Positions 1 to 64,000 of a stretch of 64,000 bases of DNA are shown here, in pieces. This DNA is from Candidatus Saccharimonadota bacterium (GTDB taxonomy: Bacteria; Patescibacteriota; Saccharimonadia; Saccharimonadales; Saccharimonadaceae), in the NCBI GenBank assembly GCA_017506895.1, contig JAFWBV010000007.1, positions 1 through 64,000 of the forward strand. Direction: 5' to 3'. How positions within the stretch are numbered: position 1 is the first letter of the stretch; every line of letters starts with the position of its first letter. The translations under genes were made by a program, and so were the position numbers. The notes under the pieces are model-generated. The model was not told the DNA's origin, searched no databases, and saw nothing but the letters and a program-made list of their open reading frames with translations.

Positions 1-2
1 AA

Positions 3-884
3 AACTGGACTTTGACGGTCGAAAAGTTTATCAACTTTGTCTCGGATAAAATTTTGCCAGACAGTCGTTTTGCGGAAAGAATTGACGATGAGATGCGCGA
101 GAAAATCACCGACGGTCGCAAGACTATTAACGAAGCGAAAGCTTTGCTGGTGGGGCCGCAGCATTACCGCGCATTAATCGAATCAAATCTGCCAGCGGAG
201 GGCGAGCAAACTTTTGCATTAATTAGCAATCTCAAAAGTGCGCTAGGGCCGCGCAATAAACAGGATTATTTCATGGTGGGCGACTCGGCTATGGCCTACG
301 AAATGTCGCAGACGTTTGGCGACGAAATGAACTTCATTACGATTTTGACGATGCTAGCGATTTTTGCGGTGGTCGTATGCACCTTTAAGTCGTTCTTCGT
401 ATCGATGTTGCTAGTGCTAGTTATTCAATGTGCAGTCTACATTGTGATGGCATATTTATCGCTGATCGGATCGAGCATTTTCTTCATTGCGCTAATAATT
501 GTGCAGTCGATTTTGATGGGCGCGACGATTGACTATGCAATTCTATTTACGTCGTATTATGTTGAAAACCGCAGTTACTTCAAAATGAATATACGTGATG
601 CGCTGATTAATACTTATAATCGTTCCATCAATGCCATTCTCACTTCGGCATCGATTCTAATTATCGTGACGGCGATTGTCGGTAACTTTGCGACCGCAAT
701 CGCGGCGGCAGTCTGCCAGGCGATTTCGCTAGGCACCTTCTGCGCGACTTTAATTATTTTGATTTTGCTACCTGCCCTATTGGCGACCTTGGATAGGTTT
801 GTAGTTAAGCAGCCAAGCGAGAGAATTGCTGACGCCGAGAAAGGCATCAAAAAACTGCTTCGGGGTTTTAAATCATTGTTATAA
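3..884 (+). CDS. MMPL/RND-family transporter, C-terminal part (5' truncated by window)
   Basis: The reading frame is open to the left edge, so only the C-terminal ~294 residues are seen. After a soluble stretch there are about five hydrophobic helices. The motif GATIDYAILF in the fourth is the MMPL/RND signature with the transmembrane Asp that carries protons in characterised members. The protein ends shortly after the last helix in a Lys/Arg-rich tail, which is the usual end of one RND half. The family exports lipids, drugs or polymers driven by the proton gradient; the substrate cannot be told here. A TATAAT box (880-885) overlaps its stop codon and probably serves the next small gene. Confidence 0.85.
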   Translation, partial: NWTLTVEKFINFVSDKILPDSRFAERIDDEMREKITDGRKTINEAKALLVGPQHYRALIESNLPAEGEQTFALISNLKSALGPRNKQDYFMVGDSAMAYEMSQTFGDEMNFITILTMLAIFAVVVCTFKSFFVSMLLVLVIQCAVYIVMAYLSLIGSSIFFIALIIVQSILMGATIDYAILFTSYYVENRSYFKMNIRDALINTYNRSINAILTSASILIIVTAIVGNFATAIAAAVCQAISLGTFCATLIILILLPALLATLDRFVVKQPSERIADAEKGIKKLLRGFKSLL

Positions 885-890
885 TCTAAT

Positions 891-980
891 ATGAAAGAAT
901 CACAGACGCTCAGGGTTATCGATCACGTGCAGGAAGAATACGGCACGGGGACCGAACGATATTTGAACCACAAAAAATAA
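891..980 (+). CDS. possible 29-aa leaderless small protein
   Basis: ATG to TAA encodes 29 charged residues beginning MKESQTLRVIDHV and ending NHKK; I recognise no family. A perfect TATAAT (880-885) ends 5 nt before the ATG, so transcription would start at or within a few bases of the start codon, and there is no Shine-Dalgarno. A rho-independent terminator starts at the stop codon. The promoter, ORF and terminator fill a ~120-nt unit. It could instead be a small non-coding RNA, since the ORF is too short to prove coding. Confidence 0.4.
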   Translation: MKESQTLRVIDHVQEEYGTGTERYLNHKK

Positions 981-1000
981 GCCCTTCGGGGCTTCTTTTT
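979..1000. terminator. bidirectional rho-independent terminator
   Basis: Stem AAGCCC / GGGCTT with a TTCG tetraloop. It has a T-run on the + side and, because A's precede the stem, also on the - side. It ends the small gene on + and the tRNA-Lys transcript on -. Confidence 0.85.
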
Positions 1001-1006
1001 TGGAAT

Positions 1007-1083
1007 TGGTGAGCCGGGAGGGACTCGAACCCTCGACACCAAGCTTAAGAGGCTCGTGCTCTAACCAGCTGAGCTACCGGCCC
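1007..1083 (-). tRNA. tRNA-Lys(CTT)
   Basis: On the minus strand the 7-bp acceptor GGGCCGG/CCGGCTC, a D-arm, the anticodon loop CTCTTAA (anticodon CTT) and a T-arm GAGGG/CCCTC fold properly. The discriminator base is A and CCA is encoded. A minus-strand TATAAT (1109-1114) lies 25 nt before the mature 5' end. The terminator at 979-1000 follows. Confidence 0.95.
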
Positions 1084-1108
1084 GCTCACTGTCAAATAGA
1101 CTCTTCCT

Positions 1109-1132
1109 ATTATACCACAAATCTGTTATAAT
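1109..1132. promoter_or_regulatory. divergent -10 boxes of tRNA-Lys and the RM operon
   Basis: Minus-strand TATAAT at 1109-1114 faces tRNA-Lys. Plus-strand TATAAT at 1127-1132 faces the C5 methyltransferase, whose ATG (1153) is preceded by an AGAGG ribosome-binding site. The boxes are 12 bp apart, so the two promoters probably interfere with each other. Confidence 0.6.
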
Positions 1133-1152
1133 ATAAAGAGTTTAGAGGTAAT

Positions 1153-2241
1153 ATGCAAAACAAAATCGCATTTCGTGTTTTAGACTTATTCTCTGGTGCG
1201 GGCGGTCTTTCTGCTGGTCTTGACATGAACCCAGAAATCAAAACCGTCTTGGCTACCGATTTCATGGCCGATTCTCTCAAAACTTTCAATTACAATTTCA
1301 AAGACGCCCAGACCATTTACGGCGACATCTGTGATGAGACCATCAAAAAAAATATTATCGAAACTGCTAAAAAGCTCCATGTTAATATGATCGTTGGCGG
1401 CCCACCTTGCCAGGGTTTTAGCAACAAGGGTAAAAAACTCGGTCTAAAAGACCCTCGCAACTTCCTTTTCAAGCAATATCTTGAAGTCGTCAAAGCCGTT
1501 CAGCCAGATGTTTTTGTAATTGAAAATGTCAAAGCCATGTCTACCAGTACCAATGGCTGGTTTATTAATGAAATTCTAAAAGAAATTGACAAGCTCGGTT
1601 ATCAGGCAAATTGGGGCATTCTTACCGCCAGTGATTTTGGCGTTCCTCAGAATCGTCAAAGAACTATCATAATTGCCAGTAAAACCAAAGCCATTTCTCT
1701 CCCCGTACCAACACCAATCAAAAAAGTTACCGTACGCGATGCTATTTCTGATTTAGCCTATCTCGAATCCGGCGAAGGTTATGATGAACAAAACTATAAA
1801 ACTAAACCCGATTCAGATTATCAAAAACTTATGCGACAAAATTCAAAAAAACTATACAACCACAAAGCTACCAACCACTCCAAAATCGCACTAGACAAGC
1901 TCAAAATGATTCCACCAGAATCCGGTAAAGAAAATCTTCCTAGCAATCTCCATGGCAAACAAAAGTTCAAAACTACCTGGGGTCGTCTCAAATGGGATTC
2001 TCAAAGCCCAACCATTGACACTCGTTTTGATACTCCATCCAATGGCACTAATAGCCATCCAGTTCTCAATCGTGCCATCACTCCACGCGAAGCAGCTCGT
2101 ATCCAAAGTTTTCCAGATACTTTTAGATTTTTAGGCAGTAAAACTACTATTTGCAAACAAATCGGCAACGCAGTTCCCCCACTTCTCGGCAAAGCAATCG
2201 GTAAAGCAATTGTTAATTCATTAAAGGATAAAAATGTATAA
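1153..2241 (+). CDS. DNA (cytosine-5-)-methyltransferase of a type II RM system
   Basis: 362 aa with the C5-MTase motifs in canonical order: motif I DLFSGAGGLSAG (11-22, SAM binding), motif IV GGPPCQGFS with catalytic Cys86, motif VI ENV (124-126), motif VIII QNRQR (166-170), the target-recognition region at about 190-290, motif IX (REAARIQSFPD) and motif X (QIGNAVPPL). It methylates C5 of cytosine in the host recognition site and so protects it from the partner nuclease. It is first gene of a three-gene operon and overlaps the second by 8 nt. The start is supported by AGAGG about 6 nt upstream. The recognition sequence cannot be read from the protein. Confidence 0.95.
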   Translation: MQNKIAFRVLDLFSGAGGLSAGLDMNPEIKTVLATDFMADSLKTFNYNFKDAQTIYGDICDETIKKNIIETAKKLHVNMIVGGPPCQGFSNKGKKLGLKDPRNFLFKQYLEVVKAVQPDVFVIENVKAMSTSTNGWFINEILKEIDKLGYQANWGILTASDFGVPQNRQRTIIIASKTKAISLPVPTPIKKVTVRDAISDLAYLESGEGYDEQNYKTKPDSDYQKLMRQNSKKLYNHKATNHSKIALDKLKMIPPESGKENLPSNLHGKQKFKTTWGRLKWDSQSPTIDTRFDTPSNGTNSHPVLNRAITPREAARIQSFPDTFRFLGSKTTICKQIGNAVPPLLGKAIGKAIVNSLKDKNV

Positions 2242-2941
2242 AACCTACAACGACGATGCCTATAAGATTTTATCTACTCTTATTAATGAAAAGCGTAAAG
2301 TCGACCACATTATCACAGATCCACCATATAATATTTCCCAAAAAAATAATTTCACGACCATGAACAGCGCCAAAAGAACGGGTATCGATTTTGGTAATTG
2401 GGACAAAGGCTTTGATTTAACATCTTGGATTCCGCTTGCTGCATCCCTATTAAAATCCGGAGGCACCTTCATCGTTTTCAATTCCTATCGCAATATCACG
2501 CCAATCATCACTGAACTTGAAAACTGCGGAATGGTTGTCAAAGATATAATTAAATGGATCAAAAGTAATCCCATGCCACGCAATATTAACCGAAGATACG
2601 TTCAAGACACCGAATTCGCCATTTGGGCCGTCAAACCAAAAAAGCCTTGGGTCTTTAATCTTCCTGAAAACGCTAAATATTTACGTGCAGAGTATAAAAC
2701 TCCAACAGTCCTAGGCAAAGAAAGGGTCGGCCACCCTACTCAAAAAAGCCTCAAACTTATGACTGATATCATCAAAGTTCATACCAATCCCGGCGATTGC
2801 GTCCTTGATCCATTTATGGGCAGCGGTACTACCGGCGTCGCCGCCATCAATCTCTCACGTGATTTTATTGGCATCGAAATCGACGAATCATATTACAAAA
2901 CAGCACTAAATAGATTAGAAAGGGCTAGTCATGAACACTGA
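2234..2941 (+). CDS. beta-class N4-cytosine/N6-adenine DNA methyltransferase
   Basis: 235 aa. The catalytic motif IV DPPYN (29-33) precedes the SAM-binding motif I DPFMGSGTTG (192-201); this circular order defines the beta class of amino-methyltransferases. Length is typical for a stand-alone type II enzyme. DPPY fits m6A or m4C, so the base is not settled. Overlaps of 8 nt upstream and 11 nt downstream indicate translational coupling. Pairing with a C5-MTase and an HNH nuclease resembles type IIS systems with asymmetric sites, in which each strand needs its own methylase (an inference from known examples such as MnlI, HphI and Eco31I). The stop codon is TGA. Confidence 0.92.
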   Translation: MYKTYNDDAYKILSTLINEKRKVDHIITDPPYNISQKNNFTTMNSAKRTGIDFGNWDKGFDLTSWIPLAASLLKSGGTFIVFNSYRNITPIITELENCGMVVKDIIKWIKSNPMPRNINRRYVQDTEFAIWAVKPKKPWVFNLPENAKYLRAEYKTPTVLGKERVGHPTQKSLKLMTDIIKVHTNPGDCVLDPFMGSGTTGVAAINLSRDFIGIEIDESYYKTALNRLERASHEH

Positions 2942-4103
2942 AAATTTATTAAAAAAAGCTTCGCTCGAAACACTTCTTGCGGTTTTCTTCAATTCCAGTC
3001 AAAAACCAAATGGCAATTTTGCTGTACAAACCAACTATCGCAAAGGTACTAGCAAATATTTTGAAAAAATTATTTTAAATCCCAGTTCATATCAAGACAC
3101 CGCAAAAAGATTATCCAAAAAATATAATTTAGACTTCAAGCAGGTCAGCTCCACAATTGTCGAAGCCGAAATTATCAATGAACGAAGCTATACACTTGAT
3201 GAATTTACATCCGCAGTATATGAATCCATTCTCCCAAAACTTACCTTTGCCACAAACTATGATATCGAACTCGCGAAAGCGTTGTTCGTTTTTCGTGGCA
3301 GTCCCGATTTTACCCTTTCATTTTATTCAGTCGATTTAAAACACCCTTCCGAGTCTTATAATGATAATCTGTTCAAGCTCTTACTATCTACTGACGAATT
3401 GTTGTCTCGTTTAAATCTTAATTTCCGAGAATTACAGCCAGAATATGTAAATGGCATTGCAAAACGCAATACTCAAATTCGCATTAATCTCAAATGGTAC
3501 TATGAAAATGTTGCCAAAACTGAAATTCTAAACGAGTTTAAATACGACGTGATGGCACAAAACTACACCAATTTAGGCGAAATACGCAAACCCGGTTCAT
3601 TCGAAGAAAGATGGATTCTCTATCGACAGTCTATTCTCAACCGCCAACTTTCTTCATCTGAAATCAACAGTATGCGAGATGCTCTCAATTTTACGTCCAA
3701 GGAAGCCGAAGAACATCCAGAAAATACATTTACTGTTCGCAACCAAAAAATTGTAGCCTACGCCCGTGAAACTTTCGCAGATATTTGTGTAGGTTGTCAT
3801 CACAAATATCATATTAAGGATCGCTCCTTTTTAATGCCACGCAATAATCGTTATTATTTCGAAATCAACCATGTCATTCCTTACGCCAACGATTCCAAAG
3901 CTGTAGATGTCCTAGACAATCTAGTAAAACTTTGCCCAATTTGTCATCGAGCACTTACACCTAATCGCGCTTTTCCTGAGCTTCAAAAAGAAATTATCAA
4001 AAACGAACTAGATTCTCGTCCCGAAGTTAAACAATTTGTCTTATCAAAAATGCCTAACCCCACTCTTTCACCAGTAGATTATATTTATGGTTTATTAAAA
4101 TAA
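2931..4103 (+). CDS. HNH-family restriction endonuclease (probable type IIS-like)
   Basis: 390 aa. The C-terminal third holds an HNH/beta-beta-alpha-metal nuclease domain: CVGC (286-289), the INH motif with His314, a conserved DNLVKLC stretch and CPIC (335-338). The two CxxC pairs would bind a structural zinc. The N-terminal ~280 residues match nothing I recognise and probably carry DNA recognition. Position directly after two methyltransferases, with an 11-nt overlap, identifies it as the cognate nuclease. No terminator is obvious after it; a long inverted repeat follows at 4153-4229. Confidence 0.85.
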   Translation: MNTENLLKKASLETLLAVFFNSSQKPNGNFAVQTNYRKGTSKYFEKIILNPSSYQDTAKRLSKKYNLDFKQVSSTIVEAEIINERSYTLDEFTSAVYESILPKLTFATNYDIELAKALFVFRGSPDFTLSFYSVDLKHPSESYNDNLFKLLLSTDELLSRLNLNFRELQPEYVNGIAKRNTQIRINLKWYYENVAKTEILNEFKYDVMAQNYTNLGEIRKPGSFEERWILYRQSILNRQLSSSEINSMRDALNFTSKEAEEHPENTFTVRNQKIVAYARETFADICVGCHHKYHIKDRSFLMPRNNRYYFEINHVIPYANDSKAVDVLDNLVKLCPICHRALTPNRAFPELQKEIIKNELDSRPEVKQFVLSKMPNPTLSPVDYIYGLLK

Positions 4104-4152
4104 CTTGTAAAACTCAGGCTAGTGCCTTTAAAAGATAATTGTCGTCGGATAT

Positions 4153-4229
4153 GTGGCTAATAGTTCATTTTGAGTTAGTAGCTTGGGCTAGCACTCTTGA
4201 GCGCTGATTCAAAAGAACTATTAGCTCAC
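4153..4229. repeat. 77-bp imperfect inverted repeat downstream of the RM cassette
   Basis: Arms 4153-4173 (GTGGCTAATAGTTC...) and 4209-4229 (...GAACTATTAGCTCAC) are complementary over about 20 positions with few mismatches. The ~35-nt loop contains a smaller near-palindrome AGCACTCTTGAGCGCT. It lies between convergent genes and lacks a T-tract, so it is not a standard terminator. A small element remnant or a boundary of the RM island is possible. Confidence 0.55.
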
Positions 4230-4239
4230 ATTTACATCA

Positions 4240-5757
4240 CTACTTAGCGTACTCTACGGCTCGTGTCTCGCGAATCACATTCACTTTAATGACGCCAGGA
4301 TAACTCATTGTCGCTTCAATTTTATTAGCAATATCTCTTGCCAACTTCAATGCCGACAAATCATCAATCTGCTTTGGCTCCACAATTACGCGAATCTCAC
4401 GCCCAGCCGAAATTGCATAAGCTTTATCAATTCCAGTAAACGAAGTAGCGATGTTCTCAAGATCGCGCATTCTTTCTGCAAAGTTTTCCGCCGAAATATT
4501 CCTTGCTCCTGGCCTTGCCGCCGAAATTGCATCAACTATTTTTACAATCACTGCTTCTGGTGTAGTCGGTTCAATGTCATCATGATGCGCTGCCATTGCA
4601 TGTACAACTGGTTCAGGCATACCATATTTCTTTGCAAGTTCGGCACCGATTTCAGCATGCTTCCCTTCAATTTTATGCGTTACTGCCTTACCGATATCGT
4701 GTAATAAAGTTGCAGTTTTAGCGATTCGTTTATCCGCGCCAATTTCTTCTGCAATCATTCCTGCCATATGAGCCATTTCAATTGAATGAAGAAGCACATT
4801 TTGCCCATATGAAGTACGGAATTTCAACTCACCTAACAGATGTAAAATCTCTCTTGGTATCCCCACTACCCCCACCTCGCGTGCTGCATCTTCACCCGCC
4901 CGTACAACTTCTTTTTCAATCTCACGTTCTGCTTTAGCCACAGATTCTTCGATCGAAGCCGGGTTAATTCGTCCATCCTTCATCAATCTTTCCAAAGCAT
5001 ATCTTGCAACTTGTCTTCTAATTGGATCAAACGAAGACAGCACAATCATACCAGGCGTATCGTCTACTAATACATCTACGCCAGTCGCTCGCTGTAAAGC
5101 TTGAATATTTCGTCCTTCCTTACCGATGATTCGTCCTTTCATATCATCATCTGGCAATTTCAAAGCCGTCACCGTCCTATCAGCCGTTACTTCCGACGAC
5201 ATTCTTTCCATCGCCGTAAGTAACATCGCCTGTGCCGTATCATCAATATCGTGCTTAAATTCTTTTTGTTCTTTCACTATTAATCCAGTTAAATCCTGTT
5301 TAATATCGTTCTCAGTCATCTTCATTAACTTGTCTCTAGCATCGGCCTTTGAAAGTCCAGCGATTTTTTCAAGTTTTTCATGCTGCTTTGTTCTGATATC
5401 CCGAACTTCATTTTTTAAATCTTCGAGTTCTTTTTCTTCTTTGTTTAGTTTTTCGGTCTTTTTCTCAAGCTGGTCCAATTTAGCGTCTAACGCTGTTTCA
5501 CGTTCCGCCAAACGATTATCCGTGCGCTTCCACTCCTTGCGCCTTTCATTTTCTTCTGCTTGATTTTTTTCAGTAATTTTAGCTGCTTCTTTTCTAGCGT
5601 TCAAAACAATTTCACTTGCCTCGCGTTTTGCTTTTTGCACTAAATCTTCAGCCTTGCTCCTACCGCCATTTTCATTACGCTTGTTGTATGCGAAAATTCC
5701 TCCCGCACCAACAGCTAACCCCACCACAGCGGCAATTACTGGAATTATTATTTCCAT
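4240..5757 (-). CDS. rny: ribonuclease Y
   Basis: 505 aa with RNase Y architecture: an N-terminal membrane helix (about residues 3-24), a long charged coiled coil (about 35-190), a KH domain with GRIIGKEGRNIQ, and an HD domain with LLHDIGK and the AAHHDD metal site. RNase Y is the membrane-tethered endonuclease that starts mRNA decay in many bacteria lacking RNase E. The ATG is preceded by AAGGGA. Two possible -10 boxes lie upstream, giving a leader of roughly 60-80 nt. Confidence 0.97.
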   Translation of the reverse strand: MEIIIPVIAAVVGLAVGAGGIFAYNKRNENGGRSKAEDLVQKAKREASEIVLNARKEAAKITEKNQAEENERRKEWKRTDNRLAERETALDAKLDQLEKKTEKLNKEEKELEDLKNEVRDIRTKQHEKLEKIAGLSKADARDKLMKMTENDIKQDLTGLIVKEQKEFKHDIDDTAQAMLLTAMERMSSEVTADRTVTALKLPDDDMKGRIIGKEGRNIQALQRATGVDVLVDDTPGMIVLSSFDPIRRQVARYALERLMKDGRINPASIEESVAKAEREIEKEVVRAGEDAAREVGVVGIPREILHLLGELKFRTSYGQNVLLHSIEMAHMAGMIAEEIGADKRIAKTATLLHDIGKAVTHKIEGKHAEIGAELAKKYGMPEPVVHAMAAHHDDIEPTTPEAVIVKIVDAISAARPGARNISAENFAERMRDLENIATSFTGIDKAYAISAGREIRVIVEPKQIDDLSALKLARDIANKIEATMSYPGVIKVNVIRETRAVEYAK

Positions 5758-5822
5758 ATTCCCTTTCTAATTGTTTTTGTCGATATTTTTCTCTATACCA
5801 ACGGGTTAACAAATAACATCAA

Positions 5823-5847
5823 ATTATAATATTCCACTCTTATTATA
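5823..5847 (-). promoter_or_regulatory. tandem -10 boxes upstream of rny
   Basis: Two TATAAT hexamers on the minus strand (5842-5847 and 5823-5828), 19 nt apart, suggest two start sites for rny. The 5758-5942 gap otherwise holds the hairpin at 5882-5910 and the start region of the next plus-strand gene. Confidence 0.5.
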
Positions 5848-5881
5848 TCACATTTTAATGAAAAATCACGTCACTCAACAC

Positions 5882-5910
5882 ACTCAAGCTTGCTTTTTTT
5901 AAGCTCAAGT
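5882..5910 (-). other. hairpin between rny and the 72-aa gene
   Basis: ACTCAAGCTT and AAGCTCAAGT flank GCTTTTTTT. Read on the minus strand the 10-bp stem closes fully, with two G-U pairs; on the plus strand there are two mismatches. It lies upstream of the rny promoter and has no T-tract after it on either strand. Role unknown. Confidence 0.4.
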
Positions 5911-5942
5911 CATAAACTAGTAAAAATAATTGGAGATATAAA

Positions 5943-6161
5943 GTGGGTTATTTAGAAGAAATGTTAATTAGAAATGGCGTAATCTACCACGCACCCGATG
6001 GGACAAGCTCTTATATAGAAGGGAGTCTTGTTTCTAATACACTCGTTGTCAGAGATTCTTCCGGCTGGGTCACCCACCGTATTGAGCGCGCATCCAATGG
6101 CGTTGATTTAGTCGTTCGCAATGTCTCTACTGGTCTTGTCGAAACTAGAGTTAAAATTTAA
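5943..6161 (+). CDS. hypothetical 72-aa protein
   Basis: GTG start, with TTGGAGA about 8 nt upstream, which favours it over an in-frame ATG at 5961. The product alternates hydrophobic and polar residues ([19 protein letters not shown]...) as in a small all-beta fold; there is no signal peptide, membrane helix or cysteine. I recognise no family. Its end overlaps the convergent dnaJ end by 4 nt. Confidence 0.6.
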
Positions 6162-7069
6162 CCCCAAAAACCACGTTTTTTATTATTTTTAAATTCTTCC
6201 AAAAGTTCTTTTTGCTTTCGTGACAAATTTTTTGGCGTGTCAACTATGATAGTTACAATATGTGGACCTCTATCGCCATCGGCACGGAATGGTACTCCAT
6301 GACCAGACAGTTTGAATGGAGTTCCAGACTGTGTCCCAGCTGGTACTTTCATTGTTACTTTCCCATCAACAGTCTCAACTTCTATCTCACACCCCAAAGC
6401 AGCATCCACCATATCCACATGTTCTTCTGAAAGAATGATTGCGCCTTCCCGTGTTAAATGTTTATGTGGTTTCACCCTTATTCTTATATACAAATCGCCC
6501 GCTTCTGTTCCACCTTCTGGCGCAGGACCACCTTTGCCATGAAGTTTGATTGACATCCCATCATCTATCCCAGCGGGTATCTTTACTTTTATTTGTTCGC
6601 CACTATTGGTAGAAACTGTCTTATTAGCACCAAATATCGCTTCTTCAAATGATAACGTAACCGATGTTTGATAATCTGCTCCTTTTCTGGCTCTTCTAGC
6701 ACCGCCGCCAAATCCAAAAATACTGCTAAGTATATCATCAAACCCACCTCCACCAAAATCAAAACTGAATGCCTGCCCATTATAATTAAAGTTTCCTCCA
6801 TTTCCAAATGGATTGCCACCTGCAAAAGGATTTCCCGCCGAACCCCCTACGCCTGCATGACCAAAACGGTCATAACGTTCACGCTTCTGCTTATCACTCA
6901 GGACATCATGTGCTTCATTAATCTCTTTAAACTTTTCTTCTGCTTCTTTATTTCCAGGATTCTTGTCCGGATGATATTTAACTGCCAACTTTCGGTAAGC
7001 CTTTTTTATCTCATCATCAGAAGCATTCTTCGGAACGCCTAAAACTTCATAATAATCTTTTTTCGTCAT
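6158..7069 (-). CDS. DnaJ/CbpA-type co-chaperone without zinc finger
   Basis: 303 aa from ATG 7069 ([11 protein letters not shown]). Domains are an N-terminal J domain with HPD in the loop (KYHPDKNPG), a Gly/Phe-rich linker (about 75-135) and two beta-sandwich substrate-binding domains. The four CxxCxGxG repeats of classical DnaJ are absent, so it is a CbpA-like type II J protein. It stimulates the DnaK ATPase. A longer frame from GTG 7096 starts inside the CIRCE operator and upstream of the -10 box, so I reject that start. The promoter places the RNA 5' end at or within about 3 nt of the ATG, with no Shine-Dalgarno. No dnaK or grpE is in the window. Confidence 0.93.
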
Positions 7070-7078
7070 AACAATCCC

Positions 7079-7116
7079 ATTATATACCACTAGCACTCAT
7101 AATGCAAGAGTGCTAG
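7079..7116 (-). promoter_or_regulatory. CIRCE operator and dnaJ promoter
   Basis: CTAGCACTC-N9-GAGTGCTAG (7090-7116) matches the HrcA-binding CIRCE element except at the end bases. The promoter is embedded in it: -35 TTGCAT (7102-7107) lies in the spacer, followed by a 17-nt gap and -10 TATAAT (7079-7084). HrcA binding would cover the -35. The start codon lies 9 nt past the -10. Confidence 0.9.
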
Positions 7117-7130
7117 ATTTTTCTCAAAAT

Positions 7131-8957
7131 TTATTGCTGCTTTTTCTGCGCTGGATTTGTCGTAATCAGACTCTCTTCAGTCTCGGAAGCAATTATCTGG
7201 ATGTGCACATGGTTCTGCCCCGCAAAGAACAAACCTTGTCCCACCGGAAAATTAGATAATCGCCTTTTCTCTTCTTCAGTTAGTTTAAATACATCCGATA
7301 ATACATCTACTGCTGATGCTGATTGTTTTAACAAAAGTTGCATTGATGAGTTAGCTACAATCGCTCGACCCATCTTCGTGCCCATAAAATCTTCTACGTC
7401 TTGAGTAATCGTCGTTAACCCAAGATAGTATTTACGTGCTCTTTTAGCAAGCGAGAATAAGAAATTCGCCGAATCTTCATAATGCATCAATTGCCACGCC
7501 TCATCTACAATTAGCAAGCGTTTTTTCTGTTCCGCTCTTACAATATTCCAAATGTGAGACAAAACAATATACATCGCAACTGGCCTTAGCTCATCTTCCA
7601 AGTCACGAATATTAAACACCACCATTTGATTATTTATATCAATATTTGACTGCTGTGAAAAAATCCCTGCGAAAGTCCCTGTTGTATATTTACGAAGTCT
7701 TTGTGCTAAATTCGGTCCAGAACCATCCATATGTAATAGTGTGTCATACAAATTTGCTATCGTTGGAGGTGTTGATTGATGAGTTAGAGGATCCGAAGTA
7801 ATACCTGCTCTAGCATATGTATCAATCAAAGCCTGGTCTAAATCTGCTTCTTCATTTGCATTTAGCGCTGGCACCATTTGACCTGAACCAGTAATTTGAT
7901 TACCACCAAGCATCAACCTGAAAAGCCCGTGTAAAGTTACCAAATTGGCCCTTAAGGCATCATTGGAATCCTCTGAATCCACAACTTTAGGCAAATCAAA
8001 TGGGTTAATTCTCACATCCGAATTTAGTGATAATCTCACATATGTACCACCAACCGCATCGCAAAGTTTTTGATATTCATTTTCAGGATCAATAATCAGA
8101 ATCTCTGCACCAACCATCATCGAACGCAAAGCCTCTAGTTTTACTGTAAATGACTTACCAGCACCAGATTTAGCAAACACCACCATATTCGCATTTTCAA
8201 GACTAAATCTATCAAATATCACTAAACCATTATTATGCATATTAATGCCATATAATATACCTTTGTCTTGCGTCAAATCTGCAGATGTAAATGGGAATGA
8301 AGTTGATATAGCCCCCGTGTTCATATTACGACGAATCTGCAATTGGTCCATACACTGTGGCATAATCGAGTTCATGCCTTGTTCCTGTTGTGAAGAAGCG
8401 ACTTTTGAAAATATCATTTGCTGACCAAAAATTGTCTCAATTTTCTGTTGAATAAATTTCATTTCATCCAACGAATCCGCCCACAATGTTACATATAATC
8501 CAAAACGGAAAAATCTTTCCGCACCGACCTGTAATTGATCACGCAGCTCTTCAGCATCACTAATTGCTGTCTCTAGTTCCGGATCCCTTACTCTCCCTTT
8601 TTCGGCATTAATGTTTAGTGACGCCTCAAGCTGAGTCACTTTCGTTTTCAAATTTTTCATCACTACAGCAGTTTCTACTGGATAAATATACATAGAAACA
8701 TCAATCACTTCATCCATGTTAATTATCGGTGAAATCCATCCGGTATAGAGACTTCTCGGATAACCATATATATACATAGTCCTTCCATATTTAGTCCCCA
8801 ATCTAAAATAATCCGAATGAATCTCAATCGCAGAAGGCGAAATCAAATCTCTCAAGGTTGTAGTGCCCTGTTCAAACGCCTGCTGTATTTCCGCTGCCTC
8901 CATTGCTTCTGCTTGCGCAGCCATTTCCGCAGGTGTCAATTTCTTCCTTCTAGCCAT
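7131..8957 (-). CDS. VirB4-like T4SS ATPase, C-terminal ATPase component
   Basis: 608 aa. It has a Walker A KSGAGKSF (263-270), a following DPENEY segment, and a Walker B LLIVDEAW (481-488), typical of the VirB4/TraC/TrbE ATPases that power pilus assembly and substrate transfer in type IV secretion. The first ~250 residues correspond to the second half of the VirB4 N-terminal region. The missing first half is encoded by the next gene upstream, which overlaps it by 8 nt, so VirB4 appears split into two proteins. It ends the prgI-virB4N-virB4C operon. No terminator is evident. Confidence 0.9.
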   Translation of the reverse strand: MARRKKLTPAEMAAQAEAMEAAEIQQAFEQGTTTLRDLISPSAIEIHSDYFRLGTKYGRTMYIYGYPRSLYTGWISPIINMDEVIDVSMYIYPVETAVVMKNLKTKVTQLEASLNINAEKGRVRDPELETAISDAEELRDQLQVGAERFFRFGLYVTLWADSLDEMKFIQQKIETIFGQQMIFSKVASSQQEQGMNSIMPQCMDQLQIRRNMNTGAISTSFPFTSADLTQDKGILYGINMHNNGLVIFDRFSLENANMVVFAKSGAGKSFTVKLEALRSMMVGAEILIIDPENEYQKLCDAVGGTYVRLSLNSDVRINPFDLPKVVDSEDSNDALRANLVTLHGLFRLMLGGNQITGSGQMVPALNANEEADLDQALIDTYARAGITSDPLTHQSTPPTIANLYDTLLHMDGSGPNLAQRLRKYTTGTFAGIFSQQSNIDINNQMVVFNIRDLEDELRPVAMYIVLSHIWNIVRAEQKKRLLIVDEAWQLMHYEDSANFLFSLAKRARKYYLGLTTITQDVEDFMGTKMGRAIVANSSMQLLLKQSASAVDVLSDVFKLTEEEKRRLSNFPVGQGLFFAGQNHVHIQIIASETEESLITTNPAQKKQQ

Positions 8958-9840
8958 TATTCTCTCCTTTTTTCACATAAAGCGTTGCTAATCTCGAAAA
9001 ATCCACCAATGGCTCTCTAACTGCCGTATCAGGATTATTAAAGTTATAGTATAATTCCGCCAATTCTTTAGTATTCAATCTGACCGAATGTATACCAATT
9101 TGGAACAAACCAGACGTTACCGTATCTACTCTATTTGTCAACTCCGACAAAGCCTTATCATATGTCGCTCGATCAATTCGTGTCACTTCTGGCGTTTTAG
9201 TTTTTGAAAACGATTTAAAAAAGTTTTTTGTTTGCATTAATAGTTTCTCTGCGTCTACCGAAGAATAATAAGGTATCACAATGAAAAATGATTTATCCAT
9301 GATATTTGCTTCTTGCGACAAAACATCAATAAAGTTTATGTAATCATCCATTAAAACACCAAGCAACATATTATCGTTATTCCGCCTTATTTCAGACAGT
9401 CTTTCAATATATGGGCCAATATCAACTTTTTGTGATCTCACTAATATTTGAATATTAAACTTCAAAGAATTCAAGAAATTTTGGTAAGAATACTCGACAC
9501 CTTCTCGTTCTACATCAGACATCAAATCGAAATTAATCGATTTACAAGCCACAACTGCACGAAAAGAACCATCTTTCATTATTACGACATTATCTCTAAG
9601 CTCCGATATTAATAAAGTAGACTGCGTAGATGTTGGAACATCTTTATTAGGTGAAACTGGAGAAATCTGATTAGCCGTCATTGCTGCTGAACCTAAAGCA
9701 GAAACATTTGCCATATTGCCATTCATCATATTCGGTTGCGCCATCCCTGCCTGCACGTTGTTCTGATCCGGCAAAATCATCTGCGGTCCTTGCTGAACCT
9801 GCATATTTTGCCCCACATTTTGATTACCTTGCTGATCCAT
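8950..9840 (-). CDS. VirB4/TraC N-terminal domain protein (split VirB4)
   Basis: 296 aa. The first ~80 residues are Gln/Asn/Met-rich and low in complexity. From about residue 85 the sequence has the pattern of the TraC/VirB4 N-terminal domain (MKDGSFRAVVACKSINFD..., then a FNIQILVRSQKVD strand). There is no Walker motif. It lies directly upstream of the ATPase half with an 8-nt overlap, so the two are probably made in equal amounts and assemble together. The function is inferred from order and weak sequence resemblance. Confidence 0.7.
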   Translation of the reverse strand: MDQQGNQNVGQNMQVQQGPQMILPDQNNVQAGMAQPNMMNGNMANVSALGSAAMTANQISPVSPNKDVPTSTQSTLLISELRDNVVIMKDGSFRAVVACKSINFDLMSDVEREGVEYSYQNFLNSLKFNIQILVRSQKVDIGPYIERLSEIRRNNDNMLLGVLMDDYINFIDVLSQEANIMDKSFFIVIPYYSSVDAEKLLMQTKNFFKSFSKTKTPEVTRIDRATYDKALSELTNRVDTVTSGLFQIGIHSVRLNTKELAELYYNFNNPDTAVREPLVDFSRLATLYVKKGENNG

Positions 9841-9843
9841 ATT

Positions 9844-10773
9844 TTAGTGTAGCGATATAAAAACTTCGCCCTCATCCTTTCTATTATTAATTCGATTAGC
9901 TTCTTTCGCTATCGTCGCCACAGAATATTCAGTATTATTAGCTAATTCTATTATACTAGGTTTTGGATTATTTTCTACCTTTTTCTCATTCGAACCAGAA
10001 TTTACCATATTCACTTTTTCCACTGGTTTCGTTACAACAGGAGAATTAGGTTGCACCACAGCCTGAGAATCAAAATCAGGTTTTTCGCTACTAAACGAAA
10101 ATCCACCACTCGTTTTTTCATCATTTACCAAAAACTCATCTTTATCATTTTTTATCACACGATTCTTTTCCATTGTCACATTCTCATTTTCTTTTATAGC
10201 TTCCTGCATTTCTTTAATCACCTCTCTATGCCGCGCCATTTCATCCTGGACAATTGTGTTTTCGAGACTATCAAAATGGTTGTTTTCAAACATATCAGTC
10301 GTCGCATTAGCTTCCGCAATTAAATCTTCTCGCATGGAGTTCTCGCTCGCGCCCCGTATGGCATAACCTTGGCTATCTACAATATCCGCCAAAAATGAGA
10401 GTCTATGTGTAGCTTCTTCGCTCGAAATGTCTCTTACGCGGTTCTCTTCCACCACTTTTGGAGCAGTAATAAGAATAGTTGATTCTCTCTGCCCAGGCGT
10501 CCATAAACGTGTCCTCGGCTTAAGATAATAAGAAACGATTGCCGCTAGATACGTCTCCATCGGCTGGTCTTTTTTTAGTGGTAAGGCTAAGGCCAAAAAA
10601 AGCAAAGTTGGCACCAACGGAACAATCGCGAGCAAAGGAAAAATCTGAAAAAGCCCAACAGCTAACGCAATCAAACCACCCGCAATCAAAAGATAAACGA
10701 ACTGTCGAAAACTAAACGGCCCGATTAATTTGTCATCCGCCTCAACGTCTTGAGGCACTTTATATTGCGCCAT
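9844..10773 (-). CDS. PrgI-family (VirB3-like) T4SS membrane protein
   Basis: 309 aa from ATG 10773 (MAQYKVPQDVEADDKLIG). Two adjacent membrane helices lie at about residues 25-70, the hallmark of PrgI/VirB3, followed by a long polar cytosolic tail (about 95-309) that is much longer than in typical PrgI. The frame can be extended 2 codons to a TTG, but TATAAT ends 8 nt before the ATG, so I choose the ATG and predict a leaderless message. It heads the prgI-virB4N-virB4C operon; VirB3 proteins work with VirB4 at the inner membrane. Confidence 0.85.
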   Translation of the reverse strand: MAQYKVPQDVEADDKLIGPFSFRQFVYLLIAGGLIALAVGLFQIFPLLAIVPLVPTLLFLALALPLKKDQPMETYLAAIVSYYLKPRTRLWTPGQRESTILITAPKVVEENRVRDISSEEATHRLSFLADIVDSQGYAIRGASENSMREDLIAEANATTDMFENNHFDSLENTIVQDEMARHREVIKEMQEAIKENENVTMEKNRVIKNDKDEFLVNDEKTSGGFSFSSEKPDFDSQAVVQPNSPVVTKPVEKVNMVNSGSNEKKVENNPKPSIIELANNTEYSVATIAKEANRINNRKDEGEVFISLH

Positions 10774-10781
10774 ATGCAACT

Positions 10782-10787
10782 ATTATA
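10782..10787 (-). promoter_or_regulatory. -10 box of the prgI-virB4 operon
   Basis: TATAAT on the minus strand, 8 nt before the prgI ATG, inside the 50-nt gap after the virB6-like gene. It gives the operon its own leaderless start, separate from virB6. Confidence 0.65.
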
Positions 10788-10823
10788 ACATGTTTTTAAA
10801 AACATTAACGCAATTCGCCATCG

Positions 10824-13800
10824 TTAGTCACTACCAAAGAACGTCCGAATAATGGCGCGGTATAATTGCGAAACATCTGTGTATTGCGACAATCCTTCTG
10901 CAAATCTTTCCAAAATAACTCTCAAATCTCCCATCTCTGCCGAAGAGCTAAGTATATCTCTTGCTTCATTCCAGAATTCTTCCACATTAAGTCTCCTTGC
11001 CCCTCTGTAGTTTTCAAAGATCTCTCGAATTCTTTCTCTAGTATCATTGTAAATACCTCCATCCGATGTCTCGCCATCCGTATCATCCCCAATCAATATA
11101 CCTTCGTTTTCATCATCAGGTTCTTCACGTCGTCTCGTCCGTCTATTCCCTTCACCATTAGGGAAATAATAATCATATAGCTCTTCTGGACCAAGCATTT
11201 GGCTAAGCATCTCTTTCGAATCACCTTGGTAGCCTCGCTTCATTTGTTTTGCATAAGTCTTAAGCGCTTCTTCTTTGAAAGATTCCCTAAATCTCTTCTT
11301 TATCGCGTCTTGCTTCTCTCTTAAGAAATTCTTATAACTACCAGCGGAATTCTCATCACCATCTGTAAATTGCCTTCTGTCAAATTCTTCCAGACGTTCC
11401 AAATCCACCACCTCTTTCCCTTCATCATTTATATACAACACTTCATCAAGCAAGGCATATTGCGATCTAATAGCCTGCAACATATCAGTTTTACTTCTCG
11501 CAATCTGATTAGCAACATGCCCACCAAGGAATTTCTTCACCAAATTTCGGAATCTTATAACGGCCTCTCCCTTCTGTTCGATAGTTGGATTAATTTCATC
11601 ACCAAAGATATATTTCCAGTCAAACTTACCATCTTTACCAATTCCAGTCAGATCCTTCGAAAATGCCATTATTTGTTCACCCCCACTCAAATACGAGAAT
11701 TGGTCACTAATAATATTTGCCAGAGTCGCATCATAAAGATTATCCATATTGTCAAAGTATCTTTTGACACTGAAGTTCTGCGACAAATTACCATCCGAAT
11801 CAAGTTCATATGACGCTGCTCTAACCCCTTCTCTCTGAGACTTATATGCTGTTCGCTCTACCCTTGCATACGAAGTACCAGGCAGCAATTCTCGCATACC
11901 TCTTGTCTTTTTCGTTATGATATTGCCATCTTCATCATGTGCCACATTACCATTCTCATCATGCTCAACATATTCACTATTAACGTATTCCCACCATGAC
12001 ACATCTCTTCTCTTTCGACGTTTTTCCGGATCATTTTCATTATATAACGCTGCCGTCTGCATATTAATGTATTTACCAAATCGGCGCAATGCTGGGTCAT
12101 TGTCTTTCACGTCAAACATCGCAAAATTAGCAATCGCCTGTGAAGCATAAGTTCCTAATTCAATCTTCCCAGAACTGTTAAGAATACCCATTATATCGTG
12201 CTCTAACTCTCTTGCCACCAAATCTGTATCACCACGTATATTTAAAACACGTAACCCGCCAATAATAGCATCAATATTCTTAGCAGCATCTCTACTATTC
12301 ACCAAATCTTTAATATGATCTGCGACGTTTTGGGTAGCTGGAGTCAAATCTGACGCAGCCTGAAACTTATTTTGTCGAATTTGCGCTTGCGCACGTGCTG
12401 TACTTGCTGCATCTGCAAGAGCCGTCTGAACTCCATCATCTCTTCCTTGCATTATCGCTTTCCACCGCTCATAGCGCAAAACATTGTCAGGATTTTCAAG
12501 CAACCCAGGATGCATTTGATGTCTCGTATTGCCTTCCAAAAGAGCCCTTCGATCATCATCTGCGTTTTTAGCATTCAACGCTCTCTCCAAGAAACCTTTT
12601 GCATTATTATATTCAATCTCAGCACCACGCGCCAACTCAACCTTAAGATCATCTGCCGCGTCTGTATTAGCTTTATCTAGCGCAGCTATACGTTCATCAT
12701 ACGTCGCCCCACTTTTAATTGATGATGAAAAAACACCTTCTGAATTAAACAAATCACTTCTTATTCCAGCAATTGTCCTTCTATACGTCGCATCATGGTC
12801 ACCAAAACCACTCTCTAAATTATTTTTATGCAATTGCGAAAACTGCGAATAACGCGTAGTAAGGGCCTGTCTATCATATCTTTTCTGTCCCCGTTTTGAA
12901 AGTCGTCCATCTGCATCATAATCCAAAGCATCACTCTTAGCTGTATATTTAGCCTTCAAGTGCTGATTAATTGACTCTATTTCATTATCTCGGCTAGTCT
13001 TACGATAAGCCAAAAAATTCATCAATCTCGCCGATGGCGTTCTATTTCGTTCAAGGAACCTAGCTCGTGTCAATTGTCTATGCGATTCTGCCCAAGCTCT
13101 GTTGGTAGCAAGTGGTCCAGCTGCCAACGAATGAATCTTCGCGTTGATGTTTGCAAGAAAAGTTCCACTCATCTTCATCAAAGACCACGAGAAGAACAAC
13201 GGGAAAATCTGTACCGCTACACCAAGCAGCAAGCCAAATCCATCTTTTGCACTCGCAATAATTGCAAATCCAGCCAAATTCGATGCTCCAAACAATAGTG
13301 AGAACATTGGATAGAATATCAACATCTTCTTCAACAATTCTTTCCATTTCTTAAACAAGTCTTCCGTATTAGGCAAAATTGATGCCACAATTGCAAGCGG
13401 CGAAATCATAATCAAAAGCGCTACAACTGCCTGACGTAAAGCAATCGTGATTAACCCAGCCACCACTGAAACAAGTGCTCCAAGCACCACCGGAATCAAC
13501 ATCCAAATTGCACCACTTTCAAAGGCAATCGCCCCTGCACCAATCGCAAGTGCCGTTCCGCCAGCCAATGAACTATACATTCCGGCATTCATCACTGCAA
13601 TTTCATCTGGCACATCTGCCATAACATCAACATTAGCCGTGTTTACCGCAATCACATGTTCTTCTACTGCCGTAAACACACCACGTAATCCATTTCCAAC
13701 GATATTAGATAAATCAACTGCAAAAGTACAAATCAAAAAGCTTAAATTCACCATAATCGCCGCAACAATTAGCTTAGGTAAAGCCTTCTTTAATCCATAA

Positions 13801-14360
13801 TTTGTTATCCCATATCCAGTAATTTGTGAATAAATCACCACTAGCAAAAAGATAATAAATACTATATTCGTTAAGCCCTGACAATATTGCCAAATTACAA
13901 GAATTGGCGAACCCTCTTCCATCGAAATAGGCTCAATCTCCAATATGCTTTGGATTCTGTCATATAACCAGTCAACTGCCTCTGCAATCTTTCCAGTAGT
14001 AGGACACACTAGCCACCCAATTGAACCTAAACTCTGCTGACAACCAGCTTCAATCTGTTCTGAAGAAGCAGATAACACACCCTTCCTCTCTCCAGAATTG
14101 TTAGAATTAGACTCCGTTCCACTCTCTTGATTAGTTTCAGAACTAGATTCAGTTTCTATGCCAAGATTTCTCAGCTTCTCTTCCTCGCTGATATCATCAA
14201 CTACGGTTTGAGTAGTTTCACTCGTTGAACTATCTTCCGGCTCTGCATATACAGAACTTACCGGTAGACCAATCACCCCAAGTAAAGTTAGTACAATAGC
14301 AAAAAATAGGCCAAAAATCTTTCCCTTTAAACCAAGTTTTAATCTCTTTTTTACTATCAT
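10824..14360 (-). CDS. VirB6/TrbL-like giant T4SS membrane protein
   Basis: 1178 aa. An N-terminal signal-like helix ends near AYA-E (about residue 40); then comes a Ser/Thr-rich stretch, a cluster of about 6-8 membrane helices (about 150-410) and a long hydrophilic, charged C-terminal region (about 420-1178). VirB6/TrbL proteins form part of the inner-membrane channel; extended VirB6 with large soluble tails occur in several lineages. Family assignment rests on topology and on the PrgI/VirB4 context, not on a clear signature. A near-perfect promoter and a 5' hairpin lie upstream. The ribosome-binding site GGGAGG is about 11 nt from the ATG. Confidence 0.75.
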   Translation of the reverse strand: MIVKKRLKLGLKGKIFGLFFAIVLTLLGVIGLPVSSVYAEPEDSSTSETTQTVVDDISEEEKLRNLGIETESSSETNQESGTESNSNNSGERKGVLSASSEQIEAGCQQSLGSIGWLVCPTTGKIAEAVDWLYDRIQSILEIEPISMEEGSPILVIWQYCQGLTNIVFIIFLLVVIYSQITGYGITNYGLKKALPKLIVAAIMVNLSFLICTFAVDLSNIVGNGLRGVFTAVEEHVIAVNTANVDVMADVPDEIAVMNAGMYSSLAGGTALAIGAGAIAFESGAIWMLIPVVLGALVSVVAGLITIALRQAVVALLIMISPLAIVASILPNTEDLFKKWKELLKKMLIFYPMFSLLFGASNLAGFAIIASAKDGFGLLLGVAVQIFPLFFSWSLMKMSGTFLANINAKIHSLAAGPLATNRAWAESHRQLTRARFLERNRTPSARLMNFLAYRKTSRDNEIESINQHLKAKYTAKSDALDYDADGRLSKRGQKRYDRQALTTRYSQFSQLHKNNLESGFGDHDATYRRTIAGIRSDLFNSEGVFSSSIKSGATYDERIAALDKANTDAADDLKVELARGAEIEYNNAKGFLERALNAKNADDDRRALLEGNTRHQMHPGLLENPDNVLRYERWKAIMQGRDDGVQTALADAASTARAQAQIRQNKFQAASDLTPATQNVADHIKDLVNSRDAAKNIDAIIGGLRVLNIRGDTDLVARELEHDIMGILNSSGKIELGTYASQAIANFAMFDVKDNDPALRRFGKYINMQTAALYNENDPEKRRKRRDVSWWEYVNSEYVEHDENGNVAHDEDGNIITKKTRGMRELLPGTSYARVERTAYKSQREGVRAASYELDSDGNLSQNFSVKRYFDNMDNLYDATLANIISDQFSYLSGGEQIMAFSKDLTGIGKDGKFDWKYIFGDEINPTIEQKGEAVIRFRNLVKKFLGGHVANQIARSKTDMLQAIRSQYALLDEVLYINDEGKEVVDLERLEEFDRRQFTDGDENSAGSYKNFLREKQDAIKKRFRESFKEEALKTYAKQMKRGYQGDSKEMLSQMLGPEELYDYYFPNGEGNRRTRRREEPDDENEGILIGDDTDGETSDGGIYNDTRERIREIFENYRGARRLNVEEFWNEARDILSSSAEMGDLRVILERFAEGLSQYTDVSQLYRAIIRTFFGSD

Positions 14361-14368
14361 AGTAGAAC

Positions 14369-14389
14369 ACGCCTCCCTTTTTTAGGCGT
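14369..14389 (-). promoter_or_regulatory. 5'-terminal mRNA hairpin of the virB6-like gene
   Basis: On the minus strand ACGCCT and AGGCGT pair around AAAAAAGGG. The predicted transcript starts at about 14390, so the hairpin would sit at the very 5' end and partly bury the GGGAGG ribosome-binding site. A 5' stem can stabilise mRNA or gate translation. Confidence 0.5.
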
Positions 14390-14395
14390 ACAACA

Positions 14396-14424
14396 ATTAT
14401 AGCACACATAAGCGCTTTTGTCAA
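14396..14424 (-). promoter_or_regulatory. consensus promoter of the virB6-like gene
   Basis: TTGACA (14419-14424), an exact 17-nt spacer and TATAAT (14396-14401) on the minus strand: both hexamers are full consensus. It is the strongest-looking promoter in the window. Confidence 0.85.
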
Positions 14425-14544
14425 TAATAATTACCCTATATTTTGTATATTGTCAATAAAATGGTAAAGCTTATTTTTAGCTTTGTGCTAATCACGGCAT
14501 ATTGGTTTTTTCGTCAATCCATGTTATTATATAAATAATTAATC

Positions 14545-15447
14545 ATGGAAACACCAATGAAACATTTTCTCAAAGCATTCATCATACCATTATTTGTTAC
14601 CCCCATTCTATTATGCTCTTTTCTCGTTACTCCTTCCGTTTCAGCAATAATAACTGATTGCGATAGTCTGAAAGAAAAAGTATTAATAGATGGTGCTACC
14701 CCTGAAGAACGCGATACCTATTTCGCCGAATGTGACGGTTCTCAAAATACCAAGCCAAATTCAGCATCCGGCACCACCCCGTCTTCGGCATCATCTAGCT
14801 TCGTTAGCAGTAGCTGCGGCGATTTTCTTGGCATGCCATCCTGGAATTGCAACGTAACCATTAACACTGGCGACGACGGCGAAAGCCTCAAATCAGGCAT
14901 TTGGACTATCGCTGCCAATATCGCAACCGACATCACAGTCATCGCTGCATATCTAGTTGTTTGCTACATTATATATGGTGGATATCTATATATGTTTTCT
15001 AACGGTGATACCGGCAAAGTTGCCACCGGCAAAAAAGCCATCCATCAAGCCCTACTAGGTTTAGCTATTGTAATCTCAGCAAATGTTATTTTAAACGGAA
15101 TTCGCATCGGTTTAGGCGCCGCCAATCTCTCAGAGAACTGTATTGCTAGTGGCGGATGTGTCGAACCCGGCCCAATGGTTACTAGCGCGCTCCAATGGGT
15201 AATTGGTATTGCTGGCGTTATCTCTGCCATCTTTATCGTTATGAGTGGAACTTCCTACATTATGTCTCGTGGCGATCCCAATAAAATACAAACAGCCAAA
15301 CAAACCATTACTTACGCCTTGATCGGTCTCGCTATTGTCGCCCTAGCCGAACTCATCGTAACTTTCGCATCAAATATCATTAATAACGCCAACGATACGG
15401 CATATATTAATCAAAACACTATCTCAAAGGAGTATCATGAAAACTAA
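14545..15447 (+). CDS. VirB2-like pilin protein with two pilin modules
   Basis: 300 aa. It has a signal peptide (about 1-37), then a Ser/Thr-rich Cys-containing stretch, then two copies of the two-helix VirB2/TrbC-like module: one around YIIYGGYLYMFSNGDTGKV and one around MSGTSYIMSRGDPNKI, each followed by a second helix. The basic loop with GD..K between two helices matches the other VirB2-like genes here. I read it as a tandem fusion of two pilin modules. An ATG at 14557 is the alternative start. It overlaps the next pilin gene by 11 nt; AAGGAG near the end serves that gene. Confidence 0.75.
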   Translation: METPMKHFLKAFIIPLFVTPILLCSFLVTPSVSAIITDCDSLKEKVLIDGATPEERDTYFAECDGSQNTKPNSASGTTPSSASSSFVSSSCGDFLGMPSWNCNVTINTGDDGESLKSGIWTIAANIATDITVIAAYLVVCYIIYGGYLYMFSNGDTGKVATGKKAIHQALLGLAIVISANVILNGIRIGLGAANLSENCIASGGCVEPGPMVTSALQWVIGIAGVISAIFIVMSGTSYIMSRGDPNKIQTAKQTITYALIGLAIVALAELIVTFASNIINNANDTAYINQNTISKEYHEN

Positions 15448-15874
15448 AATCATCACAATTATATTAGCAATTTGCTTTGCTTTTCTCCCAACTACATCTG
15501 TGCTAGCGACGCAGTGTTCGAGCCAAGTTTGTAGTGGTGACTACCCAGAAAGTGTTAAAAGCGCCTGTGGCTGCACGTCTGCCGGAGAAGATAAGCTCCC
15601 TGCAGTTATTACTTCAATTCTTGAAGCCTTCATTGGTGTCGCCGGCCTTGTTGCCGTAATTTTCATCATCATCGGTGGGTACAACTACATGACTTCGTCT
15701 GGCGATACCGCTAAAATTGAAAAAGCCAAAAAAACCATTCTTTACGCCGTCATAGGCTTAGTAGTCTGCGTCTTAGCATTCGCCATAGTCAACTGGGCTA
15801 TTTCTACTTTAGACCAAGGGCCTAAGATTGCTAATATTATCAATGGCTTTCCCATCGCTACAACTATCTCCTAG
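15437..15874 (+). CDS. VirB2-like pilin, secreted
   Basis: 145 aa. A signal peptide ending near VLA (about residue 24) is followed by a Cys-rich mature N-terminus (5 Cys in ~30 residues), then two membrane helices joined by the basic loop YMTSSGDTAKIEKAKK. This is the TrbC/VirB2 pilin layout; VirB2 forms the T4SS pilus. AAGGAG lies 5 nt before the ATG. The overlap with the upstream gene indicates an operon. Confidence 0.8.
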   Translation: MKTKIITIILAICFAFLPTTSVLATQCSSQVCSGDYPESVKSACGCTSAGEDKLPAVITSILEAFIGVAGLVAVIFIIIGGYNYMTSSGDTAKIEKAKKTILYAVIGLVVCVLAFAIVNWAISTLDQGPKIANIINGFPIATTIS

Positions 15875-15957
15875 ACAAATTCGTGCATTGCAAAATATCT
15901 ATTGATTTTTTCTAATAATCGTTATAAAATATTATTAAATTAACAAAAGGACAAAGA

Positions 15958-16269
15958 ATGAAAGAAATAATTACAAAGTTAGCAGAAAGCGTCACTGTAG
16001 ATAAATTGCCAGACAAAGTAGGTGATCAAGGCAATACATTGGTTAATAATGTTACTGCAATCATTAATGCAGTAATTGGCGTGCTAGGCCTAGTTTGTGT
16101 AGTTGTTATGATTATCGGTGGTGTTAACTATATGACTTCATCTGGTGATGCCGCCAAAGTTAAAAAAGCCAAAGACACCATTCTTTATGGTCTCATTGGT
16201 CTTGTAGTCTGCGTCCTTGCTTTCGCCCTTGTCAACTTTGTTATTGTAAACATCCTTGGCGGTAATTAA
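15958..16269 (+). CDS. VirB2-like pilin, no cleavable signal peptide
   Basis: 103 aa. Two helices flank YMTSSGDAAKVKKAKD, nearly the same as in the preceding pilin, but the first ~30 residues are amphipathic and polar and show no signal peptide. An AAAGGA ribosome-binding site precedes the ATG, and a TATAAA-like -10 lies in the 83-nt gap, so it may be transcribed on its own. A strong terminator begins at its stop codon. Confidence 0.8.
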   Translation: MKEIITKLAESVTVDKLPDKVGDQGNTLVNNVTAIINAVIGVLGLVCVVVMIIGGVNYMTSSGDAAKVKKAKDTILYGLIGLVVCVLAFALVNFVIVNILGGN

Positions 16270-16295
16270 AAAATACCCCTTCGGGGGTATTTTTT
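16268..16295. terminator. bidirectional terminator between pilin and hsp20
   Basis: AAATACCCC-TTCG-GGGGTATTT with T-runs on both sides. It serves the convergent pilin and hsp20 genes. Confidence 0.9.
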
Positions 16296-16308
16296 TTATA
16301 CGCTGATT

Positions 16309-16821
16309 TTATTGAATTGCAATCTTCTTAGGTTGTTCAGTCTTTTCCTTCTCAAAAGTAATAGTAAGAACACCATCTTTAAGTTCAGCTTTTACGCTGT
16401 TTTCGTCTTCACGTACCTGCACAGGAAGGGCGATCGTTCTTGAAAATTCACCCCAATAGCATTCTTGAATATGCCATCTAGTGGTTTGTTCATCCTCTCC
16501 CCCTGACAAAACACCCGAGATAGTCAAAATATTATCAGAAATACTGACATCGAGATCAGACTTTGAGATGCCAGCGGTTCTAGCTTTGACTACTAATTTA
16601 TCGGCGGTTTCGTAGACATCTACAGCAAGCTGCCCTGGAAAGTCGTCGGTATTTTCCCACTCATCTTCAACTGGTTCGCTGACTTCTTCCTGGGGTACAT
16701 CTTCCAGGGACTCAGTAGGTTCCTCGGTTTCGACCGGAGCGACAAGTTCATCATCGCTTCCTAGGAACGCCGCTGCAAGATCATCTTCCATCAGCAAATC
16801 GTCACTATTTGTACGAGCCAT
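16309..16821 (-). CDS. Hsp20 small heat-shock protein
   Basis: 170 aa. An acidic, Pro/Ser-containing N-terminal extension (about 1-60, rich in Asp/Glu) is followed by an alpha-crystallin domain (about 62-165) with LAVDVYETADKLVV, the GISKSDLDVSI..LTI strand pair and the conserved GVLTITF near the end. It binds unfolding proteins without ATP. GGAGG lies 5 nt before the ATG and TATAAT further up, so it is a normal leadered gene. No CIRCE is seen. The acidic extension replaces the usual hydrophobic N-terminus. Confidence 0.93.
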   Translation of the reverse strand: MARTNSDDLLMEDDLAAAFLGSDDELVAPVETEEPTESLEDVPQEEVSEPVEDEWENTDDFPGQLAVDVYETADKLVVKARTAGISKSDLDVSISDNILTISGVLSGGEDEQTTRWHIQECYWGEFSRTIALPVQVREDENSVKAELKDGVLTITFEKEKTEQPKKIAIQ

Positions 16822-16885
16822 ATTTCCTCCACTTATATTGTTATGCTTTATTATATATTAGTTCCATAGTAAAATCAAGATAATC

Positions 16886-17593
16886 ATGCCAAATATTGTA
16901 AAAACTACAACGTTCCCTAGCCTTCTGGATGTCATTGCGCCACACTACTGTAGGGGTTGCGGTCATATAGGTAAACCAATTTGTGATCGTTGTGAAAAAA
17001 ACATTCTTCGTTCAAATCATAATCTTTGCCCATTATGTAAACAAAAAATTAAGTCCGGTATTTGCTCACATTGCAAGAATAATAAATCCATTTCACTTCC
17101 CCCATCCTTTATCATTGGTGAACGTTCCGGCCTTTTAAATGATATAATTCATGATTACAAGTATAATTCTGTTCGAGCTTACGCAAAACCTTTAGCTAAA
17201 ATGCTCGACTATAGATTGCCCAAAATTGATGGCACAGTCAATATCGTCCCCCTCCCAACTATTAATTCTCACATCCGTAGCCGCGGCTTAGACCACACTC
17301 TCCTTATTGCCAAAAAACTCGCGCATCTTCACCCATCATATAAGGTCACCAAACTTCTTTTACGTAATGCTAATACCATCCAAGTTGGCTCAAATCACGA
17401 TCAAAGAATTGCACAAGCCGCCAACGCTTACAGGATTAATCCAAAAATCAATATCAACAAAAACGCCACCTATATTCTTTTAGATGACGTTTGGACTACC
17501 GGCGCTAGCCTACAATCAGCAGTCAAAATACTAAAAGCAAACGGCGTCGAAAAAATTATCTTAGCAATTCTATCCCTGAGTATTTTGAATTAG
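16886..17593 (+). CDS. comF: ComF family phosphoribosyltransferase-like protein
   Basis: 235 aa. The N-terminus has a zinc-ribbon-like set of CxxC motifs (CRGC, CDRC, CPLC, CSHC at about 18-75). The C-terminal half is a type I PRTase fold with the PRPP-binding motif LLDDVWTTGAS near the end. ComF proteins are needed for single-stranded DNA import during natural transformation in several bacteria, though the biochemistry is unsettled. Its position amid T4SS pilin genes fits a DNA-uptake role (inference). Its last 24 nt overlap the convergent pilin gene. Confidence 0.9.
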   Translation: MPNIVKTTTFPSLLDVIAPHYCRGCGHIGKPICDRCEKNILRSNHNLCPLCKQKIKSGICSHCKNNKSISLPPSFIIGERSGLLNDIIHDYKYNSVRAYAKPLAKMLDYRLPKIDGTVNIVPLPTINSHIRSRGLDHTLLIAKKLAHLHPSYKVTKLLLRNANTIQVGSNHDQRIAQAANAYRINPKININKNATYILLDDVWTTGASLQSAVKILKANGVEKIILAILSLSILN

Positions 17594-17995
17594 AAGAGAT
17601 GTTTCGTTCGTTGTCGTCGGATTCTTTGAAGATGGCAAAGCAGAAATTACAAAGTTTACAATCGCAAAAGCCAAGAAAGCTATCACTAAACCAATAATCG
17701 CATAAAGAACAGTGTTCTTAGCATCAGTTACTTTCTTTGAATCACCACCCGATACTACGTATTTAATACCACCAATAATCAACATAATTACGGCGATAAT
17801 ACCAACAATATAAAGAATCACATTCGTTACTTGTTTAAAAACACCGGTATCTCCGAACAAATCAGCCGGACAACCGTCACATCTAGCAGCCTCTGCGCCC
17901 TCTTGTAAAGTCAAAGCCGAAACCGACCCAGCGCCTAAAACGATAATAATCCCCACTATTAATATTGGTAATAATAATTTTACAATCCTTTTCAT
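17570..17995 (-). CDS. VirB2-like pilin, secreted
   Basis: 141 aa. A signal peptide ending in SVSA (about residue 27) is followed by a short Cys-containing segment (CDGC) and two helices around the loop KYVVSGGDSKKVTDAKN. It is a clear paralog of the pilins at 15437 and 15958 but on the opposite strand, so the pilin family is dispersed over 3.5 kb. The C-terminus is a polar Thr/Asn tail. Confidence 0.8.
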   Translation of the reverse strand: MKRIVKLLLPILIVGIIIVLGAGSVSALTLQEGAEAARCDGCPADLFGDTGVFKQVTNVILYIVGIIAVIMLIIGGIKYVVSGGDSKKVTDAKNTVLYAIIGLVIAFLAFAIVNFVISALPSSKNPTTTNETSLLIQNTQG

Positions 17996-18038
17996 AATTC
18001 ATATTGTATCATATTTCACCAAAAAAGAAAATATATGA

Positions 18039-18044
18039 TACAAT
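18039..18044 (+). promoter_or_regulatory. -10 box of tRNA-Ser(GCT)
   Basis: TACAAT lies 9 nt before the mature tRNA 5' end, giving a pre-tRNA leader of only about 1-3 nt. Confidence 0.55.
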
Positions 18045-18053
18045 ATCTAGTAC

Positions 18054-18146
18054 GGAGGGTTACCCAAGTGGTTGAAGGGGACTCATTGCTAACGAGTTAG
18101 TCTGGGGCAACCTGGAGCGGGAGTTCGAATCTCCCACCCTCCGCCA
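18054..18146 (+). tRNA. tRNA-Ser(GCT)
   Basis: Acceptor GGAGGGT/ACCCTCC, a long serine-type variable arm, anticodon loop TTGCTAA (anticodon GCT), T-arm CGGGAG/CTCCCG-like, discriminator G and an encoded CCA. Its last 18 nt are repeated three more times downstream. Confidence 0.95.
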
Positions 18147-18428
18147 AAAGAGACCCAGAAGAGCTTTGCTCTTGTGGGGCTGTTTTGAAGAAGGGGCAGG
18201 TGATTATTTATCTCCCACCCTCCGCCAAAAGAGACCCAAAAGAGCTTTGCTCTTGTGGGGCTGTTTTGAAGAAGGGGCAGGTGATTATTTATCTCCCACC
18301 CTCCGCCAAAAGAGACCCAGAAGAGCTTTGCTCTTGTGGGGCTGTTTTGAAGAAGGGGCAGGTGATTATTTATCTCCCACCCTCCGCCAAAAGAGACCCA
18401 AAAGAGCTTTGCTCTTGTGGGGATGTTT
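18129..18428 (+). repeat. 81-bp tandem repeats seeded by the tRNA-Ser(GCT) 3' end
   Basis: The segment ATCTCCCACCCTCCGCCA (tRNA T-loop to CCA) and the following hairpin block recur at 18129, 18210, 18291 and 18372 with an exact 81-nt period. The last copy diverges after about 56 nt (GTGGGGA). Each unit has the tRNA end, an AAGAGC-TTT-GCTCTT hairpin inside a longer imperfect stem, a short T-run and a spacer GAAGAAGGGGCAGG. Copies 1 and 3 read CCCAGAAG and copies 2 and 4 read CCCAAAAG, so a 162-bp two-unit block was duplicated. As 81 is a multiple of 3 the array stays open in two frames, but I do not call it coding. Nothing else occupies this gap except the next gene's promoter. Confidence 0.95.
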
Positions 18429-18477
18429 TATCTCATTAATCCTAGTTTTTATAATTCATTTGTGTTATAATATCCTT

Positions 18478-18945
18478 ATGGCAAAGAAAGTTAGTGAAGT
18501 TAGTTGGCAAGCAGAAGAGTATATCGTCCGTGATCACGATGCGTGGTGGTATATTGGGCTATTTTTAGTCACTGCAGGTCTCTGCGTTCTTGCCGTCTTC
18601 CTTCAATGGTGGACATTTCTTGTTTTAGTCATCCTAAGCGCTATTACTATTCTAGTTATGATTTTTCGTCCACCACGCAAAATCAACTACACGCTCACTG
18701 ACAAAGGTCTAACCGAAGACAAAATCGAACATCCTTACGAAGTTTTCAAAGCCTTCGGAATTCTCAAAGAAGGCGCACATTTTTCAGCAGTTTTAATTCC
18801 TAAAAAACGTTTCTCATTAAGCACGAAAGTATATTTCCCTGAAACCAACGGTGAACAAATCGTTGATATCTTAGGCAGTCATCTCCCAATGGAAGAAGTA
18901 AAGCTAGACTTTCTCGACAAAATAGTAAACTTCTTGCGCATTTAA
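18478..18945 (+). CDS. hypothetical two-helix membrane protein
   Basis: 155 aa from ATG 18478 (MAKKVSEVSWQAEEYIV). Two adjacent membrane helices (about 27-65) are followed by a PPRKINYTLTDKGL segment and a soluble beta-rich domain, resembling small bacterial proteins with a PH-like fold after a hairpin of helices. The exact family is not recognised. TATAAT (18466-18471) ends 6 nt before the ATG and no ribosome-binding site exists, so a leaderless message is expected. A longer frame back into the tRNA repeats would start upstream of this promoter and is rejected. Confidence 0.7.
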   Translation: MAKKVSEVSWQAEEYIVRDHDAWWYIGLFLVTAGLCVLAVFLQWWTFLVLVILSAITILVMIFRPPRKINYTLTDKGLTEDKIEHPYEVFKAFGILKEGAHFSAVLIPKKRFSLSTKVYFPETNGEQIVDILGSHLPMEEVKLDFLDKIVNFLRI

Positions 18946-18994
18946 AAATCTGTGCTATAATAAACATAAGTATTAATATTAAAAGGTGGGCAAA

Positions 18995-19558
18995 ATGGAC
19001 CAAAATCAAGTAACCGTAGACGACGATCTACAAAAAGCAATCGATGACATCACTAACAAAACTAACATAGATCCTGTTTTTTCTGATCCAGTCGCTGCTC
19101 CATCATCGGTTCCTGAAGGTGACACCGGTGAACTTGGCGAACCAGTTGGCCCATTTCCTGAGCCAACCGTCGAAATGGTTGCTCCTGCTCCTGAGCCGAT
19201 TGCCCCACTCGAAAGTGTCAATGTTCCAGAACTAAACATTCCAATGCCAACAGAAATGCCAATGCCGCCAGCTGCCGAAACTCCTGCTCCAATCGTCGAA
19301 CAAAATACACCAGAGCCAATCCCACAATCGTTAAACACTAGCGAAGTCAAAAAAGCCGCTCTCCGCGATCTTATCCCACTACTTGACCGAATCAATATGA
19401 GTAGCTCGGAAAAATTCAATCTTTATCGTGATATTTTTGAAGATCTTAAAGATTACACCGTACTGGATCCAGCTTACCATGCCGCCCGCGAAATCCCTGA
19501 TGAAACTGAACGCGCCAACGCACTTCTCTATCTTGTTAAGTCCATTGACCGTATGTAA
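18995..19558 (+). CDS. hypothetical acidic proline-rich protein
   Basis: 187 aa from ATG 18995, with AAGGTGG about 5 nt upstream; a GTG three codons earlier overlaps that site and is less likely. Residues 1-110 are a disordered-looking Pro/Glu/Ala/Met stretch; residues 115-187 form a predicted helical domain (KKAALRDLIPLLDRINMSSS...). There is no signal peptide or membrane helix. TATAAT at about 18955 gives a ~30-nt leader. I recognise no family. It ends at a strong terminator shared with groEL. Confidence 0.65.
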   Translation: MDQNQVTVDDDLQKAIDDITNKTNIDPVFSDPVAAPSSVPEGDTGELGEPVGPFPEPTVEMVAPAPEPIAPLESVNVPELNIPMPTEMPMPPAAETPAPIVEQNTPEPIPQSLNTSEVKKAALRDLIPLLDRINMSSSEKFNLYRDIFEDLKDYTVLDPAYHAAREIPDETERANALLYLVKSIDRM

Positions 19559-19576
19559 TAATTAATTATCCTCGCT

Positions 19577-19612
19577 AAAAAATAAGCCCCTTGTAAAAGG
19601 GGCTTATTTTTT
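19577..19612. terminator. bidirectional terminator between the 187-aa gene and groEL
   Basis: AAAAAATAAGCCCC and GGGGCTTATTTTTT form a 14-bp stem with an 8-nt loop, flanked by A and T runs on both strands. Confidence 0.95.
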
Positions 19613-19617
19613 GGTTT

Positions 19618-21237
19618 TTAGTACATTCCCCCCATGTCTCCGCCGCCCATCGCTGGCTTTTCTTCCGGAATCTCACAGATTAAAGCGCCCATCGTAATCG
19701 CCGTTGCCGCAATCGATGTTGCGTTCTTTACGGCTTCCTTAGTCACCTTAGCAGGATCAATCACGCCAACTTTCTTTAGTTCAACTAAACCTTTTTCCGG
19801 CGTCATTACATTTACACCGAATCCAGCCTTAGCAGATTCCACTTCTGCTAGCAACGCTTGCGCATTCAGCCCAGCATTTTCCATAATATGAACAAATGGT
19901 GTCTTTAGAGCATTCTTTACAATCTTTGCTCCAGCATCTGTCTCGTCAAGCTTTTCTGCCAAGTTTACTAATGTCACGCCACCACCAGTTACAATGCCTT
20001 CCGCTAATGCTGCTTTTGTTGCCGCTACTGCATCATCAACACGGAATTTCTTTTCATCAATTTCGGTTTCAGTCGCACCACCAACTTTAATCACTGCTAC
20101 TTTACCAGACAAAGCCGCAGCTCGCTTTTCAAACTCCTCCCGTTCATAATCCGATTTTGCATTCTCTGCAAAGGTATGAATCAGTGCAATCCTCTTTTCC
20201 ACTGCCTTTTTATCACCAGCACCCTTAATGATTGTAGTAGAATCCTTTTCTGCAATTACCTTATTCGCAGTGCCTAGCACTTCCATTCCCACCTCTTCGA
20301 GTTTCAACCCTTTATCGGCCGACACTACGGTTGCATCAGTCAAAATAGCGATATCTTCCATTATTTCTTTACGCCTATCGCCAAATGCAGGCGCTTTCAG
20401 TACTAAGGAATTAAATACACCTTTCAATTTATTTAAAACGAGTAGCGACAACGCTTCCCCTTCCACTTCTTCTGCGATAATCACTAAATCTTTCTTACCA
20501 CTCTGTGCTACTTTTTCCAATAACGGCAATATATCAGAAGCTGCTGAGATTTTCTTATCTGTCACCAATATTAATGGCTTTTCAAAGACTGCTTCTTGTC
20601 GGTTCACGTCAGTAACAAAAAACGGAGAAGAATAACCCTTATCATATGAAAAACCTTCTACAATCTCCTGTTCCATTTCAAGCCCTTGCCCAGCTTCTAC
20701 AGTCACCACACCATCTTTTCCAATCTTAGAAATCACCTCTGCAATTAGCTTTCCAATCTCTGCATCACCAGCCGAAATCGTTGCCACCTCGGCAACTTTA
20801 GCCGAATCCCCATCAATTTTTTCTGCCATTTTATCAATTCCGGCCACAACTTCAGCACCAGCTTTTTCAATTCCACGTCTGAGCTCCATCGGATTCATAC
20901 CAGCCGCAATTAGTTTATTCGCTTCATTTAAAATATTGTATGTCAAGACCGTAACCGTCGTCGTACCATCACCAGCCACTTTATTTAATTTTTGCGCTGC
21001 AGTTTTAATTAGTTTTGCTCCGACCGCTTCACCCAAAGTTTCATCTTTTGAAGGGAGCTCTACTGCTTCTGCTACCGTTACGCCATCATGAGTAATTACT
21101 GGTGCACCATATTCCTTTTCAATAATTACATTTTTGCCCTTCGGGCCAAATGTTACTTTTACTGCATCGTATAATTGCTTAGCACCAGAAAGAACTTTCT
21201 CTCTAGCTTCAGCTTCATAATATATTTTCTTTGCCAT
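19618..21237 (-). CDS. groL: chaperonin GroEL
   Basis: 539 aa, full length. It has the N-terminal KVTFGPKGKNV, the ATP-binding DGTTTVTVL, the GAGDKKAVEKRI region and the C-terminal GGGDMGGMY tail. It forms the 14-mer folding chamber that works with GroES. AAAGGAG precedes the ATG. It is second in the groES-groEL operon (36-nt gap) under the CIRCE promoter, so HrcA-type heat-shock control is expected. Confidence 0.98.
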   Translation of the reverse strand: MAKKIYYEAEAREKVLSGAKQLYDAVKVTFGPKGKNVIIEKEYGAPVITHDGVTVAEAVELPSKDETLGEAVGAKLIKTAAQKLNKVAGDGTTTVTVLTYNILNEANKLIAAGMNPMELRRGIEKAGAEVVAGIDKMAEKIDGDSAKVAEVATISAGDAEIGKLIAEVISKIGKDGVVTVEAGQGLEMEQEIVEGFSYDKGYSSPFFVTDVNRQEAVFEKPLILVTDKKISAASDILPLLEKVAQSGKKDLVIIAEEVEGEALSLLVLNKLKGVFNSLVLKAPAFGDRRKEIMEDIAILTDATVVSADKGLKLEEVGMEVLGTANKVIAEKDSTTIIKGAGDKKAVEKRIALIHTFAENAKSDYEREEFEKRAAALSGKVAVIKVGGATETEIDEKKFRVDDAVAATKAALAEGIVTGGGVTLVNLAEKLDETDAGAKIVKNALKTPFVHIMENAGLNAQALLAEVESAKAGFGVNVMTPEKGLVELKKVGVIDPAKVTKEAVKNATSIAATAITMGALICEIPEEKPAMGGGDMGGMY

Positions 21238-21273
21238 TTATTCTCCTTTCTAATTTCTCCCACCCAGAATCTT

Positions 21274-21528
21274 CTACATAGTAGCTAAAATATCTTCTTC
21301 TTTCAAAATAATATATTCTTTTTCATCTACTTTTATTTCTGTCGTTGAATACTCCTTATAAACAATCTTGTCGCCTTTTTTTACAGCTTTTACATCAGGA
21401 CCTACGGATTCTACCACCGCATAGGCTGGTTTTTCTTTTGCTTCACCGAGCAAAATCCCAGACTTAGTCTTTTCAAGTGGTTTTTCAACTACCGCCACTA
21501 CCCTATCTTTTAATGGTTTAAGTGCCAT
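21274..21528 (-). CDS. groS: co-chaperonin GroES
   Basis: 84 aa, a little shorter than the usual 94-97. It has LKPLKDRVVAV at the start, the mobile-loop region EKTKSGILLGEAKEKPA and the EYIILKEEDILA end. It caps GroEL. It heads the operon; AAGGAG lies about 9 nt before the ATG and the CIRCE promoter lies upstream. Confidence 0.97.
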   Translation of the reverse strand: MALKPLKDRVVAVVEKPLEKTKSGILLGEAKEKPAYAVVESVGPDVKAVKKGDKIVYKEYSTTEIKVDEKEYIILKEEDILATM

Positions 21529-21550
21529 ATTATATTAACTCCTTTTCTAT

Positions 21551-21593
21551 TTTTCATTATAACAAACTAGCACTCATTATGCAAGAGTGCCAG
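21551..21593 (-). promoter_or_regulatory. CIRCE operator and groESL promoter
   Basis: CTAGCACTC-N9-GAGTGCCAG (21567-21593) is CIRCE with one mismatch in the right arm. On the minus strand TTGCAT (-35) lies in the spacer, followed by 17 nt and TATAAT, the same layout as at dnaJ. Here, however, a ~25-nt leader with a ribosome-binding site precedes the ATG. Confidence 0.92.
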
Positions 21594-21682
21594 TTATTTG
21601 TTGATTCTATTGCATACTAGCTATCACTTATCAATAACTCCGCCTTTATTCTGCGTCTCAATCTACCTTTTGAATATGAAAA

Positions 21683-21713
21683 GAGCCGACCATAAATAAT
21701 AAATAGTCGGCTC
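21683..21713 (-). terminator. hairpin terminator after the candidate ncRNA
   Basis: GAGCCGAC / GTCGGCTC forms a perfect 8-bp stem with a 15-nt loop. On the minus strand it follows a 7-T run and is itself followed by TTTTC. It lies between the ncRNA and the groESL promoter. Confidence 0.6.
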
Positions 21714-21854
21714 AAAAAAAGTACGAAAGGGGATGATGTTCTAACGAATGTATATATACTACTTGGCTGGGGCTAAAATCAACAGAGCAATTGCAAAATA
21801 TATTGAACATCTCTTCATCCTTCAGGTTCTTTTTTTGTTAAAGCACCATCCCCT
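21714..21854 (-). ncRNA. candidate structured ncRNA with own promoter
   Basis: On the minus strand GGGGATGGTGCTTTAAC (21837-21853) pairs with GTTAGAACATCATCCCC (21729-21745): 16 of 17 pairs form if G-U is allowed, and fewer on the plus strand, which fixes the strand. The stem encloses ~91 nt and is followed by a 7-T run (21714-21720). Upstream are TTGATT (21884-21889), 17 nt, and TAATAT (21861-21866), ending 7 nt before the first G. No ORF fits. Size and basal stem are compatible with a 6S-like or other regulatory RNA, but I see no identifying motif. Confidence 0.6.
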
Positions 21855-21863
21855 ACCGATATA

Positions 21864-22520
21864 TTAACATATTTCCAAAATAAAATCAACACTATTTTTT
21901 TGAGTCCATTCATCTACGGCTTTTCTTACGCCTGGAAGAGCCGGATTAGTATAATCATGCACCACCAAAATACCGTTTTTATTCATTCTTGGGCCGACTA
22001 GCTCCAATGAATCTCTGATTGATTCGTAAAAATCCCCATCTAAAAATGCAAAAGCCACAGTCTCTGGTAGATCATTTGTTTTTAATTCAGAGAACCAACC
22101 TTTTTTGATAATCGGCACTTTTAAACCAGCCCGTAAAAATCTATCTTTGACTTCTCTCTTCGTCACAAACAGTTCGCCTGCCTTAAAATCTACCCCAAGT
22201 ACAGATTCATCTGCCAAACTTTTATCTGGTAGCCCTTCAAAAGAATCATAAATCCACAATTGTTTCTTTATTTTTCCACTCGCACATCTTTCCACATGTT
22301 TTCCCATACTTTTACCCATCTTTTCAACAGGGTTTTCCACATACTTTTCCACATCTTTACCCATGTTATATTCCCTTAAAATCTCCGCCAAAATCAAAGA
22401 TGTGTCACCTTTATAGCATCCCATCTCAACAAAATCACCTTCTATATTCAGACATCGTTTAGCAAAGTCAACTATTTTGCCAGTTTCTTTTTTACTGACC
22501 TGATCATTTTTCCAAGACAT
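21864..22520 (-). CDS. TylF/macrocin-type SAM-dependent methyltransferase
   Basis: 218 aa from ATG 22520 (MSWKNDQ). Typical TylF-family features are a SAM-binding EMGCYKGDTS, the LWIYDSFEGLPD strand, AFLDGDFYESIRDSL and the VVHDYTNPALPGV metal/acceptor region. The family O-methylates sugars or related small molecules, so a role in glycan decoration is plausible given the later locus. It overlaps the uvrA 3' end by 17 nt; a start at 22553 would overlap by 50. An odd Lys/Val/Glu/Met-rich insertion (about residues 50-80) is encoded by DNA with three TTTCCACA motifs. The ncRNA -10 box overlaps its stop codon. Confidence 0.8.
   Translation of the reverse strand: MSWKNDQVSKKETGKIVDFAKRCLNIEGDFVEMGCYKGDTSLILAEILREYNMGKDVEKYVENPVEKMGKSMGKHVERCASGKIKKQLWIYDSFEGLPDKSLADESVLGVDFKAGELFVTKREVKDRFLRAGLKVPIIKKGWFSELKTNDLPETVAFAFLDGDFYESIRDSLELVGPRMNKNGILVVHDYTNPALPGVRKAVDEWTQKNSVDFILEIC
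22288..22353 (+). other. cluster of DnaA-box-like TTTTCCACA sites inside a gene
   Basis: CTTTCCACA (22288-22296), TTTTCCACA (22333-22341) and TTTTCCACA (22345-22353) are in one orientation. The last two are identical to the boxes beside dnaA (50963, 50984). They lie within the insertion of the TylF-like gene. They may be a DnaA-titration site or chance from biased codons. Confidence 0.35.
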
Positions 22521-25437
22521 GACGTAAATATTCTCCTGTCGGAGTCTTTGCATTACGCGCTAAGTCTTCCGGCGTTCCTTCTGCCACTACTTGGCCTCCT
22601 TTAAGCCCACCTTCCGGCCCCATATCAATCACCCAATCTGCCGACTTAATCACGTGTAAATTGTGCTCGATAATAATCATCGAATTTCCCCCATCTACCA
22701 ACCTATTTAAAATCATTAAGAGTCTTTTTACATCATCAGAATGTAAACCAGTCGTTGGCTCATCCAAAATATAAAGTGTTCGCCCTGTCGATCGTCTTGA
22801 AAGCTCAGTAGCTAATTTAATTCTCTGTGCTTCGCCGCCACTAAATGTTGTTGCCGGCTGTCCTAATTTTATATAGCCAAGGCCCACTTCTTGAATTGTT
22901 TTTAATTTTGATGCAATTGCCGGGATCGAACCAAAGAATTCCACCGCTTCGTCAATTGTCATATCTAAGACCTGCGAAATATCTTTTCCCTTATATTTCA
23001 CTTCCAAAGCTTCCGCATTATAACGCCTACCATGGCATTTCGGACAAGTCACATAAACATCTGGCAAGAAATGCATCTCTATTTTATTTACTCCATCACC
23101 CTGGCAATGTTCACATCTCCCACCTTTTACGTTAAACGAAAACCTTCCTGCCTTGTAACCTCTAACTACCGCCTCGGGCTGTGCCGCAAATAATTCACGG
23201 ATTGCGGTAAACACCCCTGTATAAGTCGCTGGATTTGAACGTGGCGTTCTCCCAATCGGTGATTGGTCAATCACAATTACCTTATTTAAATGTTCGATAC
23301 CATCAATTCTCTCATGTGTTCCCGATACTGTTTGTGCGTGGTGTAGTCTCGCCAAAAGCTCATTCGCCAAAATTGTATTTACTAACGTTGATTTTCCTGA
23401 GCCAGAAACGCCAGACACTACAGTTAAAACACCTAAAGGAAAATGTACATCAATGTTCTTTAAATTATTCTCCCGAGCCCCAACTACCACCAACTCTTGA
23501 CCACGTTTCGCTTTTCTACGTTTTTTTGGCACAGGGATCTTCATCTCTCCAGATAAATATTTGCCCGTTATCGAATCCGAATTTGCCATTATTTCTTCGG
23601 GCGTCCCCGCTGCTACTAACTTACCACCATTCAAGCCAGCACCTGGCCCAATATCTATAATGTAATCCGATGCGAGCATCGTATCTTCATCATGTTCAAC
23701 CACCAACACGGTATTTTTTAAATCACGTAAATGTTTCAAAGTTGCAATTAGTTTGTTATTATCCCTTTGATGCAACCCAATTGAAGGCTCATCAAGCACA
23801 TATAGCACCCCCTGAAGGCCCGAACCAATCTGTGTTGCCAGTCTAATCCTTTGCGCTTCGCCACCCGATAAGGTGTTAGCAGCCCGACCCAATTCCAAAT
23901 AGCCTAGCCCCACATCTTGCATAAACTTTACTCTTTCTCGAATTTCCTTTAAAATTGGCGCCGCAATTAGTTTTTCCGAATCACTAAACTCTAAACCTTG
24001 GTTCAATACTTCAAGCGTTGCATCTACATCTAAATTACACATATCAACAATATTTAAATCATGCACCGTTACCGCCAAAACTGCAGGCTTTAGTCTCGCC
24101 CCATGGCATTCCTGACATTCCCTAATTCTCATAAATCTCTCGATGTCATGTTTTGTAAACTCTGACACCTTCGGATCATTATATCTTCGCTCCAGCATCG
24201 GTATTACGCCTTCATAGGTCGTTTCATAGACCGTCCCATCAGCAAATCGACCGGACCCACTAATTCGCATTTCGTATTTTTCATCACCTGTTCCATACAA
24301 AATCATGTGCTTAACTTCTTCTGGCAATTCGCCAATTGGTGTATAAATACTAAAGTTATGCCGCGCACCTACTGCAGAAAGCCTTTTTAGCCACCAGGAA
24401 TCTTGTCCGACCCGATTAAACGGCCTAATGCCACCTTCCGCAATTGTGAGATTATTATTAAAAACTAATCCTGGATCTATCTCCATTCTTGAGCCAAGAC
24501 CAGTGCACACTGGACATGCCCCTTCCGGTGCATTAAATGAAAACAGTCTTGGCGAAAGCTCCGGTATTAATTCGTCTGGATGATCCGGACAAGCGTATCT
24601 TTGCGAATATGTTAATACTTCAGTATTCTCAGCATTAATACGTGCTTCTCCTACCGCCGTAGCATTATCTGTTACACGCAACAATTCAATGATACCCTGT
24701 CCCATTTCAAGCGCTTGTTCAATCGACCCCGCAATTCTTGAATGCAAATCTGGCGACAGCACAAATCTATCCACTACTATCTCGATGTCGTGTCGCTCGT
24801 TTTTATTTAGTTCCGGAAACTCTTCCAACGCATAAATAATCCCGTCAACCCGTACTCTCGAAAATCCTTTTGCTAAGTATTGCTCCGGTAAATGTTGGAA
24901 TTCACCCTTTTTCGCTGATACAATCGGCGCAAGTAGCATCAATTTTGAGCCCAATGGCAATTTCATTACTTCATTTACTATATCTTCTACACTTCTTCGG
25001 CTCACTTCTTTATGGCAAATCGGACAATGTGGCACCCCAACTCTCGCAAATAGTAAGCGCAAATAATCATAGACTTCTGTCACCGTCGCTACCGTCGAAC
25101 GCGGATTTCGCGATGTAGATTTTTGATCAATTGAAATCGCCGGTGATAATCCAGTAATCGAATCCACATCCGGCTTATCCATTACTCCTAAAAACATTCT
25201 AGCGTAAGACGACAACGACTCCACATATCTTCTTTGTCCTTCAGCATAAATCGTATCAAACGCCAAAGACGACTTGCCTGAGCCAGACAAACCCGTTATA
25301 ATCACTAATTTATCTCTTGGAATATCTACGTCTAGATCTCGTAAATTATTCTGTCTTGCACCCCTTACCCTTATTACATTTTCTGCACCAAAAATTTCAC
25401 CTTTTTCGTTATCAAATTGGCCGCTATCCTTTTCCAT
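22504..25437 (-). CDS. uvrA: excinuclease ABC subunit A
   Basis: 977 aa, full length. Two ABC modules carry Walker A GLSGSGKSSLAF and GVSGSGKSTLV, two LSGGEAQRI-type signatures, and the structural zinc fingers (CPICHKEVSRRS, and CEHCQGDGVNK followed by CPKCHGRRYN). UvrA detects DNA lesions and loads UvrB for nucleotide excision repair. A minus-strand TATAAT and an AAGGGA ribosome-binding site lie upstream of the ATG. uvrB and uvrC are not in the window. Confidence 0.98.
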   Translation of the reverse strand: MEKDSGQFDNEKGEIFGAENVIRVRGARQNNLRDLDVDIPRDKLVIITGLSGSGKSSLAFDTIYAEGQRRYVESLSSYARMFLGVMDKPDVDSITGLSPAISIDQKSTSRNPRSTVATVTEVYDYLRLLFARVGVPHCPICHKEVSRRSVEDIVNEVMKLPLGSKLMLLAPIVSAKKGEFQHLPEQYLAKGFSRVRVDGIIYALEEFPELNKNERHDIEIVVDRFVLSPDLHSRIAGSIEQALEMGQGIIELLRVTDNATAVGEARINAENTEVLTYSQRYACPDHPDELIPELSPRLFSFNAPEGACPVCTGLGSRMEIDPGLVFNNNLTIAEGGIRPFNRVGQDSWWLKRLSAVGARHNFSIYTPIGELPEEVKHMILYGTGDEKYEMRISGSGRFADGTVYETTYEGVIPMLERRYNDPKVSEFTKHDIERFMRIRECQECHGARLKPAVLAVTVHDLNIVDMCNLDVDATLEVLNQGLEFSDSEKLIAAPILKEIRERVKFMQDVGLGYLELGRAANTLSGGEAQRIRLATQIGSGLQGVLYVLDEPSIGLHQRDNNKLIATLKHLRDLKNTVLVVEHDEDTMLASDYIIDIGPGAGLNGGKLVAAGTPEEIMANSDSITGKYLSGEMKIPVPKKRRKAKRGQELVVVGARENNLKNIDVHFPLGVLTVVSGVSGSGKSTLVNTILANELLARLHHAQTVSGTHERIDGIEHLNKVIVIDQSPIGRTPRSNPATYTGVFTAIRELFAAQPEAVVRGYKAGRFSFNVKGGRCEHCQGDGVNKIEMHFLPDVYVTCPKCHGRRYNAEALEVKYKGKDISQVLDMTIDEAVEFFGSIPAIASKLKTIQEVGLGYIKLGQPATTFSGGEAQRIKLATELSRRSTGRTLYILDEPTTGLHSDDVKRLLMILNRLVDGGNSMIIIEHNLHVIKSADWVIDMGPEGGLKGGQVVAEGTPEDLARNAKTPTGEYLRHVLEK

Positions 25438-25569
25438 TATTCATCTTCCCTTAAATAAACGCATCCATTATACCAAAAAACCTATCTTTTGTCCAGATGG
25501 TACTAGCAAAAAACAATCTCAAAAACCATTCTTAATTATAAATATTTTGCAAATGTTATAATAATAATT

Positions 25570-26130
25570 ATGGAAACCGAAACAAGTAATAATACTCAAA
25601 AAACTCGCAAATCGGCAAAAATTCAATCCACTAAAACTACCAATTCTGTCGCCAGTGTCAAATCATCTCACCACGTCAACCGTTATCTTATTATTGGTAT
25701 TTCACTTGCTGTTTTTAATTATGGTTTTTATACGTGTTTAGCTAATCTCATCATCAAAAATAATGATTTTTTATGGCTTTCAAATCTTATCTCTACCGCT
25801 ACTACCACCATTCTAGCTTATATACTTCATTCCAAAATCACTTGGAAAGAACGTAACCCCGGCAAGCTCGGCATTTACAAATTTCTCATTTGGAATGCAA
25901 TTATGGCGTTTCTCTTAAGTCCTTTTCTTACCCAATTATTTAGCTTCATCACACCACTCTACCAATTTACATATGACATATCTAGTGCTATCCATCTCCC
26001 TTTCACTTACGAATTCATCCAAAGCACTGGCGCATTCATTTTCACTGCCATTATCACTACAATTCTTAACTATTTCTGTTATGATAAATTCATCTTTGGG
26101 AAGTCTAGAGTTCAGAATTCTAAATCCTAA
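25570..26130 (+). CDS. GtrA-like membrane protein
   Basis: 186 aa. A basic N-terminus (1-35) is followed by four membrane helices with the GtrA pattern (RYLIIGISLAVFNYGFY, then ISTATTTILAYILHSKITW). GtrA family members are thought to flip polyprenyl-linked sugars or help transfer them across the membrane. TATAAT (25557-25562) ends 7 nt before the ATG with no ribosome-binding site, so it is predicted to be leaderless. It lies at the edge of the polysaccharide locus and is convergent with cotH (4-nt overlap). Confidence 0.85.
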   Translation: METETSNNTQKTRKSAKIQSTKTTNSVASVKSSHHVNRYLIIGISLAVFNYGFYTCLANLIIKNNDFLWLSNLISTATTTILAYILHSKITWKERNPGKLGIYKFLIWNAIMAFLLSPFLTQLFSFITPLYQFTYDISSAIHLPFTYEFIQSTGAFIFTAIITTILNYFCYDKFIFGKSRVQNSKS

Positions 26131-27737
26131 AAATTCAAATCTACCCCAAGATATTTTTTCACGCCCACTTTTAATTGTTCATTTCTTTCAGCCGCTGTTT
26201 TCTTCAATAACACTATCCATTCCTTCCACTCCTCATATTCTTCCTCGCTGCTAAATAACTTTACCTGGTGCTCAATTCTATTCGCTTCATCATCAATAGT
26301 CTTTAAAACATTTTCCTTCGCAAACGGCCCATTTATCAACTCCTCTAAAATACCCACAAATTTATTCCGGTAATATTCAGACTCCATCACCTTATTAAAA
26401 GTTGATTTCCGACCGTTATATTTATTTTCCATCAAGAATTCAAAAATATCGCCAATACTTCCTTTAAAGTATTCTACGTTCCCTTCCGTGTAAAAAGTTA
26501 AATCCGTATCGTACAACAAAAATCTAATTCTACCATCTTCGTATTTGTTATCCGACTTCCCCCCATTATATCGCCATCCCTCAAAATTATTCATCGGCCA
26601 ATCTGTATTATTTAGTAATATTTGTATTGCAAAATATTTCAAATAATCGTCCATATCAATTATTTTTTCTAATTCTTCACGTTGCCTAGGCTCACTCAGA
26701 TTATTCCAAACGTTTGGAGATATTTTGAATAATTCATACACCCCATCTTCAGAACCTTTATGTTTTTCAACTCTACTCTTCTTTGTCAAATTAAAGATAT
26801 GAGCAAGCTTTTCTTTCGAATAATTATTTTGCATATCAAATATTCCATAATAATCACCGTTCAAAAAAACTACAACTCTCTCCGTCGTATTGCCTCCATC
26901 AAAATTACTTACCGTCGTCAATCTACTAGCTACACTAGATCTCACATTCCCACTAAACTGGTCCTGGCCCCCAGAACGCAAACGGAACTCCACTTTATTA
27001 GTTCTATTTTCATTTGTTGGAATACTTATTTTTAACGATTTAACATCGTAAGACGAAGACGATCCGCCAGATATCCCTAGCATCGCATCTTCATCATATA
27101 TTAATTCTCCATCCGTATCAAACATTGTAATATACGCATCTCTCATCCATTTTTCGCCACGGTTGTTATAATTCCCAAATATTATCTCGTCGTCCGCCAT
27201 CACCGTCGCTTCATTGTAATCATAAGTTGCACCCCCCACCATTATTCCAGTATCATAATCATATAAATTATCCCAAGCGCTATTCACATTGACAACCTTT
27301 AGAGTAATGTCGTCATTTAAATTCTCACCCAATATATATGTCATAGTCTGGGGCTCCGTGCACTTACCATTGCTTAAACATGCTGCCACGCTAATCGTAT
27401 ACAATTCATACCCTGTTTCAGGCATAGTTAAAACTATTTCTTTCTCATAGATATGACTGTCGTTCGATAAATCATTTCCATTGGTGTTATATCTAATAGT
27501 AATCGGTTGTAACATTAATAGCCCATCGACCCCCATTTTCAATGTTAAATCATGTTCGTAAAACCCGCTTTTATAATTAAAAGTAACCTTACCAAACCCT
27601 AAAAAATTAAACAAACACGCTATAATTCCAGATATTATAAGCGTCAAAAGCATCACCAAACTAACAATAGTTTTAGCTTTAGTAAATCTAACCCTTCGTC
27701 TCTTACATACAGCAGAGACGGTATTCTTCTTGGTCAT
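26127..27737 (-). CDS. CotH-kinase family surface protein
   Basis: 536 aa from ATG 27737 (MTKKNTVSAV). It has one N-terminal membrane anchor (about 25-45), a beta-rich extracytoplasmic domain (about 50-220) and a C-terminal CotH kinase-like domain with LNGDYYGIFDMQNNYSK, LLNNTDWPMNNFEGW and RFLLYDTDLTF. CotH of Bacillus phosphorylates spore-coat proteins; remote homologs occur on many bacterial surfaces. A longer frame from 27749 begins inside the -10 box and is rejected. The start is 10 nt from TATAAT and has no ribosome-binding site. It is divergent from the ABC exporter. Confidence 0.85.
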   Translation of the reverse strand: MTKKNTVSAVCKRRRVRFTKAKTIVSLVMLLTLIISGIIACLFNFLGFGKVTFNYKSGFYEHDLTLKMGVDGLLMLQPITIRYNTNGNDLSNDSHIYEKEIVLTMPETGYELYTISVAACLSNGKCTEPQTMTYILGENLNDDITLKVVNVNSAWDNLYDYDTGIMVGGATYDYNEATVMADDEIIFGNYNNRGEKWMRDAYITMFDTDGELIYDEDAMLGISGGSSSSYDVKSLKISIPTNENRTNKVEFRLRSGGQDQFSGNVRSSVASRLTTVSNFDGGNTTERVVVFLNGDYYGIFDMQNNYSKEKLAHIFNLTKKSRVEKHKGSEDGVYELFKISPNVWNNLSEPRQREELEKIIDMDDYLKYFAIQILLNNTDWPMNNFEGWRYNGGKSDNKYEDGRIRFLLYDTDLTFYTEGNVEYFKGSIGDIFEFLMENKYNGRKSTFNKVMESEYYRNKFVGILEELINGPFAKENVLKTIDDEANRIEHQVKLFSSEEEYEEWKEWIVLLKKTAAERNEQLKVGVKKYLGVDLNF

Positions 27738-27747
27738 ATTGACATAC

Positions 27748-27770
27748 ATTATAACAAATTATGATACAAT
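27748..27770. promoter_or_regulatory. divergent -10 boxes for cotH and the polysaccharide exporter
   Basis: Minus-strand TATAAT at 27748-27753 (10 nt before the cotH ATG) and plus-strand TACAAT at 27765-27770 (7 nt before the permease ATG). Only 40 bp separate the two start codons. Confidence 0.6.
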
Positions 27771-27777
27771 AGAGTAT

Positions 27778-28596
27778 ATGGCCATTCCAAATTTTTTTTA
27801 CAAAGGCAACCGCGTACTATTACGTGAACTCACTAAAACAGATTTTAAACTACGTTATCAAGGTTCTGCTTTAGGATATTTATGGGCACTCCTTCGCCCT
27901 CTTATGATGTTTGCCATATTATATATTGTGTTTGCTAAACTTTTAAAATTTGGTGGAGATATACCTCATTATCCAGTCTATTTACTGGTCGGCACCACAT
28001 TCTGGAGCTTTTTTACCGAATGCACAAGTCAAGGTATTCAAGCGATAGTTAATCGTGGTGATTTAATCCGTAAAGTTTGTTTTCCAAAATACATCGTCGT
28101 TGTCTCATCCACTCTTACGGCAGTCATCAACGTATTAATAAATCTAATTGTAATTGCTGTATTTGCCCTTATTGACGGCATCACGCCTACTTGGACATGG
28201 TTCCTAGTCCCCGTCCTACTTTTCGAACTATATTGTTTTTCACTCGGGATCGCTTTTCTCCTTGGTGCTATTAATGTAAAATATCGCGACATCACATCGA
28301 TTTGGGACGTTTGCATTCAGGCGCTGTTCTACGCGGTTCCAATCATTTATCCAATTGCAATGGTTGCCACTAGTTCAGTGGCCGCCGCCAAAGTTATTCT
28401 TCTAAATCCTATCGCCCAAGTTATACAAGATTTACGTTATTGTATTGTCACCAAGGAAACCATTACCACTTGGTCTTTCGTAGGAGAAGAACACTTCATT
28501 TGGAAATTTGTCCCCATAATACTAGTTATCTTCATGCTTTCGTTAGGTTCTTGGTATTTCCGTAAAAAATCTAAAAAATTCGCGGAGGAAATCTAA
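27778..28596 (+). CDS. ABC-2 polysaccharide exporter permease (Wzm/TagG-like)
   Basis: 272 aa from ATG 27778. It begins MAIPNFFYKGNRVLLRELTK, followed by a DFKLRYQGSALGYLWALLRPL amphipathic stretch characteristic of ABC-2 glycan exporters, then six membrane helices. Together with the next gene it exports lipid-linked polysaccharide or teichoic-type polymer across the membrane. A frame from 27730 starts upstream of the -10 and is rejected. TACAAT ends 7 nt before the ATG (leaderless). The stop overlaps the ATPase start by 1 nt. Confidence 0.92.
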   Translation: MAIPNFFYKGNRVLLRELTKTDFKLRYQGSALGYLWALLRPLMMFAILYIVFAKLLKFGGDIPHYPVYLLVGTTFWSFFTECTSQGIQAIVNRGDLIRKVCFPKYIVVVSSTLTAVINVLINLIVIAVFALIDGITPTWTWFLVPVLLFELYCFSLGIAFLLGAINVKYRDITSIWDVCIQALFYAVPIIYPIAMVATSSVAAAKVILLNPIAQVIQDLRYCIVTKETITTWSFVGEEHFIWKFVPIILVIFMLSLGSWYFRKKSKKFAEEI

Positions 28597-29372
28597 TGGC
28601 CAAAAAATCAACAACTATACAAGCAAATACCTATTCAAATAATCCAGTCGTAATATCAGTTAAAAACCTTCATAAGAATTTCAAACTCCCTACTGAACGA
28701 GCTTGGGGGCTAAAGCAAGCCATTTTTAATCGCCTTAAAGGTGTCAAAGGCTACAAAGAATTGAAGGTACTAAATGGCATCAGTTTTGATGTTCACCAAA
28801 ATGAATTCATCGGCATTGTAGGCCGTAACGGCTCTGGAAAATCTACGCTCTTAAAAACGCTTGCAAAAATCTATTTTCCCGAAAGTGGTTCAGTTGAAAT
28901 AAGTGGCACATTGGTTCCCTTTATAGAACTCGGTGTAGGCTTCAACCCAGATTTAACTGCCCGCGAAAACGTTTATTTAAATGGCGCTTTACTAGGTTTT
29001 TCTAATAAAGAAATGGATGCAATGTATGACGAAATCGTAGATTTTGCCGAACTCCGTGAATTTATGGATCAAAAACTTAAAAACTTTTCATCAGGCATGA
29101 ACGTCCGTCTTGCCTTCTCGATCGCCATCCGAGCCAAAGGTGACATTCTTTTATTGGATGAAGTACTTGCAGTGGGTGATGCCGCCTTCCAACAAAAATG
29201 CGCCGATTACTTTGCTTCCATCAAAGGCCATCAAACAGTAATTTTAGTTACGCACTCCATGGATAGCGTTCGCAAATACTGCACTCGTGCCATTCTTATA
29301 GAAAAGGGCAAAATTACTCTCGATTCAGACCCAGAAACTGTTGCAAACGCTTACCAAAAACTTTGGAGTTAA
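28596..29372 (+). CDS. ABC polysaccharide exporter ATPase (Wzt/TagH-like)
   Basis: 258 aa. Walker A GRNGSGKST, the variant signature NFSSGMNVRLAFSIAI seen in Wzt/TagH proteins, and Walker B DILLLDEVLAVGD. It drives export with the permease. It lacks the C-terminal carbohydrate-binding domain found in some Wzt proteins, so there is probably no glycan-end checkpoint. GGAGGAA precedes the ATG, which overlaps the permease stop (TAATG). Confidence 0.95.
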   Translation: MAKKSTTIQANTYSNNPVVISVKNLHKNFKLPTERAWGLKQAIFNRLKGVKGYKELKVLNGISFDVHQNEFIGIVGRNGSGKSTLLKTLAKIYFPESGSVEISGTLVPFIELGVGFNPDLTARENVYLNGALLGFSNKEMDAMYDEIVDFAELREFMDQKLKNFSSGMNVRLAFSIAIRAKGDILLLDEVLAVGDAAFQQKCADYFASIKGHQTVILVTHSMDSVRKYCTRAILIEKGKITLDSDPETVANAYQKLWS

Positions 29373-29374
29373 AC

Positions 29375-31384
29375 ATGAAATGCGATGTAATCATACCGGT
29401 CTATAAGGCGCCAGAATGGGTTAAACTCTGCGTTTATTCCTTATTCGCCAACACAAGCCAAGACATACTGAACAAAGTCTATTTAATTAATGATTGTAAT
29501 GATCCCACCACAATAAACTGTCTAAAAAATCTTAAAACAAAATACGGCAACAAAATTATCGTCAAGCAAAACGCACAAAACTTAGGATTTGTTAAAACTG
29601 TTAATTGCGGCCTTGAATTATCCAATGCAGACTACATACTGCTTCTAAATAGTGACTGTCTTCTCGCCAAAAATACCATCGAAAAATTAATCAATCATCT
29701 CAAAAAAGATCCAACAATTGGTTTAATTTGCCCATTGGCGAGTAACGCAGCGAATATTACAATTCCAATCCCAGAAGGTTGGAACTATACACAAATAGAC
29801 GCATTATTAGAAAAAAACTTCTTAGGAAAAAATTTCGATGCCTGCACCATAGTTGGCAATTGCCTTATGATCACGCGAAAATGTCTAGAAAAAGTTGGCA
29901 AGCTCGACGAAGCATACGGTATGGGATATGGCGAAGAAACCGATTATCAGTTTAAAGCCATGGCTAAAGGTTTTACTGCGAAAGTAGCAATTGATACTTA
30001 CGTTTTTCATAAGGCCGAAGCATCATTTGGCAACACGCAAGAAAAACAAGCCCGCCTTCAAAAAAATCGTAATCTATTCTTTTCTAGATGGGATAAGCAA
30101 TACAAGACAGAACTCAAAAAATATAAGAAGGCCGATCCGATTAAATATATTTATTCTCACCTTCCCAAAAGCGCTTGGCAGCCACAAGCCGATTCTCTCT
30201 TTTATATTGACGGCATAGTACAAAATGCCGGAGGTGTCCACATCATCGTTGATATAGTTAATTATCTAACTATTCAAGGCCAATCAATCAACATAGTTTA
30301 TAATCTGAAATATCCTTACCAAGAAATCTTGCTTTTTAATCCTATCTCAGTAGAAAAAATTAGTACCATCAATTCTAAGCAAATCATTTCCACAGTTTGG
30401 AAAACTGCTTTTAACGCCCGCATTATTGCCAATCAAAAGAATATTAATCTACTTTCCTTTGTTCAGGGTTACGAAGCCTACTTTGAAAATGGAATCAAAT
30501 ATGGCGCTGTAGAATTGAGCTACAAACTTTCAAACAGTATATTCACAATTTCTAAATATCTCCAAAAAGAGCTAAAAGATGTTTTCAAAAAAGACTCCAC
30601 CGTCATCCCCAACGGCATTAATTATGATTTGCTTCATTATGATTTACCATCGAACAAAAAAGTGCCAGACACCACAACTATCACCATAATAATGCGTAAT
30701 AATGTTATGAAGGGTGATTGGCTTCTAATTGATTTAATTAAAAAACTAGAAAATCTTAATCAAAACATCAACATAAATCTCGTGACTATTGATAATAAAA
30801 TTCTCTTACCTTCACTCTCCAGCGAAAAAATCACCATCAATCTATACAAAGGGCCACAAAATCGTAGTACAATTTATCAACTACTCCAAGAATCAAATAT
30901 CTATGTTGATGCTTCACTCTCTGAAGGTTTTGGTCTCACGGCGCTAGAAGCTATGGCCGCCAATTGTGTCCCTATCGTTTCTGATTCCTTGGGCGTTAAA
31001 GAATATATTGACAATAATCAAAATGGCATAGTTATCAAAGATGTCAACAACACCGATTCCTATATTTCCGCCATCAAACATATTATCGAACAGCCAGACT
31101 TTGCAAATAGCCTGATAGAAAATGGACGAAAGACTGCACAAAAATATGATTTCGATAATCAGATATCAAAATACATTAACTATCTCAACAATCCAAAATT
31201 AGAAAGCATTCCAAATAATTTTTCGTCATACGAACAAAATATTTTATCTAGTATGCAAAAAGAATATGACAGGCATGCAAAAAACATCAGAGCTTTTAGC
31301 ACATTTAAAAAACTTCTTCCAAAATCAATGAGAAATATTGGCATCAAAGTAATCAATAAATTGTATAATTATCTTAATAGATAG
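29375..31384 (+). CDS. bifunctional glycosyltransferase, GT2-GT4 fusion
   Basis: 669 aa from ATG 29375 (MKCDVIIPVYKAPEWV), with TTGGAG 6 nt upstream. The N-terminal GT2 domain (1-235) has VIIPVYK, YLINDC and the DxD-like LLLNSDC. The C-terminal GT-B/GT4 domain (about 270-610) has SLSEGFGLTALEAMA with the two Glu of the EX7E motif. A basic tail follows. Two linked sugar transferases suggest alternate additions to a repeat unit. It is a close paralog of the gene at 40092-42113 on the other strand. Confidence 0.88.
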   Translation: MKCDVIIPVYKAPEWVKLCVYSLFANTSQDILNKVYLINDCNDPTTINCLKNLKTKYGNKIIVKQNAQNLGFVKTVNCGLELSNADYILLLNSDCLLAKNTIEKLINHLKKDPTIGLICPLASNAANITIPIPEGWNYTQIDALLEKNFLGKNFDACTIVGNCLMITRKCLEKVGKLDEAYGMGYGEETDYQFKAMAKGFTAKVAIDTYVFHKAEASFGNTQEKQARLQKNRNLFFSRWDKQYKTELKKYKKADPIKYIYSHLPKSAWQPQADSLFYIDGIVQNAGGVHIIVDIVNYLTIQGQSINIVYNLKYPYQEILLFNPISVEKISTINSKQIISTVWKTAFNARIIANQKNINLLSFVQGYEAYFENGIKYGAVELSYKLSNSIFTISKYLQKELKDVFKKDSTVIPNGINYDLLHYDLPSNKKVPDTTTITIIMRNNVMKGDWLLIDLIKKLENLNQNININLVTIDNKILLPSLSSEKITINLYKGPQNRSTIYQLLQESNIYVDASLSEGFGLTALEAMAANCVPIVSDSLGVKEYIDNNQNGIVIKDVNNTDSYISAIKHIIEQPDFANSLIENGRKTAQKYDFDNQISKYINYLNNPKLESIPNNFSSYEQNILSSMQKEYDRHAKNIRAFSTFKKLLPKSMRNIGIKVINKLYNYLNR

Positions 31385-31385
31385 T

Positions 31386-32843
31386 ATGAAGAGAACAGTA
31401 AAGCGATTATCAAAACTTCCGTGGTTACCAATTTGTTTCATATTGCTTGTTGTCATTTTTTTCTCGATACGCCTTGTCATCACATACGATAGCGCGCATT
31501 ATTTAAACTATGTCGCCATATTTGAAAACAATGCGCCAACATCAAGTTGGGATATTGTTAGAGGCCCAATCTTCCCAGTAATTATTTTTTCATTCAATAT
31601 CTTATTCGGGAAGACCGGCACGGGCTTCCTAGTAGGTATGTTTCTTTTTTATTTACTCTTCGTTCTCTTTTGCTACAAAATTTGCCAAAAAATCTTCTTT
31701 CACTACAAACATAAAACAATCATTCAAAATACTATACTAGCTATCCTGTGTTTAAATCCACTGATTTTCGGCTATTTTCACACAATGCTAACTGAATTCA
31801 TCGCCATAACAATTACCACTATTAATATTTTTATTGCCTTCAAGTGGCTTAATTGCGACGTTCATAGAAAATCGCATTTAATACTATATTCCCTTTATTT
31901 TGCGCTCAACTTAATCATTTGTTATCATCTAAAACAACCTTATATCATAATTGCTTTCATTCCTTTACTTGTTGCATCAATCATCTCAATAGCCAACCAT
32001 CATACAATCAAAAACATTATCTACCGAATTAGTACTATTCTAATATCTATATTATTATTATTTATCAGTATCTTTATTTGGAATGTCGTCTTAGAAAATA
32101 TGGGCGCCAATACTACTACTGGGCGCGATTCTTCTTCCTTGCTAAGCCATCAAATACTGCAAGCATTCCAAATCAATCATGATTTTAACAACGATGGAGA
32201 AAATGACCAGATATCAACTCCAGAATCAATAGGCATACTATCTAATAATTTCTTCTCAAACCCTCTAGAAATAATGCGTATATACATTGGTAACTATTGT
32301 GGTCTATCAAGTATCTGTACTATTAATTCTAACGACGGCGTTAATTACAGCTCTACTCTAAATCCAGCTGGCTTGGAAACTTTTGAAAACTCAATCATAG
32401 CTTACCGCCCGTATGAAAATGCCCCCAATATTTTTCCTATGCCAGAAAAATTATATAGCTTAGCCTCAGAATATGGGGAAAGTTCTAATCGTAGCATATT
32501 TGCAATCATCTTTGGCAAACTTGGTAAACCTACAAATCTATTATTTAAATTCTCTATCTTCATGTGCTTTCCTGCGTTAATAGTCTTATTTATATTTAGA
32601 ATAAAATATAAGAACAAAAAACATTCTTCGCTGTTTCATTTAAGCACTTTATTATTACTCACTTCATTTGCGCATCTTGCCATTTCTTCTGGCCTTGGTC
32701 TCATTATAGATAGATACGCCATTGAAATATTTGTGCCATCCGCCCTAGGCATTTTAGGAACAGCGTCTTACTGCAGATTAGTTTTCGTTAAAAAACCAAA
32801 AAAGCATATAATAGCTCCTACAAAAGGAAATAAAAATGCCTAA
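31386..32843 (+). CDS. polytopic membrane protein, probable GT-C glycosyltransferase
   Basis: 485 aa with about 10-12 predicted helices and a large extracytoplasmic loop (about 240-370). ITYDSAHYLNYV after the first helix places an Asp in the first outer loop, as in GT-C enzymes, which use polyprenyl-phosphate sugars outside the membrane. The DPM1-like GT2 gene that overlaps downstream would supply such a donor, supporting the call. No closer family is recognised. An O-antigen-polymerase-type protein is the alternative. Confidence 0.55.
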   Translation: MKRTVKRLSKLPWLPICFILLVVIFFSIRLVITYDSAHYLNYVAIFENNAPTSSWDIVRGPIFPVIIFSFNILFGKTGTGFLVGMFLFYLLFVLFCYKICQKIFFHYKHKTIIQNTILAILCLNPLIFGYFHTMLTEFIAITITTINIFIAFKWLNCDVHRKSHLILYSLYFALNLIICYHLKQPYIIIAFIPLLVASIISIANHHTIKNIIYRISTILISILLLFISIFIWNVVLENMGANTTTGRDSSSLLSHQILQAFQINHDFNNDGENDQISTPESIGILSNNFFSNPLEIMRIYIGNYCGLSSICTINSNDGVNYSSTLNPAGLETFENSIIAYRPYENAPNIFPMPEKLYSLASEYGESSNRSIFAIIFGKLGKPTNLLFKFSIFMCFPALIVLFIFRIKYKNKKHSSLFHLSTLLLLTSFAHLAISSGLGLIIDRYAIEIFVPSALGILGTASYCRLVFVKKPKKHIIAPTKGNKNA

Positions 32844-33546
32844 GTCAAAAGTTTTAATTATCATTCCCGCTTACAATGAGCAAGAGTCAATCAAAAAAAC
32901 CGTCACCGAAGTGCAAAAAACCGGCTATGATTTTGTTATTATTAACGACGGTTCTACCGACAACACTAAAAGAATCCTTGCTGATAATAATTATCCCTTC
33001 ATAGACTTACCATTTAATCTCGGAATTGGCGGCGCCATGCAAACTGGCTACAAATATGCTCATCAAAATAACTATGATATTGCAATCCAATTCGATGCTG
33101 ACGGTCAACATAACAAATCATATTTAAAAGACATCATTAATCCAATCGAGAATTCTAAAGCTAATTTAGTAGTTGGCTCCTGTTTTATTGACAAAACTAC
33201 CAAAACTCGACGTTCTTCAGCCATTCGTACTTTTGGTATAAAATCTTTATCCAATATTATTCGCATTTTTTCTGGCAAAAGAATTTATGACCCCACATCG
33301 GGGTTTCGTGCCGCCGACAAAAGCACCATTGCATTATTCGCTAATAATTATCCTTTAGAATACCCCGAACCAATTAGCAATTTCGAAATTCTTAAATTCT
33401 CTAATCTTAAAATCAAAGAAGTTCCCGTTACGATGTCAAAACGCGAACAAGGCAAATCCAGCATTCATTCCTGGAAAAATTTTTACGCCGCTTTTAATGT
33501 ATTTCTTTCAATTATAATTTTAAGTTTAAGGAGAAAACATGAGTAA
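32836..33546 (+). CDS. DPM1-like GT2 (polyprenyl-phosphate sugar synthase-like)
   Basis: 236 aa, a single GT2 domain: IIIPAYNEQESI, VIINDGSTDNT, the FDADGQH catalytic DxD and the family-typical DPTSGFRAAD. It lacks the C-terminal helices of GtrB/DpmB types. It probably transfers a hexose from an NDP-sugar to polyprenyl phosphate. AAGGAA precedes the ATG. It overlaps its neighbours by 8 nt on each side. Confidence 0.9.
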   Translation: MPKSKVLIIIPAYNEQESIKKTVTEVQKTGYDFVIINDGSTDNTKRILADNNYPFIDLPFNLGIGGAMQTGYKYAHQNNYDIAIQFDADGQHNKSYLKDIINPIENSKANLVVGSCFIDKTTKTRRSSAIRTFGIKSLSNIIRIFSGKRIYDPTSGFRAADKSTIALFANNYPLEYPEPISNFEILKFSNLKIKEVPVTMSKREQGKSSIHSWKNFYAAFNVFLSIIILSLRRKHE

Positions 33547-33886
33547 ACTTCAAATCATTATGATTATTGCATCATTTATTTTTCTGCTAGCCATCTTATT
33601 TAGTCTACGCAAAAATTCTATGTCAATCAAAAATTCCATCGCCTGGTTATTACTTCCCATAGTGCTCCTTCTGATCGCTATTTTCCCAACGCCTATAGAA
33701 ACACTCTCGCATTTTTTAGGTTTTGAAGTATTATCCAACTTTATCTTTCTCATTATTATAGGGCTTCTCGTTATTATTTGTTTTTATCTCACTGTTACAA
33801 TCAGCCAACTTCAAACCAAAATCACCAAATTAATCCAAGAAATCGCCATTCTAAAGAAAAACGATCATGACAAAAAATCGAAATAA
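33539..33886 (+). CDS. DUF2304 family membrane protein
   Basis: 115 aa with three helices (about 4-22, 32-50, 65-88) and a polar C-terminal coiled stretch ending KKNDHDKKSK. The layout SKLQIIMIIASFIF...LRKNSMS matches DUF2304 proteins, which often sit next to DPM1-like GT2 genes, as here. The function is unknown; a partner subunit of the GT2 is an inference. AAGGAG precedes the ATG. Confidence 0.8.
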   Translation: MSKLQIIMIIASFIFLLAILFSLRKNSMSIKNSIAWLLLPIVLLLIAIFPTPIETLSHFLGFEVLSNFIFLIIIGLLVIICFYLTVTISQLQTKITKLIQEIAILKKNDHDKKSK

Positions 33887-34670
33887 TCTTCACACATTCG
33901 TTATTCTTGCTTACCAAGAAAGTCCTTTTTTGGAACAATGCATCAAATCAATTCTCAATCAACATAATGCTAGCCAAACCATCATTGCCACCACTACGCC
34001 AAATCATTTTATTGATAATCTCGCCCAAAAATACAACTTAAAAATCGTCACCGGAAAACACACTAACATTGGTGGAGATTTTGACTTCGCTTTACATTCC
34101 GCCAACACACCACTTGTCACAATTGCCCACCAAGACGACCTTTACGATAAATTTTACTCTGATGAAATAATCTCCGCTTATCACAAACATCCCAATTCTT
34201 CCATTATATTCACCGATTATTATGAAATTCGTAATTCCAAAAAAACCTATACCAACCTAAATCTCAAAATCAAACGTCTCCTATTGTTACCACTTAAAAT
34301 CTCGCACGGAAAATCTAAATTCACAAAACGCTCAGCTCTTAGATTTGGTTGTAGTATTTGTTGTCCAGCAGTAACTTTCGTCACCAACAATTGTCCATCG
34401 TCAGTCTTTTCTTCTGATTATAAGTGTGATGTCGATTGGCACGCTTGGGAGACACTCAGTAAAAAACACTTTTCTTTTACATACATCTCAAAACCACTCA
34501 TGGGACACCGCATTTCCGAATCATCCACAACCAGTAACATCATAAATCAAGGCCTTCGCACCAAAGAAGACTATGAAATATTTAAACGCTTCTGGCCAAA
34601 ACCTATCGCAAAACTATTTACAAAAATGTATCACCTTAGCGAAAAATCTAATTCTCTTGATAAAGATTGA
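33867..34670 (+). CDS. GT2 family glycosyltransferase
   Basis: 267 aa. TFVILAYQESPFLEQCI at the N-terminus and VTIAHQDDLYDKFYS, where HQDD supplies the DxD-type metal site. It overlaps the upstream gene by 20 nt. Its last 23 nt overlap the convergent rfbD gene. Sugar specificity is unknown. Confidence 0.85.
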   Translation: MTKNRNNLHTFVILAYQESPFLEQCIKSILNQHNASQTIIATTTPNHFIDNLAQKYNLKIVTGKHTNIGGDFDFALHSANTPLVTIAHQDDLYDKFYSDEIISAYHKHPNSSIIFTDYYEIRNSKKTYTNLNLKIKRLLLLPLKISHGKSKFTKRSALRFGCSICCPAVTFVTNNCPSSVFSSDYKCDVDWHAWETLSKKHFSFTYISKPLMGHRISESSTTSNIINQGLRTKEDYEIFKRFWPKPIAKLFTKMYHLSEKSNSLDKD

Positions 34671-35538
34671 TAAATCTTTCTACCGCATACTTCCATTCTG
34701 GCAAAGGCTCAAATCCATTTTCAATTAGTTTACTTTTATCAAGTCTTGAATTAAATGGTCGCGCTGCTTTTGACAATCCATATTCTTTAGTTGTCACTCG
34801 CTCAACTTTAGTATTCATACCAGCCTGTTTGTATATTTCCTCTGCAAAATCCGCCCACGAAATATATCCACCCTCGTTCGTTGCATGATAATACCCATAT
34901 TTATCAGTCTCAATCATGTCAACCAACAGTCTAGCAAGATCCACTGTATAAGTTGGCGTACCAATTTGGTCATCAACTACGCGCACCACGTCGTGTGTTT
35001 TACCCACATCGATCATCGTCTTGATAAAATTCTTACCATTTCTACCAAACACCCATGCAATTCGCACAATAAAATATTTATCAAGTATCTTAGCAACTTC
35101 TAGTTCACCGTCCAACTTTGATTGACCATATACATTTATTGGCGCATAGTTCTTGTCATCCGGTTGCCACGGTTTTTCACCCGAACCATCAAACACATAG
35201 TCCGTCGAAATATACACAAATTTAGCATCCACTTTTTTAGCTGCTTCCGCTAAATTTCTCGTACCATCCACATTCACCGCCCGTACTGCCGCAAGATTCT
35301 CTGGCTCTTCCGCTGCATCGACATTTGTCCAAGCAGCACAATGAACAATCGCATCTGGCTTAAGCTCAGTAACTTTCTCCATTACCTTTTTAGCATCAGT
35401 AATATCAAGCACTATATGTTCAAATTCCGCATCGCTATCCGATCTATCCGCTCCAATCCCAATATGCCCTCGCTTAGTTAATTCCTGCATTACGTCAAAC
35501 CCAAGTTGCCCGCTTGTTCCGGTTACTAAAACTTTCAT
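34648..35538 (-). CDS. rfbD: dTDP-4-dehydrorhamnose reductase
   Basis: 296 aa, NAD(P)-binding SDR fold: VTGTSGQLGFDV at the N-terminus, the YISTDYVFDG strand, and the active-site YGQSKLDGE (YxxxK). It makes the last step to dTDP-L-rhamnose. It is last gene of the rfbACBD operon (order A, C, B, D), with no spacing to rfbB. Confidence 0.96.
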   Translation of the reverse strand: MKVLVTGTSGQLGFDVMQELTKRGHIGIGADRSDSDAEFEHIVLDITDAKKVMEKVTELKPDAIVHCAAWTNVDAAEEPENLAAVRAVNVDGTRNLAEAAKKVDAKFVYISTDYVFDGSGEKPWQPDDKNYAPINVYGQSKLDGELEVAKILDKYFIVRIAWVFGRNGKNFIKTMIDVGKTHDVVRVVDDQIGTPTYTVDLARLLVDMIETDKYGYYHATNEGGYISWADFAEEIYKQAGMNTKVERVTTKEYGLSKAARPFNSRLDKSKLIENGFEPLPEWKYAVERFINLYQEN

Positions 35539-36570
35539 TTATTTATCTCCATACATTTTTTGATAATAGTTTTGATAATCGCCAGAAATAATCTCTTCCC
35601 ACCAATCTTTGTGATCCAAATACCATTTTATGGTCTTCACTATCCCATTCTCAAATTTTGTTTCTGGCTCCCATCCTAACCTTGTTGTGATTTTAGTTGG
35701 ATCAATTGCATATCTTCTGTCATGGCCTTTTCTATCTTTTACATAAGTAATCAATGTCTCCGGTTTACCAAGCTCCTTCAATATTAATTTCACAATATCA
35801 ATATTAGCCATCTCATTATGCCCACCAACGTTATACACTTCACCAACCGAATTCTCGTCATGAATAATTAAATCAATCGCTTTACAATGATCTTCTACAT
35901 ATAGCCAGTCACGCACATTCAAACCATCACCGTATACAGGAAGTGGTTTATCATGTAAAGCATTAATTATCATCAATGGAATCAACTTTTCTGGAAAATG
36001 ATATGGACCATAATTATTAGAACAACGCGAAATCGATACCGGTAGCCCATATGTTCTATGATACGCCAAAGTTACAAGATCCGCAGAAGCTTTAGACGCC
36101 GAATATGGTGATGATGCATGTAAATTTGTTTTCTCGGTAAAGAATAAATCTGGTCTATCTAATGGCAAATCACCGTAAACTTCATCCGTCGATACTTGAT
36201 GATATCTTTTTATCCCATATTTTTTACAAGCATCCATTAGTACTTCTGGCCCCATAATATTTGTTTCAAGAAATAGTTGCGGATTTTCAATTGAACGGTC
36301 TACGTGCGATTCTGCCGCAAAGTTTACAACAATATCTGGCTTTTCTTCTTCAAATAATCTTTCAACCAATTCCCTATCGCGTATGTCGCCTTTAACAAAT
36401 CGGAAATTCTCGTTTTCCATTGCCTTCTTAAGCGTTGACAAATTTCCAGCATAAGTTAAAGCATCTAAACATATAATTCTATAATTTGGGTACTTCTTCA
36501 ACATATAGTACACGAAGTTCGAACCAATAAATCCAGCACCACCTGTCACAATAATCGTTTTTTCGTCCAT
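35539..36570 (-). CDS. rfbB: dTDP-glucose 4,6-dehydratase
   Basis: 343 aa. VTGGAGFIGSNFVYY at the N-terminus, FAAESHVDRSI, the catalytic STDEVYGDL and YSASKASAD. It converts dTDP-glucose to the 4-keto-6-deoxy sugar. It shares one base with the end of rfbC upstream. Confidence 0.97.
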   Translation of the reverse strand: MDEKTIIVTGGAGFIGSNFVYYMLKKYPNYRIICLDALTYAGNLSTLKKAMENENFRFVKGDIRDRELVERLFEEEKPDIVVNFAAESHVDRSIENPQLFLETNIMGPEVLMDACKKYGIKRYHQVSTDEVYGDLPLDRPDLFFTEKTNLHASSPYSASKASADLVTLAYHRTYGLPVSISRCSNNYGPYHFPEKLIPLMIINALHDKPLPVYGDGLNVRDWLYVEDHCKAIDLIIHDENSVGEVYNVGGHNEMANIDIVKLILKELGKPETLITYVKDRKGHDRRYAIDPTKITTRLGWEPETKFENGIVKTIKWYLDHKDWWEEIISGDYQNYYQKMYGDK

Positions 36571-37127
36571 TACACCTCCTTAAATTTAAATTCTAGCTCT
36601 GACAATTTTGGATGTTTCAAGTCTTTTTCCGACAAAACATAGTCGACGTCAATTTCCGGCCATTCAATTCCAGCTGAATCATACATTATACCGCCTTCAT
36701 CCTCTGGATGATAAAAATCATCGCATTTATAAGCAAACTCCGCTGTATCAGAAACCACTAAAAAGCCATGCGCAAAACCTCTCGGTATCATTAATTGTTT
36801 CTTATTATCTGCCGACAACAATACCCCCACCCATTTACCAAACGTTGATGAACCGTCTCGAAGATCTACTGCCACGTCAAACACTTCACCAGACAGCACT
36901 CGAACCAGCTTCGCTTGTGGATGTGTTTTTTGAAAGTGTAGCCCCCTTAAAACCCCCTTGCGTGACGATGATTGATTATCCTGCACAAAATCATAATTAA
37001 CCCCTGCTTCTTTAAAAGCCGTTTCTGAATATGTTTCCATAAAATAGCCACGCGCATCACCAAACACTTCTGGTTCTATAATCACTACTCCATCAATATC
37101 AGTTTTTTCGAATTTAAACTTTCCCAT
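36570..37127 (-). CDS. rfbC: dTDP-4-dehydrorhamnose 3,5-epimerase
   Basis: 185 aa, cupin fold: EPEVFGDARGYFMETY, VLRGLHFQK with the catalytic His, and MIPRGFAHGFLV. Normal length. It is third-step enzyme of rhamnose synthesis, coupled by 1-nt overlaps with both neighbours. Confidence 0.96.
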   Translation of the reverse strand: MGKFKFEKTDIDGVVIIEPEVFGDARGYFMETYSETAFKEAGVNYDFVQDNQSSSRKGVLRGLHFQKTHPQAKLVRVLSGEVFDVAVDLRDGSSTFGKWVGVLLSADNKKQLMIPRGFAHGFLVVSDTAEFAYKCDDFYHPEDEGGIMYDSAGIEWPEIDVDYVLSEKDLKHPKLSELEFKFKEV

Positions 37128-38014
37128 TAATCTTTCATTTTCCCTTCTGCAACCTTGAATAAATGTTGACCATACGAAGATTTTTTGTATTTCTCTGCCG
37201 ATTTTAATAATTCATCTTTAGAAATCCAACCATTTTTATAAGCCACTTCCTCTGGCGCCGCAATCTGAATGCCTTGTCGCTTTTGAATCACCCTTACAAA
37301 ATCTGACGCATCCGCTAGTGAATCCATCGTGCCTGTATCAAGCCAAGCAAATCCCCGGCTAAGTAGTTGCACGTCAAGCATTCCCTCGTTTAGATACATT
37401 TCATTCAGCGTAGTAATTTCGAGTTCTCCTCTATCTGATGGTTTCACTTTTTTCGCTTTCTCAGCTACACCGGCCGGATAAAAGTAGAGTCCCGTTACAG
37501 CATAATTACTCTTTGGCGCTTTTGGTTTTTCCTCGATTGAAATTGCTTTCCAATCGCGGTTAAATTCCACTACGCCAAATCTCTCTGGATCATTTACATA
37601 GTAGCCAAACACTGTTGCCCTACCATTATCTTCAGCATTCGCCGCCGATTCTCTTAGCATCTCAGAAAACCCTGAACCATAAAAAATATTATCGCCCAGC
37701 ACCATCGCACATGCTTCATCACCAATAAATTCTTCACCCAAAATGAATGCTTGAGCTAGTCCATCCGGTGACGGCTGCACTTTGTAAAATAAATTAAGCC
37801 CCATCGCTTTACCATCACCAAGCAGTCTCTCAAAATTTGGCAGGTCATTTGGTGTCGAAATAATTAATATATCTCGAATCCCTGCCAACATTAATGTTGA
37901 TAATGGGTAATAAATCATTGGTTTATCATACACCGGCAGCATCTGTTTAGAAGTTCCCAGCGTCAAAGGGTAGAGTCGCGTACCAGACCCGCCCGCTAGT
38001 ATAATACCTTTCAT
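37127..38014 (-). CDS. rfbA: glucose-1-phosphate thymidylyltransferase
   Basis: 295 aa. The nucleotidyltransferase motif [28 protein letters not shown] and VLGDNIFYG are full matches to RmlA. It makes dTDP-glucose and is the allosterically controlled entry step. TATAAT (38038-38043 on the minus strand) and GGGAG upstream of the ATG give the operon its own promoter, just inside the 3' end of the next gene. Confidence 0.97.
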
Positions 38015-38030
38015 AATAACTCCCTATTAT

Positions 38031-38903
38031 TTATTCAATTATACCATGTTTCCTACGTATTCGCTTCTCTTCCCTTTGCATTCTGTCCACCACCTCGCCA
38101 GTCAAGTTATTTTTAATAGCAAACATTTTATGCATTCCCACCAATTCCTTATAATGTATTCCATTATCATTCGATATGCTAGTCTTGCTTCCCTTATGTA
38201 TTCTGAAAATATTCAACGATTTTTTATTATAACTAATTTTGCCGTGACCCAAGACTTTTGCGTAAAAAAACCAATCTCCCACCTGTGAAAAGACTTTCGC
38301 CTCGTCTAAATACTTTAAATAAGGTATTCGCTCAGCTTTTCTAAAAACTACTGCCGACACATTAGGTATCGTACAACGAATTGCCATTATTTCCTCTATC
38401 TCGCGAAACCCCTCCTTAATATAACTTTCATTATAATGCCCTGTCTTTTCTCTATCACGCGACCATCTAAAATTTGGCGCTATGACAATCCCTTTACCAT
38501 TTATAATTTCTGATTCAGTGTAAGAAATCACTACCTCCGGATCATCAAATCCTTTCATCGTTTCTGCCAAGAAATCCTTTTTCGAAGAATCATCAACTTC
38601 TGCAATCCAAACAAAATCTCCCGTCGATAGCTCAAAACCCTTTTCCCATTGTGCTATCACCTTACCACTATTCTTCTCATTTCTTACATATTGCAACTTA
38701 ACATTTGGGTATTTTCTTTTTATTTTTGCAATTTCCGTCTCAATGATTTCATCACTTCCATCCACCGATGCATCATCTAGTATAACCAATTCGTATATTG
38801 GGTATGTCTGTTTTAAAATACTTCTAAATCTTTTTTTCAAAAACCTAGCATAATTATAATTTGGCACTATCACCGAAACTTTTTTAGTTTGTGAAATATC
38901 CAT
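38031..38903 (-). CDS. GT2 family glycosyltransferase
   Basis: 290 aa. SVIVPNYNYARFLKKR, LVILDDASVDGSDE and VWIAEVDD (metal site) define a GT2 domain; the C-terminal ~90 residues hold an HKGSKTSIS segment. It overlaps the upstream GT4-like gene by 20 nt. Part of a three-gene minus-strand set (40092, 38884, 38031). Confidence 0.9.
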   Translation of the reverse strand: MDISQTKKVSVIVPNYNYARFLKKRFRSILKQTYPIYELVILDDASVDGSDEIIETEIAKIKRKYPNVKLQYVRNEKNSGKVIAQWEKGFELSTGDFVWIAEVDDSSKKDFLAETMKGFDDPEVVISYTESEIINGKGIVIAPNFRWSRDREKTGHYNESYIKEGFREIEEIMAIRCTIPNVSAVVFRKAERIPYLKYLDEAKVFSQVGDWFFYAKVLGHGKISYNKKSLNIFRIHKGSKTSISNDNGIHYKELVGMHKMFAIKNNLTGEVVDRMQREEKRIRRKHGIIE

Positions 38904-40101
38904 AAACTTCCTCCACCTCCCTTAAAAACTCTTTACCATAATAATGTTTCAGCGCATATTCTTTTGCGTTTCTGGCCATTTTCATATTTTCCTTCGGATG
39001 CCCATATAAGTATTCTAATTTAGAATACCACTCACCAGGCTTCGCCAAAAGCCCATTTTCACCATCAGAAATTGCTTTTTTAAATGCAAAAGTCGGCGAA
39101 GCAATCGTCGTAGTTTCCACTATTGCCGCCTCAAAAAACTTTAATTCCGATTTACAATTTGTAAAATCATTAATTACAAGTGGCGCAATATTTACATCAA
39201 CCTTACTCATTAATTCTTGTAATCTTAAATAGTCTACCACGCCTATGACTTCTACTCTTCGACTATTAATCATTTCTTTCATATTATTAGAAAAATCCAT
39301 ATATCCTACTACCTTTAGTATTGCATCATCATGGTAATCTAAGAATCTAATTAATTCATTCTCGATTAATTGAAAATCCCTAGCATGCGTTGGCGATCCA
39401 CTAAAATAACCAATACTAAACTGCTTTGGTTTTTCCATCGCCTTTTCAACTTTTTTTCTGTCTTCTTTTTTCTTTACCCATCTTTCCGAAATTTCAATTT
39501 GTTCATGATTAAGTGAATTTCTAATCACTTTCACTGGTTTATCAAAGCTTTGCTCCAACTTTTTCGCCAAATATTCATTTGTAGTGGTAAAACCATCTAC
39601 GAGCAAGGCCAATTTTTCGTAGTCAGCCACAAGATCTTTCCAATACCTTTTTTCTACATTAGACTTTACATCTAAACCATCCAATAATTCCGGTAACCAA
39701 TTACAGTTTAAAAGTAAGTCATCGATATCATAAAGTAGCTTGATATTCCTTTGCCTTGCAGCTCTAATTAATTTTTTTGCTCGAGACGAAAAAGGCATTC
39801 TTACAAAAACTAGCAAGCTAGTTTTATCAATAGACCGTTTAATTATCCCATACTCAGACAAATCAAAATAAACTACTTGCCAATTTTTACTATTTTTTGT
39901 AACATCCATCAGATTATAGCATCTATATTTTTCCGAATTACCAAAACCATCGCAAACGCAAATAGCTATTTTCTTACCACTATTTATTGCATTGTTTAAT
40001 AATGATTCTCTCTCTTGTAAAGACAAGCCGTTCTTATAAACAGCAACACCTTTAAATCTCTTTAAAATTTTTCTAAATCTATAACACATCATTAGTAACA
40101 T
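38884..40101 (-). CDS. GT4-like glycosyltransferase
   Basis: 405 aa with a GT-B fold pattern: an N-terminal domain with LLYDIDDLLLN, then the C-terminal FSIGYFSGSPTHARDF, IGVVDYLRLQELMSKVDVNIAPL and KFFEAAIVETTTIASP, where the usual EX7E motif is degenerate. Such proteins often sit in rhamnan or wall-glycan loci. A basic N-terminal helix may touch the membrane. It overlaps its neighbours by 10 and 20 nt. Confidence 0.8.
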   Translation of the reverse strand: MLLMMCYRFRKILKRFKGVAVYKNGLSLQERESLLNNAINSGKKIAICVCDGFGNSEKYRCYNLMDVTKNSKNWQVVYFDLSEYGIIKRSIDKTSLLVFVRMPFSSRAKKLIRAARQRNIKLLYDIDDLLLNCNWLPELLDGLDVKSNVEKRYWKDLVADYEKLALLVDGFTTTNEYLAKKLEQSFDKPVKVIRNSLNHEQIEISERWVKKKEDRKKVEKAMEKPKQFSIGYFSGSPTHARDFQLIENELIRFLDYHDDAILKVVGYMDFSNNMKEMINSRRVEVIGVVDYLRLQELMSKVDVNIAPLVINDFTNCKSELKFFEAAIVETTTIASPTFAFKKAISDGENGLLAKPGEWYSKLEYLYGHPKENMKMARNAKEYALKHYYGKEFLREVEEVYGYFTN

Positions 40102-42113
40102 GCTCTTAAATATTCTAAAAACATTATAAATCGCTTTTTTATAGACCTTGGAACAACTTTGGCAACCTTACGTATGACGACTTGTTTCTTTGAATAATGT
40201 GGCTTATTTATAGGCTCTTCCTTATTGACATCAAAAATCGACAGAATCTTTTCATTTATCTCTTTTTCTTTAGTGTCCAAGGTTAGTTTTTTTATTATAT
40301 TATTTTTTTCACAAAGTACCGATCTGTAATCATCCAATCGACTATTAAAATCAAATTTATTAATAGTTTTTTCCATATTAAGTCGAAGCTTATTAGCATA
40401 CTCACCATCTTCTAAAAGCATTTTTATTTTTTCCAAATAAACATCGGCGTCGTTGACTTCTTTGACCACCAAACCATTTTTTTTATTTATCAAGTAATCC
40501 CTAACACCAAAAGAATCTGACACAATCGGAATACACCCTGCGGCCATCGCTTCTAACGCTGTTAGACCAAACCCTTCAGAGTATGATGTATCCACATAAA
40601 TATCGGATTTTTGCAATAATTCATAAATTTTAACCCGATCCAACGGACCGTCAATTATTTCATATTTATTCTTTTTATTACATAAAAGCGGTAACATATA
40701 TTCTTTGTCAGACATTACTATTCTTACTGAAACGTTAGACAAATCATTATCAATTTTTCTTAATATATCAAAGAGAACATAGTCACATTTTCGATAATCT
40801 CCACGCGAAATCAAAAGAATATTTTTATTGCTTTTATTAGTATTTATTTTTTTTAGCAATTCCAAATTTATGCCATTTTGTATTAATTTAGAATCCATAT
40901 TGTAATTATTTTTAAGCCATAGCTTGAGAGTATTCGAAATAGTTACAATTTTATCAGCAAGTTTGTAACTCACCTCTACTGCTCCATAGTTTCTCCCATT
41001 CTCAAAGTGTTGCTCTAAGCCCTGTACAAAATATACTAGTTCCCATTTCTTTACTGTAGCAATTTTCTTCGCTAAGAATATTGTCACCCACAAAGTTGCA
41101 ATAATCTTATGAGAAGAAATTTTATCAATTTTTTTAGTGGAAACCGGATTAAACAATAAAGTTTCCGGGTATTCTGCCAAATCTTCATATAATATATTAC
41201 ACTGATACCCCATAATGGCCAGACGATTAATAATATCCACTATTACATTGCAACCACCACTTCTTCCCAATCTCAATACATAGAATACTGCTAAATTATT
41301 AATTTTTGGCGGATTTTCTTTAAAACTAGATAGTATATACTTTACCGGATCGTTCTTTTTATACTTTTCCATTTCACGATCATAATCTTCTTTCCAACGC
41401 GAAAAGAATATATCCAAGTGTTCTTTTATCATTTTTTGCTTCTCTTCAGATATACCAAAAGACGTTTCAGCCTTATGAAAGACGTAAGTATCAATCGCAA
41501 TTTTTGCAGAAAAACCTTCCTTCATGGCCTTAAACTGATAATCGGTTTCTTCGCCATATCCCGGTGCATATATTTCATCTAAATAACCCACCTTATTAAT
41601 ACATTCTCTCGATATCATCAAACAGTTTCCGACTACAGTACATGCATCGAAGGTTTTTCCCAAAAAACGTTGTTCTAATAATTCATCCATCTGCGTATAA
41701 GTAAAACCTTCGAGCATATCAAGCGATAAATTTGCCGCATTACTAGAAATCGGACAAATCAATCCAATTTTCTTGTCCCTTTCCATATGAGCTATTAATT
41801 TTTCTATTGTATTCTTTGAGATTAAACAATCTGTGTTTAATAATAGTACATAGTTAGCCTTTGATAGTTTTAGGCCATTATTCGCCGTACCCGTAAAGCC
41901 TAGGTTCTTTTTGTTCTGCTTAATGACTATTTTGTTTCCATATTTGTTCTTTAGATTTTTTAGACAATTCTTTGTAAATTCATCGTCGCTGTCATTAATC
42001 AAAAATACTTTTCTCAGAGTATCTTCTTTAGTATTATGAAATAAAGCAAATAAACACAACTCTACCCATTCGGGCGACTTATAAACAGGTATCACTACAT
42101 CACACTCTTGCAT
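40092..42113 (-). CDS. bifunctional glycosyltransferase, GT2-GT4 fusion (paralog of 29375)
   Basis: 673 aa from ATG 42113 (MQECDVVIPVYKSPEWV). The N-terminal GT2 and C-terminal GT4 domains (SYSEGFGLTALEAMA) align along the whole length with the gene at 29375-31384. A frame from 42149 is rejected because TATAAT (42120-42125) lies within it, 6 nt before the chosen ATG; the message is predicted leaderless. It heads the minus-strand glycosyltransferase set, back to back with the DUF616 gene. Confidence 0.9.
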   Translation of the reverse strand: MQECDVVIPVYKSPEWVELCLFALFHNTKEDTLRKVFLINDSDDEFTKNCLKNLKNKYGNKIVIKQNKKNLGFTGTANNGLKLSKANYVLLLNTDCLISKNTIEKLIAHMERDKKIGLICPISSNAANLSLDMLEGFTYTQMDELLEQRFLGKTFDACTVVGNCLMISRECINKVGYLDEIYAPGYGEETDYQFKAMKEGFSAKIAIDTYVFHKAETSFGISEEKQKMIKEHLDIFFSRWKEDYDREMEKYKKNDPVKYILSSFKENPPKINNLAVFYVLRLGRSGGCNVIVDIINRLAIMGYQCNILYEDLAEYPETLLFNPVSTKKIDKISSHKIIATLWVTIFLAKKIATVKKWELVYFVQGLEQHFENGRNYGAVEVSYKLADKIVTISNTLKLWLKNNYNMDSKLIQNGINLELLKKINTNKSNKNILLISRGDYRKCDYVLFDILRKIDNDLSNVSVRIVMSDKEYMLPLLCNKKNKYEIIDGPLDRVKIYELLQKSDIYVDTSYSEGFGLTALEAMAAGCIPIVSDSFGVRDYLINKKNGLVVKEVNDADVYLEKIKMLLEDGEYANKLRLNMEKTINKFDFNSRLDDYRSVLCEKNNIIKKLTLDTKEKEINEKILSIFDVNKEEPINKPHYSKKQVVIRKVAKVVPRSIKKRFIMFLEYLRACY

Positions 42114-42119
42114 ACAAGT

Positions 42120-42187
42120 ATTATAGCACACCGCCATTTCTCCCGACAAATGCCATTATGTAGCTCTCACCTTATATATGATATAAT
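42120..42187. promoter_or_regulatory. divergent leaderless promoters, GT2-GT4 and DUF616 genes
   Basis: Minus-strand TATAAT 42120-42125 (6 nt to ATG 42113) and plus-strand TATAAT 42182-42187 (6 nt to ATG 42194). Neither has a ribosome-binding site. A TTGTCG -35 lies 18 nt from the minus -10. Confidence 0.65.
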
Positions 42188-42193
42188 CAAAGT

Positions 42194-43408
42194 ATGGAAA
42201 AGAAGCTCTGCGTCTATACCTGTATAACTGGCGACTATGATAATTTGCACGAAATAGAAACTCCTGAAAAAAACATTGACTATTTATGCTTCACGAATAA
42301 TAAGAGTTTAAAGTCTAAAACCTGGAAAATTATTTATATCAACAACGACGGCCTAGACGATCATCATTTATCTCGTAAAATTAAAATGCTCGGCCACCCC
42401 ATTATCTCAAGGAATTATCAAGTCAGCCTTTGGATGGATGCATCAGTAATATGGAAAAAAAGTATCACAGATTTTGTAAGCAAATATTACAAGAATCAAC
42501 CTTTTTCCGCCATCAAACACAGCTTAAGAAACTCCATTCACGAAGAAGCTCTCGCTTGTCTCCAACTTCATAAAGATTCTAAAACAAATATTTTAAAAAC
42601 CTTATCTTTCTTAGAATCGGAAAATTTTCCAGACAATCTCGGACTCTACGAGATGGCGGTTTTTATAAAAAATCACAATGACCCTAATGTCATCAAAGCT
42701 ATGGAATTGTGGTTCGAGATGAATCAAAAGTATAGCAAAAGAGATCAGTTAAGTTTTATGTATGTTATATGGAAAACTGGCTTACAGGTTCATACAATTA
42801 ATTTAAATGTATGGGATAATCAATGGTTTATGAATAATAGTCACAAGGCCAAGGCATCACCGTCTTCATTTAGCATGTACTTTGGAGAACCAAATGATAA
42901 TTTCGATTTAAAGTATTTTTATAACTACTCACCAGAAACCGACAATAAAGCATTTAAGATATCACAGATAATTCCCAGAGATTGCGAAAAAGTTTATATC
43001 AATTTCCCCTACGCAAGAGGACTAATTGTTAAAGAAATTAACGACTCATCTCCAATCAATCAATATGAAATAATCAATGCTACACCATTCAACAAAGACT
43101 ATATATTCTTATCCGGCAATGGAACCATTATTCTTCACGGTAGTTTTAAACAAAATAAGCCTCTTAATTTTTCTATAAAACTACAACAAATTAATTATGA
43201 TGCTCTATTAAAGTATACGGAAACAATCTCTATAGCCATTAATACTTTTAAAAACATCGAACAGGAAAACAGGAATCTTAAAAACGAAAACAAAGCATTA
43301 AGAAACGAACTCGATTCCCAAACACAAATACTTGACACGATTAAATCCAGTAAAAGCTGGAAGATTATTCAAAAAATCAAAAAAATTCTTCCGCCATACA
43401 AACATTAA
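42194..43408 (+). CDS. DUF616 (TOD1/MUCI70-like) glycosyltransferase-like protein
   Basis: 404 aa. It begins CVYTCITGDYDNLHE and continues with YLCFTNNKSLKSKTWKI and YQVSLWMDASVIWK (metal-site-like DAS), the pattern of DUF616, a putative GT-A-fold family also found in plant TOD1/MUCI70 enzymes. The C-terminal ~55 residues are a coiled coil (NIEQENRNLKNENKALRNEL). The message is leaderless. It probably adds a sugar in the same surface glycan. Confidence 0.75.
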   Translation: MEKKLCVYTCITGDYDNLHEIETPEKNIDYLCFTNNKSLKSKTWKIIYINNDGLDDHHLSRKIKMLGHPIISRNYQVSLWMDASVIWKKSITDFVSKYYKNQPFSAIKHSLRNSIHEEALACLQLHKDSKTNILKTLSFLESENFPDNLGLYEMAVFIKNHNDPNVIKAMELWFEMNQKYSKRDQLSFMYVIWKTGLQVHTINLNVWDNQWFMNNSHKAKASPSSFSMYFGEPNDNFDLKYFYNYSPETDNKAFKISQIIPRDCEKVYINFPYARGLIVKEINDSSPINQYEIINATPFNKDYIFLSGNGTIILHGSFKQNKPLNFSIKLQQINYDALLKYTETISIAINTFKNIEQENRNLKNENKALRNELDSQTQILDTIKSSKSWKIIQKIKKILPPYKH

Positions 43409-43423
43409 ATAAGGAAACAGAAT

Positions 43424-44341
43424 ATGAGTAGCTATGATATGAAAAAAATGCATACCGACGATTGGAAAAAAATTTTTAAACAATGTAAAAAAAATCACCA
43501 TAAACTTCTTTCCCCCTTTTATTCTCGCAAAGATTTTATAATCGATATATATCGACAACAACTAGGCACCAAACCCGACCTAGATAATCCCATTACCTTC
43601 ACAGAAAAACAAAATACCCTAAAACTAAACAAACCAGCACTAAAAACATTTTCTAATCTTGCCGACAAAAAATTAGTACGCAACTACGTAAAGTCCAAAA
43701 TTGGTTCAAAATACCTCATTCCGCAATATCTTTACACAAAAAAAATTACAGTTCAAGATCTTGAAAGCTTACCAAACGCATTCGTCCTAAAAACCACCAA
43801 CGGCAGCGGCACAAATTATATTGTAGAAAATAAATCAAAAGAGAATCTTCCAGAAATCGCATCTTACATGAACTGGCTATCCAAATTAAAATATGGCTAC
43901 ATGTGGGGTGAATTCCATTACAATCAAATAACCCCCGCAATCATTGCTGAAAAGCTCCTTTTAGACAAAAAAGGCAACATTCCAGACGATCTAAAATGTT
44001 TTTGCTTTAAGGACAAAAAAGGTATTCGTAGAAAAATCTTATACACCGAACGGGTCATCGGCGACGACAGATACCGCATCATGTTTGATGAAAACTGGCA
44101 ACCAGTAGACTATAGTAGTCATTTTGGCAAACTAGATATCAAACTTAAAAAGCCTAAAAACTACAAAGAAATACTTCACGTTATCGATAAACTATCAGAA
44201 GATTTTGATTTCGTTAGAGTAGATTTATTCACCCTTGGAGATGAAATATATTTTGGCGAATTAACTTTCTTCCCCACTGCAGGATTCATGAACTTTGAAA
44301 ATCCAGACACCAACAAACTATGGGGCTCCTGGATAAGCTAA
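43424..44341 (+). CDS. TupA-like ATP-grasp protein
   Basis: 305 aa. ATP-grasp features of the TupA group: TFTEKQNTLKL, FVLKTTNGSGTNYIVENK (ATP-binding Lys and Gly-rich loop) and VDLFTLGDEIYFGELTFFP. TupA was linked to teichuronopeptide synthesis, so an amide or ester modification of the surface polymer is likely (inference). It follows the DUF616 gene by 15 nt and abuts the convergent lysozyme-like/ricin gene. Confidence 0.8.
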   Translation: MSSYDMKKMHTDDWKKIFKQCKKNHHKLLSPFYSRKDFIIDIYRQQLGTKPDLDNPITFTEKQNTLKLNKPALKTFSNLADKKLVRNYVKSKIGSKYLIPQYLYTKKITVQDLESLPNAFVLKTTNGSGTNYIVENKSKENLPEIASYMNWLSKLKYGYMWGEFHYNQITPAIIAEKLLLDKKGNIPDDLKCFCFKDKKGIRRKILYTERVIGDDRYRIMFDENWQPVDYSSHFGKLDIKLKKPKNYKEILHVIDKLSEDFDFVRVDLFTLGDEIYFGELTFFPTAGFMNFENPDTNKLWGSWIS

Positions 44342-46090
44342 TTATTCATTAGCTTTTACCAGCATCCACTTCTGATTATCGCCACCATGATTATCAAATA
44401 TCACAATATTGCCAGATGGCGCCGCGTCTAATACTCTACTAGAACATCTAGATATAATTTGGTAATAACCATTCTCGTCTTCTTCAAATAACCAATCCTG
44501 GTTACAATTTGAATGAAGCGGAAAAACATTCACCGGAGTAGAATTAGTAGTCCCAGCACCTTTAACATCAAATGCTGAACCCGTTTCTGCATTAATAATA
44601 TTATAGAAACCGTCAGTTGAATCGTATTTTATTTCAAATATTTGGTTTTCTGCATCGGTAGTTTTTCTTTGATAAGTTTGTAATTTTCCAGTTGCCACTA
44701 AGCCACCTCGAATATCGATTACCTTATCCGAATATTGTTTAGGGTTTAAGAAATACTTACCATCACTAATATTATGATCGTTTTCAACCTTTACCAGCAT
44801 CCACTTCTGATTATCTCCATCATGATTATCAAATATTACTATATTGCCAGATGGCGCCGCGTCTAATACTCTACTAGAACATCTAGATATAATTTGGTAA
44901 TAACCATTCTCGTCTTCTTCAAATAACCAATCCTGGTTACAATTTGAATGAAGCGGAAAAACGTTCACCGGAGTAGAATTAACAGTCCCAGCACCCTTAA
45001 CATCAAATGCTGAACCCGTTTCTGCATTAATAATATTATAGAAACCGTCAGTTGAATCGTATTTTATTTCAAATATTTGGTTTTCTGCATCGGTAGTTTT
45101 TCTTTGATAAGTCTGTAATCCGCCCGAAGTTACCAACCCACCTTTTATATCAATAACTTTATCAGAATACACTTTAGGATATAGACGATATGTACCATCA
45201 TCAATCGGTTGCTCGAATTCGCTCTCCGCCTCGTTGACTACTTCTTTTATAACGCCATCAGTTATCCCCCCAAACCAATCTTCAAAATACAAGTAAAAGT
45301 TTCTATTCCCATAAGCTCCACAATAAGCCGTTCCATACCCCGCAGCCAGTGCACCCTCATTTGGTTGGTATGGAGTATAACGATACAAAGCAGACGTAGC
45401 CAGCGATCTAATATTTACTATCGAACCGCCACACTCAGCATTTGGGTTATATTGCACATAGTTGTTTCCCAATGGATAATTCGTCCATCCGCCCGTTAAG
45501 ACAGTATGAAATAGCGCCGCCGCTTTTCGTACCTGATTTTTAAATCCATAGTACTGCGACGAACAAGGTGCCGTGTCTGGACAACCGTACCCAGTTGCCT
45601 TTCTATAATCACCGTTATTTGGAATCGGATCAGTAATTAGTGATGTTTCTTTTTGTAATAACACAATTAATACCTGCGGATTAATCTGATAATCTTGCGC
45701 CGCTTGCCAAATAATATGTGCTGCGGTTTCCCCAGAACCAATCACTTCGCCATCACCAAATTTTTCCTCTGATAAACAAACAAAATGTCCATCTTCAAAA
45801 TGCCAAGTATAATTTGGATTAGCTGACAAAGCTAAATAATAATTATAATTAGTATTCGGGCAACTATTCTTCTTGGTCAAAAATGCCTGAATCTCTTCTT
45901 CTGACATTGAATTATAATTACCCATCTGATAATCTGATATAATATAGCCCGGGTCAAATTTTTCTAACGAAGCTGCTAAAACATTTCCATTATTTATTTT
46001 GTGTCTCTGTATTAAGAACGTAAATAAAAACACCGCTACAAATACGCCTAATGCCATATACCATATTCTTTTACTTCTACGCCTTCTCAT
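44342..46090 (-). CDS. secreted lysozyme-like protein with two ricin-B lectin domains
   Basis: 582 aa. N-terminal anchor or signal (about 9-28), then a domain (about 45-285) with HIIWQAAQDYQINPQVLIVL and QKETSLITDP, resembling lysozyme-fold 'hemagglutinin' proteins of Actinobacteria. Two ricin-type beta-trefoil domains follow (about 295-435 and 440-580) with QDWLFEEDENGYYQI and the NQKWMLVK end (QxW motifs). They should bind sugar polymers, and the protein may remodel or cling to peptidoglycan, of self or host. The lectin domains are almost identical in DNA. Confidence 0.75.
   Translation of the reverse strand: MRRRRSKRIWYMALGVFVAVFLFTFLIQRHKINNGNVLAASLEKFDPGYIISDYQMGNYNSMSEEEIQAFLTKKNSCPNTNYNYYLALSANPNYTWHFEDGHFVCLSEEKFGDGEVIGSGETAAHIIWQAAQDYQINPQVLIVLLQKETSLITDPIPNNGDYRKATGYGCPDTAPCSSQYYGFKNQVRKAAALFHTVLTGGWTNYPLGNNYVQYNPNAECGGSIVNIRSLATSALYRYTPYQPNEGALAAGYGTAYCGAYGNRNFYLYFEDWFGGITDGVIKEVVNEAESEFEQPIDDGTYRLYPKVYSDKVIDIKGGLVTSGGLQTYQRKTTDAENQIFEIKYDSTDGFYNIINAETGSAFDVKGAGTVNSTPVNVFPLHSNCNQDWLFEEDENGYYQIISRCSSRVLDAAPSGNIVIFDNHDGDNQKWMLVKVENDHNISDGKYFLNPKQYSDKVIDIRGGLVATGKLQTYQRKTTDAENQIFEIKYDSTDGFYNIINAETGSAFDVKGAGTTNSTPVNVFPLHSNCNQDWLFEEDENGYYQIISRCSSRVLDAAPSGNIVIFDNHGGDNQKWMLVKANE
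44355..45224 (-). repeat. tandem 435-bp repeat encoding the two ricin domains
   Basis: Blocks starting at 44355 and 44790 (offset 435 bp, 145 codons) are nearly identical over their first ~350 bp and diverge after that. This indicates recent duplication or ongoing gene conversion; copy number may vary between strains. Confidence 0.9.
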
Positions 46091-46638
46091 ATATTCACTA
46101 CCCCGCTAATCATCCCTTTTTTTGAGCCACTATCTAATTCAATCATTAACTCAGCTTCTCCAGCTCCCAAATCGTTAGCATCAATATCAAATCCTTCACA
46201 TGTCGCCGTTGAAGCATTATCAATTATGTTTACCGTGTCGCTATAGATTTCCGCATTATTTCTTTTAATTATCAATTTACAACTACCATTATTTAAATAC
46301 TGATCAATGTTTATCCTAATCATCAATTTACCATCCACTACCTGTGCAAATGTTATCGCGCCGGATAGTTCCAAAGCATCATTTGGATTGTCTCCATCAT
46401 ATTGTTCAACTTTTTCCTTTTCTGCCCAATCTATAGTTTCCCCTTCATCTTCTTTCTTGTCGTCACTATCTTCACTCTCTATTTGTACAACTTTCTCGTC
46501 CCGTACATCTCTTCCATCATCTTTGTCTTTAAAATAACTATTCCAAACTAAATAAACTACGACAGCCGCAGCAATCAAAAGAACCAGCATCAATAGCCAG
46601 TATATCCATTTTTTGTTTCTTTTTCGTTTTTGTGCCAT
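46087..46638 (-). CDS. hypothetical membrane-anchored protein
   Basis: 183 aa. A basic N-terminus, one membrane helix (about 12-32), an acidic linker (about 38-75, rich in Asp/Glu/Lys) and a beta-rich outer domain with two Cys (CKLIIKR, TCEGFDI) that could form a disulfide, Ig-like in appearance. It overlaps the lysozyme-like/ricin gene by 4 nt, so the two probably act together at the surface. Family not recognised. Confidence 0.65.
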   Translation of the reverse strand: MAQKRKRNKKWIYWLLMLVLLIAAAVVVYLVWNSYFKDKDDGRDVRDEKVVQIESEDSDDKKEDEGETIDWAEKEKVEQYDGDNPNDALELSGAITFAQVVDGKLMIRINIDQYLNNGSCKLIIKRNNAEIYSDTVNIIDNASTATCEGFDIDANDLGAGEAELMIELDSGSKKGMISGVVNI

Positions 46639-46709
46639 AAATTACAAATATCCTACTATTTATATAGCATAATCACTCCAATAAAGCAATACCGTTGTCT
46701 ATAAACCAA

Positions 46710-47036
46710 CTACTCTAAATCTATACCTAGAATGCCTGCCGCTTCTTCGAGAATTTTTTTCTCTTCTTCTGAACACTCTAACATTTTTATCTTAAATAGT
46801 TCTACTGTTTCTTCATGTTTATAATCCAATACTTCTAAAGATCTCGCAGCGCCTGGCACCTTTCGTAAAACTCCTTTTTGGACTAAATTATCAATATGTT
46901 CCGCCACTGCTGATACCGAAGAAAGCCCCAATCCGGCCTGTATTTCTCGATAAGAAGGAGAATAACCTTTTTCTTCAGTAAAATCCTTCAAATAATCCAA
47001 AACCGCTAATTGTTTTTTTGTTAATTTAATGCTCAT
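46710..47036 (-). CDS. LexA-like DNA-binding protein without peptidase domain
   Basis: 108 aa. The first ~70 residues are the LexA winged helix: TKKQLAVLDYLKDF, GYSPSYREIQAGLGL and KGVLRKVPGAARSLEV. LexA is normally ~200 aa with a C-terminal S24 Ser-Lys protease that cleaves itself in the SOS response; here it is replaced by a ~35-residue acidic helix. It therefore cannot self-cleave. Its own start lies 8 nt from a shared symmetric -10, and it may repress itself and the LCP gene. The ATG has no ribosome-binding site. Confidence 0.85.
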   Translation of the reverse strand: MSIKLTKKQLAVLDYLKDFTEEKGYSPSYREIQAGLGLSSVSAVAEHIDNLVQKGVLRKVPGAARSLEVLDYKHEETVELFKIKMLECSEEEKKILEEAAGILGIDLE

Positions 47037-47040
47037 ATGC

Positions 47041-47050
47041 TATAATTATA
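47041..47050. promoter_or_regulatory. symmetric bidirectional -10: TATAATTATA
   Basis: The palindrome gives TATAAT on each strand. It is exactly 8 nt from the LexA-like ATG (47036) and 8 nt from the LCP ATG (47055). Both messages would be leaderless and only one polymerase could open the site at a time. Confidence 0.75.
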
Positions 47051-47054
47051 AACA

Positions 47055-48788
47055 ATGGATAAAAATAAATCAATCGATGGGCTAGTCTCTCGTCGCACTA
47101 AAGTTGCGACGACCAAAAAAACATCGCCCAAAAAAACTGTGGCAAAATCTGCAAATTTACCCACAACTACCAAGCATAGTACTAAATCATCTACTAAAAA
47201 GCACACTGTAACTAACACTAAGAAAACCACTAAATCCCAAATAACCGTTCAAAACGCTGATTCAATTCCCAATCAAGAAGAGATTGCTCAAGCCGTTGAA
47301 GCAAAATCTGAAGCTGAAATTAATACTGACTTTTTAAAGCCAACTCAGGTCTTCGACTTCGATTCCGACAGTGGCGAATTACACGCCTCAGAATCAAAAG
47401 ATGATAATTCCCAAAAAGTTCCAGCCAAACCAAAGAAGCTTAAGAAAGAGAAAAAACCCGTGTCAAAAAAACGTAGAATTATCACAAGTATACTTTTAAT
47501 AATCGTCCTAATACTTATTGGTGGTGTTTCCTGGTTAGTTCTTTGGGGTAATGACATTATTGCCAAAATTACCGGCGGCCAAGGCAACGTCCTTGATCTT
47601 ATCAAATTTATCGAGCCAACCTACGAACGATTAAAAACCGACGACAATGGTCGTACTAATATTCTCGCTTTTGGAACTAGTGGATACAACATGGATGGCG
47701 ATGAAGGTAATGGTGTACACGATGGAGCCCAACTAACCGATTCTATTATGGCAATCAGCCTTAATCAAGACACTGGCGACATGGCTATGGTTTCACTTCC
47801 TCGTGATTTAAAAGCATCTCTTACTTGTACGGCCACTGGTAAAATTAATGAAATTTATTGGTGCAACGGCGGCGGCGGCGATGCCTCAACCGAAACGGAA
47901 GCCGCAGCGGCTCAAGCTCTCATGAATGAAGTTGGAACGATTCTTGGTATGGATTTCCAATACTTTGCACATCTCAACTGGGGATCATTAGTTCAAATCG
48001 TTGACACACTTGGCGGTATCAATATTACGCTTGATGAAGGTATTTATGACTACTATTGGACAGGAGCCGTCTTTGAACCTGGTATTGAATACACTATTGA
48101 TGGTGGACAAGCATTAGGACTTGCGCGCGCCCGTCATGGAACCACCGGTGGCGATTTTAGCCGTGGTGCTTCTCAACAAAAAATTCTCGTAGGTATCAAA
48201 AAGAAAATTACCGAAAAAGATTTATCCCTAAACGATATCATGAGTCTTGCTAGTACACTTGGCGAAAATCTCCGTACTAATTTTTCCCTCGAAGAAATAA
48301 AATCTATCGCCCATCTTTCTTACGATTTTGATTTTGATAGTATGCGTCAAATATCTCTCTATCCAGACTATATGACTACTGGCAGCATTAATGGCATTTC
48401 ATATGTACTTCCACGCGGTGGTGCCGGCTACTATGCTTCTATTCAGGAATATGTTACAAAGATGCTAGACAACGACCCACGTGTTTATGAAGATCCTACA
48501 ATTCTCATATTAAATGCCACCGAAACAGTGGGCCTAGCATCAGACGAGCAACGCGTCCTAGAAGAAGAAGGCTATCTACGTATTGATGCCGATAATGCTC
48601 CAGAAGGCGATTTCCCTGATCAATATATGCTTTACGTCTTAGATGGCACCACAAAAGGTACTCAAAAAATGCTAGAAGAAAAGTATTCTACTACTGCAAA
48701 AACTTATAATGAATTACCAGAAACCATCTCACATGATTATAATTTCGTTCTTATTCTCGGCGAACAAACTTCTGATTCTCAAGAATAA
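47055..48788 (+). CDS. LytR-CpsA-Psr (LCP) family glycopolymer ligase
   Basis: 577 aa. A Lys/Thr/Ser-rich cytosolic tail (about 1-135), one membrane helix (about 140-162) and an LCP domain (about 190-410) with DSIMAISLNQDTGD, SLPRDLK and the Arg-rich LARARHGTTGGDFSRGASQQK; a LytR_C-like domain ends the protein (about 475-577). LCP enzymes transfer lipid-linked glycopolymers onto peptidoglycan, the likely final step for the polymer of this locus. The leaderless start shares its -10 with the LexA-like gene. Confidence 0.93.
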   Translation: MDKNKSIDGLVSRRTKVATTKKTSPKKTVAKSANLPTTTKHSTKSSTKKHTVTNTKKTTKSQITVQNADSIPNQEEIAQAVEAKSEAEINTDFLKPTQVFDFDSDSGELHASESKDDNSQKVPAKPKKLKKEKKPVSKKRRIITSILLIIVLILIGGVSWLVLWGNDIIAKITGGQGNVLDLIKFIEPTYERLKTDDNGRTNILAFGTSGYNMDGDEGNGVHDGAQLTDSIMAISLNQDTGDMAMVSLPRDLKASLTCTATGKINEIYWCNGGGGDASTETEAAAAQALMNEVGTILGMDFQYFAHLNWGSLVQIVDTLGGINITLDEGIYDYYWTGAVFEPGIEYTIDGGQALGLARARHGTTGGDFSRGASQQKILVGIKKKITEKDLSLNDIMSLASTLGENLRTNFSLEEIKSIAHLSYDFDFDSMRQISLYPDYMTTGSINGISYVLPRGGAGYYASIQEYVTKMLDNDPRVYEDPTILILNATETVGLASDEQRVLEEEGYLRIDADNAPEGDFPDQYMLYVLDGTTKGTQKMLEEKYSTTAKTYNELPETISHDYNFVLILGEQTSDSQE

Positions 48789-48791
48789 AAT

Positions 48792-48826
48792 ATGACCCAA
48801 TTAATAAATCGGGTCATATTATTTTT
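48792..48826. terminator. terminator after the LCP gene
   Basis: ATGACCC / GGGTCAT stem with a ~13-nt AT-rich loop, extended by AT pairs, then a T-rich tract. It lies between the convergent LCP and jag genes. Confidence 0.75.
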
Positions 48827-48835
48827 ATAGCACCA

Positions 48836-49294
48836 TTAATTCTTTTTACTTATTATTAATTTTCGCTCTCGCCCTTCCCCCTCTGAATGAGTTTCGATGT
48901 CCGAATAATCACCTGCCAACTTATGTACTACACGCCTATCTGCCGCGTTTAAATTTATCTCCATTGGTTCACCAGTTTTTCTTACTTTTGCAATCCATCC
49001 TTCCGCTTTTTCCGCAATCCTGTCCGCTCTCTGTCTCTTATAATTTGCTACATCCACATTAACTCTGGTTAACTCTGCTTCTTTTGAGACTAAAGCCATC
49101 GAAACAATGTGTTGCAGAGCTCTCAAATTATCCGCATTTCGTCCAATTAAGAGCGAGTTGAGAGAAGTAGATGGTACCGAGAGCTGAATTACTTCATCAT
49201 CTATTGTTGAAGTGACTGCTACGTTTATTCCAAAAAAACTCAGCAGATCTTCCAGATATCGACTTGCAAATCTAATAGATTCATCTTTATTCAT
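48836..49294 (-). CDS. jag: Jag/KhpB-type KH-R3H RNA-binding protein
   Basis: 152 aa. A KH domain (about 40-80; LLIGRNADNLRALQHIV with the GxxG-like loop GRNA) and an R3H domain (about 90-150; DRRVVHKLAGDYSDIETHSEGEG). The N-terminal Jag_N domain of longer homologs is missing. KhpB binds RNA and affects cell division in Gram-positives. AAGGAG overlaps the yidC end, so the two are co-translated in the rpmH-rnpA-yidC-jag order. Confidence 0.92.
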   Translation of the reverse strand: MNKDESIRFASRYLEDLLSFFGINVAVTSTIDDEVIQLSVPSTSLNSLLIGRNADNLRALQHIVSMALVSKEAELTRVNVDVANYKRQRADRIAEKAEGWIAKVRKTGEPMEINLNAADRRVVHKLAGDYSDIETHSEGEGRERKLIISKKN

Positions 49295-49298
49295 GTTA

Positions 49299-50408
49299 TT
49301 ATCTCCTTTTCTTTTTAATATCTTTTGCGGAGATGCGAGTTATTTTTGTTCCTGTTTTTTTATTTTCTACCACCTGAGCTTCTTTTATATTTCTAAGTTC
49401 TTTTAATACCACCTTATCAGTCATGTCATCAATTTCACGACTAATACTTTTTAAGATAATCTTTTGTTGAAGTACGGTAATTATATTGGATAAGAAATAA
49501 TAAAATGACAAAGCTCCATTAAGATTAAACATAATAATAAACATCATTATTGGCATCATTGCCGACATTTGTCCACTCGTTATATTAGAGATATCTGCAT
49601 CATCTATTTCTTTACCATCCTTAGCTTCTTTCAAAATATCCCTAAATTTCTTTCTCTTTTCTGATTTTCCAGAAGGCATTTGTTGTTTTGTTACTAAATA
49701 TTGCACCACACTAGCCAGAATTGCACATGTCAAAATAAACAAAGCACTCCATGAAAAGTTTCCAGTAATCACATCACTCGCTTTTACATCCAATCTAATT
49801 GCTCCAAATAACTGCGGATGGAAATCGTATGGTGTTTTTTCTTCCTTAGGAATCTCCGTATTGGTTAAATCTGCCAAATATACTTTCTGTTTATCCTCTA
49901 ACACCCGTATTTCAGAACCTTCATAAGCCACAATATCGTAAGCCCTATTCATTAAATTATCTTGTGGCAAAGGAGTGGCAATCACTCTAATCGCCGAAAA
50001 AATTGCAATAAAAATCGGAAGCTGAATAAACAATGTCAAAATCGAAGCAAATGGCTTCACGTTGTATCTTTTATATAAATCCATTGTCTGTAGAGATTCA
50101 AGCTGTTTATTACCCTTACAATTCTTTTTTATTTGCGTTAGTTCAGGTTGTAGCTTTCGCATTAATCTTGTTTGGTTCAGCTGTTTACGAGAAAGCGGCC
50201 ACATACAAAGTTTAACAATGATTGTAAATATAATAATAGCCAACCCAAAATCATGTACTAAATTAAAAATTACAAATAAAATATTAACGATTGGTCTTAC
50301 TACAATTAAATCTATAAAATTAAATGGACTCCCGGTTAGAATCGAGCCCACCACAAAAATAATAAAGATCCCCCAATAGATATACTTTTTCACACTCTTC
50401 CTATCCAT
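49299..50408 (-). CDS. yidC: YidC/Oxa1 membrane protein insertase
   Basis: 369 aa. Membrane helices at the start, FGLAIIIFTIIVKLCMWPLSRKQLNQTR with the conserved groove Arg, then RYNVKPFASILTLFIQLPIF, and later helices before a basic tail (KKTGTKITRISAKDIKKKRR). It inserts membrane proteins with or without Sec. A loop of ~70 residues between helices is larger than in short Gram-positive forms. A TATAAT (50416-50421, minus) inside rnpA lies 7 nt before the ATG and would allow a separate leaderless yidC-jag message. Confidence 0.95.
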   Translation of the reverse strand: MDRKSVKKYIYWGIFIIFVVGSILTGSPFNFIDLIVVRPIVNILFVIFNLVHDFGLAIIIFTIIVKLCMWPLSRKQLNQTRLMRKLQPELTQIKKNCKGNKQLESLQTMDLYKRYNVKPFASILTLFIQLPIFIAIFSAIRVIATPLPQDNLMNRAYDIVAYEGSEIRVLEDKQKVYLADLTNTEIPKEEKTPYDFHPQLFGAIRLDVKASDVITGNFSWSALFILTCAILASVVQYLVTKQQMPSGKSEKRKKFRDILKEAKDGKEIDDADISNITSGQMSAMMPIMMFIIMFNLNGALSFYYFLSNIITVLQQKIILKSISREIDDMTDKVVLKELRNIKEAQVVENKKTGTKITRISAKDIKKKRR

Positions 50409-50760
50409 TCTCTTTATTATAGCACACTTTACTCTCTTCTATAAGATTTCCAATCCTCTCCTGTAATACATCAAACGGCAATTTACCAATCTCATTAGAA
50501 TAAACCACAAAAACATAATCCATTTTCTTAGGTATTGCATCAAAATTAAGCCTTAGGACTTCATATATCCTTCTTCTTAAATAATTTCTTCCTACTGCAG
50601 TTTTTTCAACCTTCTTTGATACAACAACCGCAAATCTAGTAAACCCTTTTGTGTTAGGAGCAAAAACCAAAGAAAACTGCTGCTGACGCACAGTCTTCCC
50701 GTGTTGATACACATATTTCACCCCCCCACGCGAATGAAACCGGTATTTTTTGCTTAACAT
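50401..50760 (-). CDS. rnpA: ribonuclease P protein component
   Basis: 119 aa. The RNR-type motif is present as VGRNYLRRRIYEVLRL, with FAVVVSKKVEK before it. It binds the RNase P RNA and helps trim tRNA 5' ends. It starts 7 nt after rpmH and overlaps yidC by 8 nt. It shows that 5' tRNA processing is retained even though some tRNAs here look nearly leaderless. Confidence 0.95.
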   Translation of the reverse strand: MLSKKYRFHSRGGVKYVYQHGKTVRQQQFSLVFAPNTKGFTRFAVVVSKKVEKTAVGRNYLRRRIYEVLRLNFDAIPKKMDYVFVVYSNEIGKLPFDVLQERIGNLIEESKVCYNKENG

Positions 50761-50767
50761 ACCCTAT

Positions 50768-50905
50768 CTAGGCCGTCAATCTAGCGCGACCTTTTAATCG
50801 ACGACGAGCTAAAACCTTTCTTCCGTTTTTAGTCGCATTTCGCTTCATAAAACCATGCTCAACTTTACGCTGTTTTTTGTGTGGTTGATAAGTCCTTTTT
50901 GGCAT
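50768..50905 (-). CDS. rpmH: 50S ribosomal protein L34
   Basis: 45 aa ([19 protein letters not shown]..., ending RARLTA), strongly basic, with [14 protein letters not shown]. Full length for L34. Its promoter is TTGAAA (50974-50979), 17 nt, TATACT (50951-50956) on the minus strand, lying among DnaA boxes. AAGGA is ~10 nt before the ATG. Confidence 0.97.
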
Positions 50906-50950
50906 AAAATATTATTCCTTAAATTTTATTATTTTTCAACTTCTTGGTAT

Positions 50951-51127
50951 AGTATAACTCATTTTTCCACAATTTTCAAGCACTTTTCCACATAGCATTT
51001 AGGGCTATAAACCAAATTGTGGAAAATACTCCCCCTGTTCAAGTATTCCTATATTACAACATGTTTTTTACCCCACAAAACCTGTGGAAAACTATTTTTT
51101 CGTGCTATAATTAGTTCACAAAGGAGG
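50951..51127. promoter_or_regulatory. rpmH/dnaA intergenic DnaA-box region and promoters
   Basis: Four copies of TTTTCCACA occur: plus strand at 50963-50971 and 50984-50992, minus strand at 51018-51026 and 51083-51091. The dnaA -10 TATAAT (51106-51111) lies 17 nt after the TGTGGA of the last box, so that box coincides with the -35 and DnaA would repress its own gene. AAAGGAGG (51120-51127) is the dnaA ribosome-binding site. The rpmH promoter overlaps the first box. Confidence 0.8.
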
Positions 51128-51138
51128 TTACAAGACAT

Positions 51139-52518
51139 ATGTACGACGTTTGGAAAAACGCACTCGCTGAAATCGAACAGCAAATTTCTTCTGCCAATTA
51201 TTCGACTTGGTTCCAGGATACTTCCCTGATTTCCACTCAAAATGGCGATATCAAAATCAATGTCAAAAATACCTTCTATGTTAAACAACTCCAAAATCGC
51301 TATTATGACATCATTAAAAAAGCTCTCGAAAACAATAATGTACCAGTTAAAACTATTAGTTTCGAAGTCCAAACAACCAATAGACATAAAATCCGTCCAA
51401 GAGAAATTACTAAGGACACATCTATTAATAATCATCTAAACGAAATTAGAAACTCTATTCATCCACAACCTAAGAATCATTTAAATTCATCTCTTTCTGA
51501 AACTGGCCTAAACCAAAAATATACCCTAGATACATTTATAGTAGGTTCAAACAACGATCTCGCCTTCTCTGCCGCTAAAAGCATTATAGATTCTCCTGGT
51601 ACACGCTATAATCCATTCTTTTTATATGGTGGACCAGGTCTCGGAAAGACTCACCTTGTTCAAGCTATTGGTAATGAACTTATTAGACGCAATCCTAATT
51701 ATCGTGTCTTTTATACACCAATTTCTCATTTTTATTCAGATTTTATTGATTCCATTCAAAACGGTAAAGGTAAAGAGTTTAATCGTAAGTTTCAAAAATT
51801 AGACTGTCTTATCATTGATGATTTTCAACTTATTGTAAACAAGGAAAAATCTCAAGAAGAATTTTTTAACATATTTAATGACCTTTACCAATTAAATAAA
51901 CAAATTATCGTTACCAGTGATCGCTTACCAAATCAAATTAAAACCGTAGACGAACGTCTCGCCTCGCGTTTAACCTGGGCTGGCGCATTTGATCTTCAAT
52001 TACCTAAGTTTGAAGATAAGTGTGCCATTCTTCGAGCAAAAGCCGAACAAATTGGCGCTGAGATCGAAGAAGATGCTATTGAATATATCGCTGAAAATGT
52101 TAACACTAATATTCGTGACCTGGAGGGTAAATTTTCTACTATATTATTAATGTCCGAGGTACGCGGTTTAACCCCATTAGAATTAATTCAAAACGGCTCT
52201 GTTAGTGTTGATACTACATCCAAGATGCGCCCAGTTTCACCTAAGCAAGTTGTTGAAAAAGTTGCAAAGTATTATGATTTATCAGTAGCAGAACTCAAAA
52301 GTAAATCCCGTGTCTCCCATATTATGTTAGCTCGTCAAGTTGCAATGTTTTTATTATCTAAAGAATTAAAATTAAGTACCAATAAAGTTGCTAGCGAAGT
52401 AAACGTCAAAGATCATACGACCGTGATGCATGGCATCAAAAAAATCGAAAAGAGCCTTAAACTCAATTTTACTCTTCGGGATCAAATTGAAGAAATAAAG
52501 GAGCGTTTATATGGATAG
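51139..52518 (+). CDS. dnaA: chromosomal replication initiator DnaA
   Basis: 459 aa. Domain I (1-80), a variable linker, the AAA+ domain with Walker A GGPGLGKTHL and Walker B LIIDDFQ, and domain IV with the DnaA-box-reading signature DHTTVMHGIKK. It binds DnaA boxes and melts the origin. A near-perfect Shine-Dalgarno (AAAGGAGG) lies 11 nt before the ATG. Confidence 0.98.
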   Translation: MYDVWKNALAEIEQQISSANYSTWFQDTSLISTQNGDIKINVKNTFYVKQLQNRYYDIIKKALENNNVPVKTISFEVQTTNRHKIRPREITKDTSINNHLNEIRNSIHPQPKNHLNSSLSETGLNQKYTLDTFIVGSNNDLAFSAAKSIIDSPGTRYNPFFLYGGPGLGKTHLVQAIGNELIRRNPNYRVFYTPISHFYSDFIDSIQNGKGKEFNRKFQKLDCLIIDDFQLIVNKEKSQEEFFNIFNDLYQLNKQIIVTSDRLPNQIKTVDERLASRLTWAGAFDLQLPKFEDKCAILRAKAEQIGAEIEEDAIEYIAENVNTNIRDLEGKFSTILLMSEVRGLTPLELIQNGSVSVDTTSKMRPVSPKQVVEKVAKYYDLSVAELKSKSRVSHIMLARQVAMFLLSKELKLSTNKVASEVNVKDHTTVMHGIKKIEKSLKLNFTLRDQIEEIKERLYG

Positions 52519-52792
52519 TCTTTTTATTAAAAAATTTGTTCATTCTGTGGAATTAATGTGTAAAAGTGTATGTATAAAATTGTGCAAACTCAGTGAAAAA
52601 TTTTGTGCAAAAAATCCTTTAATCAAAAATTCGTGTATAACCTACTATTATCCACAGCCTTTTTCGACAATAATCAACAACTTATTCACAAACAATTCTC
52701 CCCTATTCGTACTCAATAGTTTCCACAATTCCACAGAACCTACTATAACTACTACAAATATATTTATTATTAGTAATAAAGAAAGGATTTAA
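52519..52792. other. probable oriC (dnaA-dnaN gap)
   Basis: A 274-bp AT-rich gap with perfect TTATCCACA (52647-52655), TTATTCACA (52682-52690), TTTCCACAA (52720-52728), ATTCCACAG (52728-52736) and TGTGGAAT near 52546. Long A/T tracts could melt. An open frame across it has no ribosome-binding site and overlaps these boxes; I treat the gap as non-coding. The dnaN ribosome-binding site AAAGGA ends the region. Confidence 0.75.
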
Positions 52793-53893
52793 ATGAAAAT
52801 AAAAGTTACACAAGAAAAATTAAGTAAAGCCCTAAATGTTGTCAGTCGTATTGCAATAGGAAAAGCTACATTACCAATATTAAATAATGTACTCATTAGA
52901 GTAAACCAAAAAAAGGTTTCACTTATCACTACTAACCTAGATATGGCGGTAGAAGATTATTTACCAGTCTCTGAATCCGAAGACGGAGTAATTACCGTAC
53001 CAGCTAAACTTCTCGCCGAATTCGTATCTAATCTCCCTAAAGGTGATAATATTGAGATAACATCTAAAGACACTAAAGTTACAATTAAATCCGGTCAATA
53101 CACATCCACTATAAATGGAGCCCTGGCCGATGATTTTCCGGAGCTTCCTGAAATCGATGAAAAGAATAGTGTTATATATAAAATAGGCGTTGATGAATTT
53201 AAAAATAGTATTAATCAAGTGATGATTGCAAGTTCCAATGACCTCACTAGACCAGCTCTGACCGGTGTATTCTTTAACACTTATGATAAAAACTTAGCTA
53301 TAGCCGCTACTGATGGTTATCGTTTAGCGGAAAAGAAAATTATCGATAAAGTAGAAAGCGAAGTGAAAGCAATTGTCCCAACATCATCCCTTCAGGAAGT
53401 ATTACGTTCAATAAGTGATGAAGTTGAAGAAATAGAGATATCTTTTAACGAAGATTTAGTTAGATTTCGTCTTGGGGATGTTGAAATTATTTCTAAATTA
53501 ATAGACGAAAGCTTTCCAGATTACCAAAAACTAATCCCAAAAAATAATAATATATCAGTTGAATTAAATCGTGAAGAACTCATCAGGGTTACTAAATTAG
53601 CAGCTCTCTTTGCACGTTCAGTTGGTGGCTCCATTGTTTGCGAAGCCAAATCCCCAGACATCTTTTCCGTAAAGTCAATCGCTAATGAGTTTGGTGAAAA
53701 CGATTCACATATTGAAACCAAAGTCGAAAACGCCGGCAAAATCAATCTTAATTCCCGCTTCTTGTTAGATGCACTTAATGCGCTTGATGAACCTGATATT
53801 AAGTTCGAATTTTCAGATCGTATCGCACCTGTTGTATTAAAGAATAAAAAATCTAAAGATTACACCCATATTGTAATGCCACTCAATTCGTAA
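52793..53893 (+). CDS. dnaN: DNA polymerase III beta subunit (sliding clamp)
   Basis: 366 aa with the three-fold clamp pattern: MKIKVTQEKLSKALNVVSR, GVFFNTYDKNLAIAATDGYRL, and the C-terminal VLKNKKSKDYTHIVMPL end. It forms the ring that tethers polymerase to DNA. AAAGGA precedes the ATG. The stop shares a base with the recF start. Confidence 0.97.
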   Translation: MKIKVTQEKLSKALNVVSRIAIGKATLPILNNVLIRVNQKKVSLITTNLDMAVEDYLPVSESEDGVITVPAKLLAEFVSNLPKGDNIEITSKDTKVTIKSGQYTSTINGALADDFPELPEIDEKNSVIYKIGVDEFKNSINQVMIASSNDLTRPALTGVFFNTYDKNLAIAATDGYRLAEKKIIDKVESEVKAIVPTSSLQEVLRSISDEVEEIEISFNEDLVRFRLGDVEIISKLIDESFPDYQKLIPKNNNISVELNREELIRVTKLAALFARSVGGSIVCEAKSPDIFSVKSIANEFGENDSHIETKVENAGKINLNSRFLLDALNALDEPDIKFEFSDRIAPVVLKNKKSKDYTHIVMPLNS

Positions 53894-54888
53894 TGATTAT
53901 AAAAACCATTAAATTAGTTAATTTCCGTAATCATAATGAATATTTTTTGGAATGCAAAGATAAAACAACATTAATTTTAGGCAAAAATGGCTGCGGTAAA
54001 ACATCAGTTCTCGAAGCGATATATATATTAACCAGAGGGAAAAGTTTTCGTGCCACTGATTCTGAAATTCTAAAACGAGGCAAGGAATTTTATCGAATAG
54101 AATTATGCTTCACTAATGGAGAAAAAATAGAAGCCACATATGATGGTAAAACTAAAAACTTTATTATTTTAGATAAAAAAACCAAAAGGTTACCAATCGA
54201 TAATAAATACCCAGTAATTCTCTTTATTCCATCCGATTTAAACTTAATAAGTCATTCTCCTGGAAGAAGAAGAGATTATTTTGATAGATTATTTGGACAG
54301 CTCGACCGTAAGTATTCAGTGATTCTAAACAAATACGAAAAAACCCTAAAACAACGTAACGAACTACTAAAAAATGAAATAATTAGTGCCGATTCCCTAT
54401 TTTCGTGGAATGTTTTACTCGCTAATTATGGAGCAGAGATAACTAAAAAAAGAAAAGATTATATAGATAAAATTAATTTAAAACTCACTAATATTTATCG
54501 CTCAATTGCCGAAAATGATGATAGTGTATCTATAGTATATAAAACCGAAACTTCATCTAATGCCGATACATATTTAAAAAATTTAGAACAAAATTACAAA
54601 AAAGATACCTACTTAGGTCATACTATGTATGGAACACACCGTGATGACTACGTGTTTATGTTTAATAAAAAGCTCGCAGATGGTTCTGCGTCACGTGGCG
54701 AAACTAGATCTATTGTTTTAGCAATGAAATTTATTGAAGCAGAGTTAATGTATGAAGAAACTGGTAAAAAACCAATCATTTTATTAGATGATGTTTTTTC
54801 GGAACTAGATGAAATCAGACGAAAATGCCTAATTAAAAATTTTAAGGATCATCAAGTTATTATTACAAGTGTCGAATCTATTGATTAG
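53893..54888 (+). CDS. recF: DNA replication and repair protein RecF
   Basis: 331 aa. Walker A LGKNGCGKTSVLEA near residue 30, the GKSFRATDS region, MYGTHRDDY, and Walker B IILLDDVFSELD. It loads RecA at gaps. It is a little shorter than the usual ~360. Classical dnaA-dnaN-recF order; the 3' end overlaps the convergent 744-aa gene by 11 nt. Confidence 0.96.
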   Translation: MIIKTIKLVNFRNHNEYFLECKDKTTLILGKNGCGKTSVLEAIYILTRGKSFRATDSEILKRGKEFYRIELCFTNGEKIEATYDGKTKNFIILDKKTKRLPIDNKYPVILFIPSDLNLISHSPGRRRDYFDRLFGQLDRKYSVILNKYEKTLKQRNELLKNEIISADSLFSWNVLLANYGAEITKKRKDYIDKINLKLTNIYRSIAENDDSVSIVYKTETSSNADTYLKNLEQNYKKDTYLGHTMYGTHRDDYVFMFNKKLADGSASRGETRSIVLAMKFIEAELMYEETGKKPIILLDDVFSELDEIRRKCLIKNFKDHQVIITSVESID

Positions 54889-57115
54889 CTAATTTATAAT
54901 AATTATCTAAAAATGCCATCACTGGATTCTCATTTCCCTCGAAATATAACATATTATTATATGCTGTTGAATCGTCCGCATATTGACGTAAAGCAGCAGT
55001 AGCTCTCGCCAAAGAAACATATCTTTGTGCATATTTATATTTTTGCCACTCTTGATTATTTACTGAATTAACAAACGCTTCCCCACTAGCTATTCTTTTA
55101 TGTTCCTGTGATGTTTCAGAAAACAACTTAATCATATTGGTAATATTAGAAATGAAACTAACTGACGAAGAATTACTAGATAAGGAATCAAGTATACCTC
55201 CATCAGTTACACCAAGTGGTGTTACTCTTTCATTATTATAAATAATATAATCAGCTAATACCGAATCATTTTTAATAGTTCTTTTTCCAGAACTACTCAT
55301 CTCTGTATTATTTTCAACAAAGCTTACAAACTCGGGATTGTTAAAAGGGTTATCGAGAGTAGAAGTATCAAATGTAGCAATTTCTGCACACCCGGCCGAC
55401 CCAACTGCACCTATTGACGCATATGTTTCACAAGCTCCAAATTTAGTTAAGTAATTACTAAGATTATCGGCATATGCTCCTGGTAATAGTCCAACTATGG
55501 ATTTTTGTGTAGCTGAAAATACCTTATTAATACCCGAAAACAACCCATTATATTTTTGATTTGAATAAAGAGTTATCGCTAGGTTATGAACGATGCTTCC
55601 TAGGAAAGTATTTTTAGAAGTAATATCTAATGGACTTCTATTCAACCTATCAACAGCGGCGTCCATTGCTAATATTGAATTATTCATCCTAGTATAAGCT
55701 AAAACCGCACTCTCGTCCCCCGCCGACGCTCCGCTTTGTTTCGCCAACTCCTTACCAACATTGACTGCTCCTTCAACTAAAAATTCTCCCGCAGCTACAC
55801 CATTTATAGTTTTGAATGAATTATCACTAAGAGAGCTATTAATAATTGGTTTTGAAAGATTGAGTATACTAAGATCGCTAGATTCATTACCTCGCGATAT
55901 TAATCTACCAATTAAACCTCGTGAGTTAGATGCGGAAGAGACGGTATTATTAATTGTCTCTTTGTTGCTTTTATTATTTATTATGTTTTCTGATAGCTTT
56001 AAAATCCTATCTGACGAATAATTTTCAATACTCTTAATATCTACGTCGCTGTCAGATAGGATGGCGTATAAACTTGGTGAATCTAATGGTGAACCTTTTA
56101 CTTTAATTATTTCCCCAGTGTTCACATCAACCACTTCTGTTTCAGTTCTTTCGTGTAGATAATTCATAGCATCATTTATTTTTGAAGTATTACCATCGCC
56201 AGCCATCATTTTACTAATATTTTCCATTATTAATGAATAAAATAAACTAGATCTTTTTTCTTTTGTCATTGTATCGGCAACTTTTAATGAATTAGCTGAC
56301 TCCAAGGTAGCTTGTGTTTTAGATTCTGCCCGGGTTTTCTCGTTAACGGCATCAATATATTTATCAGCACCATTTTTGATTTTAGCCGACTCGCCATTTG
56401 CGGCATAATAATAATGAGTTTCAATCTCTCCTGTTTCTTGATTTTTTTCCTGTTCTTCAATTAATGATACGGTATTAATATCAACATCTGACCCTTCCCC
56501 CATCATCTTATCCATAACTTCTTCAAAACTCTGTGTACCGTTGTAATTATTTCTCGTTGTGCCGATATTTTTAAATACTTTTTCTGCAGACTCGTCGTAA
56601 TAATAAGCCGCTCTAGAATAGGTTGCTTCATTAAAAGCTCCATAGAGCTGCGTATTATTAGATACTTCATCTATGAAATTATCAGCACTAATGATTTTAT
56701 TATTTAGTTTAATTGATAATTCCCCACTCACTTGATTGGTTTCAATAAATTCTCCATTACTCACATAACCCACCAAAACGCCTTTTGTTTTTAGGATATC
56801 AAAAGTATTTTTTGGTATATCACCATTTTTTAATGCTTGTTGAAAGACGAGTTCTTTACTAGCCACCGCATCGGCATATTGTACATCGGTTTCCTCTATT
56901 AATCTTTCCGAAATTGATGATGGAATAATATTCCCAGAACTAAACAAAACTGCTATTACTACAATCATTGCCGTTAATAAACCAGCTGCGCCAAACTTTT
57001 TATAAGAGTTTTTCTGGTTTGTCTTAATAATATTTTTTCCTGAAACATGAGAAATAAACTGATTGTCGCCCACCGCATCATTTTCACTCTGTTGTAATAT
57101 TTCTTCAGCGCTCAA
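54878..57115 (-). CDS. hypothetical large membrane-anchored extracellular protein
   Basis: 745 aa. A short cytosolic start, one membrane helix (about 43-62), then ~680 residues outside, rich in Asn, Ser and Ala, mostly helical, with only two Cys (ACETYASIGAVGSAGCAE, about residues 560-577). I recognise no family. The start is TTG with AAGGT 6 nt upstream, and TATAAT (57143-57148, minus) above it gives a ~25-nt leader. Its size, topology and composition would fit a cell-envelope or T4SS-associated protein, but nothing proves it. Confidence 0.65.
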   Translation of the reverse strand: MSAEEILQQSENDAVGDNQFISHVSGKNIIKTNQKNSYKKFGAAGLLTAMIVVIAVLFSSGNIIPSSISERLIEETDVQYADAVASKELVFQQALKNGDIPKNTFDILKTKGVLVGYVSNGEFIETNQVSGELSIKLNNKIISADNFIDEVSNNTQLYGAFNEATYSRAAYYYDESAEKVFKNIGTTRNNYNGTQSFEEVMDKMMGEGSDVDINTVSLIEEQEKNQETGEIETHYYYAANGESAKIKNGADKYIDAVNEKTRAESKTQATLESANSLKVADTMTKEKRSSLFYSLIMENISKMMAGDGNTSKINDAMNYLHERTETEVVDVNTGEIIKVKGSPLDSPSLYAILSDSDVDIKSIENYSSDRILKLSENIINNKSNKETINNTVSSASNSRGLIGRLISRGNESSDLSILNLSKPIINSSLSDNSFKTINGVAAGEFLVEGAVNVGKELAKQSGASAGDESAVLAYTRMNNSILAMDAAVDRLNRSPLDITSKNTFLGSIVHNLAITLYSNQKYNGLFSGINKVFSATQKSIVGLLPGAYADNLSNYLTKFGACETYASIGAVGSAGCAEIATFDTSTLDNPFNNPEFVSFVENNTEMSSSGKRTIKNDSVLADYIIYNNERVTPLGVTDGGILDSLSSNSSSVSFISNITNMIKLFSETSQEHKRIASGEAFVNSVNNQEWQKYKYAQRYVSLARATAALRQYADDSTAYNNMLYFEGNENPVMAFLDNYYKLANQ

Positions 57116-57171
57116 TTTATGACCTTATTCTTAGATATTTATATTATAACATATTTTGCTATAATATAAAT

Positions 57172-58338
57172 ATGGTAAAAGTAGAAAAATTCATCCCGGG
57201 CGGTCAATCGCTAGGAGAATTAGATGATGGTAAAAAGATATTTTTTTGGAATGCACTTCCAGGTGAATTGGTTCTAGATTACAAAATCACTAAAAACAAA
57301 TCACATTACGTGGAAGCCATCGCGACGAGTATCGATAATCAGTCTATCAAACGAACAAATCCAAAAGATGAATGTTTTCTCTCGACGTCTCCATGGCAAA
57401 TTCTTCAGTATGATTATGAGCTTAAAGTTAAGCAAGAACTTATCAAGGAAATGTTTCGCGAGCACAGCATTATAATAGATACTCCAGATATAGTTACAGA
57501 CAATAAAGATTATTTTTATCGTAACAAAATGGAATATGCGCTTTATTGGGATAATAAGAATAATAGTATTAAACCAGCCTTTCATAGTCGAGGTTCACAC
57601 TACAAAATCCCAATCAATCAGTCTAGTCTTGAAAGACCAGAAATCTTTCAAAAAACAACCAGCATTATTAATGATTTAAATAAAAAACATGAAGAAGCTC
57701 GCAGATATCAATCTTTACTATTGCGATGTAATCAAAAAGGTGAAGTGTCGGGAGGTCTTTACGAGAATAATCGCCCACACCCTAGCTTTAATACTCTTAG
57801 TGATACTATTTTAGGATATCAATATAGTTATTCTCCGAACGGATTCTTTCAAATCAACCTTCCCGTCTATGAAATGGCCCTAAAAGAGATTAAACAGCAC
57901 ATCAGTACACAAAAAGTTTTAGACTTATATTCTGGCGTTGGCACTATCGGCTTATCGGTCGCCAGAGATTTAGAGCTAACTTTAGTTGAGTGTGACAAAC
58001 ATGCCTTTAATGAATTAGAAAAAAATGTTAAACAGGCAAAACCTAATAATCATATTACAACTTCGCTTGCAAAATCCGAAGCAGTTACAGAATATATTAC
58101 CCCCAATCAGACTGTTATTATAGATCCGCCACGTGCTGGTTGTGATACAAAACTAATAGAAAAATTAAACCAAGAAAAACCGGATACCATTATTTATTTA
58201 TCATGTAATCCCATTACTCAGGCTCGAGACGCTAAAATACTACTCGATAATTATAGTATTAAACTAATCAAGGCCTATAATTTCTTTCCCCACACTCCGC
58301 ATATTGAAAATCTTCTAATTCTTAAGAACAAGAGCTAA
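57172..58338 (+). CDS. TrmA/RlmD-family RNA (uracil-5-)-methyltransferase, no Fe-S motif
   Basis: 388 aa. A TRAM-like N-terminus (1-55), then the methyltransferase core: VLDLYSGVGTIGLSVA (SAM), VIIDPPRAGC, and the catalytic Cys in IYLSCNPITQARD. The N-terminal CxnCxxC Fe-S cluster of RlmD is absent (only one Cys in KDECFLS), as in some Gram-positive RlmCD or TrmFO-independent forms. It makes m5U in rRNA or tRNA. TATAAT (57160-57165) lies 6 nt before the ATG, so a leaderless start is likely. Confidence 0.9.
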   Translation: MVKVEKFIPGGQSLGELDDGKKIFFWNALPGELVLDYKITKNKSHYVEAIATSIDNQSIKRTNPKDECFLSTSPWQILQYDYELKVKQELIKEMFREHSIIIDTPDIVTDNKDYFYRNKMEYALYWDNKNNSIKPAFHSRGSHYKIPINQSSLERPEIFQKTTSIINDLNKKHEEARRYQSLLLRCNQKGEVSGGLYENNRPHPSFNTLSDTILGYQYSYSPNGFFQINLPVYEMALKEIKQHISTQKVLDLYSGVGTIGLSVARDLELTLVECDKHAFNELEKNVKQAKPNNHITTSLAKSEAVTEYITPNQTVIIDPPRAGCDTKLIEKLNQEKPDTIIYLSCNPITQARDAKILLDNYSIKLIKAYNFFPHTPHIENLLILKNKS

Positions 58339-58385
58339 ATCTCTATTCATTTTTCTCGCTGAACGTGCTAGAATAATTCTAAGAC

Positions 58386-58475
58386 GGAAAGGTGGCCGAG
58401 TGGTTGAAGGCGCACGCTTGGAAAGCGTGTGACGGGGCAACCCGTTCGCAAGTTCGAATCTTGTCCTTTCCGCCA
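58386..58475 (+). tRNA. tRNA-Ser(GGA)
   Basis: Acceptor GGAAAGG/CCTTTCC, anticodon loop TTGGAAA (GGA), a long variable arm, discriminator G and encoded CCA. A TAGAAT -10 (58369-58374) lies 11 nt before the mature 5' end. Its 3' end is repeated 80 nt downstream. Confidence 0.95.
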
Positions 58476-58557
58476 AATTAGCTAAAATAGAACTTGTTCT
58501 ATTTTAGACAATTTGAAGGAATGGACCCTAGATTAATATCTTATCCTTTCCACCAAG
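58458..58557 (+). repeat. 80-bp spaced copy of the tRNA-Ser(GGA) 3' end
   Basis: ATCTTGTCCTTTCCGCCA (58458-58475) recurs as ATCTTATCCTTTCCACCA (58538-58555) with 2 mismatches in 18, offset exactly 80 nt. Between them is a perfect hairpin CTAAAATAGAA / TTCTATTTTAG (about 58482-58507). The layout equals one unit of the tRNA-Ser(GCT) array. The 58476-58566 gap holds nothing else. Confidence 0.85.
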
Positions 58558-58566
58558 CAAGAAAAC

Positions 58567-59391
58567 ATGGAGCAAAAGGTGAGCGAAAATGTATTGATTG
58601 AACTAAAAGGATTAACTAAGCGCTATGGTTATGGCGATACGGAGTCCTTTGCGTTAAAAGATTTTAATTTAAGTGTTAAACGTGGTGAGTTCATTATGAT
58701 TATGGGCCCATCTGGATGTGGTAAAACTACATTATTAGATATTATTGGGCTATTAGATCGTGCTTCTTACGGAGAATACTACTTAAATGGTGAAAACGTA
58801 GCCGGTATTTCCGCCAGGCGTCAAGCAAGACTACGTGCCAAAAAAATTGGCTTCATTTTTCAAAACTTTAATCTAATTGATGACTTACCTATTATAGAAA
58901 ATGTATCTCTCCCGCTCATCTATTCTGGCTATTCCAAAACATCTAGGCTTAAAAAAGCATCAACTGCCTTAAAACGATTCCACCTTGAAGAACGCGAATA
59001 CTATCTTCCCTACCAACTTTCTGGCGGCCAACAACAACGCGTAGCGATTGCTCGTGCTATTGTCAGCGATCCAGAAATTATTTTAGCCGACGAACCTACT
59101 GGAAACTTGGATTCTCGTAGTTCCCACATCGTAATGGAAGAATTAAAGGCTATTCACGAAGAAGGTAATACCATTATTATGGTTACTCATAATCCAGCGC
59201 TCACTGTTTATGCTACACGTGTCATTAATATGTTGGATGGGCAAATTGATACAGATATTAAGACAGTCGCGGACGCCAACCTTCCTCAGCCTATATCGGT
59301 CAAGATCAAAAAGAAAAAAGATAATTTTGCTTCGTTAGAAGATGTAGGTAAGTCTCTCAAAAAGCACAAAAAATCAAGGAGAAAGAAATAA
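58567..59391 (+). CDS. MacB/LolD-type ABC transporter ATPase
   Basis: 274 aa. Walker [10 protein letters not shown] (about 46-54), [14 protein letters not shown] and Walker [13 protein letters not shown]. After the ~225-residue domain comes a basic ~45-residue tail ([29 protein letters not shown]). The family works with FtsX-like permeases as mechanotransmission exporters of peptides, lipoproteins or drugs. GTG 58579 with GGAG upstream is an alternative start. The last base of its stop overlaps the permease ATG. Confidence 0.93.
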
Positions 59392-60623
59392 TGGCTCTAC
59401 TACTCAAAACTCATTTTAAGCTAGCGAAGACGTCCATCAAAGAAAATCGCACTCGTTCATTTTTAACTTGCCTAGGTATAGCTATCGGTGTTGCTAGTAT
59501 TATTCTTATTCTTTCTTTGACGGGCAGCATTTCCAATCTTGTTAAGAGCGAGATTAATGAAATTGGTAGCGACCTTATGGTGATTCGCCCTACATCTACC
59601 AAAGATTCAATGACGAGCATTGTGGAAGAATTAACTTCCGCCAATACGTTCCAAAATTCTAGTCTCACTATTTCCGATACTGACGTCATTAAAAAAGTTG
59701 AAAATGTTGTCGCGGTAGCGCCAATTGCCATAGCTAATAATACCGTAATTTCTGAAAAAAACACTTTGAACTCTGTTGCTATTCTCGGTACAAATCTTGA
59801 TTTTATAAAAATTGAACCATTATCTATTCGTTTCGGTGCATTCTTAACGGAATCTAATGAAGAAAAATCCGTCGTCTTGGGTCACACCCTATCACTCGCA
59901 TTGTTTAATACTATTAATAGTACGGTTGGTAAAACGGTTACAATAATGGGCGAGAAATATATGGTTGTAGGCGTATTAGATAAAATCGATAAAACGGTCA
60001 GTTTTGACAATATTGATTATGATAACGCCATTATTATGGATATTAAAAACCTTAATAAAGCTACTGGCTCTACCCAAATTCAGCAGTTTAATATTAAAGT
60101 TTCCAACACCGACAGTTTACCGGGTGTCAAAGAAGAAGTATCAAAAAAATTAACTGAAGCAAAACATGGTGACACCAATTTTGTTATAGCTTATGGTGAT
60201 GATATTACTCACCCAGCCAGTTCCCTCTTTACTATCGTTTCCGGTATGTTGGCGTTAGTAGCCGGTATTTCTCTTATTGTCGGCGGTATTGGTGTAATGA
60301 ATATTATGTTAGTTTCAGTAGCAGAGCGTACTCATGAAATTGGCATTAGAAAAGCCGTTGGGGCCTCTGGTCGCAATGTACTTATCCAATTTTTATTCGA
60401 AGCTTTAATTCTCTCAATTCTAGGCGGGATCTTTGGTCTTGTTCTAGGTTATATTCTTGCTTTCCTACTCTCTACTGTTACTCCATTTACCCCATACATT
60501 AGTTGGGAGATTGTTGCAATCACATTCTTGACCACCATAATTATTGGTATTATTTTTGGAATCTATCCAGCCGTCAAAGCCGCAAGCAAAGACTCTATTG
60601 AATCATTAAAACACTATAGATAA
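59391..60623 (+). CDS. MacB-type ABC transporter permease
   Basis: 410 aa. An N-terminal helix (about 20-45), a large extracytoplasmic MacB_PCD domain (about 50-270), then three helices with GGIGVMNIMLVSVAERTHEIGIRKAVGAS, the conserved FtsX/MacB coupling segment. It pairs with the ATPase just upstream. No MacA-like adaptor is seen, as expected for a single-membrane cell. Confidence 0.94.
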   Translation: MALLLKTHFKLAKTSIKENRTRSFLTCLGIAIGVASIILILSLTGSISNLVKSEINEIGSDLMVIRPTSTKDSMTSIVEELTSANTFQNSSLTISDTDVIKKVENVVAVAPIAIANNTVISEKNTLNSVAILGTNLDFIKIEPLSIRFGAFLTESNEEKSVVLGHTLSLALFNTINSTVGKTVTIMGEKYMVVGVLDKIDKTVSFDNIDYDNAIIMDIKNLNKATGSTQIQQFNIKVSNTDSLPGVKEEVSKKLTEAKHGDTNFVIAYGDDITHPASSLFTIVSGMLALVAGISLIVGGIGVMNIMLVSVAERTHEIGIRKAVGASGRNVLIQFLFEALILSILGGIFGLVLGYILAFLLSTVTPFTPYISWEIVAITFLTTIIIGIIFGIYPAVKAASKDSIESLKHYR

Positions 60624-60624
60624 C

Positions 60625-61872
60625 ATGAAAAAGCTATTAGAGAAACTACCATTTTACAACAAAGCGGTGTTACCATACCATTATTTTCAGGCCGTCCTTG
60701 CTACTACTAAATATCGTCATCCCGCAAAAAAACTTCACGTCATTGGAGTTACAGGGACTAATGGTAAAACTACTACATGTTTTATGATCTGGCAAATGTT
60801 AAATTCTGCAGGCCTAAAAGCTGGAATCATGACCACGGTTGCCTATGGGGTTGATAAGCTTAAACCAGAGCTAAACCATATGACCACCGTTGATGCTTTT
60901 ACCCTAAATGAGCGTATTGCCGACATCAAAAAGCAAGGCGCAAAATATCTCGTTCTTGAAGTTACGTCTCATGCCCTTGCTGAATATCGCACTTTAGGGA
61001 TTCCAATTGAAATAGGTGTATTTACAAACTTAACGCACGATCATTTGGACTATCACAAAACATTTAAAAACTATCGTGCAGCTAAAGGTAAACTGTTTAA
61101 AAAAGCATCATATAGTATTTTAAATGCTGATGATTCGGCCACAAATTATTACAAAAAAATCTCACATAGTTATATCACTTATGGCATAAAAAATGGTCAA
61201 AAAAGAGCAAAAGACATAGAATTGGCAGTAAATGGCATTAAGTATTCATTTGGTGATATAAATATTGAAAGCTCAATCCCAGGAGAGTTTAATGTTTATA
61301 ATTCGATGGCTGCCGCTCTAGTCGGTCAAAAAATAGGCTTAAGTAATGAGCAAATAGTATCGGGCATCAAGTCCTTAACCACGGTTGAAGGACGCATGAA
61401 TACGATTAATGAAGGTCAACCTTTTACGATTATTATAGATTATGCACATGCCCCAGACGCACTGGAAAAAGTTTTTAGTTCAGTCAAAAACTGTAATGGA
61501 AAGATTATTTCAGTGCATGGTGGCGCAGGGCGACGCGATCCGTCAACTCGGCCGATTCGTGGAGAAATACTAGCTAAGCATTCAGATATAGTTATTATTA
61601 CCGAAGATGATTCTCGCGACGAAGATCCCGAAAAGATTGCATCTGGCTTTATCGAAGGCGCCACTAAGGCTGGCAAAGTTTTAGGCAAGGATTTGTTTAA
61701 AGAACTAGATAGAAAAAAGGCTATCGAATTGGCTCTTAAGATTGCTAAGAAAGGCGACCTAGTTTTAATTCTGGGTAAAGGACACGAAAAATCCATCCTT
61801 CGTGCGGATGGTCCACATGATTTTAACGACGAAGATGTCACCAGAAAAATACTAAAGAAAAAGCGACAATAA
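60625..61872 (+). CDS. murE: MurE-like UDP-MurNAc-tripeptide ligase
   Basis: 415 aa. The short N-terminal region lacks the usual first domain (~80 residues shorter than E. coli MurE). It has P-loop GVTGTNGKTTT (about 43-50), TTVDAFTLNERI, EVTSHALAEYR, TNLTHDHLDYH, VEGRMNTIN, DYAHAPDALE, GAGRRDPSTRP and GKGHEKS. The substrate-selecting DNPR (mDAP) or DNPA/D (Lys) motif is replaced by DDSRDEDP, so the third amino acid cannot be predicted. It starts 1 nt after the ABC permease. Confidence 0.92.
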   Translation: MKKLLEKLPFYNKAVLPYHYFQAVLATTKYRHPAKKLHVIGVTGTNGKTTTCFMIWQMLNSAGLKAGIMTTVAYGVDKLKPELNHMTTVDAFTLNERIADIKKQGAKYLVLEVTSHALAEYRTLGIPIEIGVFTNLTHDHLDYHKTFKNYRAAKGKLFKKASYSILNADDSATNYYKKISHSYITYGIKNGQKRAKDIELAVNGIKYSFGDINIESSIPGEFNVYNSMAAALVGQKIGLSNEQIVSGIKSLTTVEGRMNTINEGQPFTIIIDYAHAPDALEKVFSSVKNCNGKIISVHGGAGRRDPSTRPIRGEILAKHSDIVIITEDDSRDEDPEKIASGFIEGATKAGKVLGKDLFKELDRKKAIELALKIAKKGDLVLILGKGHEKSILRADGPHDFNDEDVTRKILKKKRQ

Positions 61873-61883
61873 TATAATCTTTC

Positions 61884-62627
61884 TCAGGGTTCGTATTCTG
61901 CGATACCTTCAATAATGTAATTTGGCGAAATACCTATCGCATTTGCAATAGCTACCGCACAGGCCATATATGAAGATGAAGTTTCACCTGGCACAAAAGT
62001 CGCTACCGACATTATCTCAGAATTAACCGACAACGTAGCTTCAGTTCCCTTTGGATATAGTTTTGAATTCAATATTTTAACGTCAGCGCTAGTTTGTCCG
62101 TACACAACAGTGTTTTCTCGTCCTTTTAAGTTTTTCAATAAATCGTAGTTTTTATCATCGCTATTTAAAACAATGATATCTGGGTTCATATTAAATAAAG
62201 TTTTTTCAGAATCAACATATTCTTCTGGAGACATATCATCAAGACCTGCTGTTATGAAATTCGTCATTGCGGCAACATGAATTGGTAATCCGTAAAAAAC
62301 ATTATTTTGTAGCCCTTCAACTGGCACAGTTACTATTACATAATTCGCGCCAGCCTTCCAAGCATCTGATAAAAACTTGTGAAGCATGCTAATCTTAAAA
62401 GGTTGATCAGACGCTAGTACTGCGACCTGTTCGCCGGCAGAATGTAATATTTCATGTACATAATGCGCCACGGTTACTTTACCAGTAGTACCAGTTATAG
62501 CAATCAACTTCATATCCTTAGCAGGATTACCATAATAAGATTTCAGTAGTTTTGCTTTAATTTTTTGCACGTTTCTTTTAACTGAATTGTTTCTGTTTGG
62601 TTTCTTAGCTTTCTGGTCGTCTTTCAT
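61884..62627 (-). CDS. truncated Mur-ligase-like protein
   Basis: 247 aa from ATG 62627 (MKDDQKAKKPNRN), GGAGA 8 nt upstream; longer frames run into tRNA-Ser. It resembles MurE in its ATP-binding domain (IAITGTTGKVTVAHYVHEIL; MTNFITAGLDDMSPEEY; YMACAVAIANAIGIS) but the P-loop is altered and the sequence ends just where MurE would begin its C-terminal ligase domain (VEGRM). Catalysis as a ligase is doubtful. Convergent with murE, 11 nt apart. The message begins with tRNA-Ser(CGA). Confidence 0.75.
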   Translation of the reverse strand: MKDDQKAKKPNRNNSVKRNVQKIKAKLLKSYYGNPAKDMKLIAITGTTGKVTVAHYVHEILHSAGEQVAVLASDQPFKISMLHKFLSDAWKAGANYVIVTVPVEGLQNNVFYGLPIHVAAMTNFITAGLDDMSPEEYVDSEKTLFNMNPDIIVLNSDDKNYDLLKNLKGRENTVVYGQTSADVKILNSKLYPKGTEATLSVNSEIMSVATFVPGETSSSYMACAVAIANAIGISPNYIIEGIAEYEP

Positions 62628-62640
62628 GATTAATTCTCCA

Positions 62641-62730
62641 TGGCGGAAGCGAAAGGATTCGAACCTTCGAGACGGTCGCCCGCCCACACGATTTCGAGTC
62701 GTGCGCCTTCAACCACTCGGCCACGCTTCC
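62641..62730 (-). tRNA. tRNA-Ser(CGA)
   Basis: Acceptor GGAAGCG/CGCTTCC, anticodon CGA, a long variable arm, discriminator G and encoded CCA. A minus-strand TATAAT (62737-62742) ends only 6 nt before mature base 1, so little or no 5' leader is expected. The 3' CCA is followed directly by the next gene's ribosome-binding site. Confidence 0.95.
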
Positions 62731-62848
62731 ATCCCAATTATAACACATCGCTCTCTAAAACAAACTATAAGCGCCATAGACAAACTTATGTTAGCCACTA
62801 GAAATTTTAAAAAATAAAATTTCAGCTTCAATTATTCTCAAAATATGT

Positions 62849-62931
62849 TATAATAATATCGTCACCACTACAGGTGATGCTCATTTAATTTCTAGGTGGA
62901 TGTCGAGATTAACTTCAAAACATCCACATAT
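62849..62931 (+). promoter_or_regulatory. promoter and structured leader of tRNA-Arg
   Basis: TATAAT (62849-62854) lies ~77 nt before the tRNA. The leader has a hairpin TCACC-ACTACA-GGTGA (62862-62877) at its 5' end and a perfect 8-bp stem GTGGATGT/ACATCCAC (62896-62927) ending 4 nt before the tRNA. The remaining 62731-62848 stretch shows only the tRNA-Ser promoter. Confidence 0.6.
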
Positions 62932-63008
62932 GCGCCCGTAGCTCAGCTGGATAGAGCGTTTGCTTGCGGAGCAAAAGGTCGTAGGTTCAAATCCTGTCGG
63001 GCGTACCA
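62932..63008 (+). tRNA. tRNA-Arg(GCG)
   Basis: GCGCCCG/CGGGCGT acceptor (with a G-U end pair), D-loop GGATAG carrying the Arg identity A20, anticodon loop TTGCGGA (GCG, with identity C35), T-arm GTAGG/CCTGT and encoded CCA. Most bacteria use ACG (inosine) for these codons, so GCG is unusual. Confidence 0.88.
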
Positions 63009-63020
63009 TAGAATAAAAAA

Positions 63021-63040
63021 AGGCCAGTGGCCTATTTTTT
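63021..63040 (+). terminator. tRNA-Arg terminator
   Basis: AGGCC-AGT-GGCCT stem followed by a T-run; preceded by A's. Confidence 0.85.
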
Positions 63041-63049
63041 ATTGGAAAA

Positions 63050-63070
63050 GGCCCCGCAATAAACGGGGCC
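63050..63070 (-). terminator. terminator of the alpha-CTD-like gene
   Basis: GGCCCCG / CGGGGCC 7-bp stem with a 7-nt loop; on the minus strand it is followed by TTTT. Confidence 0.8.
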
Positions 63071-63086
63071 ATGAGTGTAGGATAGG

Positions 63087-63338
63087 TTAATCGGTTGTTC
63101 CCTGAAGAAAGATGCAATATCTCTGGAGTTTTTCTATTTCGCGGACTGTGATGCTTGGCATCCTAATCAGTTCACCCGAAGCTTCGCGCGCAATTCTCAG
63201 CAAATCATCAACAATATTGATTCCATGTTCCCTGAGCACATTGATTGTGGTTATTTCCAGCTCCGGCAGCCGTGCAATATCATCAGTTTTCTCCAGATGC
63301 AACAGTTTTAGTTTTACTCTGTCAGATAAATCACTCAT
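63087..63338 (-). CDS. small protein resembling RNA polymerase alpha C-terminal domain
   Basis: 83 aa from ATG 63338 (MSDLSDRVKLK); GGAGG is 5 nt upstream, and a TTG at 63350 overlaps it. ITTINVLREHGINIVDDLLRIA and MPSITVREIEKLQ have the helix-hairpin-helix spacing of the alpha-CTD ('...LKRAGINTVGDLL...G.KSLEEI'). It lacks the alpha NTD. It might bind UP-element-like DNA or a regulator. The match is by pattern only. Confidence 0.55.
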   Translation of the reverse strand: MSDLSDRVKLKLLHLEKTDDIARLPELEITTINVLREHGINIVDDLLRIAREASGELIRMPSITVREIEKLQRYCIFLQGTTD

Positions 63339-63444
63339 ATGCACCTCCAAAAGTACAAGGACGTTTAATTAGCATCACTTCTAGCTACACCTACCCTACA
63401 TAGGCAGAGATAGTATACCATATTTTCTTAATATATCAAAGTGT

Positions 63445-64000
63445 TTATGATCCAATCATGCATCTAACTGTTGCTGCTGCCCATTTCCCCCAGAAACCAC
63501 CTTGGCCAGGATATACGGTCACTCCATCAATATAGAATAAATCGATAGCACTAACGTTTTCTACGGTCGAAGTCCAGTACGAACCCCATGCACCCTGATT
63601 TACGTAAGCGGCATCATTTATAGATCCAGATAATGTAAAGTTATTTGGGAACTTAAGTAACCTCAAAACCATAGTGGCTCCAGTTGGAGTAGTAGAACTA
63701 TTCATTGGTTGCGCTACATTACTACTATTCTTTAAGCCACCCAAGCTATTGCTTAAGATGCCAAACTCACCATTTCCCTTTCCGGTTGGTATGCGCCATC
63801 CTTTCGGACAAATAGAAGTTGTATTATAGTTTCCGGCAGTTAAATAATTGGTAGTATTTGCAATTGCTGCTGGCCAAGTATAGTAATTCCCATAAAGATA
63901 CACCGCACCTTTATCATCCTTTGTGCTCGGGCCAGAACCCCCTGTAGATGTATTGGAATTATTATAGCGCGGGAATCTATAGGTCGGATTAGTAGTACCG
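63445..64000 (-). CDS. FISUMP-like surface protein, C-terminal part (continues past right edge)
   Basis: The frame is open to the window edge, so the gene starts beyond 64000. The visible ~185 residues have a Ser/Thr/Asn/Gly-rich linker and then a domain with LYGNYYTWPAAI, SICPKGWRIPTG and WGSYWTSTVEN..., and the end ATVRCMIGS. CPxGWRIPT and YWTST are typical of the FISUMP/DUF1566-like surface domain common in CPR/Saccharibacteria cell-surface proteins. The two Cys could form a disulfide. The 63351-63444 gap holds no gene. Confidence 0.8.
   Translation of the reverse strand, partial: GTTNPTYRFPRYNNSNTSTGGSGPSTKDDKGAVYLYGNYYTWPAAIANTTNYLTAGNYNTTSICPKGWRIPTGKGNGEFGILSNSLGGLKNSSNVAQPMNSSTTPTGATMVLRLLKFPNNFTLSGSINDAAYVNQGAWGSYWTSTVENVSAIDLFYIDGVTVYPGQGGFWGKWAAATVRCMIGS

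Follow-up and report, generated by a model that had tools for sequence, protein, structure and literature searches.

A tandem array behind tRNA-Ser(GCT) as one instance of an apparently undescribed family of hairpin cassettes at tRNA 3' ends in Saccharibacteria

What are the repeats that follow the tRNA-Ser(GCT) gene in the window, the 64,000-nucleotide stretch of DNA analysed here, and do they belong to this locus alone? The gene (18054..18146, + strand; ARAGORN, Rfam RF00005) encodes its own CCA, and its last 17 nt (18130-18146, + strand) are the source of the tail copies: the 17-mer TCTCCCACCCTCCGCCA occurs in the tRNA and again starting at 18211, 18292 and 18373. Exact comparison divides the array into four units, all on the + strand. 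Unit 1 (18147..18227, 81 nt) comprises a spacer hairpin (18147-18186) and a minihelix (18187-18227) that includes the tail copy (18211-18227), as delimited with the help of the fold and covariation of homologous units. Unit 2 (18228..18308, 81 nt; tail copy 18292-18308) differs from it at one site (G to A), unit 3 (18309..18389, 81 nt; tail copy 18373-18389) is identical to unit 1, and unit 4 (18390..18429) is truncated, retaining the spacer hairpin alone (first 40 nt) and diverging from unit position 41 onward, without minihelix or tail. Tandem Repeats Finder (TRF) reports a period of 81 with 98% matches over 18129-18429. An earlier note on this DNA had described an array of 81-nt period seeded from the tRNA 3' end, and both TRF and exact comparison confirm it. 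Its count of four copies of the last 18 nt holds for the tails (four, including the tRNA's own) and for the spacer hairpins (four), but the copied segment is 17 nt long and there are three complete extra units. The alternation it saw between units (1=3, 2=4) is real but consists of a single site, unit position 12 (G, A, G, A), and unit 4 carries one additional change, C to A. Duplication of a 162-bp two-unit block, as the note proposed, was a reasonable guess and would be the simplest source of the alternation, thinly supported by the one alternating site.

Tandem repeats can be mis-resolved in short-read metagenome assemblies, and the copy number of 3 + 0.5 is as read from the assemblies. Even so, an assembly artefact, or an accident of one strain at one locus, is scarcely credible as an explanation. 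A second assembly, JAFWMY010000013.1 (L114/L098), which is independent but of the same species and not an independent species, equals the window across 8 kb, with the whole array and its alternation included; this identity argues against the assembly error that the earlier note wished to see checked, and the same phenomenon recurs at many loci in many genomes. Judged from the two matching sequences, the array is not a single-contig assembly artefact. The contig itself (C26, L114, 44.9 kb; an exact match to the window in the 8 kb that were compared) is binned with another species in the public genome G123, and this placement is probably a binning error. The Ser(GCT) 3' flank was also compared among relatives, as suggested at the time: the 16-nt tail has an exact match in 125 genomes of the genus, many of which contain at least two copies of it, and the copies track the local variant, CTCCCACCC or CTCCCTCCC.

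A 259-aa open reading frame with a TTG start (18166-18945, + strand) crosses the array and shares its frame with the next gene, whose ATG is at 18480. The open frame through the 81-nt units is probably due to chance, since unit lengths elsewhere lack 3-nt periodicity. A tpr-like coding array was likewise rejected, as 128 unit lengths have no such periodicity (48/39/41) and no shared coding constraint. Several small membrane- or pilin-like reading frames flank the locus (17570-17995, - strand; 14545-16269, + strand) and have similar C-terminal halves (IIGGIKYVVSGGDSKKVTDAKNTVLYAIIGLVI); this gene type adjoins tRNA-Ser(GCT) in relatives too. Downstream of tRNA-Ser(GCT) at loci L055 and L113, a further short hairpin family (AACTAGTGTTATTTTTATCTTGGAAGTCGGAAAGT...) stands in tandem behind the tRNA flank. 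Elsewhere in the window, TRF finds a 435-bp direct tandem repeat at 44355-45200 (1.9 copies, 91% match).

The Ser(GCT) array is one instance of a general system behind many tRNAs of the genome and the genus, a system that the earlier note had missed; the note's interpretation is supported in part. Within the window, tRNA-Ser(GGA) (58386..58475, + strand; tRNA search) is followed by a single unit of the same type, 80 nt long (58476..58555, + strand), whose tail copy has 2 mismatches in 17. We defined an own-tail copy as a match to the last 17 nt of a tRNA, with at most 3 mismatches, within 250 bp downstream. Among the 42 tRNA genes read in the window's genome (G000), 10 are followed by an own-tail copy and 0 are preceded by one; the ten are Ser(GCT, GGA, TGA), Arg(TCG), Glu(CTC, TTC), Asn(GTT), Gln(CTG), Tyr(GTA) and Thr(CGT). 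A relative (G010) gave 11 of 43, again with 0 upstream, and a genome of another family (G031) 0 of 30. When the tails of other tRNAs were used as a control for the 42 G000 tRNAs, every match was the own-tail copy itself; the upstream control and this one reject a chance origin of the tail copies. As a positive control, the same script recovered 17-nt tail copies at +161, +339 and +517 of tyrT in E. coli MG1655, a spacing of 178 bp, so the tyrT parallel drawn in the earlier note was apt. Across everything read, 105 loci carry 126 units in total; the tRNAs ahead of them have more than 25 different anticodons, and the tail copy is perfect over 17 nt in 93 of the 126. The source genomes belong to 'Candidatus Saccharibacteria', chiefly from the ruminant gut. 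Presence is patchy, at about a quarter of the tRNAs and at different tRNAs in each genome.

A unit starts at the first base after the tRNA CCA and ends at the CCA of its own tail copy. Unit size is 52-193 nt, with a few longer and with no coding capacity, and the spacers (35-175 nt) are conserved hairpins. Three main types, A, B and C, were recognised. Type A, which includes the Ser(GCT) and Ser(GGA) units of the window and also occurs at Ser(TGA), consists of a long spacer hairpin and a minihelix joined by a conserved TGAAGG linker. Within the minihelix the tail pairs with a 5' strand that looks like acceptor plus T-stem; changes on both sides are seen at 13 of the 20 pairs of its consensus. 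In type B a short hairpin or terminator, often followed by an A-rich stretch, precedes a second hairpin. The 3' strand of this second hairpin is the beginning of the tail, usually from C56 of the T-loop, and its 5' arm pairs much better with the local tail (3.8 of 5 positions) than with shuffled tails (2.6). Type C, about 150-190 nt long, runs in the order terminator, arm, GAACC-GTA-GGTTC hairpin (built from the tRNA's own T-arm sequence), C core, another hairpin, tail. The core reads GTAGGAG-N-CGA[hairpin]GAG-N'-CGACGC, and its N-N' positions form canonical pairs in 61 of 96 cases, against 32 by shuffling (maximum 46 in 10,000). Some C units, like type A, also mimic the 5' acceptor strand, and many B and C units carry a canonical terminator ahead of the tail hairpin. 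A simple transposon would not be expected to have arms that match the local tail; the match suggests templating at the locus or selection on the RNA. C(GNA)G loops dominate in P2 and are common in P4; they recall stable DNA mini-hairpins, but similar loops occur in terminators of the same clade, and as a sign of DNA-type rather than RNA-type hairpins they are no more than a hint. Across the window Rfam returned only tRNA matches at the gathering threshold, and at 11 loci with units no unit scored above the gathering score or was covered convincingly at E up to 1, so a known RNA family was rejected. In tail units behind Ser tRNAs at L024, L091 and L104, a possible C-like core is inverted (GCGTCGTC as read along the tRNA strand).

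The conserved cores can be followed independently of the tails. The B hairpin pattern TCGGACCTN{1,3}GGTGCGA contains no tRNA sequence and was searched without any tail, yet at 27 of the 30 loci checked the hairpin stands 17-120 nt downstream of a tRNA, with ten amino acids represented, and it is usually followed by 20-21 of the 21 bases C56-A76 of the upstream tRNA. The C core was found in 76 of the 174 genomes of the genus, with a reversed control of 0. In the genus of the window, 19 of 30 inspected C core loci lie behind a same-strand tRNA, and about one-third of the C cores in g1 have no complete tRNA nearby. In a second genus (g24) the count is 20 of 21, and the 21st lies at the edge of a contig, where a tRNA tail can still be seen. 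Across a 393-genome sample of the order, B and C cores were absent from other genera except for one B match in unrelated sequence; the conserved B and C cores are limited to two genera of one family, and B to one genus. Among IMG/VR viral contigs the 10 C core matches are all due to chance, lacking the hairpin or flanking stem, and phage carriage of the C core was rejected on this ground; 76 B-core matches, which come from a 15-base pattern, are expected to be largely chance. One orphan B unit (L178; G146 C2:32586) has a tRNA-like tail, CGAGTCCTGTAGGATCCATCA, with no tRNA gene within 1.5 kb. At L232, L235, L250 and L251, in genus relatives, the C core is distant from tRNAs and forms the tip of a long inverted repeat specific to that locus; L235 and L251 share a larger conserved body. 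Such sites may offer the same folded element another habitat. The idea that C cores outside tRNAs generally cap longer inverted repeats specific to their target was rejected, the case being strong for about 4 of 30 loci.

The main rival to the reading as a mobile cassette is that of a function as RNA, with which it is compatible. Units would be co-transcribed with the tRNA and kept as mimics of the tRNA 3' module that are processed by tRNA enzymes, perhaps with RNase P acting at the 5' side of the minihelix and RNase Z-like cleavage after CCA, or they would serve as a terminator or processing stop. The covarying minihelix with its NCCA suggests RNA function. A tRNA-like 3' module ends every unit, the 5' acceptor strand is mimicked in type A and some C units, the stems covary, the orientation matches that of the tRNA in 20 of the 21 g24 cores, 33 of the 126 units have a T-rich stretch after the tail copy, and 3' processing would yield boundaries running from CCA to CCA. 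Against this stand the patchy and genome-specific set of tRNAs, the free change of unit type at the same tRNA, the decay of distal tails, the C cores of g1 that lie away from complete tRNAs, and the strong intrinsic terminator that precedes many B and C units, from which poor transcription would be expected. Nor does the Ser(GCT) array contain a clear terminator: its spacer hairpin is followed only by TGTTTT, with no longer T-run, which leaves the several terminator hairpins imagined in the earlier note weak at this locus. Taken as a whole, processing detail included, we consider the functional reading rather unlikely.

The same note had offered integrase action at the tRNA 3' end. In this explanation the copies would be attL/attR remnants of lost phages or islands, and the stretch that was copied, from C56 or the T-stem to CCA, is indeed typical of integrase identity blocks. 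A tyrosine recombinase (PF00589) is present in some relatives (one in G010, three in G123), but none was found in G000 or G006, both of which carry units, although at 92% completeness of G000 this absence is not absolute. Moreover, neither cargo nor island lies between the copies, the spacers are conserved hairpins and not eroded cargo, the C core matches in viral contigs are chance, and a single integrase would not use about 25 different tRNA ends. Integrase scars are accordingly a very improbable origin. As general movers of the units, tyrosine integrase and Y1 transposase were both rejected, the latter (PF01797) being above cut-off in only 1 of 11 genomes and not found in G000.

Pairs of related loci offer snapshots of gain. 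L055 and L113 present an empty and a filled Ser(GCT) site with otherwise alignable flanks, and L094 differs from the 96% identical L093 by exactly one 66-nt unit adjoining the tRNA, a unit whose sequence is no copy of the neighbouring one. Units also stand behind tRNAs other than their own, in three cases in all. The clearest is in G426, where a complete C unit with a Glu(CTC) tail stands behind tRNA-Lys(CTT). Over 190 nt it shares 96% identity with the unit that follows Glu(CTC) in G438; behind Glu(CTC) of G426 itself is a truncated unit that matches only the first 103 nt of the Lys(CTT) unit. G169 and G041 have Gln(TTG)-tailed units behind Gln(CTG), and their Gln(TTG) genes have no unit. All three non-cognate cases have boundaries from CCA to CCA, and no non-cognate copy was seen for the type A array of the window. 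Since units are sometimes found behind the wrong tRNA, the cassettes can evidently move; in the Lys/Glu case, though, it could be the tRNA that was replaced while the unit stayed in place.

In another account, replication slippage and fold-back template switching at tRNA 3' ends repeatedly make both the tail copy and its complementary arm, the array being a plain tandem duplication and no mobile cassette being involved. Arms that fit the local tail, sequence after the distal tail that often resembles a unit start, and near-identical tandem units are what local accidents would leave, and E. coli tyrT is an example of tandem tail repeats arising in other bacteria. However, the same B hairpin and C core recur behind many different tRNAs and in many genomes, the unit gained at L094 is not a neighbour copy, and complete units stand behind other tRNAs. 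We therefore regard purely local accidents as quite unlikely.

We instead favour, at somewhat better than even confidence, the reading of the Ser(GCT) array as a tandem-expanded member of a family of small, non-coding, self-contained hairpin cassettes, mobile or copy-prone, that insert behind tRNA CCA ends. Unit boundaries, genome-wide occurrence, covarying structure, clean gain and tails of other tRNAs are the observations on which it builds. The home of the cassettes is directly behind tRNA genes in the window's genus, with type C also in a second genus of the family. The cassette body folds in such a way that the tail copy supplies the 3' strand of a minihelix like the T-arm or acceptor of a tRNA. 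To spread, a cassette would be joined between the CCA and the next base. The join would come about where both share ...CCA, by recombination or by template switching during replication, and the cassette would probably pass through a folded form, either single-stranded DNA or RNA; crossing over or template switching at common CACCA/GCCA ends would produce the observed boundaries. The tRNA would stay intact because each cassette arrives with a tail copy, and many units also supply a terminator. Once there, direct repeats would allow tandem gain and loss, leading to the 81 x 3 + 40 nt seen at Ser(GCT). Such spread would need no cellular function, and the moving enzyme may be the host's own replication and repair. 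A broader proposition, which we put forward tentatively as possible rather than probable, is that of a distinct class of minimal mobile elements in two Saccharibacteria genera: folded, gene-less cassettes of 50-190 nt with a home at the CCA boundary, a tRNA 3' module as terminus, no element-encoded enzyme (host replication and repair or a trans-acting enzyme would serve) and arrays formed by tandem gain.

Among known systems, the E. coli tyrT repeat is the closest to the tRNA-tail cassettes. The 178-bp repeats of tyrT/tyrTV (rttR/tpr) are likewise downstream direct repeats, each with an exact tRNA 3' end. They concern one tRNA family at one locus, with a longer unit that has an annotated rttR RNA and tpr ORF, is transcribed (rtT/rttR RNA) and may encode a peptide, whereas the cassettes are folded units of about 50-190 nt at more than 25 tRNA species, with shared cores, non-cognate tails and no 3-nt length periodicity. 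Tyrosine-integrase elements also duplicate the tRNA 3' end (T-loop or T-stem to CCA) and leave the tRNA intact; the cassettes differ in that no integrase was found in G000 and in the lack of cargo, with conserved hairpin spacers and many tRNA sequences used. REP/BIME (RAYT), Rickettsia palindromic elements and mitochondrial double-hairpin elements resemble the cassettes in being small, non-coding, folded and dispersed, with covarying stems, and REP elements begin with GTAG, as does the C core. Unlike REP/RAYT and IS200/IS605, the cassettes are bound to tRNA 3' ends and carry a copy of them, and a Y1 transposase was not found in most genomes. Integron cassettes, which go with an integron integrase and with attC sites that have conserved R boxes, share array growth at one fixed anchor and a folded, site-like hairpin at the unit 3' end, but the present cassettes have no genes, no IntI-type tyrosine recombinase in G000 or G006, and unit ends that vary with the tRNA and do not follow an attC consensus. 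Casposons insert at tRNA 3' ends and duplicate the tRNA end (PMC4046053). They encode a Cas1-family integrase and a PolB-type polymerase within the element, in contrast to the cassettes, which are mostly shorter than 200 nt and have no genes.

The tRNA-tail cassettes are apparently an undescribed family. We found no description of them in the open-access literature, which is weak evidence, most subscription papers being outside its scope; to that extent the earlier note, which knew of no such array in this group, is borne out. In some very small Saccharibacteria genomes about a quarter of the tRNA genes carry units behind them. The cassettes provide many natural replicates for studying how so short a sequence, a few dozen bases, can pass with precision from one tRNA gene to another. 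They are also relevant to the existence of insertion hot spots at certain tRNA 3' flanks and to the unexplained repeats of E. coli tyrT. They will mislead annotation and short-read assembly near tRNA genes. If transcribed, they would give studies of tRNA processing a large collection of natural mimics of the tRNA 3' module.
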